Below, piece by piece: positions 1 to 64,000 of a DNA stretch of 64,000 nucleotides. Under the pieces are notes generated by a model, which was given only the letters and a program-made list of their open reading frames with translations, was not told the DNA's origin and made no database searches. The position numbers and the translations under genes are program-made. Each line of letters starts with the position of its first letter. The stretch's first letter is position 1. The stretch comes from Reichenbachiella ulvae (lineage in GTDB: Bacteria; Bacteroidota; Bacteroidia; Cytophagales; Cyclobacteriaceae), in contig NZ_JAOYOD010000001.1 of the NCBI RefSeq assembly GCF_025833875.1, forward strand, positions 1,798,001 to 1,862,000. The letters are read 5' to 3'.

Positions 1-670
1 CTCCTGCTACATTACTTCCATGCGAATTCGTTTCACCAGATGGGTAGTTGGGGTCGCTATCGCCATCAGCCACATCCCAGCCACGATAGTCATCGATATA
101 GCCATTGTTATCATCATCAATTCCATTGGGCCAATCGGATTCATTGATATAAATGTTGTCCAACAAATCTTCGTGATCCATATCAAAACCCGTATCAGAG
201 ACTCCAATGATTTGATTCGATCCGCCCTTGGTCACATCCCAGGCATCAAATGCCTGAATCACCCCCAAATAATCTTGCTCGCTCACTCGCTCGTCACTTG
301 GCACTACAAGCACCTCAAACTTGGGTGTTTTTTCAACAGCCAAAACATTGTCATAAGAAGCCAATTCAGAAACAAGCCCTTCAACTTCACTCGTCTCTAC
401 CTCGAGCCTGTATATCCCTTTTAGAAAAGCACTGCCGGGATTATGGGACCGGCGTCCGCTGGAATTGACTTCAGGCCGAATTGATCTGAGTGACTTTACC
501 CCACTTTTGCCATTCAATTCTTGAATTGAAATTGTCTTGATCCGGCTTCTGCTCTGAATAGATGCATCTACAGTTTCATCGATTTTGATATACACCTCCT
601 GCGTCTGCCCAAAAGTCTCCAATACCCCCAGAACAAACATCAACAAACAAAACAACCTCAATTTCAACAT
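1..670 (-). CDS. Secreted subtilisin-like (S8) serine protease, N-terminal part
   Basis: The gene reads leftwards from an ATG at 670-668 and leaves the window with its reading frame open, so only about 223 residues are seen. It begins with a signal peptide (MLKLRLFCLLMFVLGVLETFGQ). A prodomain-like stretch follows, and then the start of a peptidase S8 domain. The catalytic Asp lies in IIGVSDTGFDMDHED and the catalytic His in SHGSNVAG close to the window edge. The Ser is outside. The segment NGIDDDNNGYIDDYRGWD between Asp and His is typical of Bacteroidota subtilases. It is predicted to be exported and to degrade proteins outside the cell. It is divergent from miaB. Whether it ends in a type IX secretion sorting domain cannot be seen. 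Confidence 0.85.
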   Translation of the reverse strand, partial: MLKLRLFCLLMFVLGVLETFGQTQEVYIKIDETVDASIQSRSRIKTISIQELNGKSGVKSLRSIRPEVNSSGRRSHNPGSAFLKGIYRLEVETSEVEGLVSELASYDNVLAVEKTPKFEVLVVPSDERVSEQDYLGVIQAFDAWDVTKGGSNQIIGVSDTGFDMDHEDLLDNIYINESDWPNGIDDDNNGYIDDYRGWDVADGDSDPNYPSGETNSHGSNVAG

Positions 671-794
671 ATACGATCTTCTATTTCTAAAGCAAAACTA
701 CAGCTAAGTAAGCGATAGATTTCTTCCCAAATCCCACATATTCTAACAATAAACCAGAATGTATAGACAAGACTCAATATAATAGTTGAATAAA

Positions 795-824
795 CTGACA
801 ATATGTCGCATTTTTCTATCTTTG
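795..824 (+). promoter_or_regulatory. Bacteroidota-type promoter of the miaB operon
   Basis: TATCTTTG at 817-824 fits the -7 consensus TAnnTTTG. CTG at 795-797, 19 nt further upstream, stands in the -33 position, where TTG is usual. Transcription would start near 831, which excludes the upstream ATG at 786 as a start for miaB. Confidence 0.6.
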
Positions 825-863
825 CAGTTCGAAAAAATAGGTCTGTTTAAAGAAATCGAAGGA

Positions 864-2321
864 ATGAAAGGATTGATTAGTGACTTGGATATACTGGATG
901 GTGAGGAGCTGAAAAAAGAAGAGGTTCAAATCACCAAAGAGGAAGGCAATACTGGGAAAAAGAAACTGTATATCGAAAGCTATGGTTGTCAAATGAACTT
1001 CTCTGATAGTGAGATCGTTTCGTCGATCATGAAAGAGCAGGGATACACCACTACTTCATCGATCGAAGAAGCAGACGTTACCTTTCTGAATACTTGTTCT
1101 ATACGTGAAAAGGCGGAGCAGACAGTAAGAAATCGCCTGAACCATATCAACGGAACCAAGAAGAAAAATCCTAACATGGTCGTTGGGGTATTGGGATGTA
1201 TGGCCGAGCGTCTGAAATCTAAATTCCTCGAAGAAGAAAAGATTGTCGATTTAGTAGTAGGACCAGATGCCTATCGTGATCTTCCTAACCTCCTATCAGA
1301 AGTGGAGACGGGCCAGAAAGCGGTCAACACTTTTCTATCCAGAGAGGAAACTTATGCAGATATCAGCCCGGTACGACTCAACTCCAATGGAGTGACCGCC
1401 TTCATCTCTATCATGAGAGGATGTGACAACATGTGTTCATTCTGCGTGGTACCATTCACCAGGGGAAGAGAAAGAAGCCGTGATCCCTATTCGATCGTCA
1501 AAGAAGCGCAGGACCTGTTCGACAGAGGCTTCAGAGAAGTAACCCTGTTGGGCCAGAATGTAGACTCATACAAATGGTCTGCAGAGCAGAACAACAAAGC
1601 CAGATTAGAGAAATCAGGCGTAGAAGAAATCATCAATTTTGCCAATCTCCTGGAGATGGTGGCTAAAGTGGATCCTAAACTGAGAGTAAGGTTTTCAACC
1701 TCTCATCCTAAAGACATCACAGACGAGGTACTTTACACGATGAAGAAGTATGAGAACATCTGCAATTACATCCACCTACCGGTGCAAAGTGGCAACTCTC
1801 GTATTTTGGACATGATGAACAGGACCTATGATCGAGAGTGGTACATCGAGCGCGTGGACAAAATCAAAGAAATCCTGGGTGACGACTGTGGTATATCCAG
1901 TGATATGATCACCGGATTCTGTACTGAGACCGAAGAGGAACACAAGGACACACTAAGCTTGATGGAGTATGTAAAATACGATTTATCTTACATGTTCTTT
2001 TACTCCGAAAGACCCGGTACACTTGCAGAAAAGAAATATGAGGACGACATTCCTTTGGAGACGAAGAAAAGAAGACTCAACGAAATCATTGAACTGCAAA
2101 ACCAACACTCGAAAGAGAACAATGCCAAAGCTGTTGGCAAGGAGTTTGAGATATTAATAGAAGGAACATCTAAGAAATCTGACCAGCAGGTATTCGGCCG
2201 TACTTCGAGCAACAAAGTGGTAGTAATCGATGCAGCCAACCACAAAAAAGGAGATTATGTAAAAGTAAAAGTCAATGACTCCACTACAGGTACTCTTTTT
2301 GGAACCGTAATCGACAACTAA
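864..2321 (+). CDS. miaB: tRNA-2-methylthio-N6-dimethylallyladenosine synthase MiaB
   Basis: This radical-SAM methylthiotransferase converts i6A37 to ms2i6A37 in tRNAs that read U-starting codons. It has 485 residues from the ATG at 864. An in-frame ATG at 786 lies upstream of the promoter and is rejected. The N-terminal UPF0004 domain has Cys42 ([12 protein letters not shown]), Cys78 (NTCSIRE) and Cys112 (LGCMAE), which bind the auxiliary 4Fe-4S cluster. The radical-SAM triad is Cys187, Cys191 and Cys194 ([10 protein letters not shown]). A TRAM domain forms the last 65 or so residues. The first 30 residues are an acidic and lysine-rich extension. It is first in an operon with the sigma-54-type activator 3 nt downstream. 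Confidence 0.95.
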
Positions 2322-2324
2322 ATT

Positions 2325-3617
2325 TTGAGTTTGAAAGAATCAGAAATCCAATCCATTAAACTGCGCTTCGGGATCATAGGGAATTCCCCCCTACTGAACC
2401 AGGCCATCAATGTAGCTGCACAGGTGGCATCTACAGACATGAGTGTATTGATCACAGGAGAAAGCGGTAGCGGTAAAGAATCCTTCTCCAAGATCATTCA
2501 CCATCTGAGCAAGAGAAAACATGGGCAGTTCATCGCCATCAACTGTGGGGCGATTCCTGAAGGCACCATTGACTCTGAGCTATTCGGTCACGAAAAAGGC
2601 TCTTTTACCGGGGCTCATGAAGCCAGAAAGGGATATTTCGAAGTGACTGACGGAGGAACTATCTTTTTGGATGAGATAGGCGAAATGCCAGTTAGCACCC
2701 AGGCTCGTCTTCTACGTGTATTAGAGAATGGAGAATTCATCAAAGTAGGTTCTTCAAAGGTTCAGAAGACCAATGTTCGCGTCATCGCAGCTACCAACGT
2801 TAATCTGGTTGGAGCGGTTCAGAACAAAAAGTTCAGAGAAGACCTTTATTATAGATTGAATACTGTTCCGATCTACGTCCCCCCTCTTAGAGAGCGAGGT
2901 TCGGATATCGAATTGCTTTTCAGAAAGTTTGCCTTCGATTTTGGGGAGCAGTATAGAGTAGAGCCAATCAAACTGACCGAGGATGCGAAAGAACTGGTGA
3001 ATAAATTCCGTTTCCCGGGCAACATTCGTCAGCTTAAAAATATCGTAGAGCAAATCTCTGTATTAGAGATGGATCGTACGTTAGATGCCGTTAAGCTCGC
3101 GCAATATTTACCCTCTGACAATTCCTACCTTCCAGCTACGATCAACAAATCAGAATCAGGAGGTCAGGACAAAGGCGGTTTCTCAGAAAGGGACATCTTA
3201 TATAAGATCCTTTTCGAAATGAAAAACGATGTAACAGAACTGAAAAAGTTAGTCCTCGAAATGCTCAACAATGAAAGCAGTAATACAGAAATACTGCAAG
3301 AGCATAAGAACTTGTTTCAAAATCTGGAAATAGTAGATAACAAGTACACAGAAAAGCCAAGTAGAGAGTCGTCGGATGATGCCATATTAATTTCTCCTGC
3401 ACAGCGCAATTTATCTACCTACGAATTGGATAAAATTGAAGATATTGCACACGAAGCAGAAGAAGACGATTCGCTTTCTATCGAGAAGAAAGAGAAAGAA
3501 TTGATCATCAGAGCATTGAGAAAAAATAAGAACAAAAGAAAGTATGCCGCTCAGGATTTAGGCATTTCGGAGCGTACACTTTACAGAAAAATCAAACAAT
3601 ATGAATTGGAAGATTAG
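2325..3617 (+). CDS. Sigma-54-dependent transcriptional activator (AAA+ and Fis-type HTH)
   Basis: 430 residues from a TTG start at 2325 (TTG at 2331 is also possible). The first in-frame ATG lies just before the Walker A motif and would remove an essential strand. The AAA+ domain has Walker A GESGSGKE, the sigma-54 contact loop GSFTGA, Walker B FLDEIGEMP and an arginine-finger region PPLRERGSDIELL. The C-terminus carries a Fis-type helix-turn-helix (YAAQDLGISERTLYRKI). There is no receiver, GAF or PAS domain ahead of the AAA+ core, so the activator probably responds to its own level or to a partner. A linker of about 100 residues that is polar and partly helical separates ATPase and HTH. It starts 3 nt after miaB, and its end overlaps the next gene by 17 nt, so all are probably co-transcribed. 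Confidence 0.93.
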   Translation: MSLKESEIQSIKLRFGIIGNSPLLNQAINVAAQVASTDMSVLITGESGSGKESFSKIIHHLSKRKHGQFIAINCGAIPEGTIDSELFGHEKGSFTGAHEARKGYFEVTDGGTIFLDEIGEMPVSTQARLLRVLENGEFIKVGSSKVQKTNVRVIAATNVNLVGAVQNKKFREDLYYRLNTVPIYVPPLRERGSDIELLFRKFAFDFGEQYRVEPIKLTEDAKELVNKFRFPGNIRQLKNIVEQISVLEMDRTLDAVKLAQYLPSDNSYLPATINKSESGGQDKGGFSERDILYKILFEMKNDVTELKKLVLEMLNNESSNTEILQEHKNLFQNLEIVDNKYTEKPSRESSDDAILISPAQRNLSTYELDKIEDIAHEAEEDDSLSIEKKEKELIIRALRKNKNKRKYAAQDLGISERTLYRKIKQYELED

Positions 3618-4128
3618 TCTGGTCATCGCATTGCTGGCGGTAGTCATGAACACATCTTGTGGAGTATATTCATTCACAGGTGCATCTATCTCAGCAGATG
3701 TAAAGACCATTTCCATCCCTACCTTCTACAACAATGCTCCATTGGGACCTTCCAACATGAGTATTACATTTACTGAGAAGATCAGGGATTACTATCTTCA
3801 GAATACCAATCTGGTATTGGTAGATAGTGACGGAGACTTGCAATTAGAAGGAGCTATTTCTAATTACACCCTGTCTCCTGTAGCTGTAACTGCTGCAGAA
3901 GATGACTCCAATATCGACCTAACCAGCCTGACTCGAATCACCATATATGTAGATGCTGTTTATGTCAATACCAAGGACGATACTTTTGATTTTGAGAAGA
4001 CATTTTCATTCTTCATAGATTTTGATCAGGATCGTCAGGACTTGTCATCAAACGAGGAAGAATTCGTGGATGAAATCTTCGATCAGATCATTCTGGATAT
4101 ATTCAACAGCTCTGTGGCTAATTGGTAA
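3601..4128 (+). CDS. lptE: LptE-like lipoprotein (LPS assembly)
   Basis: 175 residues. A short signal peptide ends in a lipobox with Cys20 (MNTSCG), followed by GVYSFTGASI, as in the Bacteroidota LptE family. LptE is the outer-membrane lipoprotein that plugs LptD and helps to insert lipopolysaccharide. The remainder is a small alpha/beta domain without catalytic motifs. It overlaps the activator gene by 17 nt and precedes the charge-block gene by 41 nt. The assignment rests on the N-terminal signature, the length and the gene order rather than on an alignment. Confidence 0.8.
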   Translation: MNWKISLVIALLAVVMNTSCGVYSFTGASISADVKTISIPTFYNNAPLGPSNMSITFTEKIRDYYLQNTNLVLVDSDGDLQLEGAISNYTLSPVAVTAAEDDSNIDLTSLTRITIYVDAVYVNTKDDTFDFEKTFSFFIDFDQDRQDLSSNEEEFVDEIFDQIILDIFNSSVANW

Positions 4129-4169
4129 ATTTTATTAACTTTAGCGCTTAGCATAAACCAAACACACCC

Positions 4170-6497
4170 TTGAATAAGCAGAAGTTTATTGAGTTAGTAG
4201 GAGCAGCGGAGAAAGCCTCAGCTGCAGAAGTGAAGGCCCTGGAAAAACTTGTTCAACAATATCCCTATTTCCAAAATGGGCATGTGGTATTGGCAAAGGC
4301 TAGCCAAGCTTTAAAACTCCCCTCTACTCCAAAAAAAATGAACACTGCGGCGGTCTATGCGACTAATCGAGCCGTATTCAAAAACTATATTACCTCAATA
4401 GCTACAGGTTTATACAATCCCGTGGTTACCAAAACCACAAAACCCTCTCCTGCTCCAAAAGCACCTTCCGTTCCTAAAGGAGACATGGACAAGTTCATCG
4501 ATGAAGTGTATGCTAACCTTCAAAGTTGGAAAAGCAGTCGAGAGCAATACCTGGAATATGAAAAAGAGCATCCAGAGGATATCGTCATATTGCCTGTAGA
4601 AGATAAAACAGAAGAAATTGAAGAGTCACCTCAAGTCAAAGAAGAAACTCCTGACTATGAGAAACTGAAGCAACAAATAGCTGATGAGGTAAGCCAAGAG
4701 GAAGCCTCATCTGTGGCTGATGTAGAGGAAGATGCAATTGAAAGCAAGGAAGCTCCTACAGAAGCCAAGGCAGAAACTCCATCAGAAGAAACCACTGAGA
4801 CTAAAGAAACTGCAAAGGCCGAAACAGAAGTTGAAGAAAAACAACCTTCTGCTTTTGATCAGGTCCTGGATAGCATCGAGGCTCAGATTGATTCTAAGGT
4901 AGAAGAAACCCGTAAGAAAAAAGAAGAGCTAGAAAAGCCGGCAGAACCAGAAGATGCTGCAATAGCTGAAGAGCCTGCAAAAGAAACACCAAAAGATGCG
5001 GCTGAACCGGAAGCCACAGAAAAAGAAATTGAGGAAGAAACCATTCCTGAAGAAACAGTAGTAGCAGAAACCGCTCAATCAAAACAAGATGCTGAAGATG
5101 CACCAGACATTGAAGAGCTGGGGGATCAGATGGCGGAATTGGAGGAACAAATCGCTGAATCTGCTCCAGAACAAGCTGAAGAAATAGAAACTCCTGAAGA
5201 GGAAGAGCCTAAAGAAATCGAAGATGACGCTTCTGAACCAGAAGTAGAGGAAACCTCTACCGATGAAGATGATGAGTCAGCTCCACCAGTAATAGACGAG
5301 TCTGTTGAAGAGATTACTCCAGATACCGTTTACAGCTTCAACTCCCCTCCTCCTGTACCACAAGAGGCTCCTGCGGATCTTTCTAAAAAGAAAACAGAAG
5401 AACCAAAAGAGGAGACCAAGGATGAGAAGGAAGAAGAAATGATTTCTTCCGAAGAGCTAACCGAAATCGTAGATAAGGTCAGTGAAAAGGTTGAATCTGA
5501 AACTGGAGAAATTGATGAGATATCAGAGGAAACGACACAGCAAATAGAAGAAGAGCTGAAGGACATAGAACCTTCAACCCCTGATTCTACAGCAAAGCCA
5601 GCAACCAAAAAAGAAATTGGAAATCTGGAAGATCCTAGTGCAGAAGAAATTGCGGAGAGTGAAAGCATCGAATATAAAGTAAAGGGCAGTGATGAAGACC
5701 TGGATCAATACAACGAAGAAAGGAAAAAACTAAAACTGGTACCTGGCGCTTCTAAAGGGGATAAAAAATTCCGCCTGGCCATATTAAAACGCCCTCACAA
5801 CTTCACCAAACCTAAGAAGGAAGAAGGCAAAAAGAAGGATGCTGAACCTGCTTCAAAAAAAGAAGTAGCGAAAGAAGTGAAAGAAGAGTCTGCTGATGCG
5901 CCTGCAGTTGATAAAAAAACTAAAACCGCTAGCAGCAAGAAGAAAAAAGAGGAGACGGAAGAAAAAACTGTAGCAAAAAAAGCTACTAAAAAATCGACCA
6001 CAACCAAGAAGACCGCTTCAGCTAAAAAATCGACCACCAAAAAGGCGAAAAAATCTGAGGGAGAAGATCCTACAGAAAAAGACGACAAAAAAGAGGGCTC
6101 GAAGGCTAAACAGACCAAGAAAAAGCTAAGCCCCAAGAAAAAGGCCAGCGACAAAAAAGACACCTCTGACGAAGAAGAGGCTAAAAAAAAAACGACTGAG
6201 CTAAAGAGAAAACGTCCCGATAAGGAATTTCAAAACTCTATCATTGAGTCATTCATTGCTACGGAACCGAGCATTGAAGTAAACAAAGAAAAGAAGAGTC
6301 TCCCAGAGAATACGGAAGACCTCTCAGAAAAGAGCACGGCTTTCCCTGATCAGCTGGTCACGGAGAACCTCGCCTCGATATTAACCGAGCAAGGGAAGAT
6401 CAGTAGGGCAATTGAAATCTACGAGAAATTAATTTTGAAAAATCCTCAAAAAAAGGCTTACTTTGCGTCTCAAATTGAAAAACTAAATAATTTATAA
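4170..6497 (+). CDS. Charge-block protein with TPR-like ends, unknown function
   Basis: 775 residues from a TTG start at 4170. An upstream TAACTTTA (near 4138) could serve as a weak -7 box. Residues 1-75 form a conserved helical domain (FIELVGAAEKASAAEVKALEKL). Residues 110-510 are a very acidic Glu/Pro/Thr-rich stretch without predicted fold. Residues about 540-690 are lysine/alanine-rich like histone H1 (KKATKKSTTTKKTASAKK). The last 60 residues look like one TPR pair (ENLASILTEQGKISRAIEIY). No signal peptide is seen, so it is probably cytoplasmic or bound to the inner face of the membrane. The gene ends directly against secG (TAAATG). I do not recognise a function. The acidic and basic blocks may bind each other or nucleic acid. 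Confidence 0.85.
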   Translation: MNKQKFIELVGAAEKASAAEVKALEKLVQQYPYFQNGHVVLAKASQALKLPSTPKKMNTAAVYATNRAVFKNYITSIATGLYNPVVTKTTKPSPAPKAPSVPKGDMDKFIDEVYANLQSWKSSREQYLEYEKEHPEDIVILPVEDKTEEIEESPQVKEETPDYEKLKQQIADEVSQEEASSVADVEEDAIESKEAPTEAKAETPSEETTETKETAKAETEVEEKQPSAFDQVLDSIEAQIDSKVEETRKKKEELEKPAEPEDAAIAEEPAKETPKDAAEPEATEKEIEEETIPEETVVAETAQSKQDAEDAPDIEELGDQMAELEEQIAESAPEQAEEIETPEEEEPKEIEDDASEPEVEETSTDEDDESAPPVIDESVEEITPDTVYSFNSPPPVPQEAPADLSKKKTEEPKEETKDEKEEEMISSEELTEIVDKVSEKVESETGEIDEISEETTQQIEEELKDIEPSTPDSTAKPATKKEIGNLEDPSAEEIAESESIEYKVKGSDEDLDQYNEERKKLKLVPGASKGDKKFRLAILKRPHNFTKPKKEEGKKKDAEPASKKEVAKEVKEESADAPAVDKKTKTASSKKKKEETEEKTVAKKATKKSTTTKKTASAKKSTTKKAKKSEGEDPTEKDDKKEGSKAKQTKKKLSPKKKASDKKDTSDEEEAKKKTTELKRKRPDKEFQNSIIESFIATEPSIEVNKEKKSLPENTEDLSEKSTAFPDQLVTENLASILTEQGKISRAIEIYEKLILKNPQKKAYFASQIEKLNNL

Positions 6498-6872
6498 ATG
6501 TTTGCAACTATCATTACTTTGATTGTCATTGTAGCAATCGTTCTTATATTGGTGATCCTTGCCCAGAACTCTAAGGGTGGCGGTTTAACAAGCCAATTTG
6601 GCGGATCAGGTACTTCACAACTGATGGGCGTGAAGAAAACTGGTGACTTGCTAGAAAAAATGACTTGGTCTTTGGCTATTGCATTGATTGTGTTGACTAT
6701 GTCTACTAAATTTTTGATTGGTCAGGCGAATAATGGTAGTGAAATAATGAGCCCTAACATCGAGAGTGCTCAAGACAAACTACCTGCAACTCCGGCACCA
6801 GAATTGGATTTGGGTGAGGAGTCTAGCTCAGAAGAGCTTCCTGCAATTAGCGAAGACAGCACAGCAGAATAA
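6498..6872 (+). CDS. secG: Preprotein translocase subunit SecG
   Basis: 124 residues. SecG is the small SecYEG subunit that eases the movement of SecA during protein export. Two membrane segments (about residues 2-22 and 53-73) flank the conserved cytosolic loop with KGGGLTSQFGG. The acidic tail of about 45 residues (ELDLGEESSSEELPAISED) is longer than in enterobacterial SecG, as often seen in Bacteroidota. The ATG follows the stop of the previous gene without a gap. A terminator follows. Confidence 0.93.
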   Translation: MFATIITLIVIVAIVLILVILAQNSKGGGLTSQFGGSGTSQLMGVKKTGDLLEKMTWSLAIALIVLTMSTKFLIGQANNGSEIMSPNIESAQDKLPATPAPELDLGEESSSEELPAISEDSTAE

Positions 6873-6894
6873 TCTCTGCTCGTTCAAAATATTG

Positions 6895-6926
6895 AAAGCC
6901 TTGGCAATTTTGTCAAGGCTTTTTTG
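6895..6926 (+). terminator. Rho-independent terminator after secG
   Basis: The stem AAAGCCTTG / CAAGGCTTT with a loop of about 10 nt is followed by a run of T. It ends the miaB-secG operon. Confidence 0.85.
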
Positions 6927-7022
6927 TTGCCCAACATTTCGTGTGAATCGATATCCAGGATATTACTGAACCGAATGGCTAAAAGAAGCTAGCCCCTCTC
7001 CTCTTGAACCAACGAGTCCAAA

Positions 7023-7073
7023 GGTCAATTGACCAACCTGAAGACATCTCCTCGACCCAGATTGATCGATCAA
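7023..7073. promoter_or_regulatory. Two perfect 12-bp palindromes upstream of the TonB-dependent receptor
   Basis: GGTCAATTGACC (7023-7034) and TTGATCGATCAA (7062-7073) are both perfect dyads with centres 39 bp apart. They lie 90-140 bp before the receptor start. They may be operators. No clear -7/-33 pair was found nearby. Confidence 0.35.
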
Positions 7074-7162
7074 ACTCAGAAAAAGAAAAAAAATTTAATT
7101 TCTTGTCAGGGTATATCCTTCTTCAGTTTTCATAGCTCTGAAAACTTAAACTATAAGGATAA

Positions 7163-9523
7163 ATGAATCAATTGTCAAAAACCAAAACCTTACTCAGCTT
7201 GATACTTCTTTTCATGGCTACAACAGCCATGGCTCAGGATATGACTCAAAATATCCGAGGAATCATCATAGATCAGGATTCTAAATCTCCAATCATTGGT
7301 GCCAATGTGGTTGTAGTGGGGACCGACCCGATCAAAGGAGCCGTCACCGATATCGACGGTAGCTTCAAAATAGAAAAAGTTGCTATCGGTCGAATCACAA
7401 TCAAAATCACCTACATAGGATATGAAGACAAACTCATGCCCAACCTTCTCCTGACTTCTGCCAAAGAAATGATTCTGGATGTGCCGATCAAAGAATCATT
7501 TGAAAGCCTAAAAGAAGTTGTTGTCACCGCCAAAAAAGACAAATCGGAAGTCCTCAACGAAATGGCGCTGGTCAGTTCTCGTTCCTTCTCGGTAGACGAA
7601 ACCAAAAGATTTGCAGGTTCCTTTGCGGATCCAGCAAGAATGGTCTCCGGCTTTGCTGGTGTGGCCAACTCGCCTGAAGGGAACAATGACATCATCGTAA
7701 GAGGAAACTCACCTAAAGGCATCCTTTGGCGTCTGGAAGGGATCGAAATACCCAACCCTAACCACTTCGCAAACGACGGAGCGACAGGTGGCCCGATCAA
7801 TGCCCTCAACAGCAACATGCTTGGAGATTCTGACTTCATGAGTGGTGCCTTTGCTCCGGAGTATGGCAATGCCCTGTCCGGTGTGTTTGACATGAAACTC
7901 AAAAGAGGCAACAACGAACAAAGAGAATATACCGCAGGGCTCAGCACTCTAGGAATTGACTTTGCAGCAGAAGGGCCATTCAAAAAGGACTATGCTGGAT
8001 CCTATCTGGTCAACTACAGATACTCATCGCTAGACCTGGTGGATAAAATGGGCATCGTCGATTTCGGTGGGGTACCAAAATATCAAGACCTTTCTTTCAA
8101 CATCCACCTACCCGTTAACAAGAAGCACAGCTTTTCTGTTTTCGGATTGGGTGGATTAAGTGCCATCAAAACAGAAAACACCATGGATGACGATGAGGAG
8201 ATCATCGGTAAGTCTGAGTTCAACAACAGTATGGGTACGATCGGTATCACCCACAATTACCTGATCGACAACAAGTCTTACCTGAGGTCCTATCTTGCCA
8301 TCTCTGGTACTTCCCTTTATTCAACGGACAACTTGCCGCTGAATGACGGCACGGGAGGCTTTTACAACAACTTCAATGCGGATTATACCAGAAGTTACTA
8401 CCGCGCTTCTGTGACCTATGGCTACAAGTTCAACCATAGACACAAAATCGAAGTGGGGACTATTCTTAACTACCTGGGTTTCAATATGACCCAGAACGTG
8501 TTCAACTATGAAACTGATCAGATGGAAAACGCTCTCTCTGATGATGGCATGACACAGCGCACCCAAAGCTTCCTGACCTGGAAGTATAGAATGACGGAAA
8601 CTCTGACTATGACCAGTGGTTTACACATCCAGGATTTCGGATTGAATAATAGCTACAACATCGAACCAAGAGTCGCTGCTAAATGGGATTTCGCCCCTAG
8701 AAAATCACTCAATTTTGGGGTCGGTCTGCATAGTAAAACAGAATCCATCTCTGTCTACTTATGGAAAATCCACCAGGACGATGGTAGCTACTACCAACCC
8801 AACAAGGACCTGGAATTGACCAAGGCTGCTCATTTTGTACTAGGATATGATCAGGCAATCGGTACGCATACCCACCTGAAAGCAGAGCTTTATTATCAGC
8901 ATCTCTACGATGTATTGATTTCAGAAGAAGCAGGAAGCACCTACTCCATGATCAACGTATCGGATCAGTATACCCGACAAGCCTTGACCAACGGAGGTAC
9001 CGGACGCAACTACGGCATTGAACTTACATTGGAGCAATACCTCAACAAAGGCTTCTATTACTTGGGCTCTGCGTCTATATTCAACTCCCTCTACACACCA
9101 GAAGATGGCATAGAAAGAAAAAGTGCTTTTGCGAGCGACTATATATTCAATCTGCTGATTGGTAAAGAAATGAAGATGGGCAAGGCAGAAAAGAACCGCG
9201 TTTTCTTCGTCAATGGCAAGATCTCCTTGCTAGGCGGTAAGAGGTATACCCCTATAGACCTGGAGGCCTCCATCGCCGCTGGTGAAGAAGTGAAGGTAGA
9301 CAAACCCTTTTCTGAAAGATCAGATGATATCTTCATTGCCAATATTGCGGTGGGAATCAGAAGAAACAAAGGAAGAACCACACGTGAGTTTAAGATCGAT
9401 GTGCAAAATGCCACCAACAACAAAGCCATTGTGAATGAATACTTCATCCAGGCCAACAACTCGATCTATAAGGCTCCACAGCTACCGATGTTCCCAACGA
9501 TCTCTTATTTGATCAGTTTCTAA
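7163..9523 (+). CDS. TonB-dependent outer-membrane receptor with carboxypeptidase-like regulatory domain
   Basis: 786 residues. A signal peptide (residues 1-25, ending TTAMAQ) is followed by a CarboxypepD_reg-like beta-sandwich (about 28-115, NIRGIIIDQDSKSPIIGANV), a plug domain (about 125-260, IIVRGNSPKGILWRLEG) and a beta-barrel ending in an aromatic residue (TISYLISF). It imports a ligand across the outer membrane using TonB/ExbBD energy. No SusD-like lipoprotein lies next to it, so it is not a classic SusCD glycan pair, and the substrate cannot be predicted. The gene stands alone between two terminators. Confidence 0.9.
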   Translation: MNQLSKTKTLLSLILLFMATTAMAQDMTQNIRGIIIDQDSKSPIIGANVVVVGTDPIKGAVTDIDGSFKIEKVAIGRITIKITYIGYEDKLMPNLLLTSAKEMILDVPIKESFESLKEVVVTAKKDKSEVLNEMALVSSRSFSVDETKRFAGSFADPARMVSGFAGVANSPEGNNDIIVRGNSPKGILWRLEGIEIPNPNHFANDGATGGPINALNSNMLGDSDFMSGAFAPEYGNALSGVFDMKLKRGNNEQREYTAGLSTLGIDFAAEGPFKKDYAGSYLVNYRYSSLDLVDKMGIVDFGGVPKYQDLSFNIHLPVNKKHSFSVFGLGGLSAIKTENTMDDDEEIIGKSEFNNSMGTIGITHNYLIDNKSYLRSYLAISGTSLYSTDNLPLNDGTGGFYNNFNADYTRSYYRASVTYGYKFNHRHKIEVGTILNYLGFNMTQNVFNYETDQMENALSDDGMTQRTQSFLTWKYRMTETLTMTSGLHIQDFGLNNSYNIEPRVAAKWDFAPRKSLNFGVGLHSKTESISVYLWKIHQDDGSYYQPNKDLELTKAAHFVLGYDQAIGTHTHLKAELYYQHLYDVLISEEAGSTYSMINVSDQYTRQALTNGGTGRNYGIELTLEQYLNKGFYYLGSASIFNSLYTPEDGIERKSAFASDYIFNLLIGKEMKMGKAEKNRVFFVNGKISLLGGKRYTPIDLEASIAAGEEVKVDKPFSERSDDIFIANIAVGIRRNKGRTTREFKIDVQNATNNKAIVNEYFIQANNSIYKAPQLPMFPTISYLISF

Positions 9524-9545
9524 AGACAAAGTGTAATAATGAATC

Positions 9546-9578
9546 AAACGCCGGCGAACTCGTTTTGCTGGCGTTTTT
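9546..9578 (+). terminator. Terminator between the receptor and the convergent ABC gene
   Basis: AACGCCGGC and GCTGGCGTT form a nine-pair stem with one G-T pair and an 11-nt loop, followed by TTTTT. It ends the receptor gene and reaches the stop of the convergent gene. Confidence 0.75.
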
Positions 9579-10803
9579 ATTTGACCACATGTCCAGTTGA
9601 CCCCATCTGCCCGGGCTTCAGTTCATAGACCTTCTCAGGACGCAATCCTTCTTCGTCCTGATGGGACACATAGAGGATAGCCGTCTCACTCTCCCTGGCG
9701 ATTTTGTTGACCAGATCGGACATGAGTTGAGCATTGTGATCGTCCAGATCTGAGGCAGGCTCGTCCAGAATCAATAGTGGCGGATGCTTCACCATAGCAC
9801 GCGCAATCAGTACCAATCGTCTATGGCCGATGGGCAAATCTATGAATGGCTTATCCTTCTGACCTGAGAGTCCGATCAAGTCCAGCCAGGCTTCTGTCCT
9901 TTTCCTCATCAGTTCGCTGGGCTTTTGGTAGAGTCCTACCGAATCGAAGTATCCAGAGATGATCATATACTCCACGCTCTGGTTGCGCCAGAAGTCGTAG
10001 GTCATATTTGAGGTATAGTAGCCTATGTTCTTTTTGATATCCCAGACCGATTCTCCACTCCCTTTTTTGAAACCAAACAGTGTAATGTCCTGCCCATATG
10101 CTTTGTGATTATCTCCTGTGATCATACTCAGCAAGGTAGTCTTACCGGCTCCATTTGGGCCTTTGAGCTGCCAAAACTCCCCTTTTCGTATCGTCCAGCT
10201 GATGTCTTTCAATATGGCCCGTTCTAAATAGGAAACCGAAACCTGATTCATTCGAATCAATTCCTCCCCCTTCACTTCTATCGTTTCGATCGCCTCAGGA
10301 ATACTCCCCTGTAGCAAGCTTCGTCCTGCTGCAGAATGGCTGGATTCAAATGGCTTCAACACGCCCTCTTGATAAACCAAATGTTCTGAAACAAAGGGTA
10401 AAAAATCCCTTTCCCTACTCACGATATTGATGACCTGACAAGACTGGGCTACCTCCTCGATTCGTTGAATCAACATTTCTCTCCCCTCTACATCCAGACT
10501 ATCCAGTGGATTGTCCAGGATCAGCACCTGAGTTTCTTGAGCCAGGAAATAGTCTAGCAAGGCTCGTTTGCGCTCCCCACTAGACATGGACTTGAGTGCC
10601 TGTCCCCTTTCGTTGAGCACTTCAAACTTGTCATGAATTTCCTCTTCACGAATAAATTTGGCCAAAGTGATCACCGAGTAAAGCTTGATTTGATCTTTTG
10701 GAATTCCTTGAAGAAGAACTTTCCCCTGAGTCAAATCGGTGATCAAATTTTCCTTTCCAGCCCCATTAGGCACTTTTATGTTCCAGTGTTTGGTCTCGAT
10801 CAT
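9577..10803 (-). CDS. ModF-like protein with two ABC ATPase domains
   Basis: 408 residues with two nucleotide-binding domains and no membrane segment, resembling ModF/PhrA-type proteins. The second domain is complete in its Walker motifs: GPNGAGKTT (Walker A, near residue 215) and LLILDEPASDLD (Walker B). Its signature is changed to LPIGHRR. The first domain is shortened at its N-terminus: its P-loop reads VPNGAGKEN and its Walker B LILDNPLDSLD (Asn for the catalytic Glu), but it has a good signature, MSSGERKR. One composite site is therefore consensus and the other degenerate. The partner and the substrate are unknown. It is divergent from the FtsX-type permease at 10942. Confidence 0.85.
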   Translation of the reverse strand: MIETKHWNIKVPNGAGKENLITDLTQGKVLLQGIPKDQIKLYSVITLAKFIREEEIHDKFEVLNERGQALKSMSSGERKRALLDYFLAQETQVLILDNPLDSLDVEGREMLIQRIEEVAQSCQVINIVSRERDFLPFVSEHLVYQEGVLKPFESSHSAAGRSLLQGSIPEAIETIEVKGEELIRMNQVSVSYLERAILKDISWTIRKGEFWQLKGPNGAGKTTLLSMITGDNHKAYGQDITLFGFKKGSGESVWDIKKNIGYYTSNMTYDFWRNQSVEYMIISGYFDSVGLYQKPSELMRKRTEAWLDLIGLSGQKDKPFIDLPIGHRRLVLIARAMVKHPPLLILDEPASDLDDHNAQLMSDLVNKIARESETAILYVSHQDEEGLRPEKVYELKPGQMGSTGHVVK

Positions 10804-10941
10804 TGTGCCACTAAGTTATAAGCCCGAATTAAATTTTTAGACTGATTTGTAAGAAAGACAGTAAAAAATGCGTCCAATGAAGCAAACTCATTGTCCAACT
10901 AGTAAGCAGGACAATAAAAGGATCAATCAAAACTCAAAAAC

Positions 10942-13365
10942 ATGCTTAAGAACTATTACATCACAGCGATTCGAAATCTTCGAAAGCACAAAAGCTACTT
11001 CCTACTCAACCTCAGTGGCTTGGCGATAGGGATCGCCAGTTTTGTATTCATAGCGCTTTTCATCCTCAACGAATTGAGCTATGACAAAATGCACAGCAAC
11101 CACGAGAATATGTACCGGGTACATGTCCTCGGACAAATTCAGGGCAAGGAAATGGACATGGCCAACACGGCTTCTCCCATGTCTCAGGCCTTGCTTAACG
11201 ACTATCCAGAAGTCAAGAAGGTCACCCGAGTGAAAGAAAGTGGTGCCTGGTTCATTGGCTATGACAACAAGAAATTCAACGAAGACGGGGTGCTTTTTGC
11301 TGATTCCACCTTCTTCGATGTATTCGACTTCCCCATAGTATCAGGAGATCCAAAAACTGCCTTGATCGAACCAAGATCAATGGTTCTGACAGAGTCCTTT
11401 GCCAAAAAGTATTTTGGAGACGAAGACCCTATGGGCAAACAAATCACCGTAGAGCAAGACACCATACACTACAAAATCACCGCTGTGATCAAAGACATAC
11501 CGGACAACTCGCACCTGAAGTTCGACATGCTGGGATCGATGAGCAGCTACAAGCACTGGAACAACGACCAATGGGTCAGTCACAATTTCTATACCTACAT
11601 CATTCTTCACCAAGATGCAGATGTGACAGCCTTCGAAAACAAAATGCAGGAAATGGTCACCAAATATGTGGGTCCTCAGATCGAGAAGTTCATTGGAGCC
11701 ACCCTTGAAGAATGGGAATCTGCAGGTAACTCCTTCGGTTATTACCTAATGCCTTTGACGGACATCCACTTGTTTTCTGATACGGAAGATGAAATGGAAG
11801 GCAACAGCGACATTTCGTATATCTACATCTACAGCATCATTGCCCTCATATTGTTGTTCATAGCAGTGATCAATTTCGTCAATCTCGCTACTGCCCAGTC
11901 TTCCTCCAGAGCCAAGGAAGTGGGGATCAGAAAAGTAGCCGGTTCGACCCGCCAAAGCCTGATCTATCAGTTCATTTTCGAATCCATCATCATTTCGATC
12001 ATGGCGACAGCATTGGCTTATGTACTGGTGGTCTTCACCACGCCCTACTTCAACCAACTAATCGGCAAAACACTGGCCATTGATCTGACTACTAGCCCGC
12101 TGGCCTGGGGAGCCATGTTTGTATTGGCCATTATGATAGGGATATTGGCAGGTTTTTATCCGGCCTTCGTGCTGGCTGCCTTCAAACCTGCACAGGTGCT
12201 AGGCGGGACCTATCGAAAGGGCGCCAAATCGGGATGGTTGAGAAACCTACTCGTGGTGATTCAATTCACCGCCTCGATCATCATCATCATAGGTACGGTA
12301 GTGGTGTATAAGCAAACCGACTTTATGATGACCAAAAACCTGGGCTTTGACAAGGAGCAAGTGCTGGTCGTAAGAAGACCAGATGTGCTACGAGACAATC
12401 TGGAGACCTTCAAAAACCAATTGCTGACCAATCCTAAAATCAAATCGGTAGCCAATGCCACTTCCATTCCGGGCAAGTCAAGGTATAACAACAATGCCTT
12501 CATCAGCGAAGACCAACCAGATGCGCCATATACTTTGTATCAAAACAATGTGAGCTTTGGCTATGCCGAAATGATGGGACTAGAGCTGAAGGAAGGAAGG
12601 TATTTCTCCAGAGAGTACCCATCGGACTCTAATGCGGTCCTCATCAACGAAAGTGCGGTCAAACTACTGGAATTTGACAAGCCGATAGGCAAGAGGTTCA
12701 TCAACCGACACAGGGATGGCAGCACCGATTACCTGACGGTCATCGGAGTCCTAAAAGACTATCACTTCGAATCGCTGCATCGACCGATCCAGCCAAGCGT
12801 CCAGACCATCATGCATGGCAACTGGGAAGGCTATGCTTGTATTCGTCTGGCCGATACGCAAGACCTAAGAGAGACCATTGACTTCATAGAGGCTACCTGG
12901 TACGACCACAGCTACAACAAGCCGTTCCAGTACTTCTTCTTCAACGAAGACTATGAAAATCTCTACAAATCAGAATCCACCACCGGGAAAGTCTTTTTGG
13001 TATTTGCCTGTCTGTCGATCTTCATTGCCTGCCTCGGGCTGATCGGATTGATAACCTACACACTATCAATTCGCAAGAAAGAAATTGGCATCCGAAAAGT
13101 ACTGGGAGCCAGTACGCAATCCCTGGTTCGTCTACTGTCCAATGAAATCATCAAGTTGATCGGTATAGCGACGGTCATAGCCTGGCCTCTCGCCTACTTT
13201 GCGACAGATTACTGGCTGCAAAATTTTGCCAGCAGACTCAGCGTCAGCTACTGGACTTACATCCTGGCTACCCTGATTGTATTTGTCATTGGCAGTCTGG
13301 CCATCAGCATACAGACGATCAGAGCCTCCAGATCCAACCCAGCGGACTCTCTGAGACAAGAGTAA
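10942..13365 (+). CDS. ABC transporter permease, FtsX/MacB family (two-module)
   Basis: 807 residues. The arrangement is a membrane segment (20-42), a large MacB-type periplasmic domain (45-260), three membrane helices (about 285-410, FtsX domain), another helix (about 435), a second periplasmic domain (460-670) and three more helices with a second FtsX domain (680-800). Signatures are RNLRKHKSYFLLNLSGLAIG, SRAKEVGIRKVAGSTR and IRKKEIGIRKVLGAS. Such Bacteroidota permeases are thought to be mechanotransmission exporters that need a separate ATPase. No MacB-type ATPase is next to it. It is monocistronic. Confidence 0.9.
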   Translation: MLKNYYITAIRNLRKHKSYFLLNLSGLAIGIASFVFIALFILNELSYDKMHSNHENMYRVHVLGQIQGKEMDMANTASPMSQALLNDYPEVKKVTRVKESGAWFIGYDNKKFNEDGVLFADSTFFDVFDFPIVSGDPKTALIEPRSMVLTESFAKKYFGDEDPMGKQITVEQDTIHYKITAVIKDIPDNSHLKFDMLGSMSSYKHWNNDQWVSHNFYTYIILHQDADVTAFENKMQEMVTKYVGPQIEKFIGATLEEWESAGNSFGYYLMPLTDIHLFSDTEDEMEGNSDISYIYIYSIIALILLFIAVINFVNLATAQSSSRAKEVGIRKVAGSTRQSLIYQFIFESIIISIMATALAYVLVVFTTPYFNQLIGKTLAIDLTTSPLAWGAMFVLAIMIGILAGFYPAFVLAAFKPAQVLGGTYRKGAKSGWLRNLLVVIQFTASIIIIIGTVVVYKQTDFMMTKNLGFDKEQVLVVRRPDVLRDNLETFKNQLLTNPKIKSVANATSIPGKSRYNNNAFISEDQPDAPYTLYQNNVSFGYAEMMGLELKEGRYFSREYPSDSNAVLINESAVKLLEFDKPIGKRFINRHRDGSTDYLTVIGVLKDYHFESLHRPIQPSVQTIMHGNWEGYACIRLADTQDLRETIDFIEATWYDHSYNKPFQYFFFNEDYENLYKSESTTGKVFLVFACLSIFIACLGLIGLITYTLSIRKKEIGIRKVLGASTQSLVRLLSNEIIKLIGIATVIAWPLAYFATDYWLQNFASRLSVSYWTYILATLIVFVIGSLAISIQTIRASRSNPADSLRQE

Positions 13366-13379
13366 CTAGCTAGCCATCC

Positions 13380-13413
13380 AAAAAAGCCCCAAATCGTACA
13401 ATTTGAGGCTTTT
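13380..13413 (+). terminator. Terminator after the FtsX-type permease
   Basis: AAAAGCCCCAAAT pairs with ATTTGAGGCTTTT (one mismatch) around a 6-nt loop. It can work in both directions between the convergent genes. Confidence 0.7.
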
Positions 13414-13485
13414 GAAGGAATAGTTTTACCTATGTTTTTTCTTTGGAGGGGAATAGAATCTAAATCCAATGCTAATCGGGTAGGG

Positions 13486-14400
13486 TTATCCTCTCAACTC
13501 ACTCGGCCCTTTGAATATTCGTTCGAATAATTTCTCATCTTCAAACCAGCCAGTCTCGTTTTCAGATGAATGTATAATCCACTTTTCGTCCCTCCAATAG
13601 GCATCGATGGTGATGATCGATCCATCATTGTTTTCCAATTTCAAGACAGCCTCTGGTGTACCACTTACTTCCTCGTTATAAAATTTGCTGCTGCTGACGT
13701 TTCTGAAAGACTGTAGATATTTGGATACTGCGGCAGAATCTGCCTCCTGCCCCTCGATCAACCATCGACCATCTGCCTGAGTCAGTACAAAAGAACTATC
13801 GGCTGGATAGCTTACACTCACTTGCGCCAATGAATCTTTGTTCACCTTAGCCAGTGATTTGTCTCTATAAGCACTCGCATCGCTGGGAACTGAAAAGGCC
13901 ATAAAATCCTTGACATTGTACACCTCAGTATCCTCAGCCAGGCGAACAAAAGTGCTATACGAACGCTGCCCTTCCATGGCAAAACGTCCTAAAATGATAT
14001 CTAGAGCTACTTCATCTCCCTGATACACTTTGACACGAGTACCTGCCGAATCGACCTGATAGTCTTTCCACTTTTCCTCTTTTTTACTCGCCAGTCGGCT
14101 TGGCTTGATGGTATTCAATGCATTGATGGCATTTTCCACGGAAGAGGCCACAGCTGGTACAGTTTTACCATCTGGGAGCGAAACACTCCAATCCTCCCCC
14201 TCTTTCTTGACCGAAACTGAACTGTTAGGAGCTTCTACCTCCAATCCAGTCACCGCCTCCACGTTTAGCTCGACCAGCTCCGATCGCATAGAATCGCTTC
14301 GGCTCTTGTCACCAGTATACTCTACCAAAAAGTAGACCCCAACCAGTGCCACCAATATTCCTATAAGTGTGATATTATTAATCTTCATGCTCTCAATCAA
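13486..14400 (-). CDS. DUF4340 domain protein of the Gld-type ABC cluster
   Basis: 304 residues. One N-terminal membrane anchor (ITLIGILVALVGVYFLVEYT) is followed by a periplasmic DUF4340 region with repeated beta-rich units. DUF4340 proteins are commonly encoded directly after GldG-like proteins, as here, where the genes overlap by 4 nt (ATGA type). It probably works with the GldF/GldG complex. The molecular role is unknown. Confidence 0.82.
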   Translation of the reverse strand: MIESMKINNITLIGILVALVGVYFLVEYTGDKSRSDSMRSELVELNVEAVTGLEVEAPNSSVSVKKEGEDWSVSLPDGKTVPAVASSVENAINALNTIKPSRLASKKEEKWKDYQVDSAGTRVKVYQGDEVALDIILGRFAMEGQRSYSTFVRLAEDTEVYNVKDFMAFSVPSDASAYRDKSLAKVNKDSLAQVSVSYPADSSFVLTQADGRWLIEGQEADSAAVSKYLQSFRNVSSSKFYNEEVSGTPEAVLKLENNDGSIITIDAYWRDEKWIIHSSENETGWFEDEKLFERIFKGPSELRG

Positions 14401-15914
14401 TTATAGTTTCCTTGCATCCACTTTTGTTTCTTTCTTGCATATCGTTGTTTACGAACGAAAGCATAGATCAGCACCAGCAAAATCGGTACAACCACATTCG
14501 CATATTTGAGGGTCTCGCGTTCCCCATCTTCCAGCTTTTCCAGCGGTCTGGAGGTGACACCTTTTGTCCTCAAATCGATCAAACCAGTATCATCTGACAA
14601 CCAATCGATAGCATTGGATACAAAATTGACATTATCAGGACTGATCTGCTGTGGTGGATTGCCGTTGATGGCAAACTGACCATTTGATACCACTATCAGT
14701 TTGGCATTTTGATTCCCCGCGAGAGGCCCCTCGACTGCCATAGCCAAAGTTTGAGGTCCATCACGAAAATCATTTTCATTCCATTTCTTATCAATGTTGA
14801 CCATAGTGGGAGTCTGTGCCAATCCGGACATATCAGAGGTCATGATCAAAGGCTGAAAAGTAGTCGCAGAGTCTGTGCCTGTATAGTTCAAAGCACTGAC
14901 AAATGGCAACATCATACCCTCCAGTCCCTGGGTTGTCGGATGTTCTGGAAAATCCGATAGCATAGGAAAGTAAGGAAACTTAATCTGCGATCGAATATTG
15001 AATACTCCATTGTTCTGCTGAACGGTAACCGACCCAGAATTGGCATCAACTACAAACCGGTCTCCCATATTCACTTTTTTAGTTGCCAACCAGTCCTCCA
15101 ATCCAATATTGGGACCTTTGCTCAAATAACCATTTTGTAGATCCCCCTTCAGATTACTATAAGCGACAAAAACATTACCTCCCTGCGCCATGAAGGCATC
15201 GATCTTCGCAAAGTCCATATCAGAAATGGTATCCGATGGATTAATGATAGCCAGAGAACGCAAATAAGTTGGCACTTCTGTCTGGGTAGACAGGTCTATG
15301 GTTTCCACCTCGTAAAGGATCGAAAGCTGCTGTTGCAACTGAGCAATCTCCTGAAGACTAGGCTCTCCATGCCCTTGTAGCAATCCCACTTTAGGTTTGT
15401 CTGTGACAGATAGCTTCTTAATAGAAGTAGTCAATCCGTATTCCATATTTACGCCTGGTTGAACGACGGAGATCACTTCCTTTTGATCCCCCATCATCAG
15501 GACTGCACCCATATATGCTTTCAGTTGCTGGACTTGATCTTTCTCCGTTACATTGATGATCACTGGTTGAATCCCGCTTTGTTGCGCTTCTTGCTCCAAC
15601 TCCTCATCCTCATTGGGACTGATGAACTCATACACTACATTTCCTCCAGATCTGTTTTCGTACTCTACCAGCAGGTCCTCAAAATCCTGTCGGTTGCTCA
15701 GTAACTGAGCCGGTAGATCTTCAGAAAAATAAGCCTTCACTGTGACCACATCGTCCAGATCATTGAGAATATCCTTAGAGGCTTTACTCAGCGTATATCG
15801 CTGATCCTCGGTAAAATCCAATCTGAAATACAGCTTGGACGCGATCATGTTCACCACAAAAAGAATCAAGGCAAACACAACCAATCGAATGATAACATTA
15901 CTCTTCTTTTGCAT
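14397..15914 (-). CDS. gldG: GldG-like ABC transporter auxiliary protein
   Basis: 505 residues. A membrane helix near the N-terminus (VVFALILFVVNMIASKLYF) precedes the start of the GldG domain (RLDFTEDQRYTLSKAS), a large periplasmic IFT52/GldG-type domain (about 40-460), and a C-terminal membrane helix (YANVVVPILLVLIYAF) with a basic tail. In Flavobacterium, GldG forms an ABC complex with GldA and GldF that is needed for gliding and supports type IX secretion. The order A-F-G-DUF4340 on one strand supports this reading, but GldFG-like transporters also occur in non-gliding bacteria. Spacing to gldF is 24 nt. Confidence 0.85.
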   Translation of the reverse strand: MQKKSNVIIRLVVFALILFVVNMIASKLYFRLDFTEDQRYTLSKASKDILNDLDDVVTVKAYFSEDLPAQLLSNRQDFEDLLVEYENRSGGNVVYEFISPNEDEELEQEAQQSGIQPVIINVTEKDQVQQLKAYMGAVLMMGDQKEVISVVQPGVNMEYGLTTSIKKLSVTDKPKVGLLQGHGEPSLQEIAQLQQQLSILYEVETIDLSTQTEVPTYLRSLAIINPSDTISDMDFAKIDAFMAQGGNVFVAYSNLKGDLQNGYLSKGPNIGLEDWLATKKVNMGDRFVVDANSGSVTVQQNNGVFNIRSQIKFPYFPMLSDFPEHPTTQGLEGMMLPFVSALNYTGTDSATTFQPLIMTSDMSGLAQTPTMVNIDKKWNENDFRDGPQTLAMAVEGPLAGNQNAKLIVVSNGQFAINGNPPQQISPDNVNFVSNAIDWLSDDTGLIDLRTKGVTSRPLEKLEDGERETLKYANVVVPILLVLIYAFVRKQRYARKKQKWMQGNYN

Positions 15915-15938
15915 GTCTATTGTTCTTTTTATGATGAA

Positions 15939-16664
15939 TTAAGAATACCAGTTTCGTTTGCTCAACATGGCCTGAGAGACTGTCAATCCACCTAGTATCA
16001 CCGAAGCGAAATAGACGAGATCGCGTGAGTCTATCACACCCCTGGACAGAGAATCAAAATGCGTGCGCATGCTCAGGTAGTTGAATACACTGCCCAGTCC
16101 CCCACGGAACTGAAAGCCTAACATATCGAATAGCAACTGAAAGAAAATACCAATCAAAAGTGCGATCAAGAAGGCCACAATCTGATTGTTGGTGATCGAG
16201 CTGGCAAAGATGCCGATGCTGATATATCCAGCGGACAGAAACACAAGCCCTAAATATCCACCGATAATGGCTCCATGGTCTACTGAGCCCAGTCGACTCA
16301 CCGTCACATAATAAGGCAAAGTCGCCACCAGGGCAATCATCACCAAAAGCAGACAGGCCAGGAATTTACCCGTCACGATCTGCCAATCCGTGACTGCCTT
16401 GGTACTTAATAGTTCTATGGTGCCGGATTTGGTTTCTTCTGCCAGCATCTTCATGGTAAGTGCGGGTATGAAGAAGAAAAGCGTCCAGAATCCGATCTGA
16501 AAAAACACTTGCAAGCTGGCCTGTCCGATTACAAACACGTTGTTGCCAAACAGCCAGGTAAAGAATCCACTGAGTCCTAGAAAGATTACGATCAGCACAT
16601 AGGCGATCAATGAATCAAAAAAGGACGACAGCTCTCGTCGGGTTATGATCCAAATTTTGTTCAT
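15939..16664 (-). CDS. gldF: GldF-like ABC-2 permease
   Basis: 241 residues with about six membrane helices and the ABC-2 family motif MKMLAEETKSGTIELLSTKA in the first cytosolic loop. It is predicted to be the membrane channel partner of the ATPase encoded 11 nt upstream and of GldG downstream. Length and topology match GldF. Confidence 0.87.
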   Translation of the reverse strand: MNKIWIITRRELSSFFDSLIAYVLIVIFLGLSGFFTWLFGNNVFVIGQASLQVFFQIGFWTLFFFIPALTMKMLAEETKSGTIELLSTKAVTDWQIVTGKFLACLLLVMIALVATLPYYVTVSRLGSVDHGAIIGGYLGLVFLSAGYISIGIFASSITNNQIVAFLIALLIGIFFQLLFDMLGFQFRGGLGSVFNYLSMRTHFDSLSRGVIDSRDLVYFASVILGGLTVSQAMLSKRNWYS

Positions 16665-16675
16665 GAATCTATATT

Positions 16676-17599
16676 TTAATTCGTTAAGTCTCTAAATACA
16701 TCTTCAAGACGAGTCTCAGTGCCCGTCATTTCCATCAGATACCACTTCTTCTCTACACAAAGATCAAAAATGGCCTTACGAGAAGCCTTTTCCGGCTTGC
16801 TCTGCACCTGATAAAATCCTTCTTTTCCATCCACCGCAGCTACTTTTTCGACTGAAGCAAGATCACGAAGTGCAGCTTCTACCTCCTTCGCCTCTGCCTC
16901 AATAGATACAGTCAGTAGTTCTTGTCCTTGCGCTTGCTTTCTCAAGTTTTCGGACGAACCATCTGCTACGATATTTCCACGGTTGATGATCAGGATGCGG
17001 TCACAGGTAGCCTCCACTTCCGATAGAATGTGAGAACTCAGGATGACCGTTTTCTCCTTCCCAAGCTTTTTAATGAGCTTTCTGATCTCAATGATCTGGT
17101 TAGGATCCAGACCAGTGGTCGGTTCATCCAGAATCAACACTTCTGGATCGTGGATCATTGCCTGAGCGATCCCTACTCTTTGGCGGTAACCTTTGGACAG
17201 TTCGTTGATCTTTTTGTGCTTCTCCAGATCGAGTCCGCACATCTCGATCATCTCTCCTATCCGTGTGGGTATTTTGCTGGGCTCCACACCTTGAATTTCC
17301 GCTGCGAACCGCAGGTATTCTACGATCGGCATGTCTGTATAGAGAGGGTTGTTTTCAGGGAGGTAACCGATTTTCTTTTTCACCTCCTCCGGTTGCTCCA
17401 GTACAGAGACACCATCCAATCGGACGTCCCCTGCAGATGGTGCCATGTAGCAAGTAATCATTTTCATCGTGGTACTTTTCCCTGCTCCATTCGGACCAAG
17501 AAAACCTACGACCTCCCCTGTTTTAACTTCAAAGGAGATGTCATTTACTGCCTTCTGCACACCGTACTGTTTTGTCAGATTTTCTACTACGATGGACAT
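16676..17599 (-). CDS. gldA: GldA-like ABC transporter ATPase
   Basis: 307 residues from the ATG at 17599, which opens MSIVVENLTKQYGVQ. An in-frame ATG at 17644 would add 15 residues not expected in the family. It has Walker A GPNGAGKSTT (near residue 38), signature LSKGYRQR, Walker B VLILDEPTTGLDPNQ and the switch His (ILSSHILSEVE). A C-terminal domain of about 80 residues ends in TETRLEDVFRDL. It powers the GldF/GldG transporter. It is the first gene of the cluster, with a leader of roughly 220 nt. Confidence 0.88.
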   Translation of the reverse strand: MSIVVENLTKQYGVQKAVNDISFEVKTGEVVGFLGPNGAGKSTTMKMITCYMAPSAGDVRLDGVSVLEQPEEVKKKIGYLPENNPLYTDMPIVEYLRFAAEIQGVEPSKIPTRIGEMIEMCGLDLEKHKKINELSKGYRQRVGIAQAMIHDPEVLILDEPTTGLDPNQIIEIRKLIKKLGKEKTVILSSHILSEVEATCDRILIINRGNIVADGSSENLRKQAQGQELLTVSIEAEAKEVEAALRDLASVEKVAAVDGKEGFYQVQSKPEKASRKAIFDLCVEKKWYLMEMTGTETRLEDVFRDLTN

Positions 17600-18033
17600 A
17601 GTTCTATTGTCTATTTTAAAGTAAAACTGATGTTCAAACCGCATTTACAAATGCTGGAGTTAATAAGAAATAGACTATTAAGTTAATAGGCCTATTGTGC
17701 AAGATTGTTCGATCGCATCCTACCCGATCAGGTCGTTTCGAAGCACAAAACATTACTCTCTTTTTAACTTAATTTCTAATAATTATTAACTCCTGAATGA
17801 TTCCATTCAGGTTCAATTATGTACAGCTGCAAGTATAAAAACCGACAAAAATATTTTGAAAAGGAGGAGTGTTAAAAATTGTTAAGCGACCAAAAACTGC
17901 GAATTGAGGGCTTTTTGTTAAAAAGTGGCAGGATTTTAAAGGATTTTGTCAGGATTTTAAAGTCGAACCTTTGGAGTTTTACCTCTCATACGTCAAACCC
18001 CTGAGTCAACCCAATGACTTAACCAAAACGAAA
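17600..18033. other. Non-coding region upstream of gldA
   Basis: No gene was found here. On the minus strand TATACTTGC (17837-17829) is a possible -7 element for gldA. Downstream of it in the presumed leader are a perfect 8-bp hairpin CCTGAATG/CATTCAGG (17792-17811), the odd palindrome CTATTAA-G-TTAATAG (17675-17689) and the palindrome AATAGGCCTATT (17685-17696). The left part is AT-rich. The rest shows nothing that I can name. Confidence 0.4.
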
Positions 18034-18060
18034 AAGGACAACCTCGCGGTTGTCCTTTTA
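18034..18060 (-). terminator. Terminator after the MazG-like gene
   Basis: A perfect 11-bp stem AAAGGACAACC/GGTTGTCCTTT with loop TCGC is flanked by T-runs on both strands. It is placed to end the minus-strand gene at 18104. Confidence 0.8.
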
Positions 18061-18103
18061 TTTTTTTATATCCGAGACGATTAGTCGTCCCTCTAAATAC
18101 ATC

Positions 18104-18574
18104 TTACTTGTCCAGAATACTCTTCAAGTCTGCTGGAGAATAATCGATCGATTTCAATGTCTTATCATCTTCCTTTCTATAGACCAAAAACAATCCATCT
18201 TCTTCCTTGATATAGCTATCTGTTCCTTTGTTTTCTTTATAGTGCTTCACCGTAGCTTCCGCTTCTTCCAGTGTCTTACAAGCTTTGCTCATATTCGAGC
18301 GCTGCACTTCATTGAACAGCTCTACGAATTTCTCTCCCAGACCAAACTCTAAGACTGCTCCAGAAAGCACGTATTGAATATCGCAAAGTGCATCGGCGAT
18401 CTCTGTCATATCTTTATCCTTGATCGCTTGCTCTAGTTCCTTCAACTCTTCTGAAATCAACTCCACTCTGAGCGCACATCTTTTCTCATCCGGAATCGTC
18501 GGAGAAGCCAGCACGGGGTGTTTAAAAGTCTTATGAAATTCTGCTACCTGATTTAGTGAATCAATTTTGTCCAT
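18104..18574 (-). CDS. MazG-like nucleoside triphosphate pyrophosphohydrolase
   Basis: 156 residues of the all-alpha NTP pyrophosphatase superfamily (MazG/HisE/DR2231-like). The metal-binding pattern ELISEELKELEQAI followed by EIADALCDIQYVL gives the E-x2-E-E and E-x3-D ligands of the family. It probably hydrolyses noncanonical or excess NTPs to NMP and pyrophosphate. The C-terminal 50 residues (EATVKHYKENKGTDSYIKEE) match the longer phosphoribosyl-ATP pyrophosphohydrolase-like branch. It is monocistronic with its own terminator. Confidence 0.85.
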   Translation of the reverse strand: MDKIDSLNQVAEFHKTFKHPVLASPTIPDEKRCALRVELISEELKELEQAIKDKDMTEIADALCDIQYVLSGAVLEFGLGEKFVELFNEVQRSNMSKACKTLEEAEATVKHYKENKGTDSYIKEEDGLFLVYRKEDDKTLKSIDYSPADLKSILDK

Positions 18575-18666
18575 GCGGAAATAGTTAATTGTAAAAAAGT
18601 AAATAGTTAATAGGCCCTGGCCAAAGAAACCAAAGCTCGAAATTAGATATTGAGGAGTTAAAACCC

Positions 18667-18774
18667 TTATCGATTTTCCTTTTCCTTGCGAATGGCAATC
18701 GCCAATGAAAAAACAAAGCCTCCTACGACGACTCCTAATATGACGATCATGCTGATGATGGCTTGAAGACTCAT
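18667..18774 (-). CDS. MetS-like small subunit of the NSS transporter (35 residues)
   Basis: A 35-residue protein, M-SLQAIISMIVILGVVVGG then FVFSLAIAIRKEKENR, made of one membrane helix with a basic tail. Its ATG overlaps the stop codon of the NSS transporter gene by 4 nt (ATGA), so the two are translationally coupled. In Corynebacterium a similar small membrane protein, MetS, is needed by the NSS-family methionine/alanine importer MetP. The position and layout here are the same. It is too short for usual ORF thresholds. Confidence 0.82.
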   Translation of the reverse strand: MSLQAIISMIVILGVVVGGFVFSLAIAIRKEKENR

Positions 18775-20264
18775 TTCTCTTTTACAAATTTTCGATACAA
18801 AAAACCATTGATTAAAACCCCAAGCAAGATGACAGTTCCCCATTGGGTCACGATAGATGCATTGCTATAAACATCCATAAAATTCCAGGATCCCAATTCA
18901 TTGAACCATGGATGAGCACTGAAGCCCTGAGACATCCACCAGTATATAAGTACACAACCTAAAACAAGGTTGATATAAACACTCCCTTGAAAATAGGCCG
19001 TCGGTACTTTCAAATCAGCACCCTCGTCTACAAATTGCTTTTTAAACCTTTTCACGCCATAGATCACCAGGCCTATGAGTATGAACAAGCCACTCACAAT
19101 TAATCCCAGCCCCCAAACCCAGTCCTGGTTATTGAAGACATCCAATGAAAAAGCCGATGGAAAGCCGAAAACTACAAAAAATGCAGCCACCCATATCATT
19201 ACTCGTTTACGAGTCAGTCCTAAGTCCTGCAAGTTTCTCGTCATCAGCTCAAGCATAGGTAGCAAGGAACTAAAGGCCGCTAAAGACAGTGCTAGAAAAA
19301 AGACTACTGACATAAAAGTCCCACCCGGTACATGGGCAAACAACTCTGGAATGATCGTGAAGGTCAACGCCTGATTGCCCTGCTGCAAGTAACTAATGGC
19401 CTCTGCATCGGAATTTGCCAGGGCAAAAACGGCCGGTAAGATCGCCATTCCCGCCACCAGTGAAGCTGTGTTGTTTCCCAGGGCGCCTATAAAGGTATTG
19501 AGGGTAATATCTTCCTTTTCTCTCGAATAAGAAGATATCGTCATCATCAAGCCCCAACCTGCACCAGTAGACCAGGCGGATTGAGAAAGTGCTTCTATCC
19601 AAATTTTCCCATCCGAAAAATGAGACCAATCTATGCTAAACATGTATTCTAGCCCCTGAATCCCTCCTTCCATATTCAAGGAGATAAAGACAATCACCAG
19701 CAACAGAACAAACAAACTTGGGATCAGAATACGATTGCTCCGCTCCAGGCCTTTTTGCACCCCTTTGGACAAAACCCACACACCCAGCAGCACACACCCA
19801 ATGTAGGTAGCCACTGTGATCCAACTCTCATGTGACACCCCGTACCAGAAGTCCGACATATAGCTGGGGTTCTCATCCATTCTTGTGAGCAGATCATCCT
19901 TTTCGAACCACTCCCCGATCGAGAAACTCAGATACCTAAGCGACCAGGCAGTCACTACTGAATAGTAAAATGCAATCCCCAAAGTACACAAGGTGATGAA
20001 GAAGCCCATCCAGGTGTACTTCTTACCTGCCATGGAGGCAAAAGAACCAATCACACCCTTCCTAAAATTCTTGCCAAGAGAAAACTCAGTTAGCAGTAAT
20101 GGGATAGACCATATAAAGAGGAAAACAATCCAAAGGATGATAAAAGCCCCGCCGTACTGCCCTGCGAGCCGAGGAAAACGCCAGAGGTTACCCGCTCCGA
20201 TGGCCATTCCTAAGGAGGCCAGGATGATTCCCCAGCGGTTACTAAAATTTTCGGTGTTGCTCAT
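18771..20264 (-). CDS. Sodium-dependent amino-acid transporter, NSS/SNF family
   Basis: 497 residues with about 12 membrane helices. The N-terminal signature of the LeuT fold is clear: NRWGIILASLGMAIGAGNLW followed by RFPRLAGQYGGAF. It imports an amino acid with sodium. Together with the small subunit it resembles MetP, so methionine or alanine is possible, but the substrate is an inference. The gene pair is on the minus strand with no other partner. Confidence 0.9.
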   Translation of the reverse strand: MSNTENFSNRWGIILASLGMAIGAGNLWRFPRLAGQYGGAFIILWIVFLFIWSIPLLLTEFSLGKNFRKGVIGSFASMAGKKYTWMGFFITLCTLGIAFYYSVVTAWSLRYLSFSIGEWFEKDDLLTRMDENPSYMSDFWYGVSHESWITVATYIGCVLLGVWVLSKGVQKGLERSNRILIPSLFVLLLVIVFISLNMEGGIQGLEYMFSIDWSHFSDGKIWIEALSQSAWSTGAGWGLMMTISSYSREKEDITLNTFIGALGNNTASLVAGMAILPAVFALANSDAEAISYLQQGNQALTFTIIPELFAHVPGGTFMSVVFFLALSLAAFSSLLPMLELMTRNLQDLGLTRKRVMIWVAAFFVVFGFPSAFSLDVFNNQDWVWGLGLIVSGLFILIGLVIYGVKRFKKQFVDEGADLKVPTAYFQGSVYINLVLGCVLIYWWMSQGFSAHPWFNELGSWNFMDVYSNASIVTQWGTVILLGVLINGFLYRKFVKEK

Positions 20265-20344
20265 GAACCCCGAAACTACAAAAGATTTCTATTCCAAACT
20301 AGGAGATCAGGCTACAGCCATTGGAAATTACATGAGTGGAAAGG

Positions 20345-20397
20345 CAAAAAAAGAGGCGCTCTCGAAATCGTTCCATTCACAACGTTCGAGACCGCCC
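20345..20397 (-). terminator. Terminator after the yceI-like gene
   Basis: On the minus strand GGCGGTCTCGAA pairs with TTCGAGAGCGCC around an 18-nt loop, followed by TCTTTTTTTG. It separates the YceI gene from the transporter gene. Confidence 0.75.
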
Positions 20398-20420
20398 TTC
20401 ATAGTAGTAAAAAAGCAAAA

Positions 20421-20999
20421 TTAGATCTTCACAAACTCGAAGTTAAGATTGACAGTCACGTCCTCTCCCACTACGAGGCTACCCGTATCCAGGGTATCGT
20501 CCCAGGTCAGGTTAAAATCAAATCGATTGATCACAAAGCTGGCCTTAAAAGCTGATATCGTTTTTTCTCCGAGTTTAGCCATGCCACTATACTCTGCAGG
20601 AAATGAGATTTTCTTGGTCACATCTCTGATGGTGAGCCAGCCAGTAATGATGTATTCTTTGGTACTCTGCTGCACAAAAGATTCACTTTTGAAAGTCATG
20701 GTTGGATACTTCTTCACATTGAAGAAATCATTCTCCCTCAAATGTTTATCACGTGTCACATTCTTAGTCGATAGGCTATTGACTTGCACAGTGGCTTCAA
20801 TCTTTGCCCCTTCGAATGTGTTTCGCTTAGATTCAATGTTACAATCGAACTCAGAAAAGGTCCCCGTAACTGTAGAGATCGACAAGTGATCTACTTCAAA
20901 TTGAATATTGGAATGTGCCGGATCGGACTTCCACTTGGTTTGAGCATAGGAATAATTTGCACACAGGAGGGCTATTAAGATGTAAATAGTCTTTCTCAT
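20421..20999 (-). CDS. YceI family periplasmic protein
   Basis: 192 residues. A signal peptide (residues 1-19, ANYSYAQ) is followed by the YceI lipocalin-like barrel: WKSDPAHSNIQFEVDHLSIS, then TFSEFDCNI, DFFNVKKYPTMTFKSESF and the C-terminal LTWDDTLDTGSLVVGEDVTV. YceI proteins bind polyisoprenoid lipids in a beta-barrel pocket. The physiological role is unclear. It is monocistronic and divergent from nhaC. Confidence 0.92.
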   Translation of the reverse strand: MRKTIYILIALLCANYSYAQTKWKSDPAHSNIQFEVDHLSISTVTGTFSEFDCNIESKRNTFEGAKIEATVQVNSLSTKNVTRDKHLRENDFFNVKKYPTMTFKSESFVQQSTKEYIITGWLTIRDVTKKISFPAEYSGMAKLGEKTISAFKASFVINRFDFNLTWDDTLDTGSLVVGEDVTVNLNFEFVKI

Positions 21000-21112
21000 A
21001 ATTCTAGGTTTTAGCTTGAGAATAAGTTAATGAAAAATGAAGACTTTTCCATATGATGTTGGGCTATGATTTGATTTGACTTAGATTCGGGATTTAATTC
21101 AAGAATAGCATT

Positions 21113-22582
21113 ATGCACGATTACGGTTTTTGGTCACTCGTCCCTCCTATGGTCGCCATTGTACTGGCATTGAGAACTAAGCAGGTATTTTTATCCCTTA
21201 CTCTTGGGATTTGGTTGGGTTGGGTGATTGTAAATGGAGGCAATCCCTTAACTGGCACCATGGATACTTTAGCGGCATTGGTCCATGTCTTTCAAGATGC
21301 TGGGAGTACCCGTACCGTCATATTTACCTTATTGGTAGGATCACTCATTGCTTTGATTCAGCGCTCAGGAGGAGTAGCAGGATTCATTCATTGGGTTTCT
21401 CTGCGGCTTGAACAAAAAGCTAGCAATTCGAAAAGTAGAAAGATGATACAGCTATATGCGGCGCTCACAGGTCTCATCATCTTTGTTGAATCCAACATCT
21501 CCATTTTGACTGTCGGTACACTCTATCGTCCCATTTTTGACAAGATGAAAATCCCCAGGGAGAAGTTGGCTTATCTAGCTGACTCCAGTTCTGCCCCCTC
21601 TTGCATCATCTTCCCATTCAATGCATGGGGCGCCTTTATCATGAGCTTATTATTAACTCAGGGATTCGAAAAACCTTTTCAGACCTTATTTGGGTCACTC
21701 ATTTTCAACTTTTATCCTTTCCTTGCCATTGGACTGGTCTTATATGTAATCTTCAGCGGCAAGGATATCGGCCCCATGAAGAAAGCAGAGAAAAGAGCCC
21801 TGGAAGAAGGAAAGGTTATAGCGGATGATTCTACTCCTATGATCTCCGACGAAGTAGCCATGATAGAAGCCAAAGACGGTAGTAAACTGCGTGCCTTTAA
21901 CATGACTATCCCTATTGTCACTATGATCCTGATGATGCCAGCCATGTTGATATACACCGGATGGAGTCCAGAGCTCAGTGGCGCCTGGTTCGAAAAGATC
22001 TTTAGTGCGATAGGCAATGGATCAGGGTCCACTGCTGTCATGTATTCTGTCACAGCCTCCATATTGATAGCTATGCTATTATATAGGAGTCAAAAAATCA
22101 TGGACTTCAAAGAAATGATCGACCTTTCGATTAAGGGCATGTCAGGTATGGTATCTCTGGCCTTACTGATGGTATTCGCCTTTGCCATCGGCGCATTGTG
22201 CAAAGAACTAGGGACTGGGCAGTATGTGGCGGACATAACCAAAACCTGGCTATCACCTAAGCTCGTCCCAGCTATTGTCTTTGTGACCAGCTGTTTCATT
22301 GCCTTCAGTACAGGCACCTCCTGGGGCACCTTTGCCATCATGATTGCCATTGCAGTCCCTATGGCACAAAACATGGATAGCAATGTCAGTATGGCCATTG
22401 CAGCCGCTATCGGCGGGGGTGTATTTGGAGATCATTGCTCACCTATTTCGGACACGACTATTATTTCCTCGATGGCCTCTGCCAGTGATCATATCGATCA
22501 TGTCAACACACAATTGCCTTATGCTGCCTTAGCAGGCGGAGCTACTTTCATTTTGTATCTGATTTTGGGTTTTATAATATAA
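21113..22582 (+). CDS. nhaC: Na+/H+ antiporter, NhaC family
   Basis: 489 residues with about 11-12 membrane helices. The NhaC-family signature GGGVFGDHCSPISDTTIISS lies near residue 430, and a second conserved stretch is GLIIFVESNISILTVG. It exchanges sodium for protons (some relatives exchange malate or lactate for ions) and so helps pH and salt homeostasis, as expected for a marine organism. The MOSC gene starts 3 nt after its stop, which suggests co-transcription without an obvious shared role. Confidence 0.88.
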   Translation: MHDYGFWSLVPPMVAIVLALRTKQVFLSLTLGIWLGWVIVNGGNPLTGTMDTLAALVHVFQDAGSTRTVIFTLLVGSLIALIQRSGGVAGFIHWVSLRLEQKASNSKSRKMIQLYAALTGLIIFVESNISILTVGTLYRPIFDKMKIPREKLAYLADSSSAPSCIIFPFNAWGAFIMSLLLTQGFEKPFQTLFGSLIFNFYPFLAIGLVLYVIFSGKDIGPMKKAEKRALEEGKVIADDSTPMISDEVAMIEAKDGSKLRAFNMTIPIVTMILMMPAMLIYTGWSPELSGAWFEKIFSAIGNGSGSTAVMYSVTASILIAMLLYRSQKIMDFKEMIDLSIKGMSGMVSLALLMVFAFAIGALCKELGTGQYVADITKTWLSPKLVPAIVFVTSCFIAFSTGTSWGTFAIMIAIAVPMAQNMDSNVSMAIAAAIGGGVFGDHCSPISDTTIISSMASASDHIDHVNTQLPYAALAGGATFILYLILGFII

Positions 22583-22585
22583 GGT

Positions 22586-23386
22586 ATGATCAGCGTCAGC
22601 CAATTGTTCATCTATCCTCTGAAATCTAGTGCAGGAATTTCTCTTGAAAATAGTTTAGTCACGCTACAAGGCCTAAACCACGACCGGACTTTGGCGGTGA
22701 TAGATGATAACAACCAAATCATCACTGGAAGAGAATACCCCAAATTGTTAAGGATTCGAGCAGAAGTAACTGAGAGAGAAATTCAATTGCACTCTGATCG
22801 GAATAGTAAATCGGGTTCCACACAGGTTTCCGCTGATCCAATAGACATCAAAATATTTAGTCATACAACTCAGGGGTGCCAATTGGACAATGGATTATCC
22901 GAGTGGTTAAGCGAAACATTGGAAATCTCCTGCAAATTGATCGCGCTGCATGATATCAATCGCCCTATTTTAGAAAAGCACGGTGGAAAACCGGGAAGTC
23001 GCCTGAATTATGGCGATGCATCCCCTATACTTCTTCTTTCAGAAGCTTCTCTGGATGACCTCAATTCAAGACTCGATCATCCTGTCGGTATTCTAAATTT
23101 CCGACCAAATATTGTAGTAAAGGGCTGCAATGCTTATGAAGAAGACAATTGGAAAACCATAAATATCAATGGCTGTCTATTTGATGTACATGCGCATTGC
23201 CCCAGATGCATTTTCACTACGATCGATCCGATATCACAAATAAAATCTCCTGATAAGGAACCTCTTGCAACATTGAGCCAATACCGAAAGCAAGCTGAAG
23301 GGAAAGTGAATTTTGGAGTCTATCTTGTTCCAAGAAATAAGGGACACATCTCGATAGGAGATAATTTGCAGATTAATCCTGAATAA
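22586..23386 (+). CDS. MOSC domain protein
   Basis: 266 residues. An N-terminal MOSC_N beta-barrel (ISVSQLFIYPLKSSAGISL) is followed by a MOSC domain with NFRPNIVV and the Cys-bearing CPRCIFTTIDP. MOSC proteins resemble the C-terminal domain of molybdenum cofactor sulfurase and mitochondrial mARC reductases. They bind molybdenum cofactor and reduce N-hydroxylated compounds or transfer sulfur. The specific reaction here is unknown. Its end overlaps the convergent glycohydrolase gene by 14 nt. Confidence 0.87.
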   Translation: MISVSQLFIYPLKSSAGISLENSLVTLQGLNHDRTLAVIDDNNQIITGREYPKLLRIRAEVTEREIQLHSDRNSKSGSTQVSADPIDIKIFSHTTQGCQLDNGLSEWLSETLEISCKLIALHDINRPILEKHGGKPGSRLNYGDASPILLLSEASLDDLNSRLDHPVGILNFRPNIVVKGCNAYEEDNWKTININGCLFDVHAHCPRCIFTTIDPISQIKSPDKEPLATLSQYRKQAEGKVNFGVYLVPRNKGHISIGDNLQINPE

Positions 23387-24713
23387 CAACTGGATTAGGT
23401 ATTCGCCATTGATTGTTGGTAGAATCTAATTCTCCACCCATTTCGAAGCGAACGACTTTATCCACTATTTCCACTCCTACCTGGGCCATGTGTGCAAAAT
23501 CATCAACACCTTCATTCGGGAAATTTTGACGCGTTCTGTGGATATTGAATTGGCTGGAAAATTTTCTATCAAAGGCCTTTTCCACTCCTTCTTTACCTAA
23601 CATAAATCCTAATAACCCACCCCAGGTTGCCGTAGGATTATCAGAGTCCCATCCAGCCAATGCACCAATTTTAATTGTCTCTCGCAAATCTCCTTCGCCA
23701 TAAAACCAACTGATCAAACTCGCAGCAAAATTGATTCCGGCAGCAAAACAGCCATTGCAGTACAACTCTCGTGAGGTGATATCATATCCGTCCATTTGCT
23801 GTACCTGATATCTCAAGTAAACAGAATCTCGGGTTTGCTCCCAGGGTATGCCCGAATCATATTTTTCTTTAACAAAAGCGTACATTTTAGCAGCATAAGA
23901 ACTGTCCGGCAATACCTTACTCGCTTCCTCTGCCATAGCCATACACCTTGATTTGAAATCCAATCCAGAATAAGGACTGGAAGCCAACGAATACATGGTC
24001 ACATAAAATTCTGATATCCATGTGGCATCTTTGGATGAGGTTGTTCGAATCGGCAAGTAGGCCAGTCCACGAGCGACTTCTGGTTGCCCAGGAGCAAAAA
24101 GTCCAAATATTTCAGTAGTCAATTGCGCATCTATCATGTCATAGTGCTCATTATTCTCTGGCGCCCCAGTTTTAGGAGGTAGCATTCCTTCTCTCATCAA
24201 ATCGAAAGCCTTTTGATTTGCTACCCACAAATAGTTTTCTTCCTCAGCTCGAATATGAGTCAACCATCCTTGTCGAATTACTTCCGGGCCCAATCGGGTA
24301 CTATCCACACCATGCAATAAATACTGATACATGTACTCGATGTCCGTATCATCATCCGCACCCCACATTTCTCCCTCTTCTCGAAACACAAAGTCAATAG
24401 TAGAAGACAAATCACTTGGAATCCCTTGCCCCCAAATGCTAGGCTGATCTGGCTTCCCCCAGTCATCACGTGTATAAAAGTCTCCCGTTTTTATCTCTCC
24501 AATATCGCCAATCTTGTCCATTTCGGTCACCAGACCTGTCCAATTGGCGATACACTGCCCTAGCCAAAAGCCATAAAGTCTTTGCTTGTATTCAGCTCTG
24601 TCTATGACTAACTCTTTTGGCCTACTGACAGAATTCGAATTGTCTCCTGTGCAGGAAACAACCACAACACTGAACAACAAGAAATAAAAATAGCTTGTAA
24701 GTCTAGACATCAA
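23373..24713 (-). CDS. ADP-ribosylglycohydrolase-family lipoprotein
   Basis: 446 residues. The signal peptide ends in a lipobox (VVVVSC, Cys21), so the protein is probably anchored to the outer or inner membrane. The all-helical DraG-like domain shows AEYKQRLYGFWLGQCIANW at its start, the metal-site motif WGADDDTDIEYMYQ and the late motif IGALAGWDSDNPTATWGG. Members cleave ADP-ribose from proteins or small molecules using Mg2+, but an exported lipoprotein form probably acts on an external substrate. The start overlaps the stop of the carboxypeptidase gene by 4 nt, so the pair is coupled. Confidence 0.85.
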   Translation of the reverse strand: MMSRLTSYFYFLLFSVVVVSCTGDNSNSVSRPKELVIDRAEYKQRLYGFWLGQCIANWTGLVTEMDKIGDIGEIKTGDFYTRDDWGKPDQPSIWGQGIPSDLSSTIDFVFREEGEMWGADDDTDIEYMYQYLLHGVDSTRLGPEVIRQGWLTHIRAEEENYLWVANQKAFDLMREGMLPPKTGAPENNEHYDMIDAQLTTEIFGLFAPGQPEVARGLAYLPIRTTSSKDATWISEFYVTMYSLASSPYSGLDFKSRCMAMAEEASKVLPDSSYAAKMYAFVKEKYDSGIPWEQTRDSVYLRYQVQQMDGYDITSRELYCNGCFAAGINFAASLISWFYGEGDLRETIKIGALAGWDSDNPTATWGGLLGFMLGKEGVEKAFDRKFSSQFNIHRTRQNFPNEGVDDFAHMAQVGVEIVDKVVRFEMGGELDSTNNQWRIPNPVVIQD

Positions 24714-25771
24714 ATTACCGCTGATTCCAAAAACTCTAATTGCCCCGTTTCACTATCCATTCTGGCTCTTATCCCCATAGGCATAGTAGCATTATCGTCG
24801 ATGTGACCAATGGGCAAACCATAGATGACTGGCACTTTTAAATCACCCAAACGATCCTTGAGTACTTTCGTCAAAGTCACATAGTCATCATCATCCACTC
24901 CACCAGACTTGGCCCTGCAACTAGCAAACACACCTAATACTACACCAGCGCATTCGTCAAGCTTTCCAGTATTGAGCAACTGAGTCAACATACGATCCAC
25001 TCGATATAATGACTCTCCTACCTCTTCGATAAAAATCAGTTTACCTTTAAAATCAATGTCATAGGGTGTTCCTAGCAAAGAGCACATGATACTTAGATTT
25101 CCACCGACCAATTGACCTTCGGCCTTACCTTCTACCAGCTGCATATATTGATAAGATTCTGCCGTTTTATCCTTCCATATTTTAGGTCTTTGCAAGGTGG
25201 GCTTGTGAGTAGACATGATGGTCTCTTGAACCGTATCAGATGTGAAACTCGTAAAATCCGAAGACGCTACTGGACCATGGTAAGTCACCAGGCCAGCTTG
25301 ATTGTAAATCGCATAATGCAATGCAGTAATATCACTGTACCCTATGAAAACTTTAGGATTGTTTCTTATCAATTGATAATCCAGCATCTGGAGCAATCGT
25401 CCAGTACCATACCCTCCTCGAGCACAAAAGATACCGTCAATTTCGGGATTGGAAAACATCTCATGAATGTCATCTACACGCTGTTGATCAGATCCCGCCA
25501 CAAAACCGGTACGAACATTGAAATTTTTGGATTTGACAACTTTAAAACCAAGTGCCTTCATGTTATTTATAGCACGTTCCTCGGCATCTCCGACCAATGC
25601 ACTTCCTGGAGTGATTAAACCCACGGTATCTCCGGGTCTCAAGGCCTTTGGTTTTATTAAGGATTGCGTGGTAGCTTCTTTAGATTCCTGAGTTGCATTC
25701 GCTCCACAGTATGACATTATACCTGCTCCTGTAAGCAGGGCTGTATTTCCAATAAATTTCCTTCTATCCAT
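24710..25771 (-). CDS. LD-carboxypeptidase (peptidase S66), exported
   Basis: 353 residues. The N-terminus has a twin-arginine-like signal (MDRRKFIGNTALLTGAGIM) with a possible lipobox (MSYCG). The S66 domain shows the nucleophile Ser in GYSDITALH and the downstream Glu and His of the triad in FIEEVGESLYRVDRML and GLPIGHIDDN. It removes the terminal D-alanine from murein tetrapeptides during peptidoglycan recycling. It is translationally coupled to the ADP-ribosylglycohydrolase lipoprotein, and both are exported, which suggests a common periplasmic task. Confidence 0.87.
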   Translation of the reverse strand: MDRRKFIGNTALLTGAGIMSYCGANATQESKEATTQSLIKPKALRPGDTVGLITPGSALVGDAEERAINNMKALGFKVVKSKNFNVRTGFVAGSDQQRVDDIHEMFSNPEIDGIFCARGGYGTGRLLQMLDYQLIRNNPKVFIGYSDITALHYAIYNQAGLVTYHGPVASSDFTSFTSDTVQETIMSTHKPTLQRPKIWKDKTAESYQYMQLVEGKAEGQLVGGNLSIMCSLLGTPYDIDFKGKLIFIEEVGESLYRVDRMLTQLLNTGKLDECAGVVLGVFASCRAKSGGVDDDDYVTLTKVLKDRLGDLKVPVIYGLPIGHIDDNATMPMGIRARMDSETGQLEFLESAVI

Positions 25772-25796
25772 GTCTTAAAACTATAACAATTTGGAC

Positions 25797-25828
25797 ACAA
25801 AAAAACCCAGACTGTTAAGACTGGGTTC
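25797..25828 (-). terminator. Terminator of the infC-rpmI-rplT operon
   Basis: On the minus strand AACCCAG pairs with CTGGGTT around a 10-nt loop, followed by TTTTTTT. It lies about 25 nt after the rplT stop. Confidence 0.85.
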
Positions 25829-25853
25829 ATATTTTATCGAGTAGTGAGAAGAA

Positions 25854-26198
25854 TTACTTCAACTGATCAACTACTGCTTTGAAAGCATCTGGGTGATTCA
25901 TTGCTAAATCAGCCAATACTTTTCTGTTCAATTCAATTTTAGCAGCTGCAAGCTTGCCCATAAATTGAGAGTATGACATGCCGTGCTGTCTTGCACCTGC
26001 ATTGATTCTTTGAATCCAAAGTTTTCTAAACTCTCTTTTCTTAACTTTTCTATCTCTGTATGAGTAGTTAAGACCTTTCTCAACGGCATTTTTCGCTACC
26101 GTCCAAACGTTTTTTCTTCTTCCGAAGTAACCCTTGGCTAACTTCAGAACCTTTTTTCTGCGAGCTCTACTCGCTACTGTGTTTACCGATCTTGGCAT
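25854..26198 (-). CDS. rplT: 50S ribosomal protein L20
   Basis: 114 residues, the normal length. The family signature [20 protein letters not shown] and then [20 protein letters not shown] is complete. It binds 23S rRNA early in assembly of the large subunit. It is the last gene of infC-rpmI-rplT. The 95-nt gap to rpmI is AT-rich and shows no L20-binding pseudoknot that I can recognise. Confidence 0.97.
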
Positions 26199-26293
26199 AA
26201 TTTTTAACTTTTTTGATTATTGGCGCTCACTGTCGTGACTCTTAATACCAATCCTCTGGTGAAAATTTGAACCTAATCTCGCCCTGGGCGTGA

Positions 26294-26488
26294 TTAAATG
26301 TGAAGCATGTCTTTAACATTGTTCTCATCTGACTTGTGTACAAGACCCATTTTAGTCAGATTCCTCTTCTGCTTCGTTTCTTTTTTTGTCAGAATGTGGC
26401 TTTTGAAAGCGTGCTTTCTTTTGATTTTACCACTGCCTGTCAATTTGAAACGTTTCTTCGCTCCAGCTTTAGTTTTAACTTTTGGCAT
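26294..26488 (-). CDS. rpmI: 50S ribosomal protein L35
   Basis: 64 residues. [20 protein letters not shown] followed by [16 protein letters not shown] is characteristic. It lies 16 nt after infC. Confidence 0.97.
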
Positions 26489-26504
26489 TTTATTAATTAT
26501 CGAT

Positions 26505-27065
26505 TTATTTCTTCTTCAATTGTTTTGGAGACAGCATCAGGAACATCCTTTTACCCTCCAACTTTGGCAATTGCTCTACTTTGGCATAATCTTCCAAAGC
26601 CTGAGCGAATTTCAATAATAAAATTTCTCCTCGCTCCTTGAAAACAATCGTCCTACCGACGAAATGTACATAAGCTTTCACTTTAGCTCCTTCTTCAAGA
26701 AACTTAACCGCATGTTTCAGTTTGAATTGGAAATCGTGATCATCCGTATTAGGACCGAATCTGATCTCCTTCAACACTGTTTTATGCGCCTTAGCCTTAA
26801 TCTCTTTCTGCTTCTTCTTCTGTTCGTATTTAAATTTCGAATAATCGATAATTTTACAAACAGGCGGATCAGCTTTAGGAGAGATTTCTACAAGATCCAG
26901 ACCTTGCTCTTGGGCCATGCTAATAGCCTTTCGAGTAGGATATACGTCTACTTCAACGTTTTCTCCTACTACTCTAACCTCACGAGCAGTAATTTTATCA
27001 TTTACTTTGTAGGGCTCTTCGACTCGTCCACGAGGACCCCTTCTCTGATATCTTTGTTTAGCGAT
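26505..27065 (-). CDS. infC: Translation initiation factor IF-3, non-AUG start
   Basis: 186 residues if translation starts at ATC (27065-27063), giving (M)[19 protein letters not shown]. The in-frame stop TAA at 27077-27075 closes the frame, and between it and the internal ATG at 26918 there is no ATG, GTG or TTG. The internal ATG would delete the conserved N-domain ([20 protein letters not shown]). ATA at 27071-27069 is an alternative start. IF-3 prevents wrong initiation and keeps the 30S subunit free. Its C-domain is visible ([20 protein letters not shown]). E. coli infC uses AUU, which lets IF-3 repress itself. thrS is not upstream, unlike in many bacteria. Confidence 0.92.
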
Positions 27066-27101
27066 GTGTATTAAAGTTTATGTTTCAAAAATTTCGAACT
27101 G

Positions 27102-27131
27102 CAAATATCGACTTTTCTTATATAAATGCAA
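27102..27131 (-). promoter_or_regulatory. Promoter of the infC operon
   Basis: On the minus strand GATATTTG (27109-27102) stands for the -7 box and TTG (27131-27129) for the -33 box, 19 nt apart. The bases TTTGCAGTTCGAAA across the -7 region and start are the same as in the miaB promoter. Transcription would begin near 27096, some 30 nt before the ATC start. Confidence 0.6.
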
Positions 27132-27311
27132 TGTTTCGAATCGCTAATATATAGACATAGATATATATTATACTAGTTTTATTTTATTCGTTTGTATCTA
27201 TGAATTATTAGGAGCTCTACTATTCCCTTCTAACTCCTTGAAATTGGAGCACTTAAATCCCCCTTCGGGCCTACCCCAATACCCCCCGCTTACGATTAAA
27301 AAAAATTGTTT

Positions 27312-27340
27312 GGCTTTAATCCTTTTAATTCATTTCTTTG
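27312..27340 (+). promoter_or_regulatory. Promoter of acpP-fabF
   Basis: TTTCTTTG (27333-27340) resembles the -7 consensus, with TTG ending at 27312 about 20 nt upstream. It lies inside a longer open frame that starts at 27238, so that upstream start is not used. Confidence 0.5.
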
Positions 27341-27369
27341 CACAGATTTTTAAACCAAACAGTAATATA

Positions 27370-27606
27370 ATGTCTGATATAGCACAAAAAGTAAAATCAA
27401 TTATTATCGACAAATTAGGAGTTGAGGAGTCTGAGGTTAACGCTGAAGCAAGCTTCACAAACGATCTAGGTGCTGATTCTCTTGATACAGTTGAGTTGAT
27501 CATGGAGTTTGAAAAGGAGTTCAACATCTCTATTCCAGACGATCAAGCTGAGAACATCGGTACAGTTGGTCAAGCTATCGCATACTTAGAAGAGAACGCA
27601 AAGTAA
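27370..27606 (+). CDS. acpP: Acyl carrier protein
   Basis: 78 residues, highly acidic. The phosphopantetheine attachment site is Ser37 in [12 protein letters not shown]. It carries growing acyl chains in type II fatty-acid synthesis and also delivers acyl groups to lipid A and phospholipid synthesis. The start is the ATG at 27370, and the 44-residue upstream extension contains the promoter. fabF follows after 35 nt. Confidence 0.97.
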
Positions 27607-27641
27607 TTTAATTTTATACCTAAACAGGGAGCTCACAAATT

Positions 27642-28895
27642 ATGCAATTAAAGCGAGTTGTAGTTACCGGCCTAGGAGCACTCACACCAATAGGTAACAA
27701 TGCTGATGAATATTGGCAAGGTTTATCCACTGGTGTGAGTGGCGCTGCGCCTATTACGCGTTTCGACGCAGAAAAGTTCAAGACACGTTTCGCATGTGAG
27801 ATCAAAGACTATGATCCTAATGATCACTTTGACCGCAAAGAGGCGAGAAAGATGGACCCTTTTACTCAATATGCTCATATAGTAGCAGATCAGGGAGTAA
27901 AAGATTCTGGATTGGACTTGGACAAAATAGATGTAGACAGAGCTGGTGTAATTTGGGGTGCAGGTATCGGAGGTCTTAAGACCTTTCAGGACGAAGTGAT
28001 GAACTTTGCTGCTGGTGACGGTACACCTAAATACAATCCGTTTTTCATCCCTAAGATGATTGCAGACATCGCTCCGGGTATGATCTCTATCAAATACGGT
28101 TTCCGTGGGCCGAATTTCACCACGGTTAGTGCCTGCGCATCAGGAACCAATGCGATCATCGATTCATTCAACTATATCCGATTGGGTATGGCAGATGTGT
28201 TCATCACAGGTGGATCAGAAGCAGCAGTTACTGAGTCAGGTGTCGGGGGATTCAACGCAATGAAAGCCCTCTCTGAAAGAAACGACTCTCCTGAAACCGC
28301 TTCCAGACCATTCGACAAAGACAGAAATGGTTTTGTATTAGGTGAAGGAGCCGCTTGCTTGATTCTTGAAGAATTGGAGCATGCAAAAGCCAGAGGTGCC
28401 AAAATATATGCCGAGTTGATCGGTGGCGGTATGTCTGCAGACGCTCATCACATGACAGCTCCACATCCAGAAGGACTGGGTGCTACTAATGTAATGATCA
28501 ATGCATTGAAGAATGCAAACATCAAGCCTGAAGAAGTAGACTACATCAATGTACATGGAACTTCTACTCCACTGGGAGATTTGAGTGAATCTCAAGCGAT
28601 CAAAAATGTATTTGGAGAAAGTGCCTACAACCTGAACATCTCCTCTACCAAATCAATGACCGGTCACCTATTAGGTGCTGCGGGAGCAATTGAAGCGGCA
28701 GCTTGTGTGATGGCCATTCAAAACAACTTGGTACCTCCTACGATCAACCACTTCACTGATGATGAAGCTTTTGATCCCAATTTGAACTTTACATTCAATA
28801 AAGCCCAAAAAAGAGAAGTTAATGTTGCACTAAGCAACACATTTGGATTTGGTGGACATAATACTTCCATCATATTCCGTAAATTTGAAGGGTAA
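27642..28895 (+). CDS. fabF: 3-oxoacyl-ACP synthase II (FabF)
   Basis: 417 residues, full length. The nucleophile is Cys165 in TTVSACASGTNA. The catalytic histidines lie in NVHGTSTPLGD and MTGHLLGAAGA. FabF condenses malonyl-ACP with acyl-ACP for chain elongation. The order acpP-fabF-rnc is standard in Bacteroidota. Confidence 0.97.
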   Translation: MQLKRVVVTGLGALTPIGNNADEYWQGLSTGVSGAAPITRFDAEKFKTRFACEIKDYDPNDHFDRKEARKMDPFTQYAHIVADQGVKDSGLDLDKIDVDRAGVIWGAGIGGLKTFQDEVMNFAAGDGTPKYNPFFIPKMIADIAPGMISIKYGFRGPNFTTVSACASGTNAIIDSFNYIRLGMADVFITGGSEAAVTESGVGGFNAMKALSERNDSPETASRPFDKDRNGFVLGEGAACLILEELEHAKARGAKIYAELIGGGMSADAHHMTAPHPEGLGATNVMINALKNANIKPEEVDYINVHGTSTPLGDLSESQAIKNVFGESAYNLNISSTKSMTGHLLGAAGAIEAAACVMAIQNNLVPPTINHFTDDEAFDPNLNFTFNKAQKREVNVALSNTFGFGGHNTSIIFRKFEG

Positions 28896-28921
28896 TTGTT
28901 GGTAATTAAAGTTTAACAAGT

Positions 28922-29632
28922 CTGTTTTTATTTAGGAAATCTAGTAGTTATTCACACTTCGTAAAACGAATCATTGGGGGCAAGCCCTCCAATATAGACT
29001 TGTATTACCTAGCCATGAGGCACACATCAGCGGCCAAAGAAAACCGAAAAGGTTTTCTGGAATCCAATGAGAGACTCGAGTATCTAGGAGATGCAGTGCT
29101 CGGACTCGTGGTGGCTGAATACCTCTTCAACAAATACCCATTCAAGGATGAAGGTTTTCTCACGGAAGTACGATCTCGTATCGTTAATAGAGAGAACCTG
29201 AATCAACTTTCCAAAAAAATAGGCCTGGAAGAAATCATCCAATTCAATGGTCACATGAAAGGCAGCAAACAGTCTTTCAAGTCCATCTATGGAGATGCAC
29301 TCGAAGCACTCGTAGGGGCGGTGTATCTGGACAAGGGACACAAATTCGCCAAGAATTTCATCTTGAAAAAACTGATCATCCCTCATGTCGATATTGATAT
29401 GATTATCAGTACCGACACCAATTTCAAGAGCAAGGTGATCGAATGGTCTCAAAAAGAAAACAAAGTCCTCAATTTTGAAGTAACGGAACTCGATAGCAAA
29501 AAGCACTTCAAAAAATTTGAGGCAAAACTCTTCGTAGGCAAAAAACAGATCAGTGTCGGTCATGGACTAAGCAAAAAGAAAGCTGAACAAGACGCTGCAG
29601 AAAAATCTTGCCAAATCTTGAATATTGAATAA
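28922..29632 (+). CDS. rnc: Ribonuclease III, start codon uncertain
   Basis: The catalytic domain has the RNase III signature ESNERLEYLGDAVLGL and a second acidic site GDALEALVGAVYLD. A double-stranded RNA-binding domain ends the protein (GLSKKKAEQDAAEKSCQIL). The frame is open back to a TAA at 28907 but has no ATG, GTG or TTG before TTG 29000. A start at 29000 would remove the first helix of the domain (SYSHFVKRIIGGKPSNIDLY), which Bacteroidota homologues have. I take CTG at 28922 (236 residues) as the likeliest start, and a sequence error or frameshift near 28910-28935 is the alternative. It processes rRNA and double-stranded RNA. Confidence 0.85.
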   Translation: MFLFRKSSSYSHFVKRIIGGKPSNIDLYYLAMRHTSAAKENRKGFLESNERLEYLGDAVLGLVVAEYLFNKYPFKDEGFLTEVRSRIVNRENLNQLSKKIGLEEIIQFNGHMKGSKQSFKSIYGDALEALVGAVYLDKGHKFAKNFILKKLIIPHVDIDMIISTDTNFKSKVIEWSQKENKVLNFEVTELDSKKHFKKFEAKLFVGKKQISVGHGLSKKKAEQDAAEKSCQILNIE

Positions 29633-29645
29633 ATTCACCTCTCCT

Positions 29646-31499
29646 ATGAGTGATCTTAGAATTGGAGGAGCTTGCCTCAACCAAACCCCTATTGACTGGG
29701 CCAATAATATTCAGAATATCAAAGATGCCATCGCTGCAGCTCAAAAGAACGGGGTCCATATCCTATGTCTTCCAGAGCTATGTATTACAGCATATGGCTG
29801 TCAGGACTTGTTTCTATCTCCCTGGGTAGCCGAAGAGGCATTGGAACAACTACTTTCTCTAAGGAATTTTTGCAAGGATATAAGTGTAACCTTGGGGCTC
29901 CCAATGTTTCATCAAGGGGAACTCTACAACACCTCTTGCGTCATCAGTAATCAGGAAATCAAGGGGTTTTACGCCAAGCAAGCCCTAGCCAATGACGGTA
30001 TCCACTACGAAAAGCGATGGTTTACCCCATGGCCCAAAAACACTGTCTCGGAAATAGAAATAGAAGGTAAAACTTATCCCATTGGTGATATCACATTGGA
30101 TCTAAACGGACTGCATGCAGGATTTGAGATCTGTGAAGATGCATGGAGCAATGATCGGCCAGCTTGCAGACTAAAGGAGAAAAATATCGATCTAATTCTG
30201 AACCCAAGCGCCAGTCATTTTTCATTTAATAAAAAGACACTCCGTGACCACCTGGTTCTGAATAGTAGCAATGAATTCAACTGCTATTACCTCTATGTAA
30301 ATCAATTGGGAAATGAATCTGGTCGTGTAGTCTATGATGGAGACATCCTTCTGGCCCATGAAGGGAGATTCCTAATCAAAAACAGACGTCTATCCTATCA
30401 GAGATTCGAGCTACAATACGTTGATATCAATCCCAAAGCTCAAGAGCAGAAGATCTCGGAAGATTTCTCAGATAGCAATGAAGAATTTGCTCAAGCAGGC
30501 TCTTTAGCACTCTATGATTACATGCGCAAAGCCTTCATCAATGGATATGTGCTATCCCTATCTGGTGGAGCTGATTCCTCTTCTATCGCGGTGCTGGTGG
30601 CCCATCTGGTTCGCACGGGACTCAAAGAGTTAGGGTCGGAAACATTCATTGAGTCTTTGAGGCTAGAAACACCCAATGAGCCTCTTCAAGGTGAAGAACT
30701 TGCCAAGGCACTCACTCAGCAAATTCTGTTTACTGCCTATCAAGGCACTGAAAACTCTTCTGATGAAACAGAAGAGTCGGCGAGAGAATTAGCGAGCTCA
30801 TTAGGAGCTCAATTCAGGTCATGGACAATAGATGAAAGTGTAAGTGCAGCTCACAAGATTGCTGAACAAGCCATTGGAAGAAAACTCAACTGGGAACAAG
30901 ACGATATAGCCCTGCAGAATATTCAGGCGAGAACTCGATCTCCCTTGATCTGGATGATCGCTAACCTGGAAAACAAAATCCTCCTCACTACCTCTAACCG
31001 AAGTGAAGGAGATGTAGGATATACAACTATGGATGGTGATACCAGTGGTAGTTTAGCGCCTATTGCTGGAGTAGACAAGCCCTTTATCCTGCAGTGGTTG
31101 AAATATGCTGAAAGTGAATTAGGTTATAAGGGCTTACGCTATGTCAACAGTCTGACTCCTACCGCGGAGCTTCGACCCAAAGAATATACCCAAACGGATG
31201 AGGATGATTTGATGCCTTACAGCCTGATGGTCCAAATCGAAAGACTAGGAATCGCTCAAAGAAAATCACCAATTGAAGTATTCTTAACACTAGAAAAAGA
31301 ACTTGAAATAGATAGAGAAGCACTGAAAGGACACATTCGAAAATTCTATAAACTCTGGTCTATCAATCAATGGAAACGCGAAAGACTAGCCCCCTCCTTT
31401 CATTTAGACGACTTTAATGTAGACCCTAAAACCTGGTGTAGATTCCCGATAATCAGTAGTGGATTTAGGAAGGAACTGGATCAATTGTCGAAAATGTAA
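29646..31499 (+). CDS. nadE: Glutamine-dependent NAD+ synthetase
   Basis: 617 residues from the ATG at 29646 (a TTG at 29625 overlaps rnc and adds 7 residues). The N-terminal nitrilase-like glutaminase has Glu in CLPELCITAYG, Lys in HYEKRWFTPW and Cys in GFEICEDAWSND. The C-terminal synthetase domain has the P-loop SLSGGADSSSIAVLV and TTSNRSEGDVGYTTMDGD. It makes NAD+ from deamido-NAD+, ATP and glutamine-derived ammonia. It is followed after 56 nt by a RES toxin-antitoxin pair. Confidence 0.95.
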   Translation: MSDLRIGGACLNQTPIDWANNIQNIKDAIAAAQKNGVHILCLPELCITAYGCQDLFLSPWVAEEALEQLLSLRNFCKDISVTLGLPMFHQGELYNTSCVISNQEIKGFYAKQALANDGIHYEKRWFTPWPKNTVSEIEIEGKTYPIGDITLDLNGLHAGFEICEDAWSNDRPACRLKEKNIDLILNPSASHFSFNKKTLRDHLVLNSSNEFNCYYLYVNQLGNESGRVVYDGDILLAHEGRFLIKNRRLSYQRFELQYVDINPKAQEQKISEDFSDSNEEFAQAGSLALYDYMRKAFINGYVLSLSGGADSSSIAVLVAHLVRTGLKELGSETFIESLRLETPNEPLQGEELAKALTQQILFTAYQGTENSSDETEESARELASSLGAQFRSWTIDESVSAAHKIAEQAIGRKLNWEQDDIALQNIQARTRSPLIWMIANLENKILLTTSNRSEGDVGYTTMDGDTSGSLAPIAGVDKPFILQWLKYAESELGYKGLRYVNSLTPTAELRPKEYTQTDEDDLMPYSLMVQIERLGIAQRKSPIEVFLTLEKELEIDREALKGHIRKFYKLWSINQWKRERLAPSFHLDDFNVDPKTWCRFPIISSGFRKELDQLSKM

Positions 31500-31517
31500 G
31501 AAAGAAAATAGCTTTGT

Positions 31518-31555
31518 AGTGTATTTTTACGGTTTGTAATGAGTAAATTTACACT
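31518..31555. promoter_or_regulatory. Inverted repeat abutting the antitoxin start codon
   Basis: AGTGTATTTTTAC (31518-31530) and GTAAATTTACACT (31543-31555) are inverted copies matching at 11 of 13 positions, with centres about two helical turns apart. The right arm touches the ATG at 31556. It is a probable operator for autoregulation by the antitoxin. Confidence 0.6.
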
Positions 31556-31978
31556 ATGGAGGGTAAAAAAAGATATAATCCAAAGAATGAAGTTCATGAA
31601 CTATCAGAGCCCATGAGCAGCTATGGATTTACTGATTACTTCAGTTTAGCTAGCCAAAACATCACCAAAACCTATATTCAAAAAATACTTTCCATTACTC
31701 GACTCACAGTTTCAGAAATTATAGAACTTATTCCAGTTTCTATCGATACTTATAAGCGTAAGACTACTTTCAAACCAGAAGTGACAGAAAAAGTCCTAGA
31801 AATCGAAGAAGTATACAGAGTTGGTCTGGAGGCTTTTGGAGATGGTTTTTATGACTGGATGAACAATGAAAACATCGCTCTGGGAGGAAGAAAACCTAAA
31901 GAGCTACTCAGCAATAGTTTTGGCATTCGCACCCTACTCAATCAGATTGGACGTATGCAGCATGGAGTATTAGCCTAA
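31556..31978 (+). CDS. Xre/MbcA/ParS-type antitoxin (DUF2384)
   Basis: 140 residues. A helix-turn-helix part (YIQKILSITRLTVSEIIELI, residues about 40-75) is followed by the DUF2384/MbcA-ParS C-terminal domain (EKVLEIEEVYRVGLEAFGD, then DWMNNENIALGGRKPKELLS). Such antitoxins bind and neutralise RES toxins and repress their own operon. The stop and the toxin start overlap by one base (TAATG). Confidence 0.9.
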   Translation: MEGKKRYNPKNEVHELSEPMSSYGFTDYFSLASQNITKTYIQKILSITRLTVSEIIELIPVSIDTYKRKTTFKPEVTEKVLEIEEVYRVGLEAFGDGFYDWMNNENIALGGRKPKELLSNSFGIRTLLNQIGRMQHGVLA

Positions 31979-32442
31979 TGTTGCTCTATCGGATTACTAG
32001 TCAAAAGTACGCCAGGGACTTATCCGGGACTGGAGCCGGACTCTATGGTGGTCGGTGGAACCCAATAGGCACAAATTTGCTCTATACTGCCGGGAGCATC
32101 TCACTGGCTTGCCTTGAGTATATGGCGCACAATTTTCATCTTTTAGCCTCTCAGAAGATATGTCTTGCCAAGATCAATATAGAATCAACTGACATTATTG
32201 AATTAAAACCTAAAGATTGGCCAGAAAACTGGAACAACAAGTCAAATATCTCAAGAGCAAATCAAGAAATAGGTTTGCGATTTGTGCAGGAATCTAAGGC
32301 TTATGCATTGAAAGTCCCTTCCGCTATAGTGCCAGACGAATACAACTATCTACTCGATCCTCTACACCCAGACCACAAAAACACTTCTTTAGAACATTTG
32401 ATTGACCCATTTGTCTTGGATCAAAGGGTATTTGGTCAATAA
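31978..32442 (+). CDS. RES domain toxin (NAD+-degrading type)
   Basis: 154 residues. The family pattern is intact: LYRITSQKYARDLSGTGAGL, GGRWNPIGTNLLYTAGS, LACLEYMAHN and VPSAIVPDEYNYLLDPLHPD. Conserved Arg, Tyr, Glu and Ser of the ADP-ribosyltransferase-like active site are present. Characterised relatives (MbcT, Res of Pseudomonas and Photorhabdus) deplete NAD+. It lies in an operon with its antitoxin and just after nadE. The stop codon touches the stop of the convergent gene at 32443 with no gap. Confidence 0.9.
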   Translation: MLLYRITSQKYARDLSGTGAGLYGGRWNPIGTNLLYTAGSISLACLEYMAHNFHLLASQKICLAKINIESTDIIELKPKDWPENWNNKSNISRANQEIGLRFVQESKAYALKVPSAIVPDEYNYLLDPLHPDHKNTSLEHLIDPFVLDQRVFGQ

Positions 32443-32967
32443 TCAATATTTTCTATCAAAGATCTCTTTGAAGACTATTGCCTTACGCACTTCGTCTTCG
32501 TCATGCAGCATGGCTAGTACTTCGTCTCCTACGTCCGGCTGTTCCTCCTCGATAGCAAAATTTTCTGAGCGTTCGTACACATGTTTCTTTCTTACGATCG
32601 GTTCTCTTTCCTGACTCAACTCTGGCTCCTTTTCTTTTTGAACCACAGGTTCTCTCTCCACGACAGATTTTGGAATCTCAATCTCTGGAATCTCAAAAGT
32701 GGGCGGCTCCTCCAGAATACGTCGATCCGTTACTGGCTTAGGTTTGGGCATTTCCTTCTCCTTTTGATTTTCATAATCCTGCCCTGTAATCTGCTTGAAC
32801 AAATCCTCAAAACTGGGCTGAGTCGAGGGCTGAGAAGAATCCTCTGTTTTCCATTCATCACTAGATGACTCTGTAGGAGTTTGCTCCGGCTTTTTTTTCT
32901 TCAATGCTCGTGAAATCAAGTAGATAACACCCAGCACGATGTAGTAATAAATATTAGAATCATCCAT
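32443..32967 (-). CDS. Membrane-anchored Pro/Glu-rich protein, unknown function
   Basis: 174 residues. One N-terminal membrane helix (YYYIVLGVIYLISRAL) is followed by KKKK and a cytosolic, low-complexity tail rich in Pro, Glu, Lys and Ser. The C-terminal 35 residues (DVGDEVLAMLHDEDEVRKAI, VFKEIFDRKY) look structured and may be the conserved part. It is divergent from smc, 57 nt apart. I do not recognise a family with a known function. Confidence 0.75.
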   Translation of the reverse strand: MDDSNIYYYIVLGVIYLISRALKKKKPEQTPTESSSDEWKTEDSSQPSTQPSFEDLFKQITGQDYENQKEKEMPKPKPVTDRRILEEPPTFEIPEIEIPKSVVEREPVVQKEKEPELSQEREPIVRKKHVYERSENFAIEEEQPDVGDEVLAMLHDEDEVRKAIVFKEIFDRKY

Positions 32968-33024
32968 GAACCAAATCTAAGGAATTATTTTAAATTTGTC
33001 GATTCTGAAATTCCCGAATACCCC

Positions 33025-36000
33025 ATGCAATTAACCAAATTAGAGATTAAAGGCTTCAAGAGTTTTGGTGACCGAGTGGTGATCAATTTTGATGAAGGCA
33101 TCACTGGAATCGTAGGTCCTAATGGCTGTGGCAAATCCAATGTGGTGGACTCAATTCGCTGGGTATTAGGAGAACAAAAAGTACGCTCTCTGCGATCGGA
33201 AAAGATGGAAAACATCATCTTTAACGGTACTAAAAACAGAAAAGCCACACAGCTAGCAGAAGTTTCTCTTTCATTCAAAAATACCAAAAACCTCCTTCCT
33301 ACAGAATATTCAAATGTAACGATCACTCGTCGATACTACAGATCCGGAGAGAGTGAGTACCAACTCAACGGTGTGACTTGTCGATTGAAAGATATCACCA
33401 GCCTTTTTCTGGATACAGGTATAGCCTCTAACAGCTACGCCATCATTGAACTTGGGATGGTAGACAACATCCTGAATGACAAGGACAACTCTAGAAGAGG
33501 CCTTTTCGAAGAAGCTGCTGGTATTTCAAAGTTTAAAATCCGTAAAAAAGAAACCATGCGAAAGCTGGACGATACGGATGCCGATCTTGAGCGAGTAGAG
33601 GATTTGTTATTTGAGATCGAGAAAAACCTGAAATCGCTCGAAAGACAAGCCAAACAAGCGCAGAAATACTACCAAATCAAAGAGGATTACAAGGAGTACA
33701 GTGTAGAGCTGGCAAAGAAGACGGTTCACAAACAAAAAGAGAAACTTGATCAACTACGATCAGCAGTAGACGCCTGCAACGATCAAAAAATCAGTTACAA
33801 CAAACAGCTAGCCGAAAAAGAAGCAGAATTAGAGAAAGCTAAGGCAGATCTGGTATCCAAGGAAAAATTACTGGCAAATCGTCAGAAAACCCTGAACGAG
33901 CATGTTCAGAAAATCCGAAGCTATGAGAGCGAAAAGAAAATTAAAAATGAGCGTCTGCGCTTCCTCAACGACAAGAGTGACAGCCTAAAAGATACCATCG
34001 AGCAAGACAGAAAGAGTAGCGAACGTTCTACATTTTCTATCACCAGTCTTGAAAATGAAAAATTGAGCGCAGAAAAAATGCTCAATGAAACCACTCACAA
34101 GCTCGAGGCATTACAAGCTGAATATGAAGAAGAAAAGCAAAAGAATGCTGATAGAAAAGCAGAGGGAGAAGAATTAGAAAAAGACTTTTCTTTCAAAAAA
34201 GAAGAAGTCTATCAACTGACGAAATCTCTTGAGATCAAAAACATCCAGCTAAGCACCCTGAAGCAAGAACTGGAAAAAACTTCTAGTGACAACAGTTCTC
34301 GAACCGAAAACCTAAAAGATTTCGAGCAGAGCATCGCTGAAGTGGATGAGATCAAGAAAAAGAAACAAGAGGAGTACGATTACCTAAAATCGAAAGACGA
34401 GGAGCTGAAGAATCGAATCAAGCATTCTGAAAAAACGGTAGAAGTAATCCGTGAAGAACTACAGCAAGTCAATCGAAAACTTGACTCTTCTCAAAACGAA
34501 TACAACCTTACCAAATCACTTGTAGACAACCTGGAGGGCTTCCCTGAGGCAATCAAGTTCCTAAAAAAGGAAAAAAGCTGGAGTAAAAACGCCCCTCTTC
34601 TTTCGGATATCCTTACTTGTCCAGAAGACTACCGTGTAACCATCGAGAACTATCTCGAACCTTACATGAACTACTACATCGTAGAGACGGAAGCGGAAGC
34701 ATTTAAGGCCATTAACATACTAAGCGATGCATCCAAGGGGAAAGCACACTTTTTCATTCTGGATAGATTCGAGAGCTTCCACCCTACCACTTCGGAGCTG
34801 CTGGCCGATGCTATTCCTGCCACGGAAGTTGTGGAATACGATCAGAAATACAGAAAGCTAATTGGCTACATACTGGACAATGTCTACATCACTCACCGCG
34901 ATGAAGGTATATCCAGTAGCAAGAAAGCGGTTCTAATCACCAAGAGTGGCAAGATTATCAATCGTCCTTTCAGCGTATCAGGGGGATCTATCGGACTTTT
35001 CGAAGGTAAGAAAATCGGACGAGCCAAGAACCTGGAAAAATTGGCTCAAACCATCAAAAAACTGACCCAGAAGCTGGATGAGGTGAAGTCAAATCTGGAA
35101 GAGAAAACTTCGGATCTGGAAAGACTCAAAACCAGTGGCTATGGTGCGGATTTGGAAGAACTGCAGGCAGAACTAACGAAAGTCAATGAGGAATATGTCT
35201 CACTGACTACCAAACAAGAGCAATACACCAGTCTCCTTTCTGAAAGCGAGTTGAAGCGAGAAGATATCATGGAGCAAATTGGCATTCTGCAGGAAGAAAT
35301 CGCTGATATAGAACCTAAGCAAAACAAAGAAAAGCAGGTTCTGGAAGAGTTGGAAATTAAAAACGCCTCTTTCAAAGAGCAATTAGCTGGATACAACGAT
35401 GCACTGAACGAAAAATCCTCCGCATACAATCAGGAGAACATCGTCTACCACCAACAGCAAAATAAGGTTTCCAGCATCATGCAGGAAATCAGCTACAAGC
35501 AGGCCAATCTGGAAACGACGAAGCAACGCATCGAGAAAAACCAGAGCGAGCTCAAAATCACCGACGAAGAGATTCGACAACTGATCGAAAAGTCAGACAC
35601 CAACGACGATCAGTTGATCGAGATGTATGAAGAAAAAGAAAGCATCGAAGAAGGTGTCGCTGAGGCAGAAAAGCAATACTATGGCGAGCGCGAGAAAATA
35701 GATGGAGTAGAAAAGTCAACCCGCGAAGTTCAGCGCGAACGTGAACTGAACGATGAGCGTCTGATGGAACTCCAGAATCAGCTCAACGAAACGAAACTGG
35801 GTCTTACGAGTGTAAAAGAACGCCTCTCTGTAGAATTCAACGTCAACATCGATCAACTGTTGATCGACGACAATGATGAAGAACGCAGCGAAAAGCAGCA
35901 GAAGGCCGCTGAAATGGATGAATCAGAATTGCGCGAAAAGGTAGACAAACTGAAAGGTAAAATGGAAAACATGGGACCTATCAACCCCATGGCCATGGAG

Positions 36001-36576
36001 GCGTACGAAGAAATCAAAGAAAGACACGATTTCATCACTGGTCAAAAAGAAGACCTGACTAAAGCGAAGGAATCCTTGATCTCCACCATCAATGAAATCA
36101 ATGATGTGGCGAAAGAAACCTTCACCGAAGCGTTCGAAAACATCAAGGCTAACTTCATTCGGGTATTCCGTTCTCTATTTACAGACGAAGATCAATGTGA
36201 TCTCTATCTTTCAGATCCAGACAACCCGTTGGAATCAAGCATAGAAATCATCGCACGACCAAAAGGAAAAAGACCGCTATCTATCAACCAACTTTCAGGG
36301 GGAGAAAAGACTTTAACAGCTACCTCGTTACTATTTGCGATCTATCTATTGAAACCGGCTCCATTCTGTATTTTCGATGAGGTAGATGCTCCTTTGGATG
36401 ATGCGAACATCGACAAGTTCAACAACATCATCCGCGACTTCTCTAACGAGTCTCAGTTCATCATCGTGACGCACAACAAACGCACGATGTCTACCACTGA
36501 TGTGATCTATGGGGTAACCATGGTAGAGCAAGGTGTATCGAGAGTGGTACCTGTGGATTTGAAAGAGTTGGCATAA
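33025..36576 (+). CDS. smc: Chromosome segregation protein SMC
   Basis: 1,183 residues. Walker A GIVGPNGCGKSN is near residue 32. Two coiled coils (about 170-500 and 670-1010) flank the hinge (about 510-650, LEGFPEAIKFLKKEKSW). The C-terminal head carries the ABC signature NQLSGGEKTLTA and Walker B FCIFDEVDAPLDD. It dimerises at the hinge and organises and separates the chromosome with ScpA/ScpB, which are not in the window. TAAATTTG at 32991-32998 fits a -7 element, but no -33 TTG is at the right distance. Confidence 0.96.
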   Translation: MQLTKLEIKGFKSFGDRVVINFDEGITGIVGPNGCGKSNVVDSIRWVLGEQKVRSLRSEKMENIIFNGTKNRKATQLAEVSLSFKNTKNLLPTEYSNVTITRRYYRSGESEYQLNGVTCRLKDITSLFLDTGIASNSYAIIELGMVDNILNDKDNSRRGLFEEAAGISKFKIRKKETMRKLDDTDADLERVEDLLFEIEKNLKSLERQAKQAQKYYQIKEDYKEYSVELAKKTVHKQKEKLDQLRSAVDACNDQKISYNKQLAEKEAELEKAKADLVSKEKLLANRQKTLNEHVQKIRSYESEKKIKNERLRFLNDKSDSLKDTIEQDRKSSERSTFSITSLENEKLSAEKMLNETTHKLEALQAEYEEEKQKNADRKAEGEELEKDFSFKKEEVYQLTKSLEIKNIQLSTLKQELEKTSSDNSSRTENLKDFEQSIAEVDEIKKKKQEEYDYLKSKDEELKNRIKHSEKTVEVIREELQQVNRKLDSSQNEYNLTKSLVDNLEGFPEAIKFLKKEKSWSKNAPLLSDILTCPEDYRVTIENYLEPYMNYYIVETEAEAFKAINILSDASKGKAHFFILDRFESFHPTTSELLADAIPATEVVEYDQKYRKLIGYILDNVYITHRDEGISSSKKAVLITKSGKIINRPFSVSGGSIGLFEGKKIGRAKNLEKLAQTIKKLTQKLDEVKSNLEEKTSDLERLKTSGYGADLEELQAELTKVNEEYVSLTTKQEQYTSLLSESELKREDIMEQIGILQEEIADIEPKQNKEKQVLEELEIKNASFKEQLAGYNDALNEKSSAYNQENIVYHQQQNKVSSIMQEISYKQANLETTKQRIEKNQSELKITDEEIRQLIEKSDTNDDQLIEMYEEKESIEEGVAEAEKQYYGEREKIDGVEKSTREVQRERELNDERLMELQNQLNETKLGLTSVKERLSVEFNVNIDQLLIDDNDEERSEKQQKAAEMDESELREKVDKLKGKMENMGPINPMAMEAYEEIKERHDFITGQKEDLTKAKESLISTINEINDVAKETFTEAFENIKANFIRVFRSLFTDEDQCDLYLSDPDNPLESSIEIIARPKGKRPLSINQLSGGEKTLTATSLLFAIYLLKPAPFCIFDEVDAPLDDANIDKFNNIIRDFSNESQFIIVTHNKRTMSTTDVIYGVTMVEQGVSRVVPVDLKELA

Positions 36577-36597
36577 AATATTCAAAGTAATCAAATG

Positions 36598-36628
36598 AAA
36601 AAAGCTACTCCTTTCGGGTAGCTTTTTT
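36598..36628. terminator. Bidirectional terminator between smc and the repeat protein
   Basis: A perfect 11-bp stem AAAAAAGCTAC/GTAGCTTTTTT with a 9-nt loop gives U-runs in both directions between two convergent genes. Confidence 0.88.
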
Positions 36629-36662
36629 CATTTGTTGTTGTGATGGAGATTTGATATTCAAA

Positions 36663-39600
36663 TCAATGTATCAACAGTCTCCTGTTCTCAAACCTTCCTT
36701 CGGTAAACACCCTAAGGACATAACTGCCCTGAGCGAGGTGACGCAAATCAATTTTCAATTCTTTGGAATCAGTCAATTGGTTGAACCTCAATGCTCCCTG
36801 CAAATCATACACCTCGATGCTTCTTATTTCACTTCCTGATTTGATTTGCAACAGCCCATCGGTTGGATTAGGATAAGCCTCCAGATTGATGGTCAGTTCA
36901 GCAGCTGTCACCTGAGTCACTTCAAATGACGTTGTAACACTCGCAGCTTCATAGTTTTCATTCCCTGCCTGACTCACTACTATTTCTACAGTACCAATCG
37001 TTCCGTCCAAGGTAATCGTCTGTCCGCTCATAGTAGCTGGACCTGTGATAGCAAAGGATAACTCCAATCCTGAATCCACAGTTGCTTCTACATCGAATGG
37101 GCCATCAATCGCTAATTTGTCCTCAATCGCTGTCACTTGAATGTTCTGATTCGCCTTCGCAATGGTAAAAGTCTGCGTCACCTCTGGTGCAGCATTGAAA
37201 GATTCATCTCCTGCCTGATTTGCGGCTATTACAGCTTCACCAGCACCCAAAACAGTCAGTGCGTTACCTTCTATGCTCACTGGCCCACTGACCACTTTAA
37301 AAGTAATATTCAATCCAGAACTAGCAGTCGCAACAAGAACCACTGGTGCATCGCCAAATGTTAGATCAGGCAACGCATCAAAAGTGATAGTTTGATCTGT
37401 CTTGGCTGGATCTGTCACTGCAAATGATACCTGGACTGATGCCGCAAGATAGTTATCATTTCCATCCTGAGTCACCTCCACCTGAACTACCCCTGTAGCA
37501 CCATTCAGTGTAATTAAGCCTTCAGCTGATACAGTAGCCGGGCCACTCACAACATAGGAAAGTGGTAATCCGGTATCTACTGTTGCTGAAACCATGAACG
37601 GATCATCTGTCGTCAACTTATCACTAATTGATTCTAATATGATGGTCTGTTCGGCTTTATTGATTGTAAATGTTTGCTGAACTTGTGTCGCTGCATTAAA
37701 GTTATTGTCTCCTGCTTGATCTGCGGCGATTACTGCTTCACCTGCACCTAAGATGCTCATGATATTGCCATCGATAGCAACAGGCCCACTGATCACGGAA
37801 TAAACCACCTCTAAACCAGAACTCGCCGTAGCAGATAGTTGGACATCAGCATCACCAAAGCTTAGGCTGCCGACAGCATCGAAACTAATCGTTTGGTCAG
37901 ATTTAGCAGGATCCGAAACATTGAAACTAAGCTGAGCACTAGCTTCATGGTAATCCGAATTACCCGCTTGACTCACGGTAAGTGTTACCTGTCCCGACTC
38001 ACCAGTCAACTGAATCGTAGTACCAGTCAATGCAGCCGGTCCGGAAACTTCATAAACTAAATCCAAACCTGAATCGACGGTGGCCTCTATATCAAAACTC
38101 GCATCAGTCACCAACTTATCCTCAATAGCAGTGATGGTAATGACTTGATCTTTCTTAGCTACTAAAAATGATTGAGTCACTTCCTGAGCTGCCAGGTAAT
38201 TCGAATTCCCGATTTGATTAGCTGACACTACCACTTCCCCTGCGCCTGTTATGCTCAATTCATTTCCATTGAGAGTTGCTGGGCCACTCACCACACCATA
38301 GTTCACTGCTAATCCAGAACTGGCACTCGCATCCAAAACAAAAGGAGCGTCTCCATAAACTCTGTCAGATAGTGCCGCAAAGGTGATTTCCTGAGCTGCC
38401 TTGGCTATTACAAAATTTCTGGTCACTACAGGAGCTGGATTGAAAGCCTCATTACCTGACTGCTGTGCCGAAATAGATGCCGTCCCTGCTCCGTTGATTG
38501 TAACTGTAGATCCAGAGATAGTAATTGGTCCTTCAAGCACCGCATAACTCACCTCCAACCCTGAGCTCGCAGTGGCTGTAAGATCAAATGATGGATCGCC
38601 AAAAGTCATATCCGATATCTCTGCGAAGGTGATGGTTTGAGCGCTTTTAGAAACGTCACTTACACTGAAACTAACAGAATGGCTTGCTGCAGCAACAAAT
38701 TCATCTCCTGCTTGAGAAACCGTAATAGTCACAATGCCAGATTCTCCGGTCAAGGATACTGTAGTACCTGCCAGCGTCGCTGGGCCTGATACTTCATAGG
38801 TCAATTCCAATCCAGAATCAGTCGATGCAACCACTGAAAAATCAGCATCAGTAGACACCTTGTCTGCTATGGCATCAATTGTTATGATTTGCTCAGCTTT
38901 AGAGATAGTAAAGCTCTGCGTTACTTGACTTGCAGCACTGTACAAATCATCGCCAGCCTGATCAGCTGCTATAACGACCTCTCCCACTCCTGTGATAGCA
39001 AGCGTATTACCATCCAGGCCAACTGGCCCACTTACTACACTAAAGGAAACAGTCAATCCAGAACTGGCACTCGCACTCAAATCAAAAGCTGCATCGCCAA
39101 AAGTCTTATCTGAAAGCGCATCGAATGTGATCGTTTGGCTTGCCTTAGAAACGGTAATACTCTGCGTCACCTGACTAGCTGCATTGTACAAATCGTTCCC
39201 AGACTGATCTGCGGCCACTACTACCTCACCTGCCCCTGTTAGAGTCACTGTACTTCCATCCAAAGTCACCGGTCCACTGATGATACTAAAAGTCACCGCT
39301 AGACCTGAACTTGCGCTAGCACTCAGATCAAAAGCTGCGTCTCCATAAGTTTTATCCGCAAGAGAGCTGAAGGTAATATTTTGATCTGCTTTTAAAATTG
39401 TAAAGCTTTGAGTTACCTGAGTAGCGGGATTGAAGATTTCGTCTCCTGCTTGATTCGCTGCTATTACTACTTCGCCCACTCCTGTGATAGCAAGTGTATT
39501 ACCATCCAGGCTAGCCGGACCACTTACTACACTAAAAGTCACCGTCAATCCAGAACTGGCAGTCGCACTCAATTCAAAAGCTGCATCACCATAAGTCTTA

Positions 39601-42600
39601 TCTGATAATGCATCGAAAGTGATCGTTTGAGCACCTTTCGTTGGTTCGCTTACATTGAATTCTACGGTATTGCTGGCAATAGCATAAAATTCATTTCCAG
39701 CCTGTGATACAGTAATGGTCACAATTCCAGAAACTCCGGTTAGAGAAACAGTAGTTCCGTTCAAAGTCGCTGGACCTGATATCTCATATGTCAATTCCAA
39801 ACCTGAATCTGTCGATGCAACCACCTCAAAATCTGCATCAGTCGATACCTTATCCGCTATGGCTTCAATTGAAATAATCTGCTCAGCCTTAGAGATAGTA
39901 AAACTCTGAGTTACCTGACTTGCAGCATGATACAAATCACTACCGGACTGATCCGCCGCAATGACCACTTCACCTACTCCCGTGATAGAAAGTGCATTAC
40001 CATCCAGGCTAACTGGCCCACTTACTACACTAAAGGAAACAGTCAATCCAGAACTGGCACTCGCACTCAAATCGAAAGCTGCATCGCCATAGGTCATATC
40101 TGATAATGCATCGAAGGTGATGGTTTGGCTTGCCTTAGAAACAGTGAAACTTTGAGTCACCTGGGAAGCTGCATTGTACGATTCATTCCCGGCCTGATCC
40201 GCTGCTATTACTACTTCGCCCACTCCTGTGATAGAAAGTGTGTTACCATCAAGACTAGCCGGACCACTCACCACGCTAAAAGCAACAGTCAATCCTGAGC
40301 TAGCAGTGGCACTCAAATCAAAAGCCGCGTCTCCATAAGTCTTATCTGACAGTGCATCGAATGTGATGGTTTGGTCTATTTTGATAGTTGTAAAGTCCCA
40401 ATCCTCCTTTGAGTCAAGACCAGAAAAGACTCCACCTCCAGTATAGTTTCCAATATAACCTGTTCCTCCCAGTAGCACATAATAGTGCTTGGCTTTAGCC
40501 CAATCAGTTGTTGGGTTTACGGAGAAAGAACCATCCGCATCATAGCCTTCAGGAAGGACAATTGATTCCACAAGGGACTCAGCATCATAATCCATGATGT
40601 CGAGGGTCACCTCACCGGAAACAAAGACATCCACATCAAAAGTGAGAGTCAAGTTTGCGTCAACTGCCACATCAACAGCATTGTCAGCTGGGCTTTGACT
40701 TTCAATTACTGGAAGAATAGGAGCTGCTTCTGTTGTAAAACTCCAGTCGTCTTTGTCATCTAGACCTACATAGGCCTCCCCTCCTGCTACTGCTGAGATT
40801 GCCCCTGCAGGTTCTACGATGATATACAGTTTTGTCTCATACGGAAAATCATTGATAGGATCAAAATTAACGTCATATATAGCACTTTGATTGGAAATAT
40901 CAATAGTTTCAACAACCTCATCGGTGGCATAATTTTTAATCACCAAACTGGCAGATGCGCTGGTATTGACCTCCACATCAAACTCAAAATAATAGCTATC
41001 GTCCACTGCCACAGATGTAGCTGCTATGGCTGGGGAATAATCAATGACATCTGGGACTGTTGCTTCTCCGGTAGTGAAATAATAAGTCTGGCCATCTAGC
41101 ATGATGCTAGATTCAGCATAGTAATTACCATCTGCATCTTTAATAACATCTGTATCAAACTGAACATAATAACTTGTCAGAGCATCCAATGAAAGCGCAG
41201 ACAAATGAATGGTAATTTGGTTCCCACTCAGCTCTACATATGTCTCATCGTGAATAGAAAAGCCATGCAAGGCTTGATTAGTTCTAACACTTCCATGACC
41301 AGTAGTTTCAAAAAAGACTGGTTCATTAAAAGTGATCACCAAATCTCCATCCAATGCTACTCCTGTAGAATTTGGCACTGGTGAAAGCCCAGTAACATAT
41401 ACCTCTGGATCAGGTGCTACCGTAGTGAAATTCCACTGATCTTTATATCCTTCGCCAGCATTGATCCCCGCAAACAGATTATGCTCATCACTGACATCTT
41501 TCAAGGTATAGCCATCCACTACCACATAATAATGTTTTTCATATTCCAGATCATTGGTCGGATTGATGGTCAGTGTATTACCGGAAAGTGTGATTTTACC
41601 ATTCCCGCTATCCATTGGATCAAAAGCCTCTACGACAGACCCCGCAGCATAATCCATCAAATAGATATCATTGGTACTACCTACGGCAGCAATATCTTCA
41701 CTGAAGGTGAGGACAATATTTGCATCCAAAGCGACATCTGTGGCATTATTGAGGGGAGAAAGAGTTTGCACCGTAGGTGCCACCAAATCTGGCTCAGCCT
41801 CTATAGTGAAAGTCCAGGTCTCTGTATCTTCAAATCCAACGAAATCATTAGAGTTCAAATCTTCCACTGCCCCTTGACCTATGGTCACATATAGTTCCTC
41901 TTCGTACTGTGCTTGATTCAAATTATAGTTAGCAAGATGGATGGTCAAAGTCGAACCAGACACTGAGAATTGATCAGTATTCACAGATGGCTGCCCTGCC
42001 ATTACGACGACATTGGTGGCCTTTCTTTTGACATATACGAGTCCATCCGATGCTTGTACCGGTTCATCAAAAGTGACGACCAAATCCGCATCACGAGCTA
42101 CGTCTGTAGCATTATCCAATGGATTAAATGATGAGATAGTAGGAGCTGAAACATCTGGCGCTGATTCAGTCGTGAATGTCCATGTTTCCGTATCCGTAAA
42201 TCCAGCAAAATCATTTCCCGCTAAATCACTTACTGCTCTATTTTCGATCGTTACAAAATATTCGATATCATATGCCGGAGCAAAATTAGTGTAGTTGGCC
42301 AGGTGAATAGTGAGGTTATTTCCATCTATAGTAAATTGATCAGTTTCATACTGAGGCCTACCTGCTAAGACCGTACTACTAGTATTGACCTTAAGTCTCA
42401 CTCTTACATAACCATCCCCTGCCTGAATAGGCTCATCAAAAGTAACAACCAAATCTGCATCTATAGCTACTCCCGTGCTATTATCGATTGGGTCAAAAGA
42501 AACAATGGTGGGTGGCGTTGAATCAGGCTCCTCTTCTGTGGTGAACTCCCAAACAACCAAGTTTTCTTTATTACCATTCGCATCTTCAATATTAGACATG

Positions 42601-43682
42601 GTGATACGGTAATTAGTAGAATAGCTCAGATCATTAGCAAAATCAAAAGTTACTGTATTACTAGTAATGGTCACCTCATCTGTTTGAGATTCAGTCATGA
42701 AGAAACTGGCAGTTCCATCGATGGCTACCACAGCTATAATCGCTCCTGCACCAACAGAAATAGTTTCATCATAGGTTACCGTAAACACTTCATCTACTGC
42801 GACATCCACAGCATTTCTTGCTGGAGACTGAGAAATGGGCTTAGGGGGAGCACAGTCCAAAGAATAGCTTGTCCCCGCATCCTTTAGCCAGTTCACATTA
42901 TTACTAGCAGCAGTGACATCATCTACTGTCACACAAGTTAATGCCGTGGCATTCCCTCTAATATCTAAGTAGTCCAAGATGTCATTAGCACCATTGGCAA
43001 TGTTCAATTTTGTCAAGCTTACATTGTCAACTACATTTACCTCGGTGAGTAAAGGGTTAGCGGAAAGATCTAGACTGGATATCCCTAAATTACTCACCCA
43101 GACATAATCTAATTTGGCATTTTGACTCAAGTCAATTTCAGTTATGCCTGTTATGTTCTCCTGTGAGAAGCTGAGCAAGTTGGTCAGATCGCTTACATCC
43201 AGTGAGGTCAAATCGGTATCTGACACATTGAAGTCTTCCAACAAGGTATTATTAGAAAAGTCAATATCAGTCAATGGATTAAGCTCCAAAAAGATCTCGA
43301 GCAATTGAGTATTGTAACTTAAATCTACTGTGGGCAAGTTATTATCTCCAAGATTGATAAGCTCTACCTTGGTAAAAGGTGATAAATCAATAGTCTCCAG
43401 ACTATTGCCATACAGTCTTAGCTGTGTTATATTAACAAAGGCCTCCAATCCCGTAGGATCTGTCAGACCACTGTTTTGATACATAATCGTTCCGGTGAAA
43501 GCCTCTGCTTCTGTTGCCTGGATCGCACCATCGGAGTTTCCTCCATTACTGGTATCTACCAGTCCTAGTAGGTAGGTTTCTAAACCAGTATCATTAACTG
43601 TGACTGTCTGTCCAAAACTGGCAAAAGACAGCAGCAATAATGTTGTAATAAGTAGTAAATTGATTTTCATGGTTTTCAGCAT
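36663..43682 (-). CDS. Giant secreted multi-repeat protein with type IX secretion sorting domain
   Basis: 2,339 residues. A signal peptide (to about 24, FASFGQ) is followed by leucine-rich-like repeats (about 45-280, ITQLRLYGNSLETIDLSPF), then seven Big_5-type Ig-like units (about 285-1100), each opening like SFDPIDNSTGVAIDADLVVT. Then come fourteen units of 82-85 residues (about 1100-2260) of two types: A (ITFDALSDKTYGDAAFDL) and B (ADKVSTDADFEVVASTDSGL). A C-terminal sorting domain (LEAYPNPTDGLLQIKSGSE, ending RFENRRLLIH) marks export by the type IX system and surface attachment or release. The likely role is adhesion. No catalytic domain is seen. The start could also be the ATG four codons later. 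Confidence 0.9.
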   Translation of the reverse strand: MLKTMKINLLLITTLLLLSFASFGQTVTVNDTGLETYLLGLVDTSNGGNSDGAIQATEAEAFTGTIMYQNSGLTDPTGLEAFVNITQLRLYGNSLETIDLSPFTKVELINLGDNNLPTVDLSYNTQLLEIFLELNPLTDIDFSNNTLLEDFNVSDTDLTSLDVSDLTNLLSFSQENITGITEIDLSQNAKLDYVWVSNLGISSLDLSANPLLTEVNVVDNVSLTKLNIANGANDILDYLDIRGNATALTCVTVDDVTAASNNVNWLKDAGTSYSLDCAPPKPISQSPARNAVDVAVDEVFTVTYDETISVGAGAIIAVVAIDGTASFFMTESQTDEVTITSNTVTFDFANDLSYSTNYRITMSNIEDANGNKENLVVWEFTTEEEPDSTPPTIVSFDPIDNSTGVAIDADLVVTFDEPIQAGDGYVRVRLKVNTSSTVLAGRPQYETDQFTIDGNNLTIHLANYTNFAPAYDIEYFVTIENRAVSDLAGNDFAGFTDTETWTFTTESAPDVSAPTISSFNPLDNATDVARDADLVVTFDEPVQASDGLVYVKRKATNVVVMAGQPSVNTDQFSVSGSTLTIHLANYNLNQAQYEEELYVTIGQGAVEDLNSNDFVGFEDTETWTFTIEAEPDLVAPTVQTLSPLNNATDVALDANIVLTFSEDIAAVGSTNDIYLMDYAAGSVVEAFDPMDSGNGKITLSGNTLTINPTNDLEYEKHYYVVVDGYTLKDVSDEHNLFAGINAGEGYKDQWNFTTVAPDPEVYVTGLSPVPNSTGVALDGDLVITFNEPVFFETTGHGSVRTNQALHGFSIHDETYVELSGNQITIHLSALSLDALTSYYVQFDTDVIKDADGNYYAESSIMLDGQTYYFTTGEATVPDVIDYSPAIAATSVAVDDSYYFEFDVEVNTSASASLVIKNYATDEVVETIDISNQSAIYDVNFDPINDFPYETKLYIIVEPAGAISAVAGGEAYVGLDDKDDWSFTTEAAPILPVIESQSPADNAVDVAVDANLTLTFDVDVFVSGEVTLDIMDYDAESLVESIVLPEGYDADGSFSVNPTTDWAKAKHYYVLLGGTGYIGNYTGGGVFSGLDSKEDWDFTTIKIDQTITFDALSDKTYGDAAFDLSATASSGLTVAFSVVSGPASLDGNTLSITGVGEVVIAADQAGNESYNAASQVTQSFTVSKASQTITFDALSDMTYGDAAFDLSASASSGLTVSFSVVSGPVSLDGNALSITGVGEVVIAADQSGSDLYHAASQVTQSFTISKAEQIISIEAIADKVSTDADFEVVASTDSGLELTYEISGPATLNGTTVSLTGVSGIVTITVSQAGNEFYAIASNTVEFNVSEPTKGAQTITFDALSDKTYGDAAFELSATASSGLTVTFSVVSGPASLDGNTLAITGVGEVVIAANQAGDEIFNPATQVTQSFTILKADQNITFSSLADKTYGDAAFDLSASASSGLAVTFSIISGPVTLDGSTVTLTGAGEVVVAADQSGNDLYNAASQVTQSITVSKASQTITFDALSDKTFGDAAFDLSASASSGLTVSFSVVSGPVGLDGNTLAITGVGEVVIAADQAGDDLYSAASQVTQSFTISKAEQIITIDAIADKVSTDADFSVVASTDSGLELTYEVSGPATLAGTTVSLTGESGIVTITVSQAGDEFVAAASHSVSFSVSDVSKSAQTITFAEISDMTFGDPSFDLTATASSGLEVSYAVLEGPITISGSTVTINGAGTASISAQQSGNEAFNPAPVVTRNFVIAKAAQEITFAALSDRVYGDAPFVLDASASSGLAVNYGVVSGPATLNGNELSITGAGEVVVSANQIGNSNYLAAQEVTQSFLVAKKDQVITITAIEDKLVTDASFDIEATVDSGLDLVYEVSGPAALTGTTIQLTGESGQVTLTVSQAGNSDYHEASAQLSFNVSDPAKSDQTISFDAVGSLSFGDADVQLSATASSGLEVVYSVISGPVAIDGNIMSILGAGEAVIAADQAGDNNFNAATQVQQTFTINKAEQTIILESISDKLTTDDPFMVSATVDTGLPLSYVVSGPATVSAEGLITLNGATGVVQVEVTQDGNDNYLAASVQVSFAVTDPAKTDQTITFDALPDLTFGDAPVVLVATASSGLNITFKVVSGPVSIEGNALTVLGAGEAVIAANQAGDESFNAAPEVTQTFTIAKANQNIQVTAIEDKLAIDGPFDVEATVDSGLELSFAITGPATMSGQTITLDGTIGTVEIVVSQAGNENYEAASVTTSFEVTQVTAAELTINLEAYPNPTDGLLQIKSGSEIRSIEVYDLQGALRFNQLTDSKELKIDLRHLAQGSYVLRVFTEGRFENRRLLIH
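36925..40380 (-). repeat. Fourteen tandem ~250-bp coding repeats of two types
   Basis: In protein order the units run A A B A A A B A A B A B A B. The A units carry a YGDAAF/FGDA motif and end in SKAx. The B units carry a TDADF motif and end in SDPxK. The N-terminal A units are the most alike, which suggests recent duplication at that end. Confidence 0.88.
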
Positions 43683-43815
43683 TTATTCGAATTGCTAAAA
43701 TGCCATGAATCGCGACCGGCTTCAATCGGGAATATTCCCCTCGGGGGTACGGAATTTTACGGATGGGGAAGGCTTGCAGCCTTCTAGTGGAAAGTTTAAA
43801 GCAGAAAGTGAAAAG
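43683..43815. other. Short intergenic region with palindrome
   Basis: The 133 nt before the repeat-protein gene contain the perfect palindrome GGGAATATTCCC (43728-43739) and a local GC-rich patch. I found no clear -7/-33 pair. Confidence 0.3.
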
Positions 43816-44433
43816 TTAGGCGGTGATGTGGCCATCGCGGATGGCTTTTCGGACCATCTCTACGATGCTTTTCACTTCCATCTTTTTGAGCAGGCTGTTC
43901 TTGTGTGTCTCTACGGTGCGGGCACTCATCCCTAAACGCGCTCCTATCTCCTTGTAAGACAGGCCATCTGCAAAGCCTTGCAGCACTTCCATCTCTCTGG
44001 GCGTATAGCTAGCGTCTGTAGACTCCATCATCACTGCCGAAAAGGCAGAAGAAATGTAGATTTTGCCCAAAAGCAAATGATCTATGGCTTTGAGATACTC
44101 TGAAGTATCCATATCCTTGGTCAGAAAAGCCAAGGCACCATTGATTTTAGCGCGTTCAAGATCTGCTGCGCCTGGCTCTGCTGTCAACAATCCAAAGACC
44201 GCATTGGGAACTAGTTCCTTCAGCTCACCTATCAATTCGGCTCCATTGGCGTCTGGCAACTTCAAGTCTACAAAAACCAGATCGGGCTGATAATCTGCAA
44301 TAGAAACCAATGCCTCCCTTCCCGAACTGGCCTCTCCTACCACCTGAATATCCATCCTTGCCAGTAGCATAGCTTTCACGCCATTTCTTACTACTTTGTG
44401 ATCATCAATTAGGAATAGTTTCTTTTTGTTCAT
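43816..44433 (-). CDS. NarL/FixJ-type response regulator
   Basis: 205 residues. A receiver domain (LFLIDDHKVVRNGVKAMLL, phospho-acceptor Asp in DLVFVDLKLPD, Lys in AFLTKDMD) is followed by a LuxR-type HTH (YTPREMEVLQGFADGLSYKE, then GARLGMSARTVETHKNSLLK). It starts 17 nt after the histidine kinase gene and is its probable partner. Confidence 0.93.
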   Translation of the reverse strand: MNKKKLFLIDDHKVVRNGVKAMLLARMDIQVVGEASSGREALVSIADYQPDLVFVDLKLPDANGAELIGELKELVPNAVFGLLTAEPGAADLERAKINGALAFLTKDMDTSEYLKAIDHLLLGKIYISSAFSAVMMESTDASYTPREMEVLQGFADGLSYKEIGARLGMSARTVETHKNSLLKKMEVKSIVEMVRKAIRDGHITA

Positions 44434-44450
44434 AGCTGTATTTTGATGTA

Positions 44451-46409
44451 TCAGGCGACCTTAGGGAAGACCAATCTAAAAGTGGTTCCCTGTCCTAATT
44501 CACTTTTTACTTCCATCCGCGCATTCATCTTTTCTAGCAATTCACGACAGAGTACCAAACCCAATCCTGTTCCCTTCTGATCTGAATTTTGGATCTCATG
44601 CGCTGTTATTTTGCCTCCCATCAAGTCTTCGACCTGATGCTGTTCCATGCCGACACCATAGTCCCGAATCGAAATCAGCTTATCCCTCTCCTGCTCTTCA
44701 ACCATTACTTCTATCTTAGATTTCATCTCTGAGAATTTCATGGCATTGCTTAGCAAGTTTCTAAACACAATTTGTAAAAAATCTCTATCCGCCTCGATCT
44801 CTATGTCCTCGGCATTGAGTTCAATCGAAATCTCTTTTAAATCAGCCAATGTTTTAAGCTCCCTGGTCACCTCTGCTATGATGCTAGATGGATTGGTTAC
44901 TACAGGTTCATATTTGAGTTGATCCGATTGAGCCAGCGCCCATTTCAACAAATTGTTCATCATGCCTTTGAGGTCGGCTGACGAATCACGCATTGACAGG
45001 ATAAAATCCTTCAATTGTTCCTTCTCGAGATGATCCCAGTTACTGTACAAACTACTCGTGATGCTATGAAAAGAAGAAAGCGGACTTTTCAAATCGTGTG
45101 ATATGATAGAAAACAATCGATCCTTGGTCGTATTTAATCGAGCCAGTTCCTGGTTTTTAACATCGAGAAGTTGATTGGTTTTGTTTTTGTCGCGGTATCG
45201 GGTGTACAACAGACCTATGGCCAATAGCAGCAGTACAGCCCCCACTATGGAGAAGGTCTTTAACTGACGCTGACGGGCGGCCTCCAGTTCCTTAATTTGA
45301 TTTTCTTGCTCTAGTTGTGCGATTTGCTGCTCCTTTTTCTCTGTCTCATATTTGGCCAATAGATCATCCGCATATTCTTGTTTCTCTAGTTCTCTGCTCT
45401 CGTTGAGAAGCTCTTGATATTTCCCCTGATAATAGTAGGCACTATCAAAATATCCATTGGCCGCATGGAGCTTTTGAAGCATATTATAAGCAAACTGAAT
45501 CTGCAAGGTATTGTTGGTCTGCCTAGCCAGATACAAACTGCGATAAGTATTCTTCAATGCAGCTTCATAGTCTTCCAGATCAAATAACAGATTACTCCAG
45601 GAGGTCAGTACATCGCTCTCTGCAGAGGTCCATTTATGCTTTTGAAAAATTTGAAGACTTTCATCAAAATATTTTGTTGCTGAATCATATTCTTGAAAAT
45701 CATAAAAGGACTTCCCCATATTGAAAAGCGTAAGTCCGTAGTTTCGAGGATCTCCCAGTTCCTTGAATAAACCTGCCACAGTATAGTAGGTTTGAATCTC
45801 GTTCTCCGTCCGACCAAGTTCAGCTTCTAGTAATGCAACATTCATTAGTGCATTGGCAAATTGATGTTTGCTTTTATATGTTTCAGACCGAAAATTTTTG
45901 ACATACTCGGCTGACAAGGCAAAGTACTCCAAAGACTTTTCCATCTCTTCCAAATAGTACATATCAATTCCGATATTGGTAGCAGCATCGTACAATGAAA
46001 AAGTGTCTTGAATAGCCTCAGCAATCTTCATCGCTTCCAGAGACTTTTCGATGGACTCTGTATGTTTTCCCTGCTTTGAAATAGCTCCTGAAATACCCAA
46101 CAAGGAACGACATTTTATCGAATCGTTTTGTTGTTCATTGGCCCATCGCAATCCCAACCCCCCATAGTATATGGAAGAATCAGGGCTTAAATCACTAATT
46201 TGCCAACAAATAGCTACCAGTAGTCTTCCATATTGAGGATCATCAGTAGATATAGAATCAAGGCGTATTATATTATCTGACCATTTATCTTGCCCAGGTG
46301 CTTCATGGGTAATAAAGAAGGACAAGCAGAGTAAAATTAAAAACAAGCTGATCAACCATTTTGGTTGAGGCCTAGTTAGTACTATTGCAAGTTGCGAATT
46401 CATTTTCAT
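44451..46409 (-). CDS. TPR-containing sensor histidine kinase
   Basis: 652 residues. An N-terminal signal or membrane segment (LISLFLILLCLSFFITHEA) is followed by about six tetratricopeptide repeats (60-340), a coiled coil, a membrane helix (about 385-405, VGAVLLLLAIGLLYTRYR), a second coil, HisKA (His near 436 in SIISHDLKSPLSS) and HATPase_c (RNLLSNAMKF, DYGVGM, GTGLGLVLC). The TPR array is predicted to be periplasmic and to sense a protein or peptide. This type is common in Bacteroidota. A HisKA-type kinase paired with a NarL-type regulator is an uncommon combination elsewhere. Confidence 0.92.
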   Translation of the reverse strand: MKMNSQLAIVLTRPQPKWLISLFLILLCLSFFITHEAPGQDKWSDNIIRLDSISTDDPQYGRLLVAICWQISDLSPDSSIYYGGLGLRWANEQQNDSIKCRSLLGISGAISKQGKHTESIEKSLEAMKIAEAIQDTFSLYDAATNIGIDMYYLEEMEKSLEYFALSAEYVKNFRSETYKSKHQFANALMNVALLEAELGRTENEIQTYYTVAGLFKELGDPRNYGLTLFNMGKSFYDFQEYDSATKYFDESLQIFQKHKWTSAESDVLTSWSNLLFDLEDYEAALKNTYRSLYLARQTNNTLQIQFAYNMLQKLHAANGYFDSAYYYQGKYQELLNESRELEKQEYADDLLAKYETEKKEQQIAQLEQENQIKELEAARQRQLKTFSIVGAVLLLLAIGLLYTRYRDKNKTNQLLDVKNQELARLNTTKDRLFSIISHDLKSPLSSFHSITSSLYSNWDHLEKEQLKDFILSMRDSSADLKGMMNNLLKWALAQSDQLKYEPVVTNPSSIIAEVTRELKTLADLKEISIELNAEDIEIEADRDFLQIVFRNLLSNAMKFSEMKSKIEVMVEEQERDKLISIRDYGVGMEQHQVEDLMGGKITAHEIQNSDQKGTGLGLVLCRELLEKMNARMEVKSELGQGTTFRLVFPKVA

Positions 46410-46558
46410 TAGGTTGTCAGCGATATGATGCGATTGATTTTATATCACTTTGAAAAACGCCTAAATATAAATGCCTTTTGATTGTTATCCCACCTTTTTA
46501 AAATTTCCAATCTAAACGCTCAACTTCAGCGAGCATTCGACAGAGATATGGAGTGGTT

Positions 46559-47152
46559 TTACGCCTCTTCTAAAAACTCTCTCAAATCCTCCAGCATCTC
46601 CTCCACCTCGATTTTCTTGAGTTCGAATACGTCGTCCTGCTTCACATTATGGCTGTAGTGGTTCCACTGTTTGGTGGCCTTCTTGAGTACTCGTAGTGTG
46701 ATATCAAAATCCTGATGATCCAGTAGATCTTTGGCAATCATGGACACTTTGTAACTACCGTTCAGGTACAATTTGAAAACCCCCACAAATTGGTCGCTGA
46801 TATCTAAGGACTCTAAAAAGGACAAAAAGTCCCCCTGTTGCTCCTTGTTGATCGGGTCGTTGATAGCCGTCATCAGCACCTCCAGTACGCCTTCTTGCTC
46901 GGGCATCAGGCTGAGCGTACGAGCAGCCATGTAGCGCGACTCCATATCAGGATGCTGCAACAACTCCTTCATGGCCTCTAGCACCTCTGCTCCCCCTAGC
47001 CTCGCCAGGTCATCCGAAATCACATATGCATCCTCAGGTAGATCCCCTGAGAGCTGTGCCACTTTGTCCTTGATATCCATAGCGGCAAAAGTAATCATAT
47101 CTTCAGGTCGTTGAGGTTCAAAACCACGACGACCTTCGGAAAAATATGCCAT
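46559..47152 (-). CDS. HEAT-repeat-like protein, unknown function
   Basis: 197 residues, all helical, with HEAT/ARM-like units (GAEVLEAMKELLQHPDMESR, YMAARTLSLMPEQEGVLEVL). There is no signal peptide or catalytic motif. The ATG at 47152 is taken, and an alternative start at residue 25 (MDIKDKVAQL) would drop a polar leader. It probably acts as a protein-binding scaffold. It has no operon partner. Confidence 0.7.
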   Translation of the reverse strand: MAYFSEGRRGFEPQRPEDMITFAAMDIKDKVAQLSGDLPEDAYVISDDLARLGGAEVLEAMKELLQHPDMESRYMAARTLSLMPEQEGVLEVLMTAINDPINKEQQGDFLSFLESLDISDQFVGVFKLYLNGSYKVSMIAKDLLDHQDFDITLRVLKKATKQWNHYSHNVKQDDVFELKKIEVEEMLEDLREFLEEA

Positions 47153-47182
47153 AGTTATAACATTAAACCTGTCAACTTAATT

Positions 47183-47266
47183 AGGGAAGTCTCCCTTATA
47201 CCAGAAAAATGGGTTTTTCACCATTTCTGGATACTCGGAAGAGTAGAAATATGCGTTTTTCTACTC
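47183..47266. other. Three consecutive hairpins in the intergenic region
   Basis: Hairpins AGGGA/TCCCT (47183-47196), CCAGAAAAATGG/CCATTTCTGG (47201-47230, one bulged A) and GAGTAGAAA/TTTCTACTC (47241-47266) follow one another in the 196 nt between divergent genes. None has a terminator-like U-run on the plus strand. Confidence 0.4.
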
Positions 47267-47348
47267 TCAATTAAAAATGTACCGCTTAAACTCTAGAGAA
47301 TGAAGACTATTAATAAGATTCCAATTAAGTTTATAGACGATTAGACCC

Positions 47349-48461
47349 ATGGATATGAAATTAACTATTCCCATCTTCGCTTTCTTCGTACTTTGTCTGA
47401 ATGTACAGGCGGCCGATACTTTAAACATCAATAACGCTGTCCTGAAAAGGAAAATCACAGTTGCCGTATCGGGCAATGGCGGCCTGGGACCTTCGTCCGC
47501 CCACTTCCAAATCAATAGCTTAAGCTCCTCAGATCTTAACATTCTCATCCCCGCAGGATTGATGCTCTACTCAGACGATCCACAAGTTCAGGACTTAATC
47601 ATTTTGCAGGAAGACATCCTGGTCATCAATGCTCGATCGACCTATACCTATGATGCCTTTGGAGCCTGCACCCAACTATCCAACCACAGTCCCAAAAAGG
47701 AGGAACTTTATAAACTTGGACAGCTAGGACAGAAAGAATGGGTGCAGGTAGCCCAGATCGTAGCGCAAAACGACCTCCAATCCTCACTGGGTCAGGCCGC
47801 CATATGGGCCCTCTCCGACAATGCCACATTCGACTCCTTCGATTCCAATCATGTGGATGCATCCTGGGATATCGCCAAGATCATCGCCATCTACAAAAAG
47901 GAAAATCCGCCAGCCCTAGAGGAGATCCAAACCTGGACACCAGCCGAGAACAGGATTATTTTTTCTTCCCGAGCGGACCTTCCCTACCACGCACCCAAAG
48001 ACATGAAAGCCCGGCTATTCATCCTGGACTCCACTGGACAGGAAGTCAAGGAAGTCTTTGATTACAAAAAGCTATTTGCAGGACTTCATATCTATACCAT
48101 AGGGCTCAACAGGATCGTAGAAAACCAGGGCAGCTACATAGCCCGTCTGATCAATGAGGATGGAAAAGTGCTGAAAGAAATCACGCTGGCCAATAATCAG
48201 GAATATGTAGAACTGAAAGCCAAACAACAGACGATTCAGTTCGAATTCATCGTTCGTCAGCCCTCTAAAATCACACTATCTGTCTATGACACCAGGGGAG
48301 AATTGGTACAGGAGATTTTCAAAGACAAGCCCCTTCCCCTATCCAAGCGCAACACTAATTTCAAGCTGATTCACGCCATGCCCACCGGAGAGCCATTCGA
48401 AATCAGAGTCAGCAATGACCAGGGAGAAGTCATACATAGTATGATGAGAAAGGCGAATTAG
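47349..48461 (+). CDS. Secreted protein of unknown function
   Basis: 370 residues. A signal peptide (MDMKLTIPIFAFFVLCLNVQ, cleavage near AADT) is followed by a domain of about 180 residues with LNILIPAGLMLYSDDP, a lone Cys (FGACTQLSNHSP) and a helical stretch ending SLGQAAIWALSDN. Two beta-rich segments follow (EIQTWTPAENRIIFSS and QQTIQFEFIVRQPSKITLSV). I cannot name a family. A second ATG two codons downstream is an equally good start. The next gene follows after 28 nt. Confidence 0.75.
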   Translation: MDMKLTIPIFAFFVLCLNVQAADTLNINNAVLKRKITVAVSGNGGLGPSSAHFQINSLSSSDLNILIPAGLMLYSDDPQVQDLIILQEDILVINARSTYTYDAFGACTQLSNHSPKKEELYKLGQLGQKEWVQVAQIVAQNDLQSSLGQAAIWALSDNATFDSFDSNHVDASWDIAKIIAIYKKENPPALEEIQTWTPAENRIIFSSRADLPYHAPKDMKARLFILDSTGQEVKEVFDYKKLFAGLHIYTIGLNRIVENQGSYIARLINEDGKVLKEITLANNQEYVELKAKQQTIQFEFIVRQPSKITLSVYDTRGELVQEIFKDKPLPLSKRNTNFKLIHAMPTGEPFEIRVSNDQGEVIHSMMRKAN

Positions 48462-48489
48462 GGAATTGGTACAAGCTATTTAAATAGTA

Positions 48490-48708
48490 ATGAAGAAACT
48501 AGTTGCGTTTTATAGAAAAAGAAGGAATCGATTTTTGACCGGGTTTTTGGGATGGATATTATTTAATTTATTCCTTTTAATATTAGACCCAATGCTCATC
48601 CACATAACCTCTGTATCATATTTAATTATTGGTGGAATGTTAATGGGGATATACTTCTATGTTTTGGTTACAATCATGTTTTATCTGCAAAAGTGGATTG
48701 AAAAATAA
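48490..48708 (+). CDS. Small membrane protein, unknown function
   Basis: 72 residues with two predicted membrane helices (FLGWILFNLFLLILD and YLIIGGMLMGIYFYVLVTIM) and basic ends (KKLVAFYRKRRNR). It is more AT-rich than its neighbours. It may be transcribed with the upstream secreted-protein gene. Confidence 0.6.
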   Translation: MKKLVAFYRKRRNRFLTGFLGWILFNLFLLILDPMLIHITSVSYLIIGGMLMGIYFYVLVTIMFYLQKWIEK

Positions 48709-48767
48709 TTCTCCTCAAGCTTTTCTACCTAACCTACGCTAACATTGCTGCTCCCTACAAAATACAT

Positions 48768-48789
48768 AGGCGTAGAAAACTCTACGCCT
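48768..48789 (+). terminator. Hairpin after the small membrane protein gene
   Basis: A perfect 9-bp stem with a 4-nt loop. The following bases (TGTGATCTATTCTCTTTT) are a weak U-tract, so it may be a terminator for 47349-48708 or another RNA element. Confidence 0.4.
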
Positions 48790-48940
48790 TGTGATCTATT
48801 CTCTTTTGCTATTTCAATCTAGGGCAAGTCGGGGCGAGCATTATAAAGGATAAAAATATACCCATATTATCACCTCGAACATCTTTCATTAACAATTTCA
48901 CAATTAAGGATCTTATCCCTTATGAACTTCGCAATTCGTT

Positions 48941-49067
48941 GAGTTATAACTCTACGATGCAGTGAGTACTAACTCTACAGACTATAGAGTAGTAACTCAC
49001 GACTGTGATGAGTACTAACTCAACAAAGCATAGAGCTAGTACTCAGTGAATCACTGCCCTATCACTC
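48941..49067. repeat. Array of 12-bp dyads with exact 23-bp period
   Basis: GAGTTATAACTC (48941), GAGTACTAACTC (48964), GAGTAGTAACTC (48987), GAGTACTAACTC (49010) and GAGCTAGTACTC (49033) start exactly 23 bp apart. A sixth degenerate copy, GCCCTATCACTC, is at 49056, again in register. All intact copies have GAG-C/T arms and ACTC ends. The 11-bp spacers are unrelated to each other. It lies between a small membrane protein gene and a tRNA gene. Its function is unknown. Confidence 0.85.
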
Positions 49068-49147
49068 ATCAAAATTTCTCCTGAAAAACAGCAGTATTCC
49101 CTTTGCTTCAATTGATACTGGTAGTTCACTGATCATTCTTTTGGACA

Positions 49148-49183
49148 CAAAAAAGCCTCTCAAACATTTGCTTGAGAGGCTCT
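49148..49183 (-). terminator. Terminator of the tRNA gene
   Basis: On the minus strand AGCCTCTCAA pairs with TTTGAGAGGCT around a short loop and is followed by TTTTTT, just after the tRNA. Confidence 0.88.
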
Positions 49184-49185
49184 TG

Positions 49186-49259
49186 TGGGCCCACCTGGGC
49201 TCGAACCAGGGACTTTCTGATTATGAGTCAGATACTCTAACCAACTGAGTTATAGGCCC
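49186..49259 (-). tRNA. tRNA with CAU anticodon (elongator Met or Ile2)
   Basis: The 74-nt cloverleaf is complete: acceptor GGGCCTA/TGGGCCC with discriminator A, D arm ACTC...GAGT, anticodon stem TCTGA/TCAGA with loop CTCATAA (anticodon at 49225-49223), and T arm CCTGG TTCGAGC CCAGG. CCA is not encoded. The anticodon stem lacks the GGG/CCC pairs of the initiator, so it is either elongator tRNA-Met or the tRNA-Ile2 whose C34 is changed to lysidine. These cannot be separated safely by eye. Confidence 0.92.
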
Positions 49260-49277
49260 AATTTTTTATTTACCTAA

Positions 49278-49360
49278 GGACTTTCTGATTCTGACAAAAC
49301 GTTTGCCGGTCAGATCCTCTTGCCATCTGAGCCTGTCCACCCATGGCGGATTATAGGCCC
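49278..49360 (-). pseudogene. Fragmented copy of the adjacent tRNA
   Basis: Three blocks match the neighbouring tRNA in the same order and strand: GGACTTTCTGATT (49278-49290, exact), a 22-nt block TCAGATCCTCTTGCCATCTG... (18 of 22 identical) and TTATAGGCCC (49351-49360, exact). They are separated by insertions of about 17 and 19 nt. The copy lies upstream of the real tRNA on its strand, so it may be in its leader. No functional cloverleaf can form in the usual way. Confidence 0.7.
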
Positions 49361-49384
49361 TTCAAAATAGTCTTGGTGACCACC

Positions 49385-49415
49385 TTGAATTTGGGAGTGC
49401 AATGTTACATATTTG
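49385..49415 (+). promoter_or_regulatory. Candidate promoter of the HAD-M50 gene pair
   Basis: TTG (49385-49387) lies 20 nt before CATATTTG (49408-49415), which matches the -7 consensus at six of eight positions. The start site would be near 49422, supporting the TTG start codon at 49440. Confidence 0.4.
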
Positions 49416-49439
49416 CCAAATATTACACAAACATTTCTA

Positions 49440-50057
49440 TTGAATATCAAAGCTATTATTTTCGATTTGGGCGGGGTGATCATCAACCTCGACGAAGTTG
49501 CTACAGTGAAAGCCTTTGCTGAGTTGGCCAATCATTCTGTAGAGCAAGTGATGCAGCACTATCAAATTTCTGATGCCTTCAAGCAGTACGAGATGGGATT
49601 GATCTCCAGTGAGGCCTTTCGTCAGGAAATCCGAACCATGATGAATACAGAGGCAACTGATTCAGCCATCGATCAAGCCTGGAATGCGATGCTAGGAGCC
49701 ATTCCTATAGAACGACTTCAACTGATGCTCGATCTGCAACAGAACTATGAGGTCATGGTACTCAGCAATACCAACGAAATCCACGAACAGGCTTTCAACC
49801 AAACACTAAGAAACGTCAGCGGCAAAAACAGCCTTCATGATTTTGCCCATCAGGTGTATTTTTCTCATCGCCTGAACCTAAGAAAGCCCAACAAAGACAT
49901 CTATGAGGAAGTTCTGCGACAGTCCGGCTTTGAAGCCAAAGACTGTATCTTTCTGGATGACAAAAAAGAGAACTTAATCGGGGCAGAATCAGTAGGTTTG
50001 CACACCTTCCATGTAGCGACACCCAATGATATTTTCAAAATAACTGAGCATGTCTGA
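49440..50057 (+). CDS. HAD-superfamily phosphatase (YihX-like)
   Basis: 205 residues from a TTG start at 49440, giving (M)NIKAIIFDLGGVIINLD. A TTG at 49413 lies within the promoter. HAD motifs are present: I (IFDLGGV, with Gly in the place of the second Asp as in YihX-type proteins), II (VLSNTN), III (Lys in LRKPNKDIYEEVL) and IV (CIFLDDKKENLIGA). It probably removes phosphate from a small sugar phosphate. It overlaps the M50 protease gene by 8 nt. Confidence 0.87.
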   Translation: MNIKAIIFDLGGVIINLDEVATVKAFAELANHSVEQVMQHYQISDAFKQYEMGLISSEAFRQEIRTMMNTEATDSAIDQAWNAMLGAIPIERLQLMLDLQQNYEVMVLSNTNEIHEQAFNQTLRNVSGKNSLHDFAHQVYFSHRLNLRKPNKDIYEEVLRQSGFEAKDCIFLDDKKENLIGAESVGLHTFHVATPNDIFKITEHV

Positions 50058-51360
50058 ACCCAAGGATAGAAAACAACTCTACATCCAAATTGGACTTTTC
50101 GTTCTAACCCTAATCACCACTACGATATCTGGTGCAGAATGGACCAGTGGCAAGTCTCTGCTATTCGGTGAAGAAACTGTCAGCTGGAGCGAGATAGTGG
50201 ATGGATTGGCGTTTTCTCTTTCCTTTTTGCTTATTCTGAGTGTACACGAGTTCGGACATTATTTTGTAGCTCAGTACCACAAAGTGAAAGTTACTCTCCC
50301 CTATTACATTCCGCTTTGGTTAGGTTTTATTGGTAGTCCTTCTATAGGTACTATGGGTGCCTTTATTAAAATCAAAGAGCGAGTCGAGAGCCGAAAAAAG
50401 TATTTTGACATTGGAGTGGCTGGACCTTTGGCTGGGTTCATAGTGGCATTTTTTGTGATATGGTATGGCTTTGCCAATCTTCCCTCTCTGGAATACATCT
50501 ACCAAATCCACCCTGAATACGAACAATGGGGGGCAGACTATGCAGATCACGCCTATGACAAAGAAGGAATGGTTGTAGTGCTGGGCCCGAATCTATTGTT
50601 CTCCTTTTTTGAGAACTTCGTAGTTTCAGATCCAAGCCTGATCCCTCACCAGTATGAGATGATCCACTATCCCTTTCTCTTCGCTGGATATTTAGCATTG
50701 TTCTTTACGGCGCTCAATCTTTTACCCATAGGGCAGCTAGACGGAGGACACATCTTATACGGACTGATCGGCCCAGACAAACACAAGATTTTTTCTAAAT
50801 TATTCTTTCTGGGATTACTTTACTATGCAGGGTTAGGGATGCTCAATCCCTTTCAGTTTTCGCAGTTCATGTTGGACGAAATGATTTATGTAGGCTTCTT
50901 ATATGTTTGTCTTCACAACTTTTCAGAATCCAACAGAGACAAATTGATGTATGCGCTAGGGATATTCTCAGCTCAACTGCTAACAGTGTATATCTACCCT
51001 CAGGCAGAAGGCTATGCGGGCTGGTTGGTGTTTTCTTTCGTATTAGGAAGAGTGATTGGAATCTATCACCCTCCAGTATTGATCGATCATACCCTGGATA
51101 CCAAAAGAAAGATTACAGGTTGGATTTCTGTAGCAGTGTTTATTCTATGCCTTAGCCCTCGACCTTTTGACATTGTCGAAACCACTCAGAGCAAGGAGGA
51201 CAAATCAGAAACACCCAACATCCTATCACAAACAAACCCCTCTCCATATTTCACTCGAATGGACATTCCCATTTCTTTTCCTCGGGCCTCTAACAATTCC
51301 ATAAACTCTGGAGTAGAGATCAATGTATTAGATGCTTCACCATTGGGATCAAAAAACTGA
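50050..51360 (+). CDS. Site-2-type membrane metalloprotease (M50 family)
   Basis: 436 residues with several membrane helices. The zinc site has HEFGH (near residue 66) in helix 2 and the second motif NLLPIGQLDGGH (near residue 230). Such proteases cut membrane-spanning substrates. The recognisable protein ends after the last helix (WISVAVFILCLSPRPF, about residue 373). The last 58 residues are hydrophilic and are encoded antisense to the conserved end of bshB1, so they look like a read-on tail after loss of a stop near 51186. The substrate is unknown. Confidence 0.87.
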   Translation: MSEPKDRKQLYIQIGLFVLTLITTTISGAEWTSGKSLLFGEETVSWSEIVDGLAFSLSFLLILSVHEFGHYFVAQYHKVKVTLPYYIPLWLGFIGSPSIGTMGAFIKIKERVESRKKYFDIGVAGPLAGFIVAFFVIWYGFANLPSLEYIYQIHPEYEQWGADYADHAYDKEGMVVVLGPNLLFSFFENFVVSDPSLIPHQYEMIHYPFLFAGYLALFFTALNLLPIGQLDGGHILYGLIGPDKHKIFSKLFFLGLLYYAGLGMLNPFQFSQFMLDEMIYVGFLYVCLHNFSESNRDKLMYALGIFSAQLLTVYIYPQAEGYAGWLVFSFVLGRVIGIYHPPVLIDHTLDTKRKITGWISVAVFILCLSPRPFDIVETTQSKEDKSETPNILSQTNPSPYFTRMDIPISFPRASNNSINSGVEINVLDASPLGSKN

Positions 51361-51902
51361 GACTTAAAAGCTTTTACAGCCTCCATTCGTTTCTCCCAGT
51401 GCTCCGATACATCCACCACAAAGTCAGGCTTCATGTATTCTGTCTGGATATAGTGATATAGATTTTTGGGATACCAATTTTCTTGTGGTTCTCCATCTAG
51501 TTCAGTTTCCAGCTTTTTCAATCCAGCAAGAAAGAAAGCCCTTTTCACCAGGGAAGCGGCTTTTCCATGATCTGGGTGGCGATCCTCTATGGCATTGGCC
51601 AAAATGATGTCCGGCTGGTATTGGCGTATTTTCTTTACTACTTCGATCGCATGTTCGTCATCATGAGAAAAAAAGACGTCCTGAAAACCGAGATTATCCC
51701 GTACAGTCAAGCCCAAAATCTCAGCAGCGGCAGCCGCTTCGGCATCTCTGATTTCTGGTGTGCCACGTGTCCCCATCTCTCCTCGAGTGAAATCCACTAC
51801 CCCTACTTTCTTTCCCTGAGCAATCAAAGAAAGGATTGTACCTCCGCATGACAATTCTGAATCATCGGGGTGCGCAGCAAACACCAAAACATCTAATTTC
51901 AT
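51186..51902 (-). CDS. bshB1: Bacillithiol biosynthesis deacetylase BshB1
   Basis: 238 residues of the PIG-L/LmbE deacetylase family. The zinc motif AAHPDDSELSCGG is at the start, and RHPDHGKAA supplies the further His. The C-terminal part (FKSQFFDPNGEASNTLIS, GEGFVCDRMLG) is typical of BshB1. It deacetylates N-acetylglucosaminyl-malate, the second step of bacillithiol synthesis, so this organism probably uses bacillithiol as its thiol buffer. Its final 58 codons overlap the M50 gene on the other strand. Confidence 0.95.
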   Translation of the reverse strand: MKLDVLVFAAHPDDSELSCGGTILSLIAQGKKVGVVDFTRGEMGTRGTPEIRDAEAAAAAEILGLTVRDNLGFQDVFFSHDDEHAIEVVKKIRQYQPDIILANAIEDRHPDHGKAASLVKRAFFLAGLKKLETELDGEPQENWYPKNLYHYIQTEYMKPDFVVDVSEHWEKRMEAVKAFKSQFFDPNGEASNTLISTPEFMELLEARGKEMGMSIRVKYGEGFVCDRMLGVSDLSSLL

Positions 51903-51920
51903 AATTTTCTCGTTAGTACC

Positions 51921-52949
51921 TTAAGTGATACGCAATCTTTGACCAATACGTAGCACAGAATTGCGACTTATTCCATTTAGCCTGCATAATTTAGTCACAG
52001 ACACGCCATACCTTCGTCCAATATGGCTAAGTGTATCACCACTACGTACCCGGTGGTAGCGTACTTTGCGTGCTTCCTTCAGATACTCAAATGTAGCAGC
52101 TGTAATTTCCAGTTCTTCCTCTTTCAGTGTCAGCGCATCAAAGTCAAACACATCCGTCGGAGCAATGGCATTGCCCTGATACCTCACTTCAAAATGCAAG
52201 TGGGGTCCCGTACTACGACCTGTACTGCCGCCTAGTCCTATCACATCTCCTGCTTTGACCACATCTCCAGGCTCGACCAATCTTTTGCTCAAATGACCGT
52301 ACAGTGTCTCCAGACCATTGTAGTGACGAACCAAAACATAATAACCATACCCATATCGATCGTAGCGAGACATTCTCACGATTCCATCGAAGGCCGAATG
52401 TACCGAATCGCCTACATTCAATCGGATATCATCCCCATAGTGCCATTTCCATCTTCTCAGACCAAAAGGAGACGTCACCGTCATCCGTTCCAATGGCATG
52501 CACCAATCCAATTCAGGATTTTCAAACGTCAGTGGCAAGCGCACTGTGTCTTGAAACTTCTCCCCATCCATTTCATAGGGATTGACATCACTGGTACTCC
52601 ATATACTATAGTACTCTCTAATAGTCACCCAGACCGAGTCGATCATCAATTGCTCCGAAACCTCTACCGGTACGTCATAGGCCAGAATTAGCTCCTGCTC
52701 GTCTACTTCAACGCTCATTTGCTCTTCTAACTCTCTCTGCTCCAGCCAAGCCAGACTGTCAAGATAATTTTCATCTATTTCAAACCAGGACTCATCTACT
52801 ACCTGAATGGTGTCTGGTATTATGACAGGTGACACTACTACGCTCTTATTCCTGAAACGAAAAAAATCCTTTCGCCTTTTCTCTTGACCAAAGGATTCTG
52901 TACATATCGTCAATAAGAGTAAGAAGCCTATTACTATTCTTCTACTCAT
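51921..52949 (-). CDS. M23 (LytM) peptidase with C-terminal LysM domain
   Basis: 342 residues. After a signal peptide (VIGFLLLLTICTESFGQ) come about 130 residues of variable sequence and a LytM domain (about 160-265) with zinc ligands in WHYGDDIRLN and GPHLHFEVRY. A LysM module follows (YHRVRSGDTLSHIGRRYGV, SVLRIGQRLRI). It is an exported peptidoglycan endopeptidase, or a divisome-type activator if inactive, but the metal ligands look intact. It is 18 nt upstream of bshB1. Confidence 0.92.
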   Translation of the reverse strand: MSRRIVIGFLLLLTICTESFGQEKRRKDFFRFRNKSVVVSPVIIPDTIQVVDESWFEIDENYLDSLAWLEQRELEEQMSVEVDEQELILAYDVPVEVSEQLMIDSVWVTIREYYSIWSTSDVNPYEMDGEKFQDTVRLPLTFENPELDWCMPLERMTVTSPFGLRRWKWHYGDDIRLNVGDSVHSAFDGIVRMSRYDRYGYGYYVLVRHYNGLETLYGHLSKRLVEPGDVVKAGDVIGLGGSTGRSTGPHLHFEVRYQGNAIAPTDVFDFDALTLKEEELEITAATFEYLKEARKVRYHRVRSGDTLSHIGRRYGVSVTKLCRLNGISRNSVLRIGQRLRIT

Positions 52950-52970
52950 GCTGCGAATATCTCCTAAATG

Positions 52971-53918
52971 TTATTGTGCTGTTTCAAACTCTTTGGCAGC
53001 CAGGAAGCGTTCTGCATCCAAAGCCCCCATACAACCGCTACCTGCAGCTGTAATCGCCTGACGATACACCTTATCCGCCGCATCACCGGTCACAAATACA
53101 CCTTCAACATTCGTTTTACTACTTCCTGGAACTACTTTCAGATAGCCTGCCTCATCCATATCGAGGTAATCTTTAAAAATATCCGTGTTAGGCTTGTGAC
53201 CAATCGCCACGAAGAATCCACTGATAGGAATATCTTTCTTCTCGCCAGTCACATTATTTACTACACGCATACCTTCTACTTCATCCTTACCTAATACTTC
53301 TTCGGTAGAGGTGTTCCAAAGGATTTCGATGTTCTTAGCATTTTTCACTCTCTCCTGCATGATCTGAGAAGCTCTCATTTCATCTCTTCTTACCAACAGG
53401 TAAACTTTAGGACAGATATTAGCCAGGTAAGTTGCTTCTTCAGCAGCAGTGTCTCCACCTCCTACTACAGCGACTTCTTTGCCCTTGTAGAAGAAACCAT
53501 CACAAACCGCACAAGCTGAAACCCCAACATTCATCAGTCTCTTCTCAGACTCTAACCCAAGGTACTGAGCACTAGCACCAGTTGAGATAATCACTGCTTC
53601 AGCAGTTACTTCATGTTTTTCGTCAATGATGACTTTGTGAGGGTAGGACGAGAAATCCACAGAGGTAGCCAATCCAAAACGAACATCAGTACCAAATCGC
53701 TCAGCTTGCTTTTGCAAGTCTTGCATCATGGCTGGACCATTGATTCCATCCGGATAGCCCGGAAAATTTTCAACGTCATTAGTAGTAGTAAGCTGTCCAC
53801 CTGGCTCTCCTCCTGTGTAGAGAACTGGATTCAATCCTGCTCTGGATGCATAAATGGCTGCTGTATATCCGGCTGGGCCAGATCCTATGATTAGTACTTT
53901 TACTTTTTCCTCTGTCAT
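52971..53918 (-). CDS. trxB: Thioredoxin reductase
   Basis: 315 residues from ATG 53918 (MTEEKVKVLIIGSGPAGYTA). A longer frame to 54020 runs through the promoter and is rejected. It has the FAD-binding GSGPAG, the redox-active CAVC in SACAVCDGFFYKG (about 135-138), the NAD(P)H site GGGDTAAEEA and the FAD site VFVTGDAAD. It reduces thioredoxin with NADPH. The neighbouring bshB1 also serves thiol balance. Confidence 0.95.
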   Translation of the reverse strand: MTEEKVKVLIIGSGPAGYTAAIYASRAGLNPVLYTGGEPGGQLTTTNDVENFPGYPDGINGPAMMQDLQKQAERFGTDVRFGLATSVDFSSYPHKVIIDEKHEVTAEAVIISTGASAQYLGLESEKRLMNVGVSACAVCDGFFYKGKEVAVVGGGDTAAEEATYLANICPKVYLLVRRDEMRASQIMQERVKNAKNIEILWNTSTEEVLGKDEVEGMRVVNNVTGEKKDIPISGFFVAIGHKPNTDIFKDYLDMDEAGYLKVVPGSSKTNVEGVFVTGDAADKVYRQAITAAGSGCMGALDAERFLAAKEFETAQ

Positions 53919-53953
53919 TTTTCCGATTGTATTATTCTCCGAATTGATGAACG

Positions 53954-53961
53954 CAAATATA
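53954..53961 (-). promoter_or_regulatory. -7 element of the trxB promoter
   Basis: TATATTTG on the minus strand matches TAnnTTTG exactly. CTG 20 nt upstream may be the -33 box. The start codon is about 35 nt downstream. Confidence 0.55.
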
Positions 53962-54104
53962 GAGTCTGCGTTCGCGAATAACAGAACAATTTCAATCAAA
54001 AAAAGTTTACCACTGATCAATTATAGTTATCAGAGTGTCTCCATAGCTAACGCCAGATTTCGTAACTACAGCGAACGACCTAATAAGCAAACAGCTTGGT
54101 AATT

Positions 54105-54968
54105 TCAACCGAGGAAAACGCGTAAATTCTGCGTTTTGGTGGTGTGACGCAATCTGCGAATCGCCTTTTCCTTGATTTGTCTCACGCGCTCACGAGTCAG
54201 CTCGATTCGATAACCGATTTCATCCAGAGTCAATGGATGACCATCCTCTAGGCCAAAGTAATATTTGATCACTTCAGATTCGCGATGAGTCAAGGTAGAC
54301 AGCACACGTTTTACTTCGCTACGAAGCGAGTCGTGCTCCAACGCATCATCAGGCTCTTTTTCACTTTCATCCACCATCACATCCAGCAAACTCCCCTCTT
54401 CACTACTAGAAAAAGGTGCATCCATACTGATGTGACGTCCGGAATTACGGGTAGCCATGATCACTTCGTCCAGAGACATCTCCAGCATCTCAGCGATTTC
54501 TTCCTGTGTAGGTTCTCTCTCAAACTGCTGCTCGAGTGTAGCAAAGGCTTTAGATATTTTAGAAATGGAGCCTACCCTATTCTGTGGCAGACGAACGATT
54601 CTGGCTTGCTCAGCCAGAGCTTGAAGAATAGATTGTCTGATCCACCAAACAGCATAGGAGATAAACTTGAAACCACGCGTTTCATCGAAACGCTGTGCCG
54701 CCTTAATCAAACCTAGATTTCCCTCGTTGATCAAATCACTCAAGGTCAATCCCTGATTTTGATACTGCTTGGCCACCGATATCACAAAGCGAAGATTGGC
54801 TTTAATCAATCGTTCGAGTGCGATCTGATCACCTTCCTTGATACGCTGAGCAAGTTCGACCTCTTGTTCGGCAGTGATCAATTCTACTTTACTTATTTCA
54901 TGGAGATACTTCTCTAGTGAGGGGCTCTCACGGTTGGTGATTTGTTTTGTGATTTTAAGTTGACGCAT
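54105..54968 (-). CDS. rpoD: Primary RNA polymerase sigma factor (RpoD/SigA)
   Basis: 287 residues, the short form normal for Bacteroidota. Region 1.2 ([20 protein letters not shown]), region 2 ([50 protein letters not shown]), region 3 and region 4 ([20 protein letters not shown]) are complete, and the N-terminal region 1.1 is missing. It recognises the TAnnTTTG promoters seen throughout the window. Confidence 0.95.
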
Positions 54969-55197
54969 CTAATGCTGGTTTTGATGATTAATAACTAAGG
55001 TTCAAACAATTCCTCACTGTAATATAATAAATAATAAAAGCTGTCATAAAATACTGAGGAACAAAAGATTGTTAATTTGTGGAAAGCTCAACTTAATATA
55101 TGCATTGACACAGGAAGTAAAACAACAAAGCACTGACCTGGTTTGATTGATCAGAAGTTTAGGTTAGTTTTTGTGTCATTATAACCACCTCAACTAC

Positions 55198-55299
55198 ATG
55201 AAAGAGATCATTCGAAAGTATTTATTTGAAGTGATGGTGATATTCATTGGCATTACGATCTCCTTTCTGTTTGAAGAATGGCGTCAAAATTCAGATTGA
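55198..55299 (+). CDS. 33-residue membrane peptide overlapping the next gene
   Basis: An ATG at 55198 opens MKEIIRKYLFEVMVIFIGIT followed by ISFLFEEWRQNSD, one membrane helix. It overlaps the next reading frame by 22 nt in a different frame. It resembles the N-terminal anchor of a common Bacteroidota family (membrane helix ending in W/E-R, then coiled coil), so it may be the first half of a frameshifted gene. Confidence 0.45.
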   Translation: MKEIIRKYLFEVMVIFIGITISFLFEEWRQNSD

Positions 55300-55709
55300 A
55301 AAACATTTCTACCTATATACAAGGAGTTTCTTCTTCGGACCAACTGAACCTATTGCAGCGCAACAAGGAAATCTTGAGACACCTCAGTTACTTAGAAAGC
55401 CTTCTGGTAGAACACGAAATCATCACCGATCTCATCAACGAATCTTCCTCCTCCAAACTGTGGCCACTGCTGACTGAATATGATTCAAACCAAGCCATCG
55501 TAAATATTCAAAAAGAGCTCAGTCTCTCAGAAGAACCAACTGTAAGCGATACAGTCCAGGACACCTCCATCCTGGACAACAAAGAATACCTATCTCAAGT
55601 ACAATGGTCTCGACTAAAGGTATTAAGACTGATCCAAATCAATCAAGCCATACACCTGCAGATCGAACGATCGATGAAGGAACTCAAAAAAGCCATAGAA
55701 GAAGCCTAG
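55278..55709 (+). CDS. Helical protein of unknown function
   Basis: 143 residues, mostly helical and coiled-coil-like (DQLNLLQRNKEILRHLSYLE, QIERSMKELKKAIEEA). It has no signal or known motif. It may be the cytosolic or periplasmic part belonging to the 33-residue anchor just upstream. Its stop lies 8 nt before the stop of the convergent DUF4202 gene. Confidence 0.5.
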   Translation: MASKFRLKNISTYIQGVSSSDQLNLLQRNKEILRHLSYLESLLVEHEIITDLINESSSSKLWPLLTEYDSNQAIVNIQKELSLSEEPTVSDTVQDTSILDNKEYLSQVQWSRLKVLRLIQINQAIHLQIERSMKELKKAIEEA

Positions 55710-55716
55710 CCCCTTC

Positions 55717-56298
55717 TCAACTCAATGCTTTTTGGATCAAAGCCAAATCACCCACATCATAATTTAATTTAAGCGCCAGATCATGTCCTTTCTCAGTCAT
55801 TTTCCCCCAGGTCTTTTGCACTATATCAATCACCTTTTCATCCGGGTGCTGTGCGGCAAAATCATGAAAGTAAAACTTCAAGAAGACCAAACAAACTACA
55901 TCTTCTAGCTCCTTAGATTCCTGATCGGTTTTCAGCTTTTTCTTATTGACTAGCTCTACAACTTTTGCAATCGAATCCGATCCAAACCCTTCCTCTTCCA
56001 TCAGACTACTTAGAAGCTCACCATGATAGATCTTCAGCATGGTTCTCCACTTCAGGTATCCTTTGCGATCCATGGGATATTCCGATCGGGGAATGTGCCA
56101 ACGTTTAATATGTTGGCCTCTAGCAGCAATTTGAAGTTCAACTGACGGATTTTCTTTATACGTAGTTAGCATTTCAGTCATTCTTCGTCCATATATCCAC
56201 TCTTTCGGAACCTCACTCCCATCAACTATCTCCTTATTTGGGTCCTCAGCGTTGATTTTGTCTATTTTTTCAAAAACAGCATCCACTTTATTGTTCAT
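55717..56298 (-). CDS. DUF4202 protein of the nitrate assimilation island
   Basis: 193 residues. The family pattern is clear: INAEDPNKEIVDGSEVPKEW, ELQIAARGQHIKRWHIPR and EDVVCLVFLKFYFHDFA. Several His and Asp/Glu residues could bind a metal (an HD-like fold is possible), but no reaction is established. DUF4202 genes commonly accompany nirB. Here the gene is divergent from nirB and shares the TACGTA-bearing control region, so co-regulation with nitrite reduction is likely. Confidence 0.85.
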   Translation of the reverse strand: MNNKVDAVFEKIDKINAEDPNKEIVDGSEVPKEWIYGRRMTEMLTTYKENPSVELQIAARGQHIKRWHIPRSEYPMDRKGYLKWRTMLKIYHGELLSSLMEEEGFGSDSIAKVVELVNKKKLKTDQESKELEDVVCLVFLKFYFHDFAAQHPDEKVIDIVQKTWGKMTEKGHDLALKLNYDVGDLALIQKALS

Positions 56299-56369
56299 AT
56301 CTCAGTCTTAATTATGTAGCACTTTTATTTATCGTTCCTGCCATTTATCAGGTTTTCGTCTAATTTAAT

Positions 56370-56448
56370 TACGTAGTTATTGTGGTTTTTTAAACATTAA
56401 TTACGTAGTTTTGTTACCATAATTGATTTTAATACGTAGTTTTACGTA
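56370..56448. promoter_or_regulatory. Cluster of four TACGTA palindromes upstream of nirB
   Basis: TACGTA occurs at 56370, 56402, 56433 and 56443, at steps of 32, 31 and 10 bp, close to whole helical turns. The first two share the longer context TTAATTACGTAGTT, and all of the first three continue as TACGTAGTT. The cluster lies between the divergent DUF4202 gene and nirB. A -7-like TAGTTTTG overlaps the second copy (56406-56413). It is a probable operator for the regulator encoded at 60802. Confidence 0.7.
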
Positions 56449-56462
56449 ACAAAAAATTCATC

Positions 56463-58955
56463 ATGGAGAAAATAATTGTAATAGGTAATGGTATGGTTGG
56501 CTATAAGTTTTGTGAAAAACTAAGAGCCAAAGCTGACAAGAACAAATTTGAAATCACAGTTTTTGGAGAAGAACCGCATCCAGCCTACGACAGGGTTCAC
56601 CTTAGCGAATACTTTACCAATCCATCAGTCGAGAACCTGGAGATGGCTCCAAGATCCTGGTACGAAGAAAATGACATTGAATTAATCTCTGGAGAAATGA
56701 TCAATCAGATCGACAGAGTAAACAAAACAGTCACTTCCCACAAGGGCACTACCCTCTCCTATGACAAGCTAATTTTGGCAACCGGGTCCAGTGCTTTTGT
56801 CCCTCCAATCAATGGAGTAGAAAAAGAAGGAGTCTTCGTATATAGAACCATCGAAGATCTGGATGCTATCATTGACTATAGCAAGAAGACAAAAAAAGCA
56901 GCTGTTTTAGGAGGAGGTCTTCTAGGTCTGGAGGCAGCTAAGGCCATGATTGACCTTAAACAAGAAACACACGTCATCGAATTTGCTCCTCGTCTGATGC
57001 CGAGACAGTTGGACGAAGCAGGATCAAATGCCCTCATTACCAAAATGGAAGATTTGGGCTTGACTATTCACCTTAATAAAAACACAAAAAATATCTCAGG
57101 AGAGGAAAAAATGACTGGAATGGAGTTTCAGGATGATTCCGAACTTGATGTAGAAATGCTCGTCATCTCAGCAGGTATCAAACCAAGAGACGAGTTGGCT
57201 ACTGCATGTGGCCTGGCTGTAGGACCAAGAGGAGGTATCGTGGTAAATGATCTGTTGCAAACAGACGACACGAACATTTTTGCAATCGGTGAATGTGCAC
57301 TTCACAAAAACATGATCTACGGATTGGTGGCGCCTGGCTATGAAATGGCCGACGTAGTAGTCAATCAATTGATCGGAGACAATGACAAGGCATTCGAAAG
57401 CTATGACATGTCTACTAAGCTGAAACTAATCGGTGTAGATGTTGCCAGCTTTGGTAATGCCATTTGTGAAAACGAAGCACATAAACCTATTGTTTTTGAA
57501 GACAAGCACGCAGGCATCTATAAGAGAATCAACATCTCGGAGGATGGCCAGCGTCTGCTTGGCGGTATTTTAGTAGGTGAGGCAGAGGCTTACAATATGC
57601 TTTTGCAAGTCACACTCAATGGCATGGCACTCCCTCCTCAACCTGAAGACCTGATCCTCGGTAGCCGTGGCGGAGAGGAAGCCAAAATGGAGCTACCTGA
57701 CACAGCACAAATTTGTTCTTGTGAAAACGTAACCAAAGGAGACATTAGTCAGGCGATCATTGACAATGAATATGAGGATCTGGCAGACGTAAAAGCTTGT
57801 ACCAAAGCCGGCACTGGATGTGGCGCTTGTAACCCGATCGTGAAAGATATTTTCAACGATCAATGGGCAAAAATGGGTAAAACCGTCAAAAACGTAATTT
57901 GCGAGCACTTTGACTACACCCGTCAGGAACTTTTGGACATTATAAAAATCAAAAAGATCCAGGACTACAACCAGTTGTTAGACGAATATGGCAAAGGAGA
58001 CGGCTGTGAAACCTGTCGTCCAGCAGTTGCCTCAATCCTAGCCAGTACCTGGAACGAAATGATCCTTGAAAAAGGAAAAGACGCTATACAAGACACCAAC
58101 GACAAATACCTGGCGAACATTCAGAAAGGTGGCTCCTACTCTGTAGTACCAAGAATCCCTGGAGGAGAAATCACCCCTGATAAATTGATCGTAATCGGTG
58201 AAGTAGCAAAAAAATATGACCTCTACACTAAAATCACAGGAGGTCAACGTATCGACCTGTTTGGTGCACAGGTCCACCAGCTACCAGATATCTGGGAGGA
58301 GCTAATCAATGCTGGTTTTGAAAGCGGACACGCCTATGGCAAATCACTGAGAACAGTAAAAAGCTGCGTAGGTTCGACCTGGTGTAGATACGGTCTGCAC
58401 GACTCGGTATCCTTCGCCATCGAGGTAGAAGAAAGATACAGAGGCCTTCGTTCGCCTCACAAATTGAAAAGTGCGGTATCTGGATGTAGAAGAGAATGTG
58501 CAGAAGCGCAGAGTAAAGATTTTGGCATCATAGCTACTGAGGAAGGCTGGAACCTCTACGTATGTGGAAACGGCGGATCCAATCCACAACACGCCCTTCT
58601 TTTGGCCGGAGACATCGACTCAGAAACCTGTTTGAAATACATCGATCGTTTCTTGATGTTTTATATCCGAACAGCCGAACCACTCAACAGAACTTCTACC
58701 TGGCTGAACAAACTCGAAGGCGGAATAGATTACTTGAAGGAAGTAATTGTTGAAGACAGTTTGGGCATTGGTGAAGAACTAGAAAGAGAAATGGACTTCA
58801 TGATCAACACCTACAAATGTGAATGGAAAGAAGTGGTGAACAATCCAGAATTAAGAAAACGATTCACACACTTCGTCAATACGAGCATTCCAGATCCAAC
58901 TATGAAGTTCGAAGAAATGCGTGGACAGAAAAAACCAGTAGAATGGGGTGCATAA
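56463..58955 (+). CDS. nirB: Assimilatory nitrite reductase [NAD(P)H], large subunit
   Basis: 830 residues. An FAD/NAD-binding reductase part (1-290, IIVIGNGMVGYKFCEKL, GGGLLGLEAAKAM) is followed by two BFD-type 2Fe-2S segments (CSCENV...GTGCGAC and GDGCETCRP), a ferredoxin-like sulfite/nitrite reductase half-domain (about 555-620) and the sirohaem/4Fe-4S domain (SCVGSTWCRYG near 634, SGCRRECAEAQ near 672). It reduces nitrite to ammonium in the cytoplasm with six electrons from NAD(P)H. nirD follows after 37 nt. Confidence 0.95.
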   Translation: MEKIIVIGNGMVGYKFCEKLRAKADKNKFEITVFGEEPHPAYDRVHLSEYFTNPSVENLEMAPRSWYEENDIELISGEMINQIDRVNKTVTSHKGTTLSYDKLILATGSSAFVPPINGVEKEGVFVYRTIEDLDAIIDYSKKTKKAAVLGGGLLGLEAAKAMIDLKQETHVIEFAPRLMPRQLDEAGSNALITKMEDLGLTIHLNKNTKNISGEEKMTGMEFQDDSELDVEMLVISAGIKPRDELATACGLAVGPRGGIVVNDLLQTDDTNIFAIGECALHKNMIYGLVAPGYEMADVVVNQLIGDNDKAFESYDMSTKLKLIGVDVASFGNAICENEAHKPIVFEDKHAGIYKRINISEDGQRLLGGILVGEAEAYNMLLQVTLNGMALPPQPEDLILGSRGGEEAKMELPDTAQICSCENVTKGDISQAIIDNEYEDLADVKACTKAGTGCGACNPIVKDIFNDQWAKMGKTVKNVICEHFDYTRQELLDIIKIKKIQDYNQLLDEYGKGDGCETCRPAVASILASTWNEMILEKGKDAIQDTNDKYLANIQKGGSYSVVPRIPGGEITPDKLIVIGEVAKKYDLYTKITGGQRIDLFGAQVHQLPDIWEELINAGFESGHAYGKSLRTVKSCVGSTWCRYGLHDSVSFAIEVEERYRGLRSPHKLKSAVSGCRRECAEAQSKDFGIIATEEGWNLYVCGNGGSNPQHALLLAGDIDSETCLKYIDRFLMFYIRTAEPLNRTSTWLNKLEGGIDYLKEVIVEDSLGIGEELEREMDFMINTYKCEWKEVVNNPELRKRFTHFVNTSIPDPTMKFEEMRGQKKPVEWGA

Positions 58956-58992
58956 CCCCTTTCTACAAGAGAAATTAGATAAAAAATTCAAG

Positions 58993-59370
58993 ATGACAGA
59001 TACAGTTTTGGAATATAAAAGTGTAAAACCTGAAGAGGTAAAAGAATGGTACAAGGCCGCTGAAGTAGATGCCTTTCCTGAAAATGCTGGAGCAGCTATA
59101 GAATACAAAGGACTGCAGATAGCTGTTTACAATTTCACCAGACGAAGCGAGTGGTTTGCCAGTCAGAATCTTTGCCCTCACAAGAAGCAAATGATTTTGT
59201 CGCGAGGCATGTTAGGCACCGAAGGAGAAGAACCAAAAGTGGCATGCCCTTTCCATAAAAAGACTTTTAGCCTCCAATCCGGCAAAAATCTGAATGGAGA
59301 TGAGTGTGACTTAGCCACTTACCCCGTTAAAATTGAAGACGGGTATGTTTACGTAGGATTTTCACACTAA
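58993..59370 (+). CDS. nirD: Nitrite reductase small subunit, Rieske type
   Basis: 125 residues from the ATG at 58993 (a GTG at 58948 lies inside nirB). It is a Rieske-like domain with both ligand pairs, NLCPHKKQ (C-x-H) and ACPFHKKTF (C-x2-H), so it probably carries a 2Fe-2S cluster, unlike E. coli NirD which lacks these residues. It partners NirB. Confidence 0.92.
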   Translation: MTDTVLEYKSVKPEEVKEWYKAAEVDAFPENAGAAIEYKGLQIAVYNFTRRSEWFASQNLCPHKKQMILSRGMLGTEGEEPKVACPFHKKTFSLQSGKNLNGDECDLATYPVKIEDGYVYVGFSH

Positions 59371-59414
59371 GCTGCGTAATTTCACCTAATATTGCAGTCT
59401 AGACTAGATTATAA

Positions 59415-60794
59415 TTGAGAACTACAAAAACATTAAAACAACTCGGTTACACAGGCCTGGCCTCCTTTATAGGAGTGGTTGCTGCTATTCTCATTGGGCA
59501 ATATTACATACTTACCTATAGTCAGGAGAAGAGTGGTCTGATTGATCAGGAAATCATCTTTATCATTTTAATCTCCGGGTTGATCGCATTGGTGTTTTTT
59601 GGCTTATTATATCCTAAATATCGACAAATTTATGGATCATATAAGCAACTGATCGCCTCTGAAGGTGATGCTAAAACCATGGCTTCTCAGGTTTCGAAAT
59701 TATACGATGAACTGGGCCGTTCCTACCAGGATTTAGAATCTACCAAGCACCATCCCGAAGAACTATCCATATTTATGAAGATGAATATGGATGGTGAGAT
59801 AGAGCATCTTTCGGAGAAGTTTAGGGAAGTGATGGCGCTGGAATCTAGCGATCATGTTGAAAACTTTTACGAATGGCTTCATAGCCAGTCCTATAGAGAA
59901 GATTTTACCTCTCAGGTCAAGGATTTGACTCAACAAAAAGAGTCATGGAACGGAGAGATAAAAGTATGTAATGAAGACGGAGATTTTGTTTGGATGGATT
60001 TGGTCATACAGCCTGTCCCTACCAATACCCGCAAAAACGAATATGCCCTCCTCGTGATCGGAAGAGATGCTACCGACATCATAGAGGCGAAGCAAATGTC
60101 AAGAGAGATCAACTTGGAGTTGGTTGACAAACGCGTAAAAGAACAGCAATATCGATCCGTTTTGATCCTGGAAGGCCAGGAAGAAGAAAGAAAGAGAATA
60201 GCTCAGGAAATCCACGATGGCATTGGCCAAATGCTGACTGGACTCAAACTGAATCTGGAAGGAATCGTGACTTCTAGTTCTCCGCACATGAGACAAAGAA
60301 TGAGTGATGCCAAGCATTTGATGAAAAGCATCATTAAAGAGGTTCGAAGAGTCTCATTTAACCTCGCTCCTAGTAGTCTCGTTGATTTTGGCATTGTGCC
60401 TGCTTTGAAAAAGATAAGTCAGGAAACCACCGCATTGACTACCACCAAAGTAACCTTCACGAACAAAACAGGTTTCATTAATAGATTGGATGGGAATGTT
60501 GAAACCAATCTCTACAGAATCGTTCAAGAAGCTGTAAACAATGGTATTAAATATGCCAAAGCAGACGAGATCAACATTATACTGAATCATACTGTTTCAC
60601 AATTAGAAATCAGAGTTCAGGATAATGGCAAAGGATTTGATATAAAAAAATTGGAAAACGTGGGGCATTTTGGAGCCTCTGGTCATGGTATATATAACAT
60701 GAAAGAAAGAGCTGCCTATGTCAATGCCACCTTTGATATAGAAACGGAAATAGGAAAAGGAACTACCGTGATTATTAAACTACCGTTAACATAA
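59415..60794 (+). CDS. NarX/NreB-like sensor histidine kinase with PAS domain
   Basis: 459 residues from a TTG start. Two N-terminal membrane helices (LASFIGVVAAILIGQYYIL, IIFIILISGLIALVFFGLLY) are separated by only about 15 residues, so there is no periplasmic sensor. A PAS-like domain (about 120-230), HisKA_3 (His near 266 in RIAQEIHDGIGQMLTGL) and HATPase_c (EAVNNGIKYAKA, DNGKGFD, GHGIYNMKERA) follow. It probably senses an internal signal (nitrate, nitrite or redox state) and phosphorylates the regulator 7 nt downstream. Confidence 0.92.
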   Translation: MRTTKTLKQLGYTGLASFIGVVAAILIGQYYILTYSQEKSGLIDQEIIFIILISGLIALVFFGLLYPKYRQIYGSYKQLIASEGDAKTMASQVSKLYDELGRSYQDLESTKHHPEELSIFMKMNMDGEIEHLSEKFREVMALESSDHVENFYEWLHSQSYREDFTSQVKDLTQQKESWNGEIKVCNEDGDFVWMDLVIQPVPTNTRKNEYALLVIGRDATDIIEAKQMSREINLELVDKRVKEQQYRSVLILEGQEEERKRIAQEIHDGIGQMLTGLKLNLEGIVTSSSPHMRQRMSDAKHLMKSIIKEVRRVSFNLAPSSLVDFGIVPALKKISQETTALTTTKVTFTNKTGFINRLDGNVETNLYRIVQEAVNNGIKYAKADEINIILNHTVSQLEIRVQDNGKGFDIKKLENVGHFGASGHGIYNMKERAAYVNATFDIETEIGKGTTVIIKLPLT

Positions 60795-60801
60795 GCCACC
60801 T

Positions 60802-61476
60802 ATGAGTAAAATAAGAGTCATATTAGCTGATGATCACGTCATTGTGAGAAATGGAATTAAAATATTACTGGAAAGTAATGGAGACGTAGACGTGATCGCT
60901 GAGGCTTCTAATGGAGAAGAGGCCCTGGAAAAAGCCCGATTGCTCAAACCAGATATATTAATATCAGACATAAAAATGCCAATCATGAATGGCATAGAAG
61001 CAACAGCCAAACTAAAGGAATATGCTCCTGAGACCAAGGCTTTGATACTATCCATGCATGATGATGAGGAATATATTATCAAATCTATCGAAAGCGGAGC
61101 TGCAGGTTATCTACTCAAAGACACTACAAAAGAGGAATTCTCCAAAGCACTGCATGCTGTTTTGGACGGACAAAAGTATTTCAGCGGGGACATCTCCAAC
61201 ATCCTGGTCAATTCCTACCTGAACATCAAGGATGGAAAGCCAGTAAGCAATAGAAACAATCAGCCTGAAAATGACTACCACATCACCAAAAGAGAAAAGC
61301 AAATCTTACAATTGGTGTATGAGGGCAATAGCAACAAAGACATAGCAGAGCAGCTGGGTAAAAGCGTAAGAACCATCGAAACGCATCGCTTCAACATCAT
61401 GAAGAAATTGGGTGTTTCTAACATCACCGAATTGATCAGAAAGATAGACGCTGAACCCTATATCACAGCTGGATAA
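60802..61476 (+). CDS. NarL/FixJ-type response regulator of the nitrate island
   Basis: 224 residues. A receiver (VILADDHVIVRNGIKILLES, phospho-acceptor in PDILISDIKMPIMNG, Lys in GYLLKDTTKEE) is followed by a LuxR-type HTH (ITKREKQILQLVYEGNSNKD, QLGKSVRTIETHRFNIMKKL). It is encoded between nirBD and the nitrate reductase gene and is the obvious candidate to bind the TACGTA sites at both promoters. Confidence 0.94.
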   Translation: MSKIRVILADDHVIVRNGIKILLESNGDVDVIAEASNGEEALEKARLLKPDILISDIKMPIMNGIEATAKLKEYAPETKALILSMHDDEEYIIKSIESGAAGYLLKDTTKEEFSKALHAVLDGQKYFSGDISNILVNSYLNIKDGKPVSNRNNQPENDYHITKREKQILQLVYEGNSNKDIAEQLGKSVRTIETHRFNIMKKLGVSNITELIRKIDAEPYITAG

Positions 61477-61500
61477 AGAAACCGTCTTAATTAATTATTT

Positions 61501-61536
61501 AAAGGCATTGGTACATATTAGATCAATGCCTTTTTT
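61501..61536 (+). terminator. Terminator after the response regulator
   Basis: AAAGGCATTG pairs with CAATGCCTTT around a 14-nt loop, followed by TTTTCTTTT. It separates the nirBD-kinase-regulator unit from the nitrate reductase transcript. Confidence 0.88.
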
Positions 61537-61602
61537 CTTTTACTACCTCCTAATTCCTGGTTAGAGCCCTACTACTTAAAATTTGGGCTGCCAATCGATA
61601 AT

Positions 61603-61673
61603 TACGTAGAACAAGACCGTTTTTATGACTTTTCGCATATTTATTACGTAGTTGCAAACATATTTTTTACGTA
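61603..61673. promoter_or_regulatory. Cluster of three TACGTA palindromes upstream of the nitrate reductase
   Basis: TACGTA at 61603, 61645 and 61668 (steps 42 and 23 bp), in contexts ATAATTACGTAGAAC and TTATTACGTAGTTGC like those before nirB. The last copy is centred about 46 bp before the predicted start of transcription, a usual activator position. Confidence 0.7.
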
Positions 61674-61702
61674 TCAATACTTATTTTATAATTGACTTAC
61701 TG

Positions 61703-61710
61703 TATATTTG
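61703..61710 (+). promoter_or_regulatory. -7 element of the nitrate reductase promoter
   Basis: TATATTTG matches TAnnTTTG exactly. The -33 position (61681-61683) reads TTA, without the usual TTG, which fits a promoter needing an activator. The leader to the ATG is about 60 nt. Confidence 0.6.
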
Positions 61711-61775
61711 TAATCATAGAAACAGACAGCAAATTGTCTGTTGAATAACGAAGCAACTACTTATTCAAATTCAAT

Positions 61776-64000
61776 ATGAGTTCTACTTTCAAATACCGAA
61801 ATAGCACTAAGGCGAAAACTACTTGTTCATATTGTGGGGTCGGCTGTGGTATAGAGGTTTCAGTTGATAAGAAAGGCAAAATAGAACTCGAAGGTATAGA
61901 GGACCATCCCGTCAGTAGAGGTATGCTATGTTCGAAGGGCAGAAACCTGAACTACGTAGTTCAAGATCAGACCGACAGACTGATGTATCCACAGATGAGA
62001 TGGTCCAAATACCACCCACTTGAAAGAGTAGACTGGGATACGGCAATAGACCGTGCTGCAGCTGTATTCAAAACCTTCATCGAAAAGCATGGGCCGGATT
62101 CAGTAGGCTTCTATGTTTCGGGGCAATGTTTGACAGAGGAATATTATCTAGTCAACAAGCTGACCAAAGGCTATATAGGTACTAACAATGTGGACACCAA
62201 CAGCCGACTATGTATGAGTTCGGCGGTGATGGGCTATGTCAAAACACTGGGAGAAGATTCAGTCCCGATTTCATATGAAGACATAGAATTAGCGGACACT
62301 TTTCTAATCGCTGGAGCCAACCCTGCATGGTGTCACCCTATCCTTTTTAGAAGAATAGAGGCGCACAAAGAGAAAAATCCTGACACAAAAATCATCGTCA
62401 TTGATCCTCGGGTTACAGACAGTTGTTCATTGGCAGATCTACATCTGCAATTGAGACCAGGTACAGACATTACTCTGCTACAGGCCATTGGACGAGTATT
62501 GATTGAAGAGGGCAATATCGATTTAGACTTTATTCAAAATCATGCAGATGGTTTTGACAGTTACAAAGAAGAAGTAATGAGCACCTCACTAGAGGATGCT
62601 TCTAAAATATGTGATGTTAGCATCGACGACATCAAACTAGCTGCCAGCTACATCGGCAATGCAAAGGCATACTTGTCCATGTGGACTATGGGGCTCAACC
62701 AAAGTACGCAAGGAGTCAACAACAACCTGGCCCTGATCAACCTTAATTTGATCACCGGTCAAATTGGCAAACCAGGCGCAGGACCATTCTCTCTTACGGG
62801 ACAGCCCAATGCCATGGGAGGACGTGAGGTGGGTGGTATGGCATCCTTACTCGCTGCGCACAGAAAGCAAGCAAGTCCAGAAGACAGACAAGAAGTAGCC
62901 AACTTTTGGGGAGTGGATTCAGTCCCTGACAAGCCAGGCCTGACTGCCACGCAAATGTTCGACGCATTGGACTCAGGTGAGCTCAAAGCCATTTGGATCA
63001 TATGCACCAACCCATCGGTAAGTATGCCTGATGCCAATTTGGTAGATCGAGCCATGAAGAAAGCCAAATTTGTAGTGGTTCAGGACATTTCTAGTCGATC
63101 GGATACTGTCAAATATGCTGATCTGATTTTACCTGCAGCAGGATGGCTGGAAAAGGAAGGTACGATGACGAATTCTGAACGTCGCATTTCTTATTTGCCC
63201 AAAATGGTTGACGCTCCAGGAGAAGCATTGGCAGATTCAGAAATCCTGATTCGTTTTGCCAAAAAAATGGGCTATCCGGGATTTGAATTCAAAAACGAGG
63301 AAGAAGTATATAAGGAACACTGTCAACTCACGAAAGGTACCAATATTGACATTTCGGGGCTGAACTATGACCGACTGAAAAATGAAGGGAGTGTACAATG
63401 GCCTGTACCTAGTGAGACACACCCTGGAACCCCTCGCCTATTTACCGACAAGAAATTTTATACACCCAACCAAAAAGCTCAAATCCTAACAACGGGCGTT
63501 TCCAATGAAGCAGATATGCTTTCTCAGGATTTTCCACTGGTTTTGACCACTGGTAGAATCAGAGATCAATGGCATACCATGACGCGCTCTGGCAAAGTCA
63601 GCAAGCTAAACAAGCATATCTCCAAACCTTATTTGGAGATTCATCCGTCAGATGCAGCAGAACGCGGAATTAAAAATGGCGATTCGGTATTGATATCTGG
63701 TGCCAGAGGAGAGGTGAGAGTAAATGCTACAGTTACCGAAAACATAAAAAAGGGAGTTGTTTTCCTCCCTATGCATTGGGGAAAGTTGATGGGTAGCGAG
63801 TTCGGAAGAGCCAACAACCTCACCAACAAAGCCTTTGACCCAATCTCCAAACAGCCTGGGTTTAAATACTCTGCAGTAGAGGTCAAAAAATACAAAAAGC
63901 CAAAACAAAAAATAGTGATCGTGGGTGCTGGAGCAGCGGCTTATCGCTTCTTGAACACCTACCGTTCGCTCAATGAAGAAGACGAAATCCACGTTTTCTC
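61776..64000 (+). CDS. nasA: Assimilatory nitrate reductase (molybdopterin), fused to FAD/NAD-binding domain, partial
   Basis: 741 residues are visible and the frame is open at the window end. The N-terminal 4Fe-4S site is Cys17, Cys20, Cys24 and Cys52 (CSYCGVGC, GMLCSKG), and the Mo ligand is Cys146 in NSRLCMSSAV. Bis-MGD-binding stretches follow (LIAGANPAWCHP, IIVIDPR, GQIGKPGAGPFSLTGQ) and a dinucleotide-binding C-terminal domain (LTTGRIRDQWHTMTRSGKVS). At about residue 707 a basic linker (VEVKKYKKPKQK) leads into a Rossmann motif, IVIVGAGAAAYRFLN, resembling the NirB reductase part. So nitrate reductase and its NAD(P)H-oxidising module are probably one polypeptide. It reduces nitrate to nitrite. 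Confidence 0.93.
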   Translation, partial: MSSTFKYRNSTKAKTTCSYCGVGCGIEVSVDKKGKIELEGIEDHPVSRGMLCSKGRNLNYVVQDQTDRLMYPQMRWSKYHPLERVDWDTAIDRAAAVFKTFIEKHGPDSVGFYVSGQCLTEEYYLVNKLTKGYIGTNNVDTNSRLCMSSAVMGYVKTLGEDSVPISYEDIELADTFLIAGANPAWCHPILFRRIEAHKEKNPDTKIIVIDPRVTDSCSLADLHLQLRPGTDITLLQAIGRVLIEEGNIDLDFIQNHADGFDSYKEEVMSTSLEDASKICDVSIDDIKLAASYIGNAKAYLSMWTMGLNQSTQGVNNNLALINLNLITGQIGKPGAGPFSLTGQPNAMGGREVGGMASLLAAHRKQASPEDRQEVANFWGVDSVPDKPGLTATQMFDALDSGELKAIWIICTNPSVSMPDANLVDRAMKKAKFVVVQDISSRSDTVKYADLILPAAGWLEKEGTMTNSERRISYLPKMVDAPGEALADSEILIRFAKKMGYPGFEFKNEEEVYKEHCQLTKGTNIDISGLNYDRLKNEGSVQWPVPSETHPGTPRLFTDKKFYTPNQKAQILTTGVSNEADMLSQDFPLVLTTGRIRDQWHTMTRSGKVSKLNKHISKPYLEIHPSDAAERGIKNGDSVLISGARGEVRVNATVTENIKKGVVFLPMHWGKLMGSEFGRANNLTNKAFDPISKQPGFKYSAVEVKKYKKPKQKIVIVGAGAAAYRFLNTYRSLNEEDEIHVF

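Follow-up and report, generated by a model that had tools for sequence, protein, structure and literature searches.

A candidate TACGTA-based operator of a NarL/FixJ-type regulator at nitrate assimilation genes of Reichenbachiella and related Bacteroidota

Described nitrate-sensing systems and the nir/nas locus

A nitrate-sensing two-component system has already been catalogued in Bacteroidota as narHK/narRR (PMC8199190), where the narHK kinases are described as having a kinase core, sometimes a PAS domain, no HAMP or GAF domain, and a periplasmic nitrate-sensor domain with a P-box. The main text of that paper uses none of the words operator, promoter, heptamer, or DNA binding, and no such Bacteroidota operator was described in the titles and abstracts among the matches listed by our literature search. 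We compared these systems, and the NarX-NarL and NarQ-NarP pairs of Escherichia coli, with a nir/nas locus in the window, by which we mean the whole 64-kb stretch of Reichenbachiella DNA analyzed here. As the sequence-only reading had it, the kinase and the regulator are both encoded between nirBD and nas:

56463..58955, + strand: nirB, nitrite reductase large subunit (TIGR02374, 1063.4 bits; cut-off, 578.35)
58993..59370, + strand: nirD, nitrite reductase small subunit (TIGR02378, 99.9 bits; cut-off, 74.65)
59415..60794, + strand: histidine kinase of the narHK type (PAS, HisKA_3, HATPase_c), without the PilJ sensor domain of longer homologues
60802..61476, + strand: NarL/FixJ-type response regulator (receiver and GerE domains), the proposed operator binder on the basis of co-occurrence
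61776..64000, + strand: nas, molybdopterin oxidoreductase, cut by the window edge (full length in the genome, 1180 aa; L039)

The kinase resembles narHK as catalogued in PMC8199190 in its PAS domain, in the lack of a HAMP or GAF match, and in having a regulator and nitrate genes nearby, and one narHK/narRR record of that catalogue (ALWO02000023, Indibacter) shares its contig number with our locus L187. Unlike narHK as described there, it lacks the periplasmic nitrate-sensor (PilJ) domain: its Pfam matches are solely to PAS, HisKA_3, and HATPase families, and hydropathy prediction places about 11 residues between its two membrane helices. The locus is also like the E. coli systems in its Response_reg plus GerE regulator, HisKA_3 kinase, and nitrate genes, but it falls far below the NCBIfam cut-offs for NarL, NarP, NarX, and NarQ. 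The regulator belongs to the NarL/FixJ type by its domains (PF00072, 93.1 bits; PF00196, 69.9 bits) and reaches 146.1 bits with the NarL equivalog (cut-off, 250); MctR, rather than NarL, is the NCBIfam model that it matches best (200.6 of 300), and the kinase reaches 54.8 bits with NarX (cut-off, 578). The nas product reaches none of the NCBIfam cut-offs inspected (Fdh-alpha scores highest, at 609 of 666, followed by NasC at 544 of 1100), and its name therefore rests on context.

TACGTA sites and the form of the operator

Upstream of nirB and nas lie seven TACGTA sites, two of them forming one 16-bp repeat and a third the left half of another, and two promoter-like boxes (Bacteroidota -7 consensus, TAnnTTTG):

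56370..56375, unstranded: TACGTA site 1 before nirB, 30 bp from the -7-like box
56402..56407, unstranded: TACGTA site 2 before nirB, overlapping the -7-like box
56406..56413, + strand: -7-like box TAGTTTTG, a TAnnTTTG match and tentative nirB promoter
56433..56448, unstranded: 16-bp operator candidate TACGTAGTTTTACGTA before nirB, its halves being TACGTA sites 3 (56433) and 4 (56443)
61603..61608, unstranded: TACGTA site before nas
61645..61650, unstranded: TACGTA site before nas
61668..61683, unstranded: 16-bp operator candidate TACGTATCAATACTTA before nas, its left half being the third nas TACGTA
61703..61710, + strand: -7-like box TATATTTG before nas, 19 bp after the 16-bp operator candidate

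The sequence-only reading had reported four sites in 79 bp before nirB (starts 56370, 56402, 56433, and 56443; ATG at 56463) and three in 71 bp before nas (starts 61603, 61645, and 61668; ATG at 61776), with steps of 32, 31, and 10 bp and of 42 and 23 bp, respectively, and all of these values are correct. Its chance rate of one site per 4 kb was too high, since the 4.26 sites expected in the window correspond to about one per 15 kb. The window contains 13 TACGTA, more than in any of 100 shuffles (largest count, 9), with the remaining six inside open reading frames (51947, 52043, 56159, 58557, 59350, and 61953), and none of 300 first-order Markov windows held four sites in 79 bp or three in 71 bp. 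The seven upstream sites are confirmed and greatly exceed the chance expectation. The flank AATTACGTAGTT, put forward as common to them, is exact at 56370 and 56402 but not at the other five sites and was dropped as a general feature.

Although the series of sites stands, the hexamer as the whole operator does not: on the basis of offset and flank analysis it is superseded by TAMGTA-N4-TACKTA, an inverted repeat of 16 bp that recurs in helical phase and appears to be the better reading of the operator unit. With one genome taken per genus, 35 genera carry 96 TACGTA sites against 3.28 in shuffles, and the offsets between sites peak at 10 bp, with a best period of 10.5 to 10.75 bp (R, 0.79 to 0.80). 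In its two-fold symmetry over 16 bp and its 10 bp between half-sites (56433 to 56448 and 61668 to 61683), this unit resembles the 7-2-7 operator of NarL. The NarL heptamer is TACYNMT; TAMGTA/TACKTA differs from it in having G rather than C or T at position 4 and in an outer C that may be A.

The position of the -7 box 19 bp past the nas 16-mer suggests activation. A -7-like box at 10 bp after a 16-mer was counted in 15 cases. Assignment of the nirB promoter to 56406..56413 is tentative; the perfect 16-mer at nirB stops 14 bp short of the ATG, a position that does not easily suit activation of an upstream promoter.

Sites and regulator in relatives

NirB and the regulator (E<=1e-55) each occur in 69 of 196 genomes of the family, and together in 65. 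The enrichment upstream of orthologous nitrate genes that the sequence-only reading predicted was found. The 300 bp before nirB contain TACGTA in 67 of the 69 genomes with a linked NarL-type regulator (67/72 if G040, G046, and G502 are kept, which are regulator-positive by E-value alone and were set apart post hoc on tree and helix) and in 0/11 without one (Fisher test by genome, 7e-12, phylogeny ignored); by genus the counts are 37/38 and 0/7 (1.8e-7, phylogeny likewise ignored). The porin and narK2 upstream regions show the same regulator-linked pattern. The two exceptions among the 69 (Belliella, G170 and G192) bear ladders of TAAGTA-N4-TACTTA. Upstream of nas, TACGTA occurs within 300 bp in only 7/25 regulator-positive loci, in several of which nas lies inside an operon.

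In the three genomes set apart, the nirB-linked regulator belongs to a separate clade (99/93; G502 on a long branch) and no TACGTA was found before nirB. Their recognition helices read DNHRA (G040, G046) and ANQRA (G502), whereas site-bearing loci mostly have ETHRF, with ESHRF, EVHRF, EAHRF, ETHRA, or ETQRF in some. The helix E residue is not sufficient, as ETHKT is found in G511, on whose stretch neither nitrate genes nor sites were recognized.

In whole-genome counts, the 17 genomes with a regulator match at E<=1e-62 have 41 exact TACGTA-N4-TACGTA and 7 copies of the reversed word; the other 42 have 17 and 13, respectively. Six exact 16-mers in G018 and two in G030, where the best regulator matches reach only 1.6e-41 and 9.2e-48, suggest that other regulators may use the motif. 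Sites are kept in six genomes whose regulator lies off the fetched stretch (G098, G119, G127, G075, G066, and G109), occur outside the family (L058, L207, L229, L232, L253, L255, L260, and L262), and are found between genes just upstream of the kinase gene in five loci (L052, L053, L054, L056, and L058). A broader count before the kinase gene (7/11) was discarded because its 300 bp include nirD coding sequence. Among regulator-positive genomes without NirB, a related regulator adjoins an ammonium transporter with TACGTA in G152 and G181 and lies among nine intergenic TACGTA in G169; no intergenic TACGTA was seen in G434 and G511, and the G089 contig is too short to judge.

All eight close TACGTA pairs in the window's own genome adjoin nitrate or ammonium genes, and the proposed targets in that genome extend to nitrate uptake, ammonium transport, and a CRP-family regulator. 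The number of pairs does not exceed the 11 of the reversed-word control, and location was therefore used as evidence in place of the raw count. The 16-mers at 816201 and 3146750, with no nitrogen gene recognized in their 3-kb contexts (L238, L240), are probably chance occurrences.

Candidate binders and a possible split sensor

The sites, their spacing, conservation, and genomic association, and their co-occurrence with the regulator make it highly probable that the NarL/FixJ-type regulator at 60802 to 61476 uses the TACGTA clusters as its operators; it would bind phased 16-bp inverted repeats and most likely activate with nitrate. The earlier proposal that this regulator binds TACGTA thus gains comparative support (67/69 versus 0/11). 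We propose that the phosphorylated regulator binds TAMGTA-N4-TACKTA as a dimer, with 10 bp between half-sites, and that at least one such unit, in some cases degenerate with one clear TACGTA half, would be presented on one helix face ahead of nirBD, nas, porin-nrtABCD, and narK. The gene-proximal unit at nas would lie 19 bp from the TAnnTTTG -7 box, a class-II-like spacing, and the presence of nitrate would most likely lead the regulator to activate transcription.

The CRP/FNR-type protein (cNMP_binding plus HTH_Crp_2) encoded beside narK (G000, 3,943,039-3,943,746) offers another candidate binder: TAMGTA-N4-TACKTA is also compatible with a 5-N4-5 FNR-like geometry, the gene's own promoter has a perfect 16-mer, TACGTAGTTATACGTA, ending 9 bp before the open reading frame, and the motif GTAACnnnnGTTAC has been published for the HcpR2 type (PMC1274295). 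Its close orthologue (E<=1e-100) is confined, of 59 genomes, to G000 to G007, G014, and G026, however, and nirB sites are present in five genomes with no match at E<=1e-30 (G019, G022, G031, G032, and G035), whereas among the seven class-level genomes without the regulator, six carry a CRP-family relative (31 to 50% identity) on the nir/nas stretch and no TACGTA before nirB. With sites lacking the protein in five genomes and the relative lacking sites in six, we rejected the nitrate-linked CRP-family protein, the one traced here as distinct from other CRP paralogues, and consider it an improbable binder. An unlinked third regulator that merely accompanies the two-component system is also unlikely, if marginally less so: two proteins always inherited together would look the same by co-occurrence, but the regulator and the genes that bear the sites usually share one stretch, the kinase gene has its own intergenic sites in the five loci given above, and regulators of the diverged clade accompany an absence of sites. 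TACGTA, the SnaBI sequence, might finally be an AT-rich or methylation/restriction-type word, or reflect shared ancestry without function. The unexceptional number of pairs in the own genome would fit such a word; their location at nitrogen genes, the abundance and 10-bp phasing of sites across 35 genera, and the lack of TACGTA in the nirB upstream regions (66 to 82% AT) of the 11 regulator-less genomes all argue against it. These regulator-less controls already disfavor a nonfunctional word, and we give that explanation very little credence.

In Reichenbachiella, 7/8 genomes combine a short kinase (457 to 460 aa) lacking PilJ with a separate PilJ protein, encoded after nrtD in six genomes (the window's own included) and, in G004, after a porin gene. 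The remaining genome, G006, has a kinase of 595 aa with PilJ, and every PilJ match there is in an open reading frame of at least 599 aa. PilJ scores above the Pfam cut-off in kinase homologues from L046 and L050 and below it in L058. Unlike the PilJ-domain nitrate receptor McpN and the NarQ sensor, the stand-alone PilJ protein has no detected kinase or chemotaxis domain. It departs from the McpN N-box [IVL]-[ND]-x-A-G-x-Q-R-M-L-[ST]-Q by S for A (INISGRQRMLSQ), and the exact N-box occurs in 5/8 homologous kinases scanned (L046, L050, L051, L053, and L057). A PDB sequence search with this protein gave only a weak McpN match (E, 0.13), and Foldseek gave no match at E<=0.001. We see roughly even chances that the Reichenbachiella kinase lost its PilJ nitrate-binding domain while keeping both membrane helices and that the separate PilJ membrane protein senses nitrate in trans. 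The PilJ gene behind nrtD would then belong to an uptake operon under the regulator's own control through TACGTA sites, and nitrate sensing would be coupled to transporter expression.

These results provide a candidate nitrate assimilation operator, with its regulon, for a phylum whose nitrate-sensing kinases have been catalogued and for which the literature found described no DNA target. Such an operator would allow nitrate-regulated genomes to be predicted from sequence alone, and its variants, together with those of the recognition helix, would form a natural series for the study of LuxR/NarL-type specificity. The comparison also brings to light a possible in-trans nitrate sensor.

Recurrent TACGTA sites and the unit they form

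The sequence-only reading had described four TACGTA sites spanning 79 bp ahead of nirB and three spanning 71 bp ahead of nas, a molybdopterin oxidoreductase gene, with a regulator and its kinase encoded between them; both the sites and this gene arrangement were confirmed. TACGTA occurs 13 times in the window (4.26 expected), and no cluster comparable to the nirB and nas groups appeared among 300 Markov windows. Encoded between the clusters are nirB, nirD, a kinase with PAS and HisKA_3 domains, and a response regulator of the receiver-GerE type (here, the regulator). The nas product falls short of the NCBIfam cut-off in each of the 25 families shown, scoring best with Fdh-alpha (609/666 bits) and next with NasC (544/1100), and its name is therefore based on context. 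Directly after nas (L039:9448-10860, own locus), one protein joins a nitrite/sulfite reductase ferredoxin-like half domain to a C-terminal rubredoxin domain. A DUF4202 protein gene (55717-56298, reverse strand) diverges from nirB and also lies near nirB in several relatives.

Upstream of nirB in 35 genera (one genome per genus), there are 96 TACGTA sites against a shuffle mean of 3.28. Their mutual offsets show a sharp maximum at 10 bp and additional clusters at 20-24, 30-33, and 40-43 bp, the best period being 10.5-10.75 bp (R 0.79-0.80). Partial TACGTA matches are likewise maximal at offset 10 (3.09/6 letters, versus 1.30-2.13 at other offsets from 6 to 44), and TACGTA and TACTTA/TAAGTA half-sites share one frame. 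Together, the offset-10 peaks and the common frame argue that the predicted unit is a 16-bp inverted repeat, TAMGTA-N4-TACKTA. This 16-mer is found in 60/66 nirB upstream regions and its inner core, GTA-N4-TAC, in 64/66; two Belliella regions carry half-sites of the TAAGTA/TACTTA type.

Co-occurrence with the regulator

Among 196 genomes of the Cyclobacteriaceae, NirB and the regulator (E<=1e-55) were each found in 69 and both in 65; among 325 Bacteroidia genomes, NirB was found in 15. The enrichment proposed for orthologous nitrate genes is borne out at nirB, where TACGTA lies <=300 bp upstream in 67/69 regions with the regulator versus 0/11 without it. The 69 comprise 62/65 family genomes, G002, G005, G006, and class genomes G283, G318, G422, and G484; truncated nirB hits (G061, G121) and an upstream region of <200 bp (G066) were excluded, though G066 has four sites before nirB. 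For other genes, where the 300-bp span takes in coding sequence, the counts with and without the regulator were 23/32 versus 0/8 (porin genes), 13/19 versus 0/8 (narK2), and 7/25 versus 0/11 (nas).

A CRP-family protein could instead be the binder. However, 6 of 7 class-level genomes without the regulator carry a CRP-family relative on the nir/nas stretch and have no TACGTA before nirB, which is evidence against this alternative. The regulator itself, the more probable binder, can be compared with diverged forms: in three further genomes (G040, G046, G502) a regulator of 39-50% identity is linked to nirB but no TACGTA precedes that gene, and counting them as regulator-positive gives 67/72. In the tree these three regulators fall into a clade of their own (99/93), in which the branch of G502 is long, and the kinases of these genomes are shorter (492, 474, and 494 aa) than homologues of 591-605 aa. 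At recognition-helix residues placed by alignment to NarL, which presumably correspond to its DNA-contacting positions, they have DNHRA or ANQRA; site-bearing loci have ETHRF, ESHRF, EVHRF, EAHRF, ETHRA, or ETQRF.

Sites across genomes and candidate promoters

In the R. ulvae genome, TACGTA pairs spaced 4-34 bp are not in excess (8 versus 11 for the reversed-word control), and all eight lie at nitrogen genes, with names checked against Pfam and NCBIfam:

Before nirB, three pairs
Before nas, one pair
In front of a CRP-family regulator gene whose downstream neighbour is narK, one pair
Before a porin-nrtABCD cluster, one pair
Before a second narK, one pair
About 0.4 kb upstream of amt, with a glutamine synthetase gene nearby, one pair

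The degenerate 16-mer occurs seven times (control, 2), five of them at nitrogen genes. Across 59 genomes (R. ulvae and its relatives), the 17 with a regulator match at E<=1e-62 contain 41 exact copies of TACGTA-N4-TACGTA versus 7 of the reversed word, and the remaining 42 contain 17 versus 13. Six of the 17 copies in this second group come from G018, which lacks an orthologue of the regulator; exact units stand there at L155:4981-5020 and L156:4355-4370, one near a different kinase-regulator pair, and the motif may be common to a paralogue. At L041:3234-5534, within a nitrate cluster, an ammonium transporter carries a SpoIIE/SiaA-type phosphatase domain fused at its C terminus; a 16-mer lies ~0.26 kb upstream.

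Before nas, one box fits the Bacteroidota -7 consensus, TAnnTTTG:

61703-61710, TATATTTG, nas -7-like box, 19 bp after the 16-mer at 61668-61683

A set of 387 strand-wise 16-mers, drawn largely from loci with the regulator, is followed within 62 bp by the starts of 55 TAnnTTTG boxes, 44 of them at 10, 17-20, 29-31, or 39-40 bp (expected, 0.30 per position), in bins picked post hoc and with related species counted repeatedly. This spacing is consistent with a helically phased activator, 17-20 bp being the class II position. At nirB, the second TACGTA is overlapped by the candidate -7 box (56406-56413), which would put the perfect 16-mer downstream of the start, and this gene may therefore have a more complex or a repressing element. 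The predicted nas mRNA opens with an 8-bp stem closed by a 6-nt loop (61721-61742, z -3.58). Of six other genus leaders, five have a 6-8-bp stem of different sequence (z -1.70 to -3.59) and that of L045 has none (z -0.03), as if structure were kept rather than sequence.

Related systems and prior literature

TACGTA sites also lie between a related kinase-regulator pair and an adjoining ammonium transporter gene (L265:7355-11495, L267:885-5032), possibly a sister system for ammonium. In Parapedobacter tibetensis (Sphingobacteriaceae; L192), the regulator clusters with those of Cyclobacteriaceae and nirB has TACGTA sites, which suggests that regulator and operator were transferred together.

Bacteroidota nitrate kinases and regulators, without HAMP or GAF domains, are already catalogued as narHK/narRR in PMC8199190, where an Indibacter record has the same number as locus L187; its main text contains none of the terms operator, promoter, heptamer, 7-2-7, or DNA binding. 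PMC6381276 is the source of the N-box, and PMC1274295 treats motifs of NarP and HcpR from other groups of organisms. The matches listed, with subscription literature mostly outside their scope, include no paper on this operator. We therefore see in the operator a novel form within an already known kind of system.
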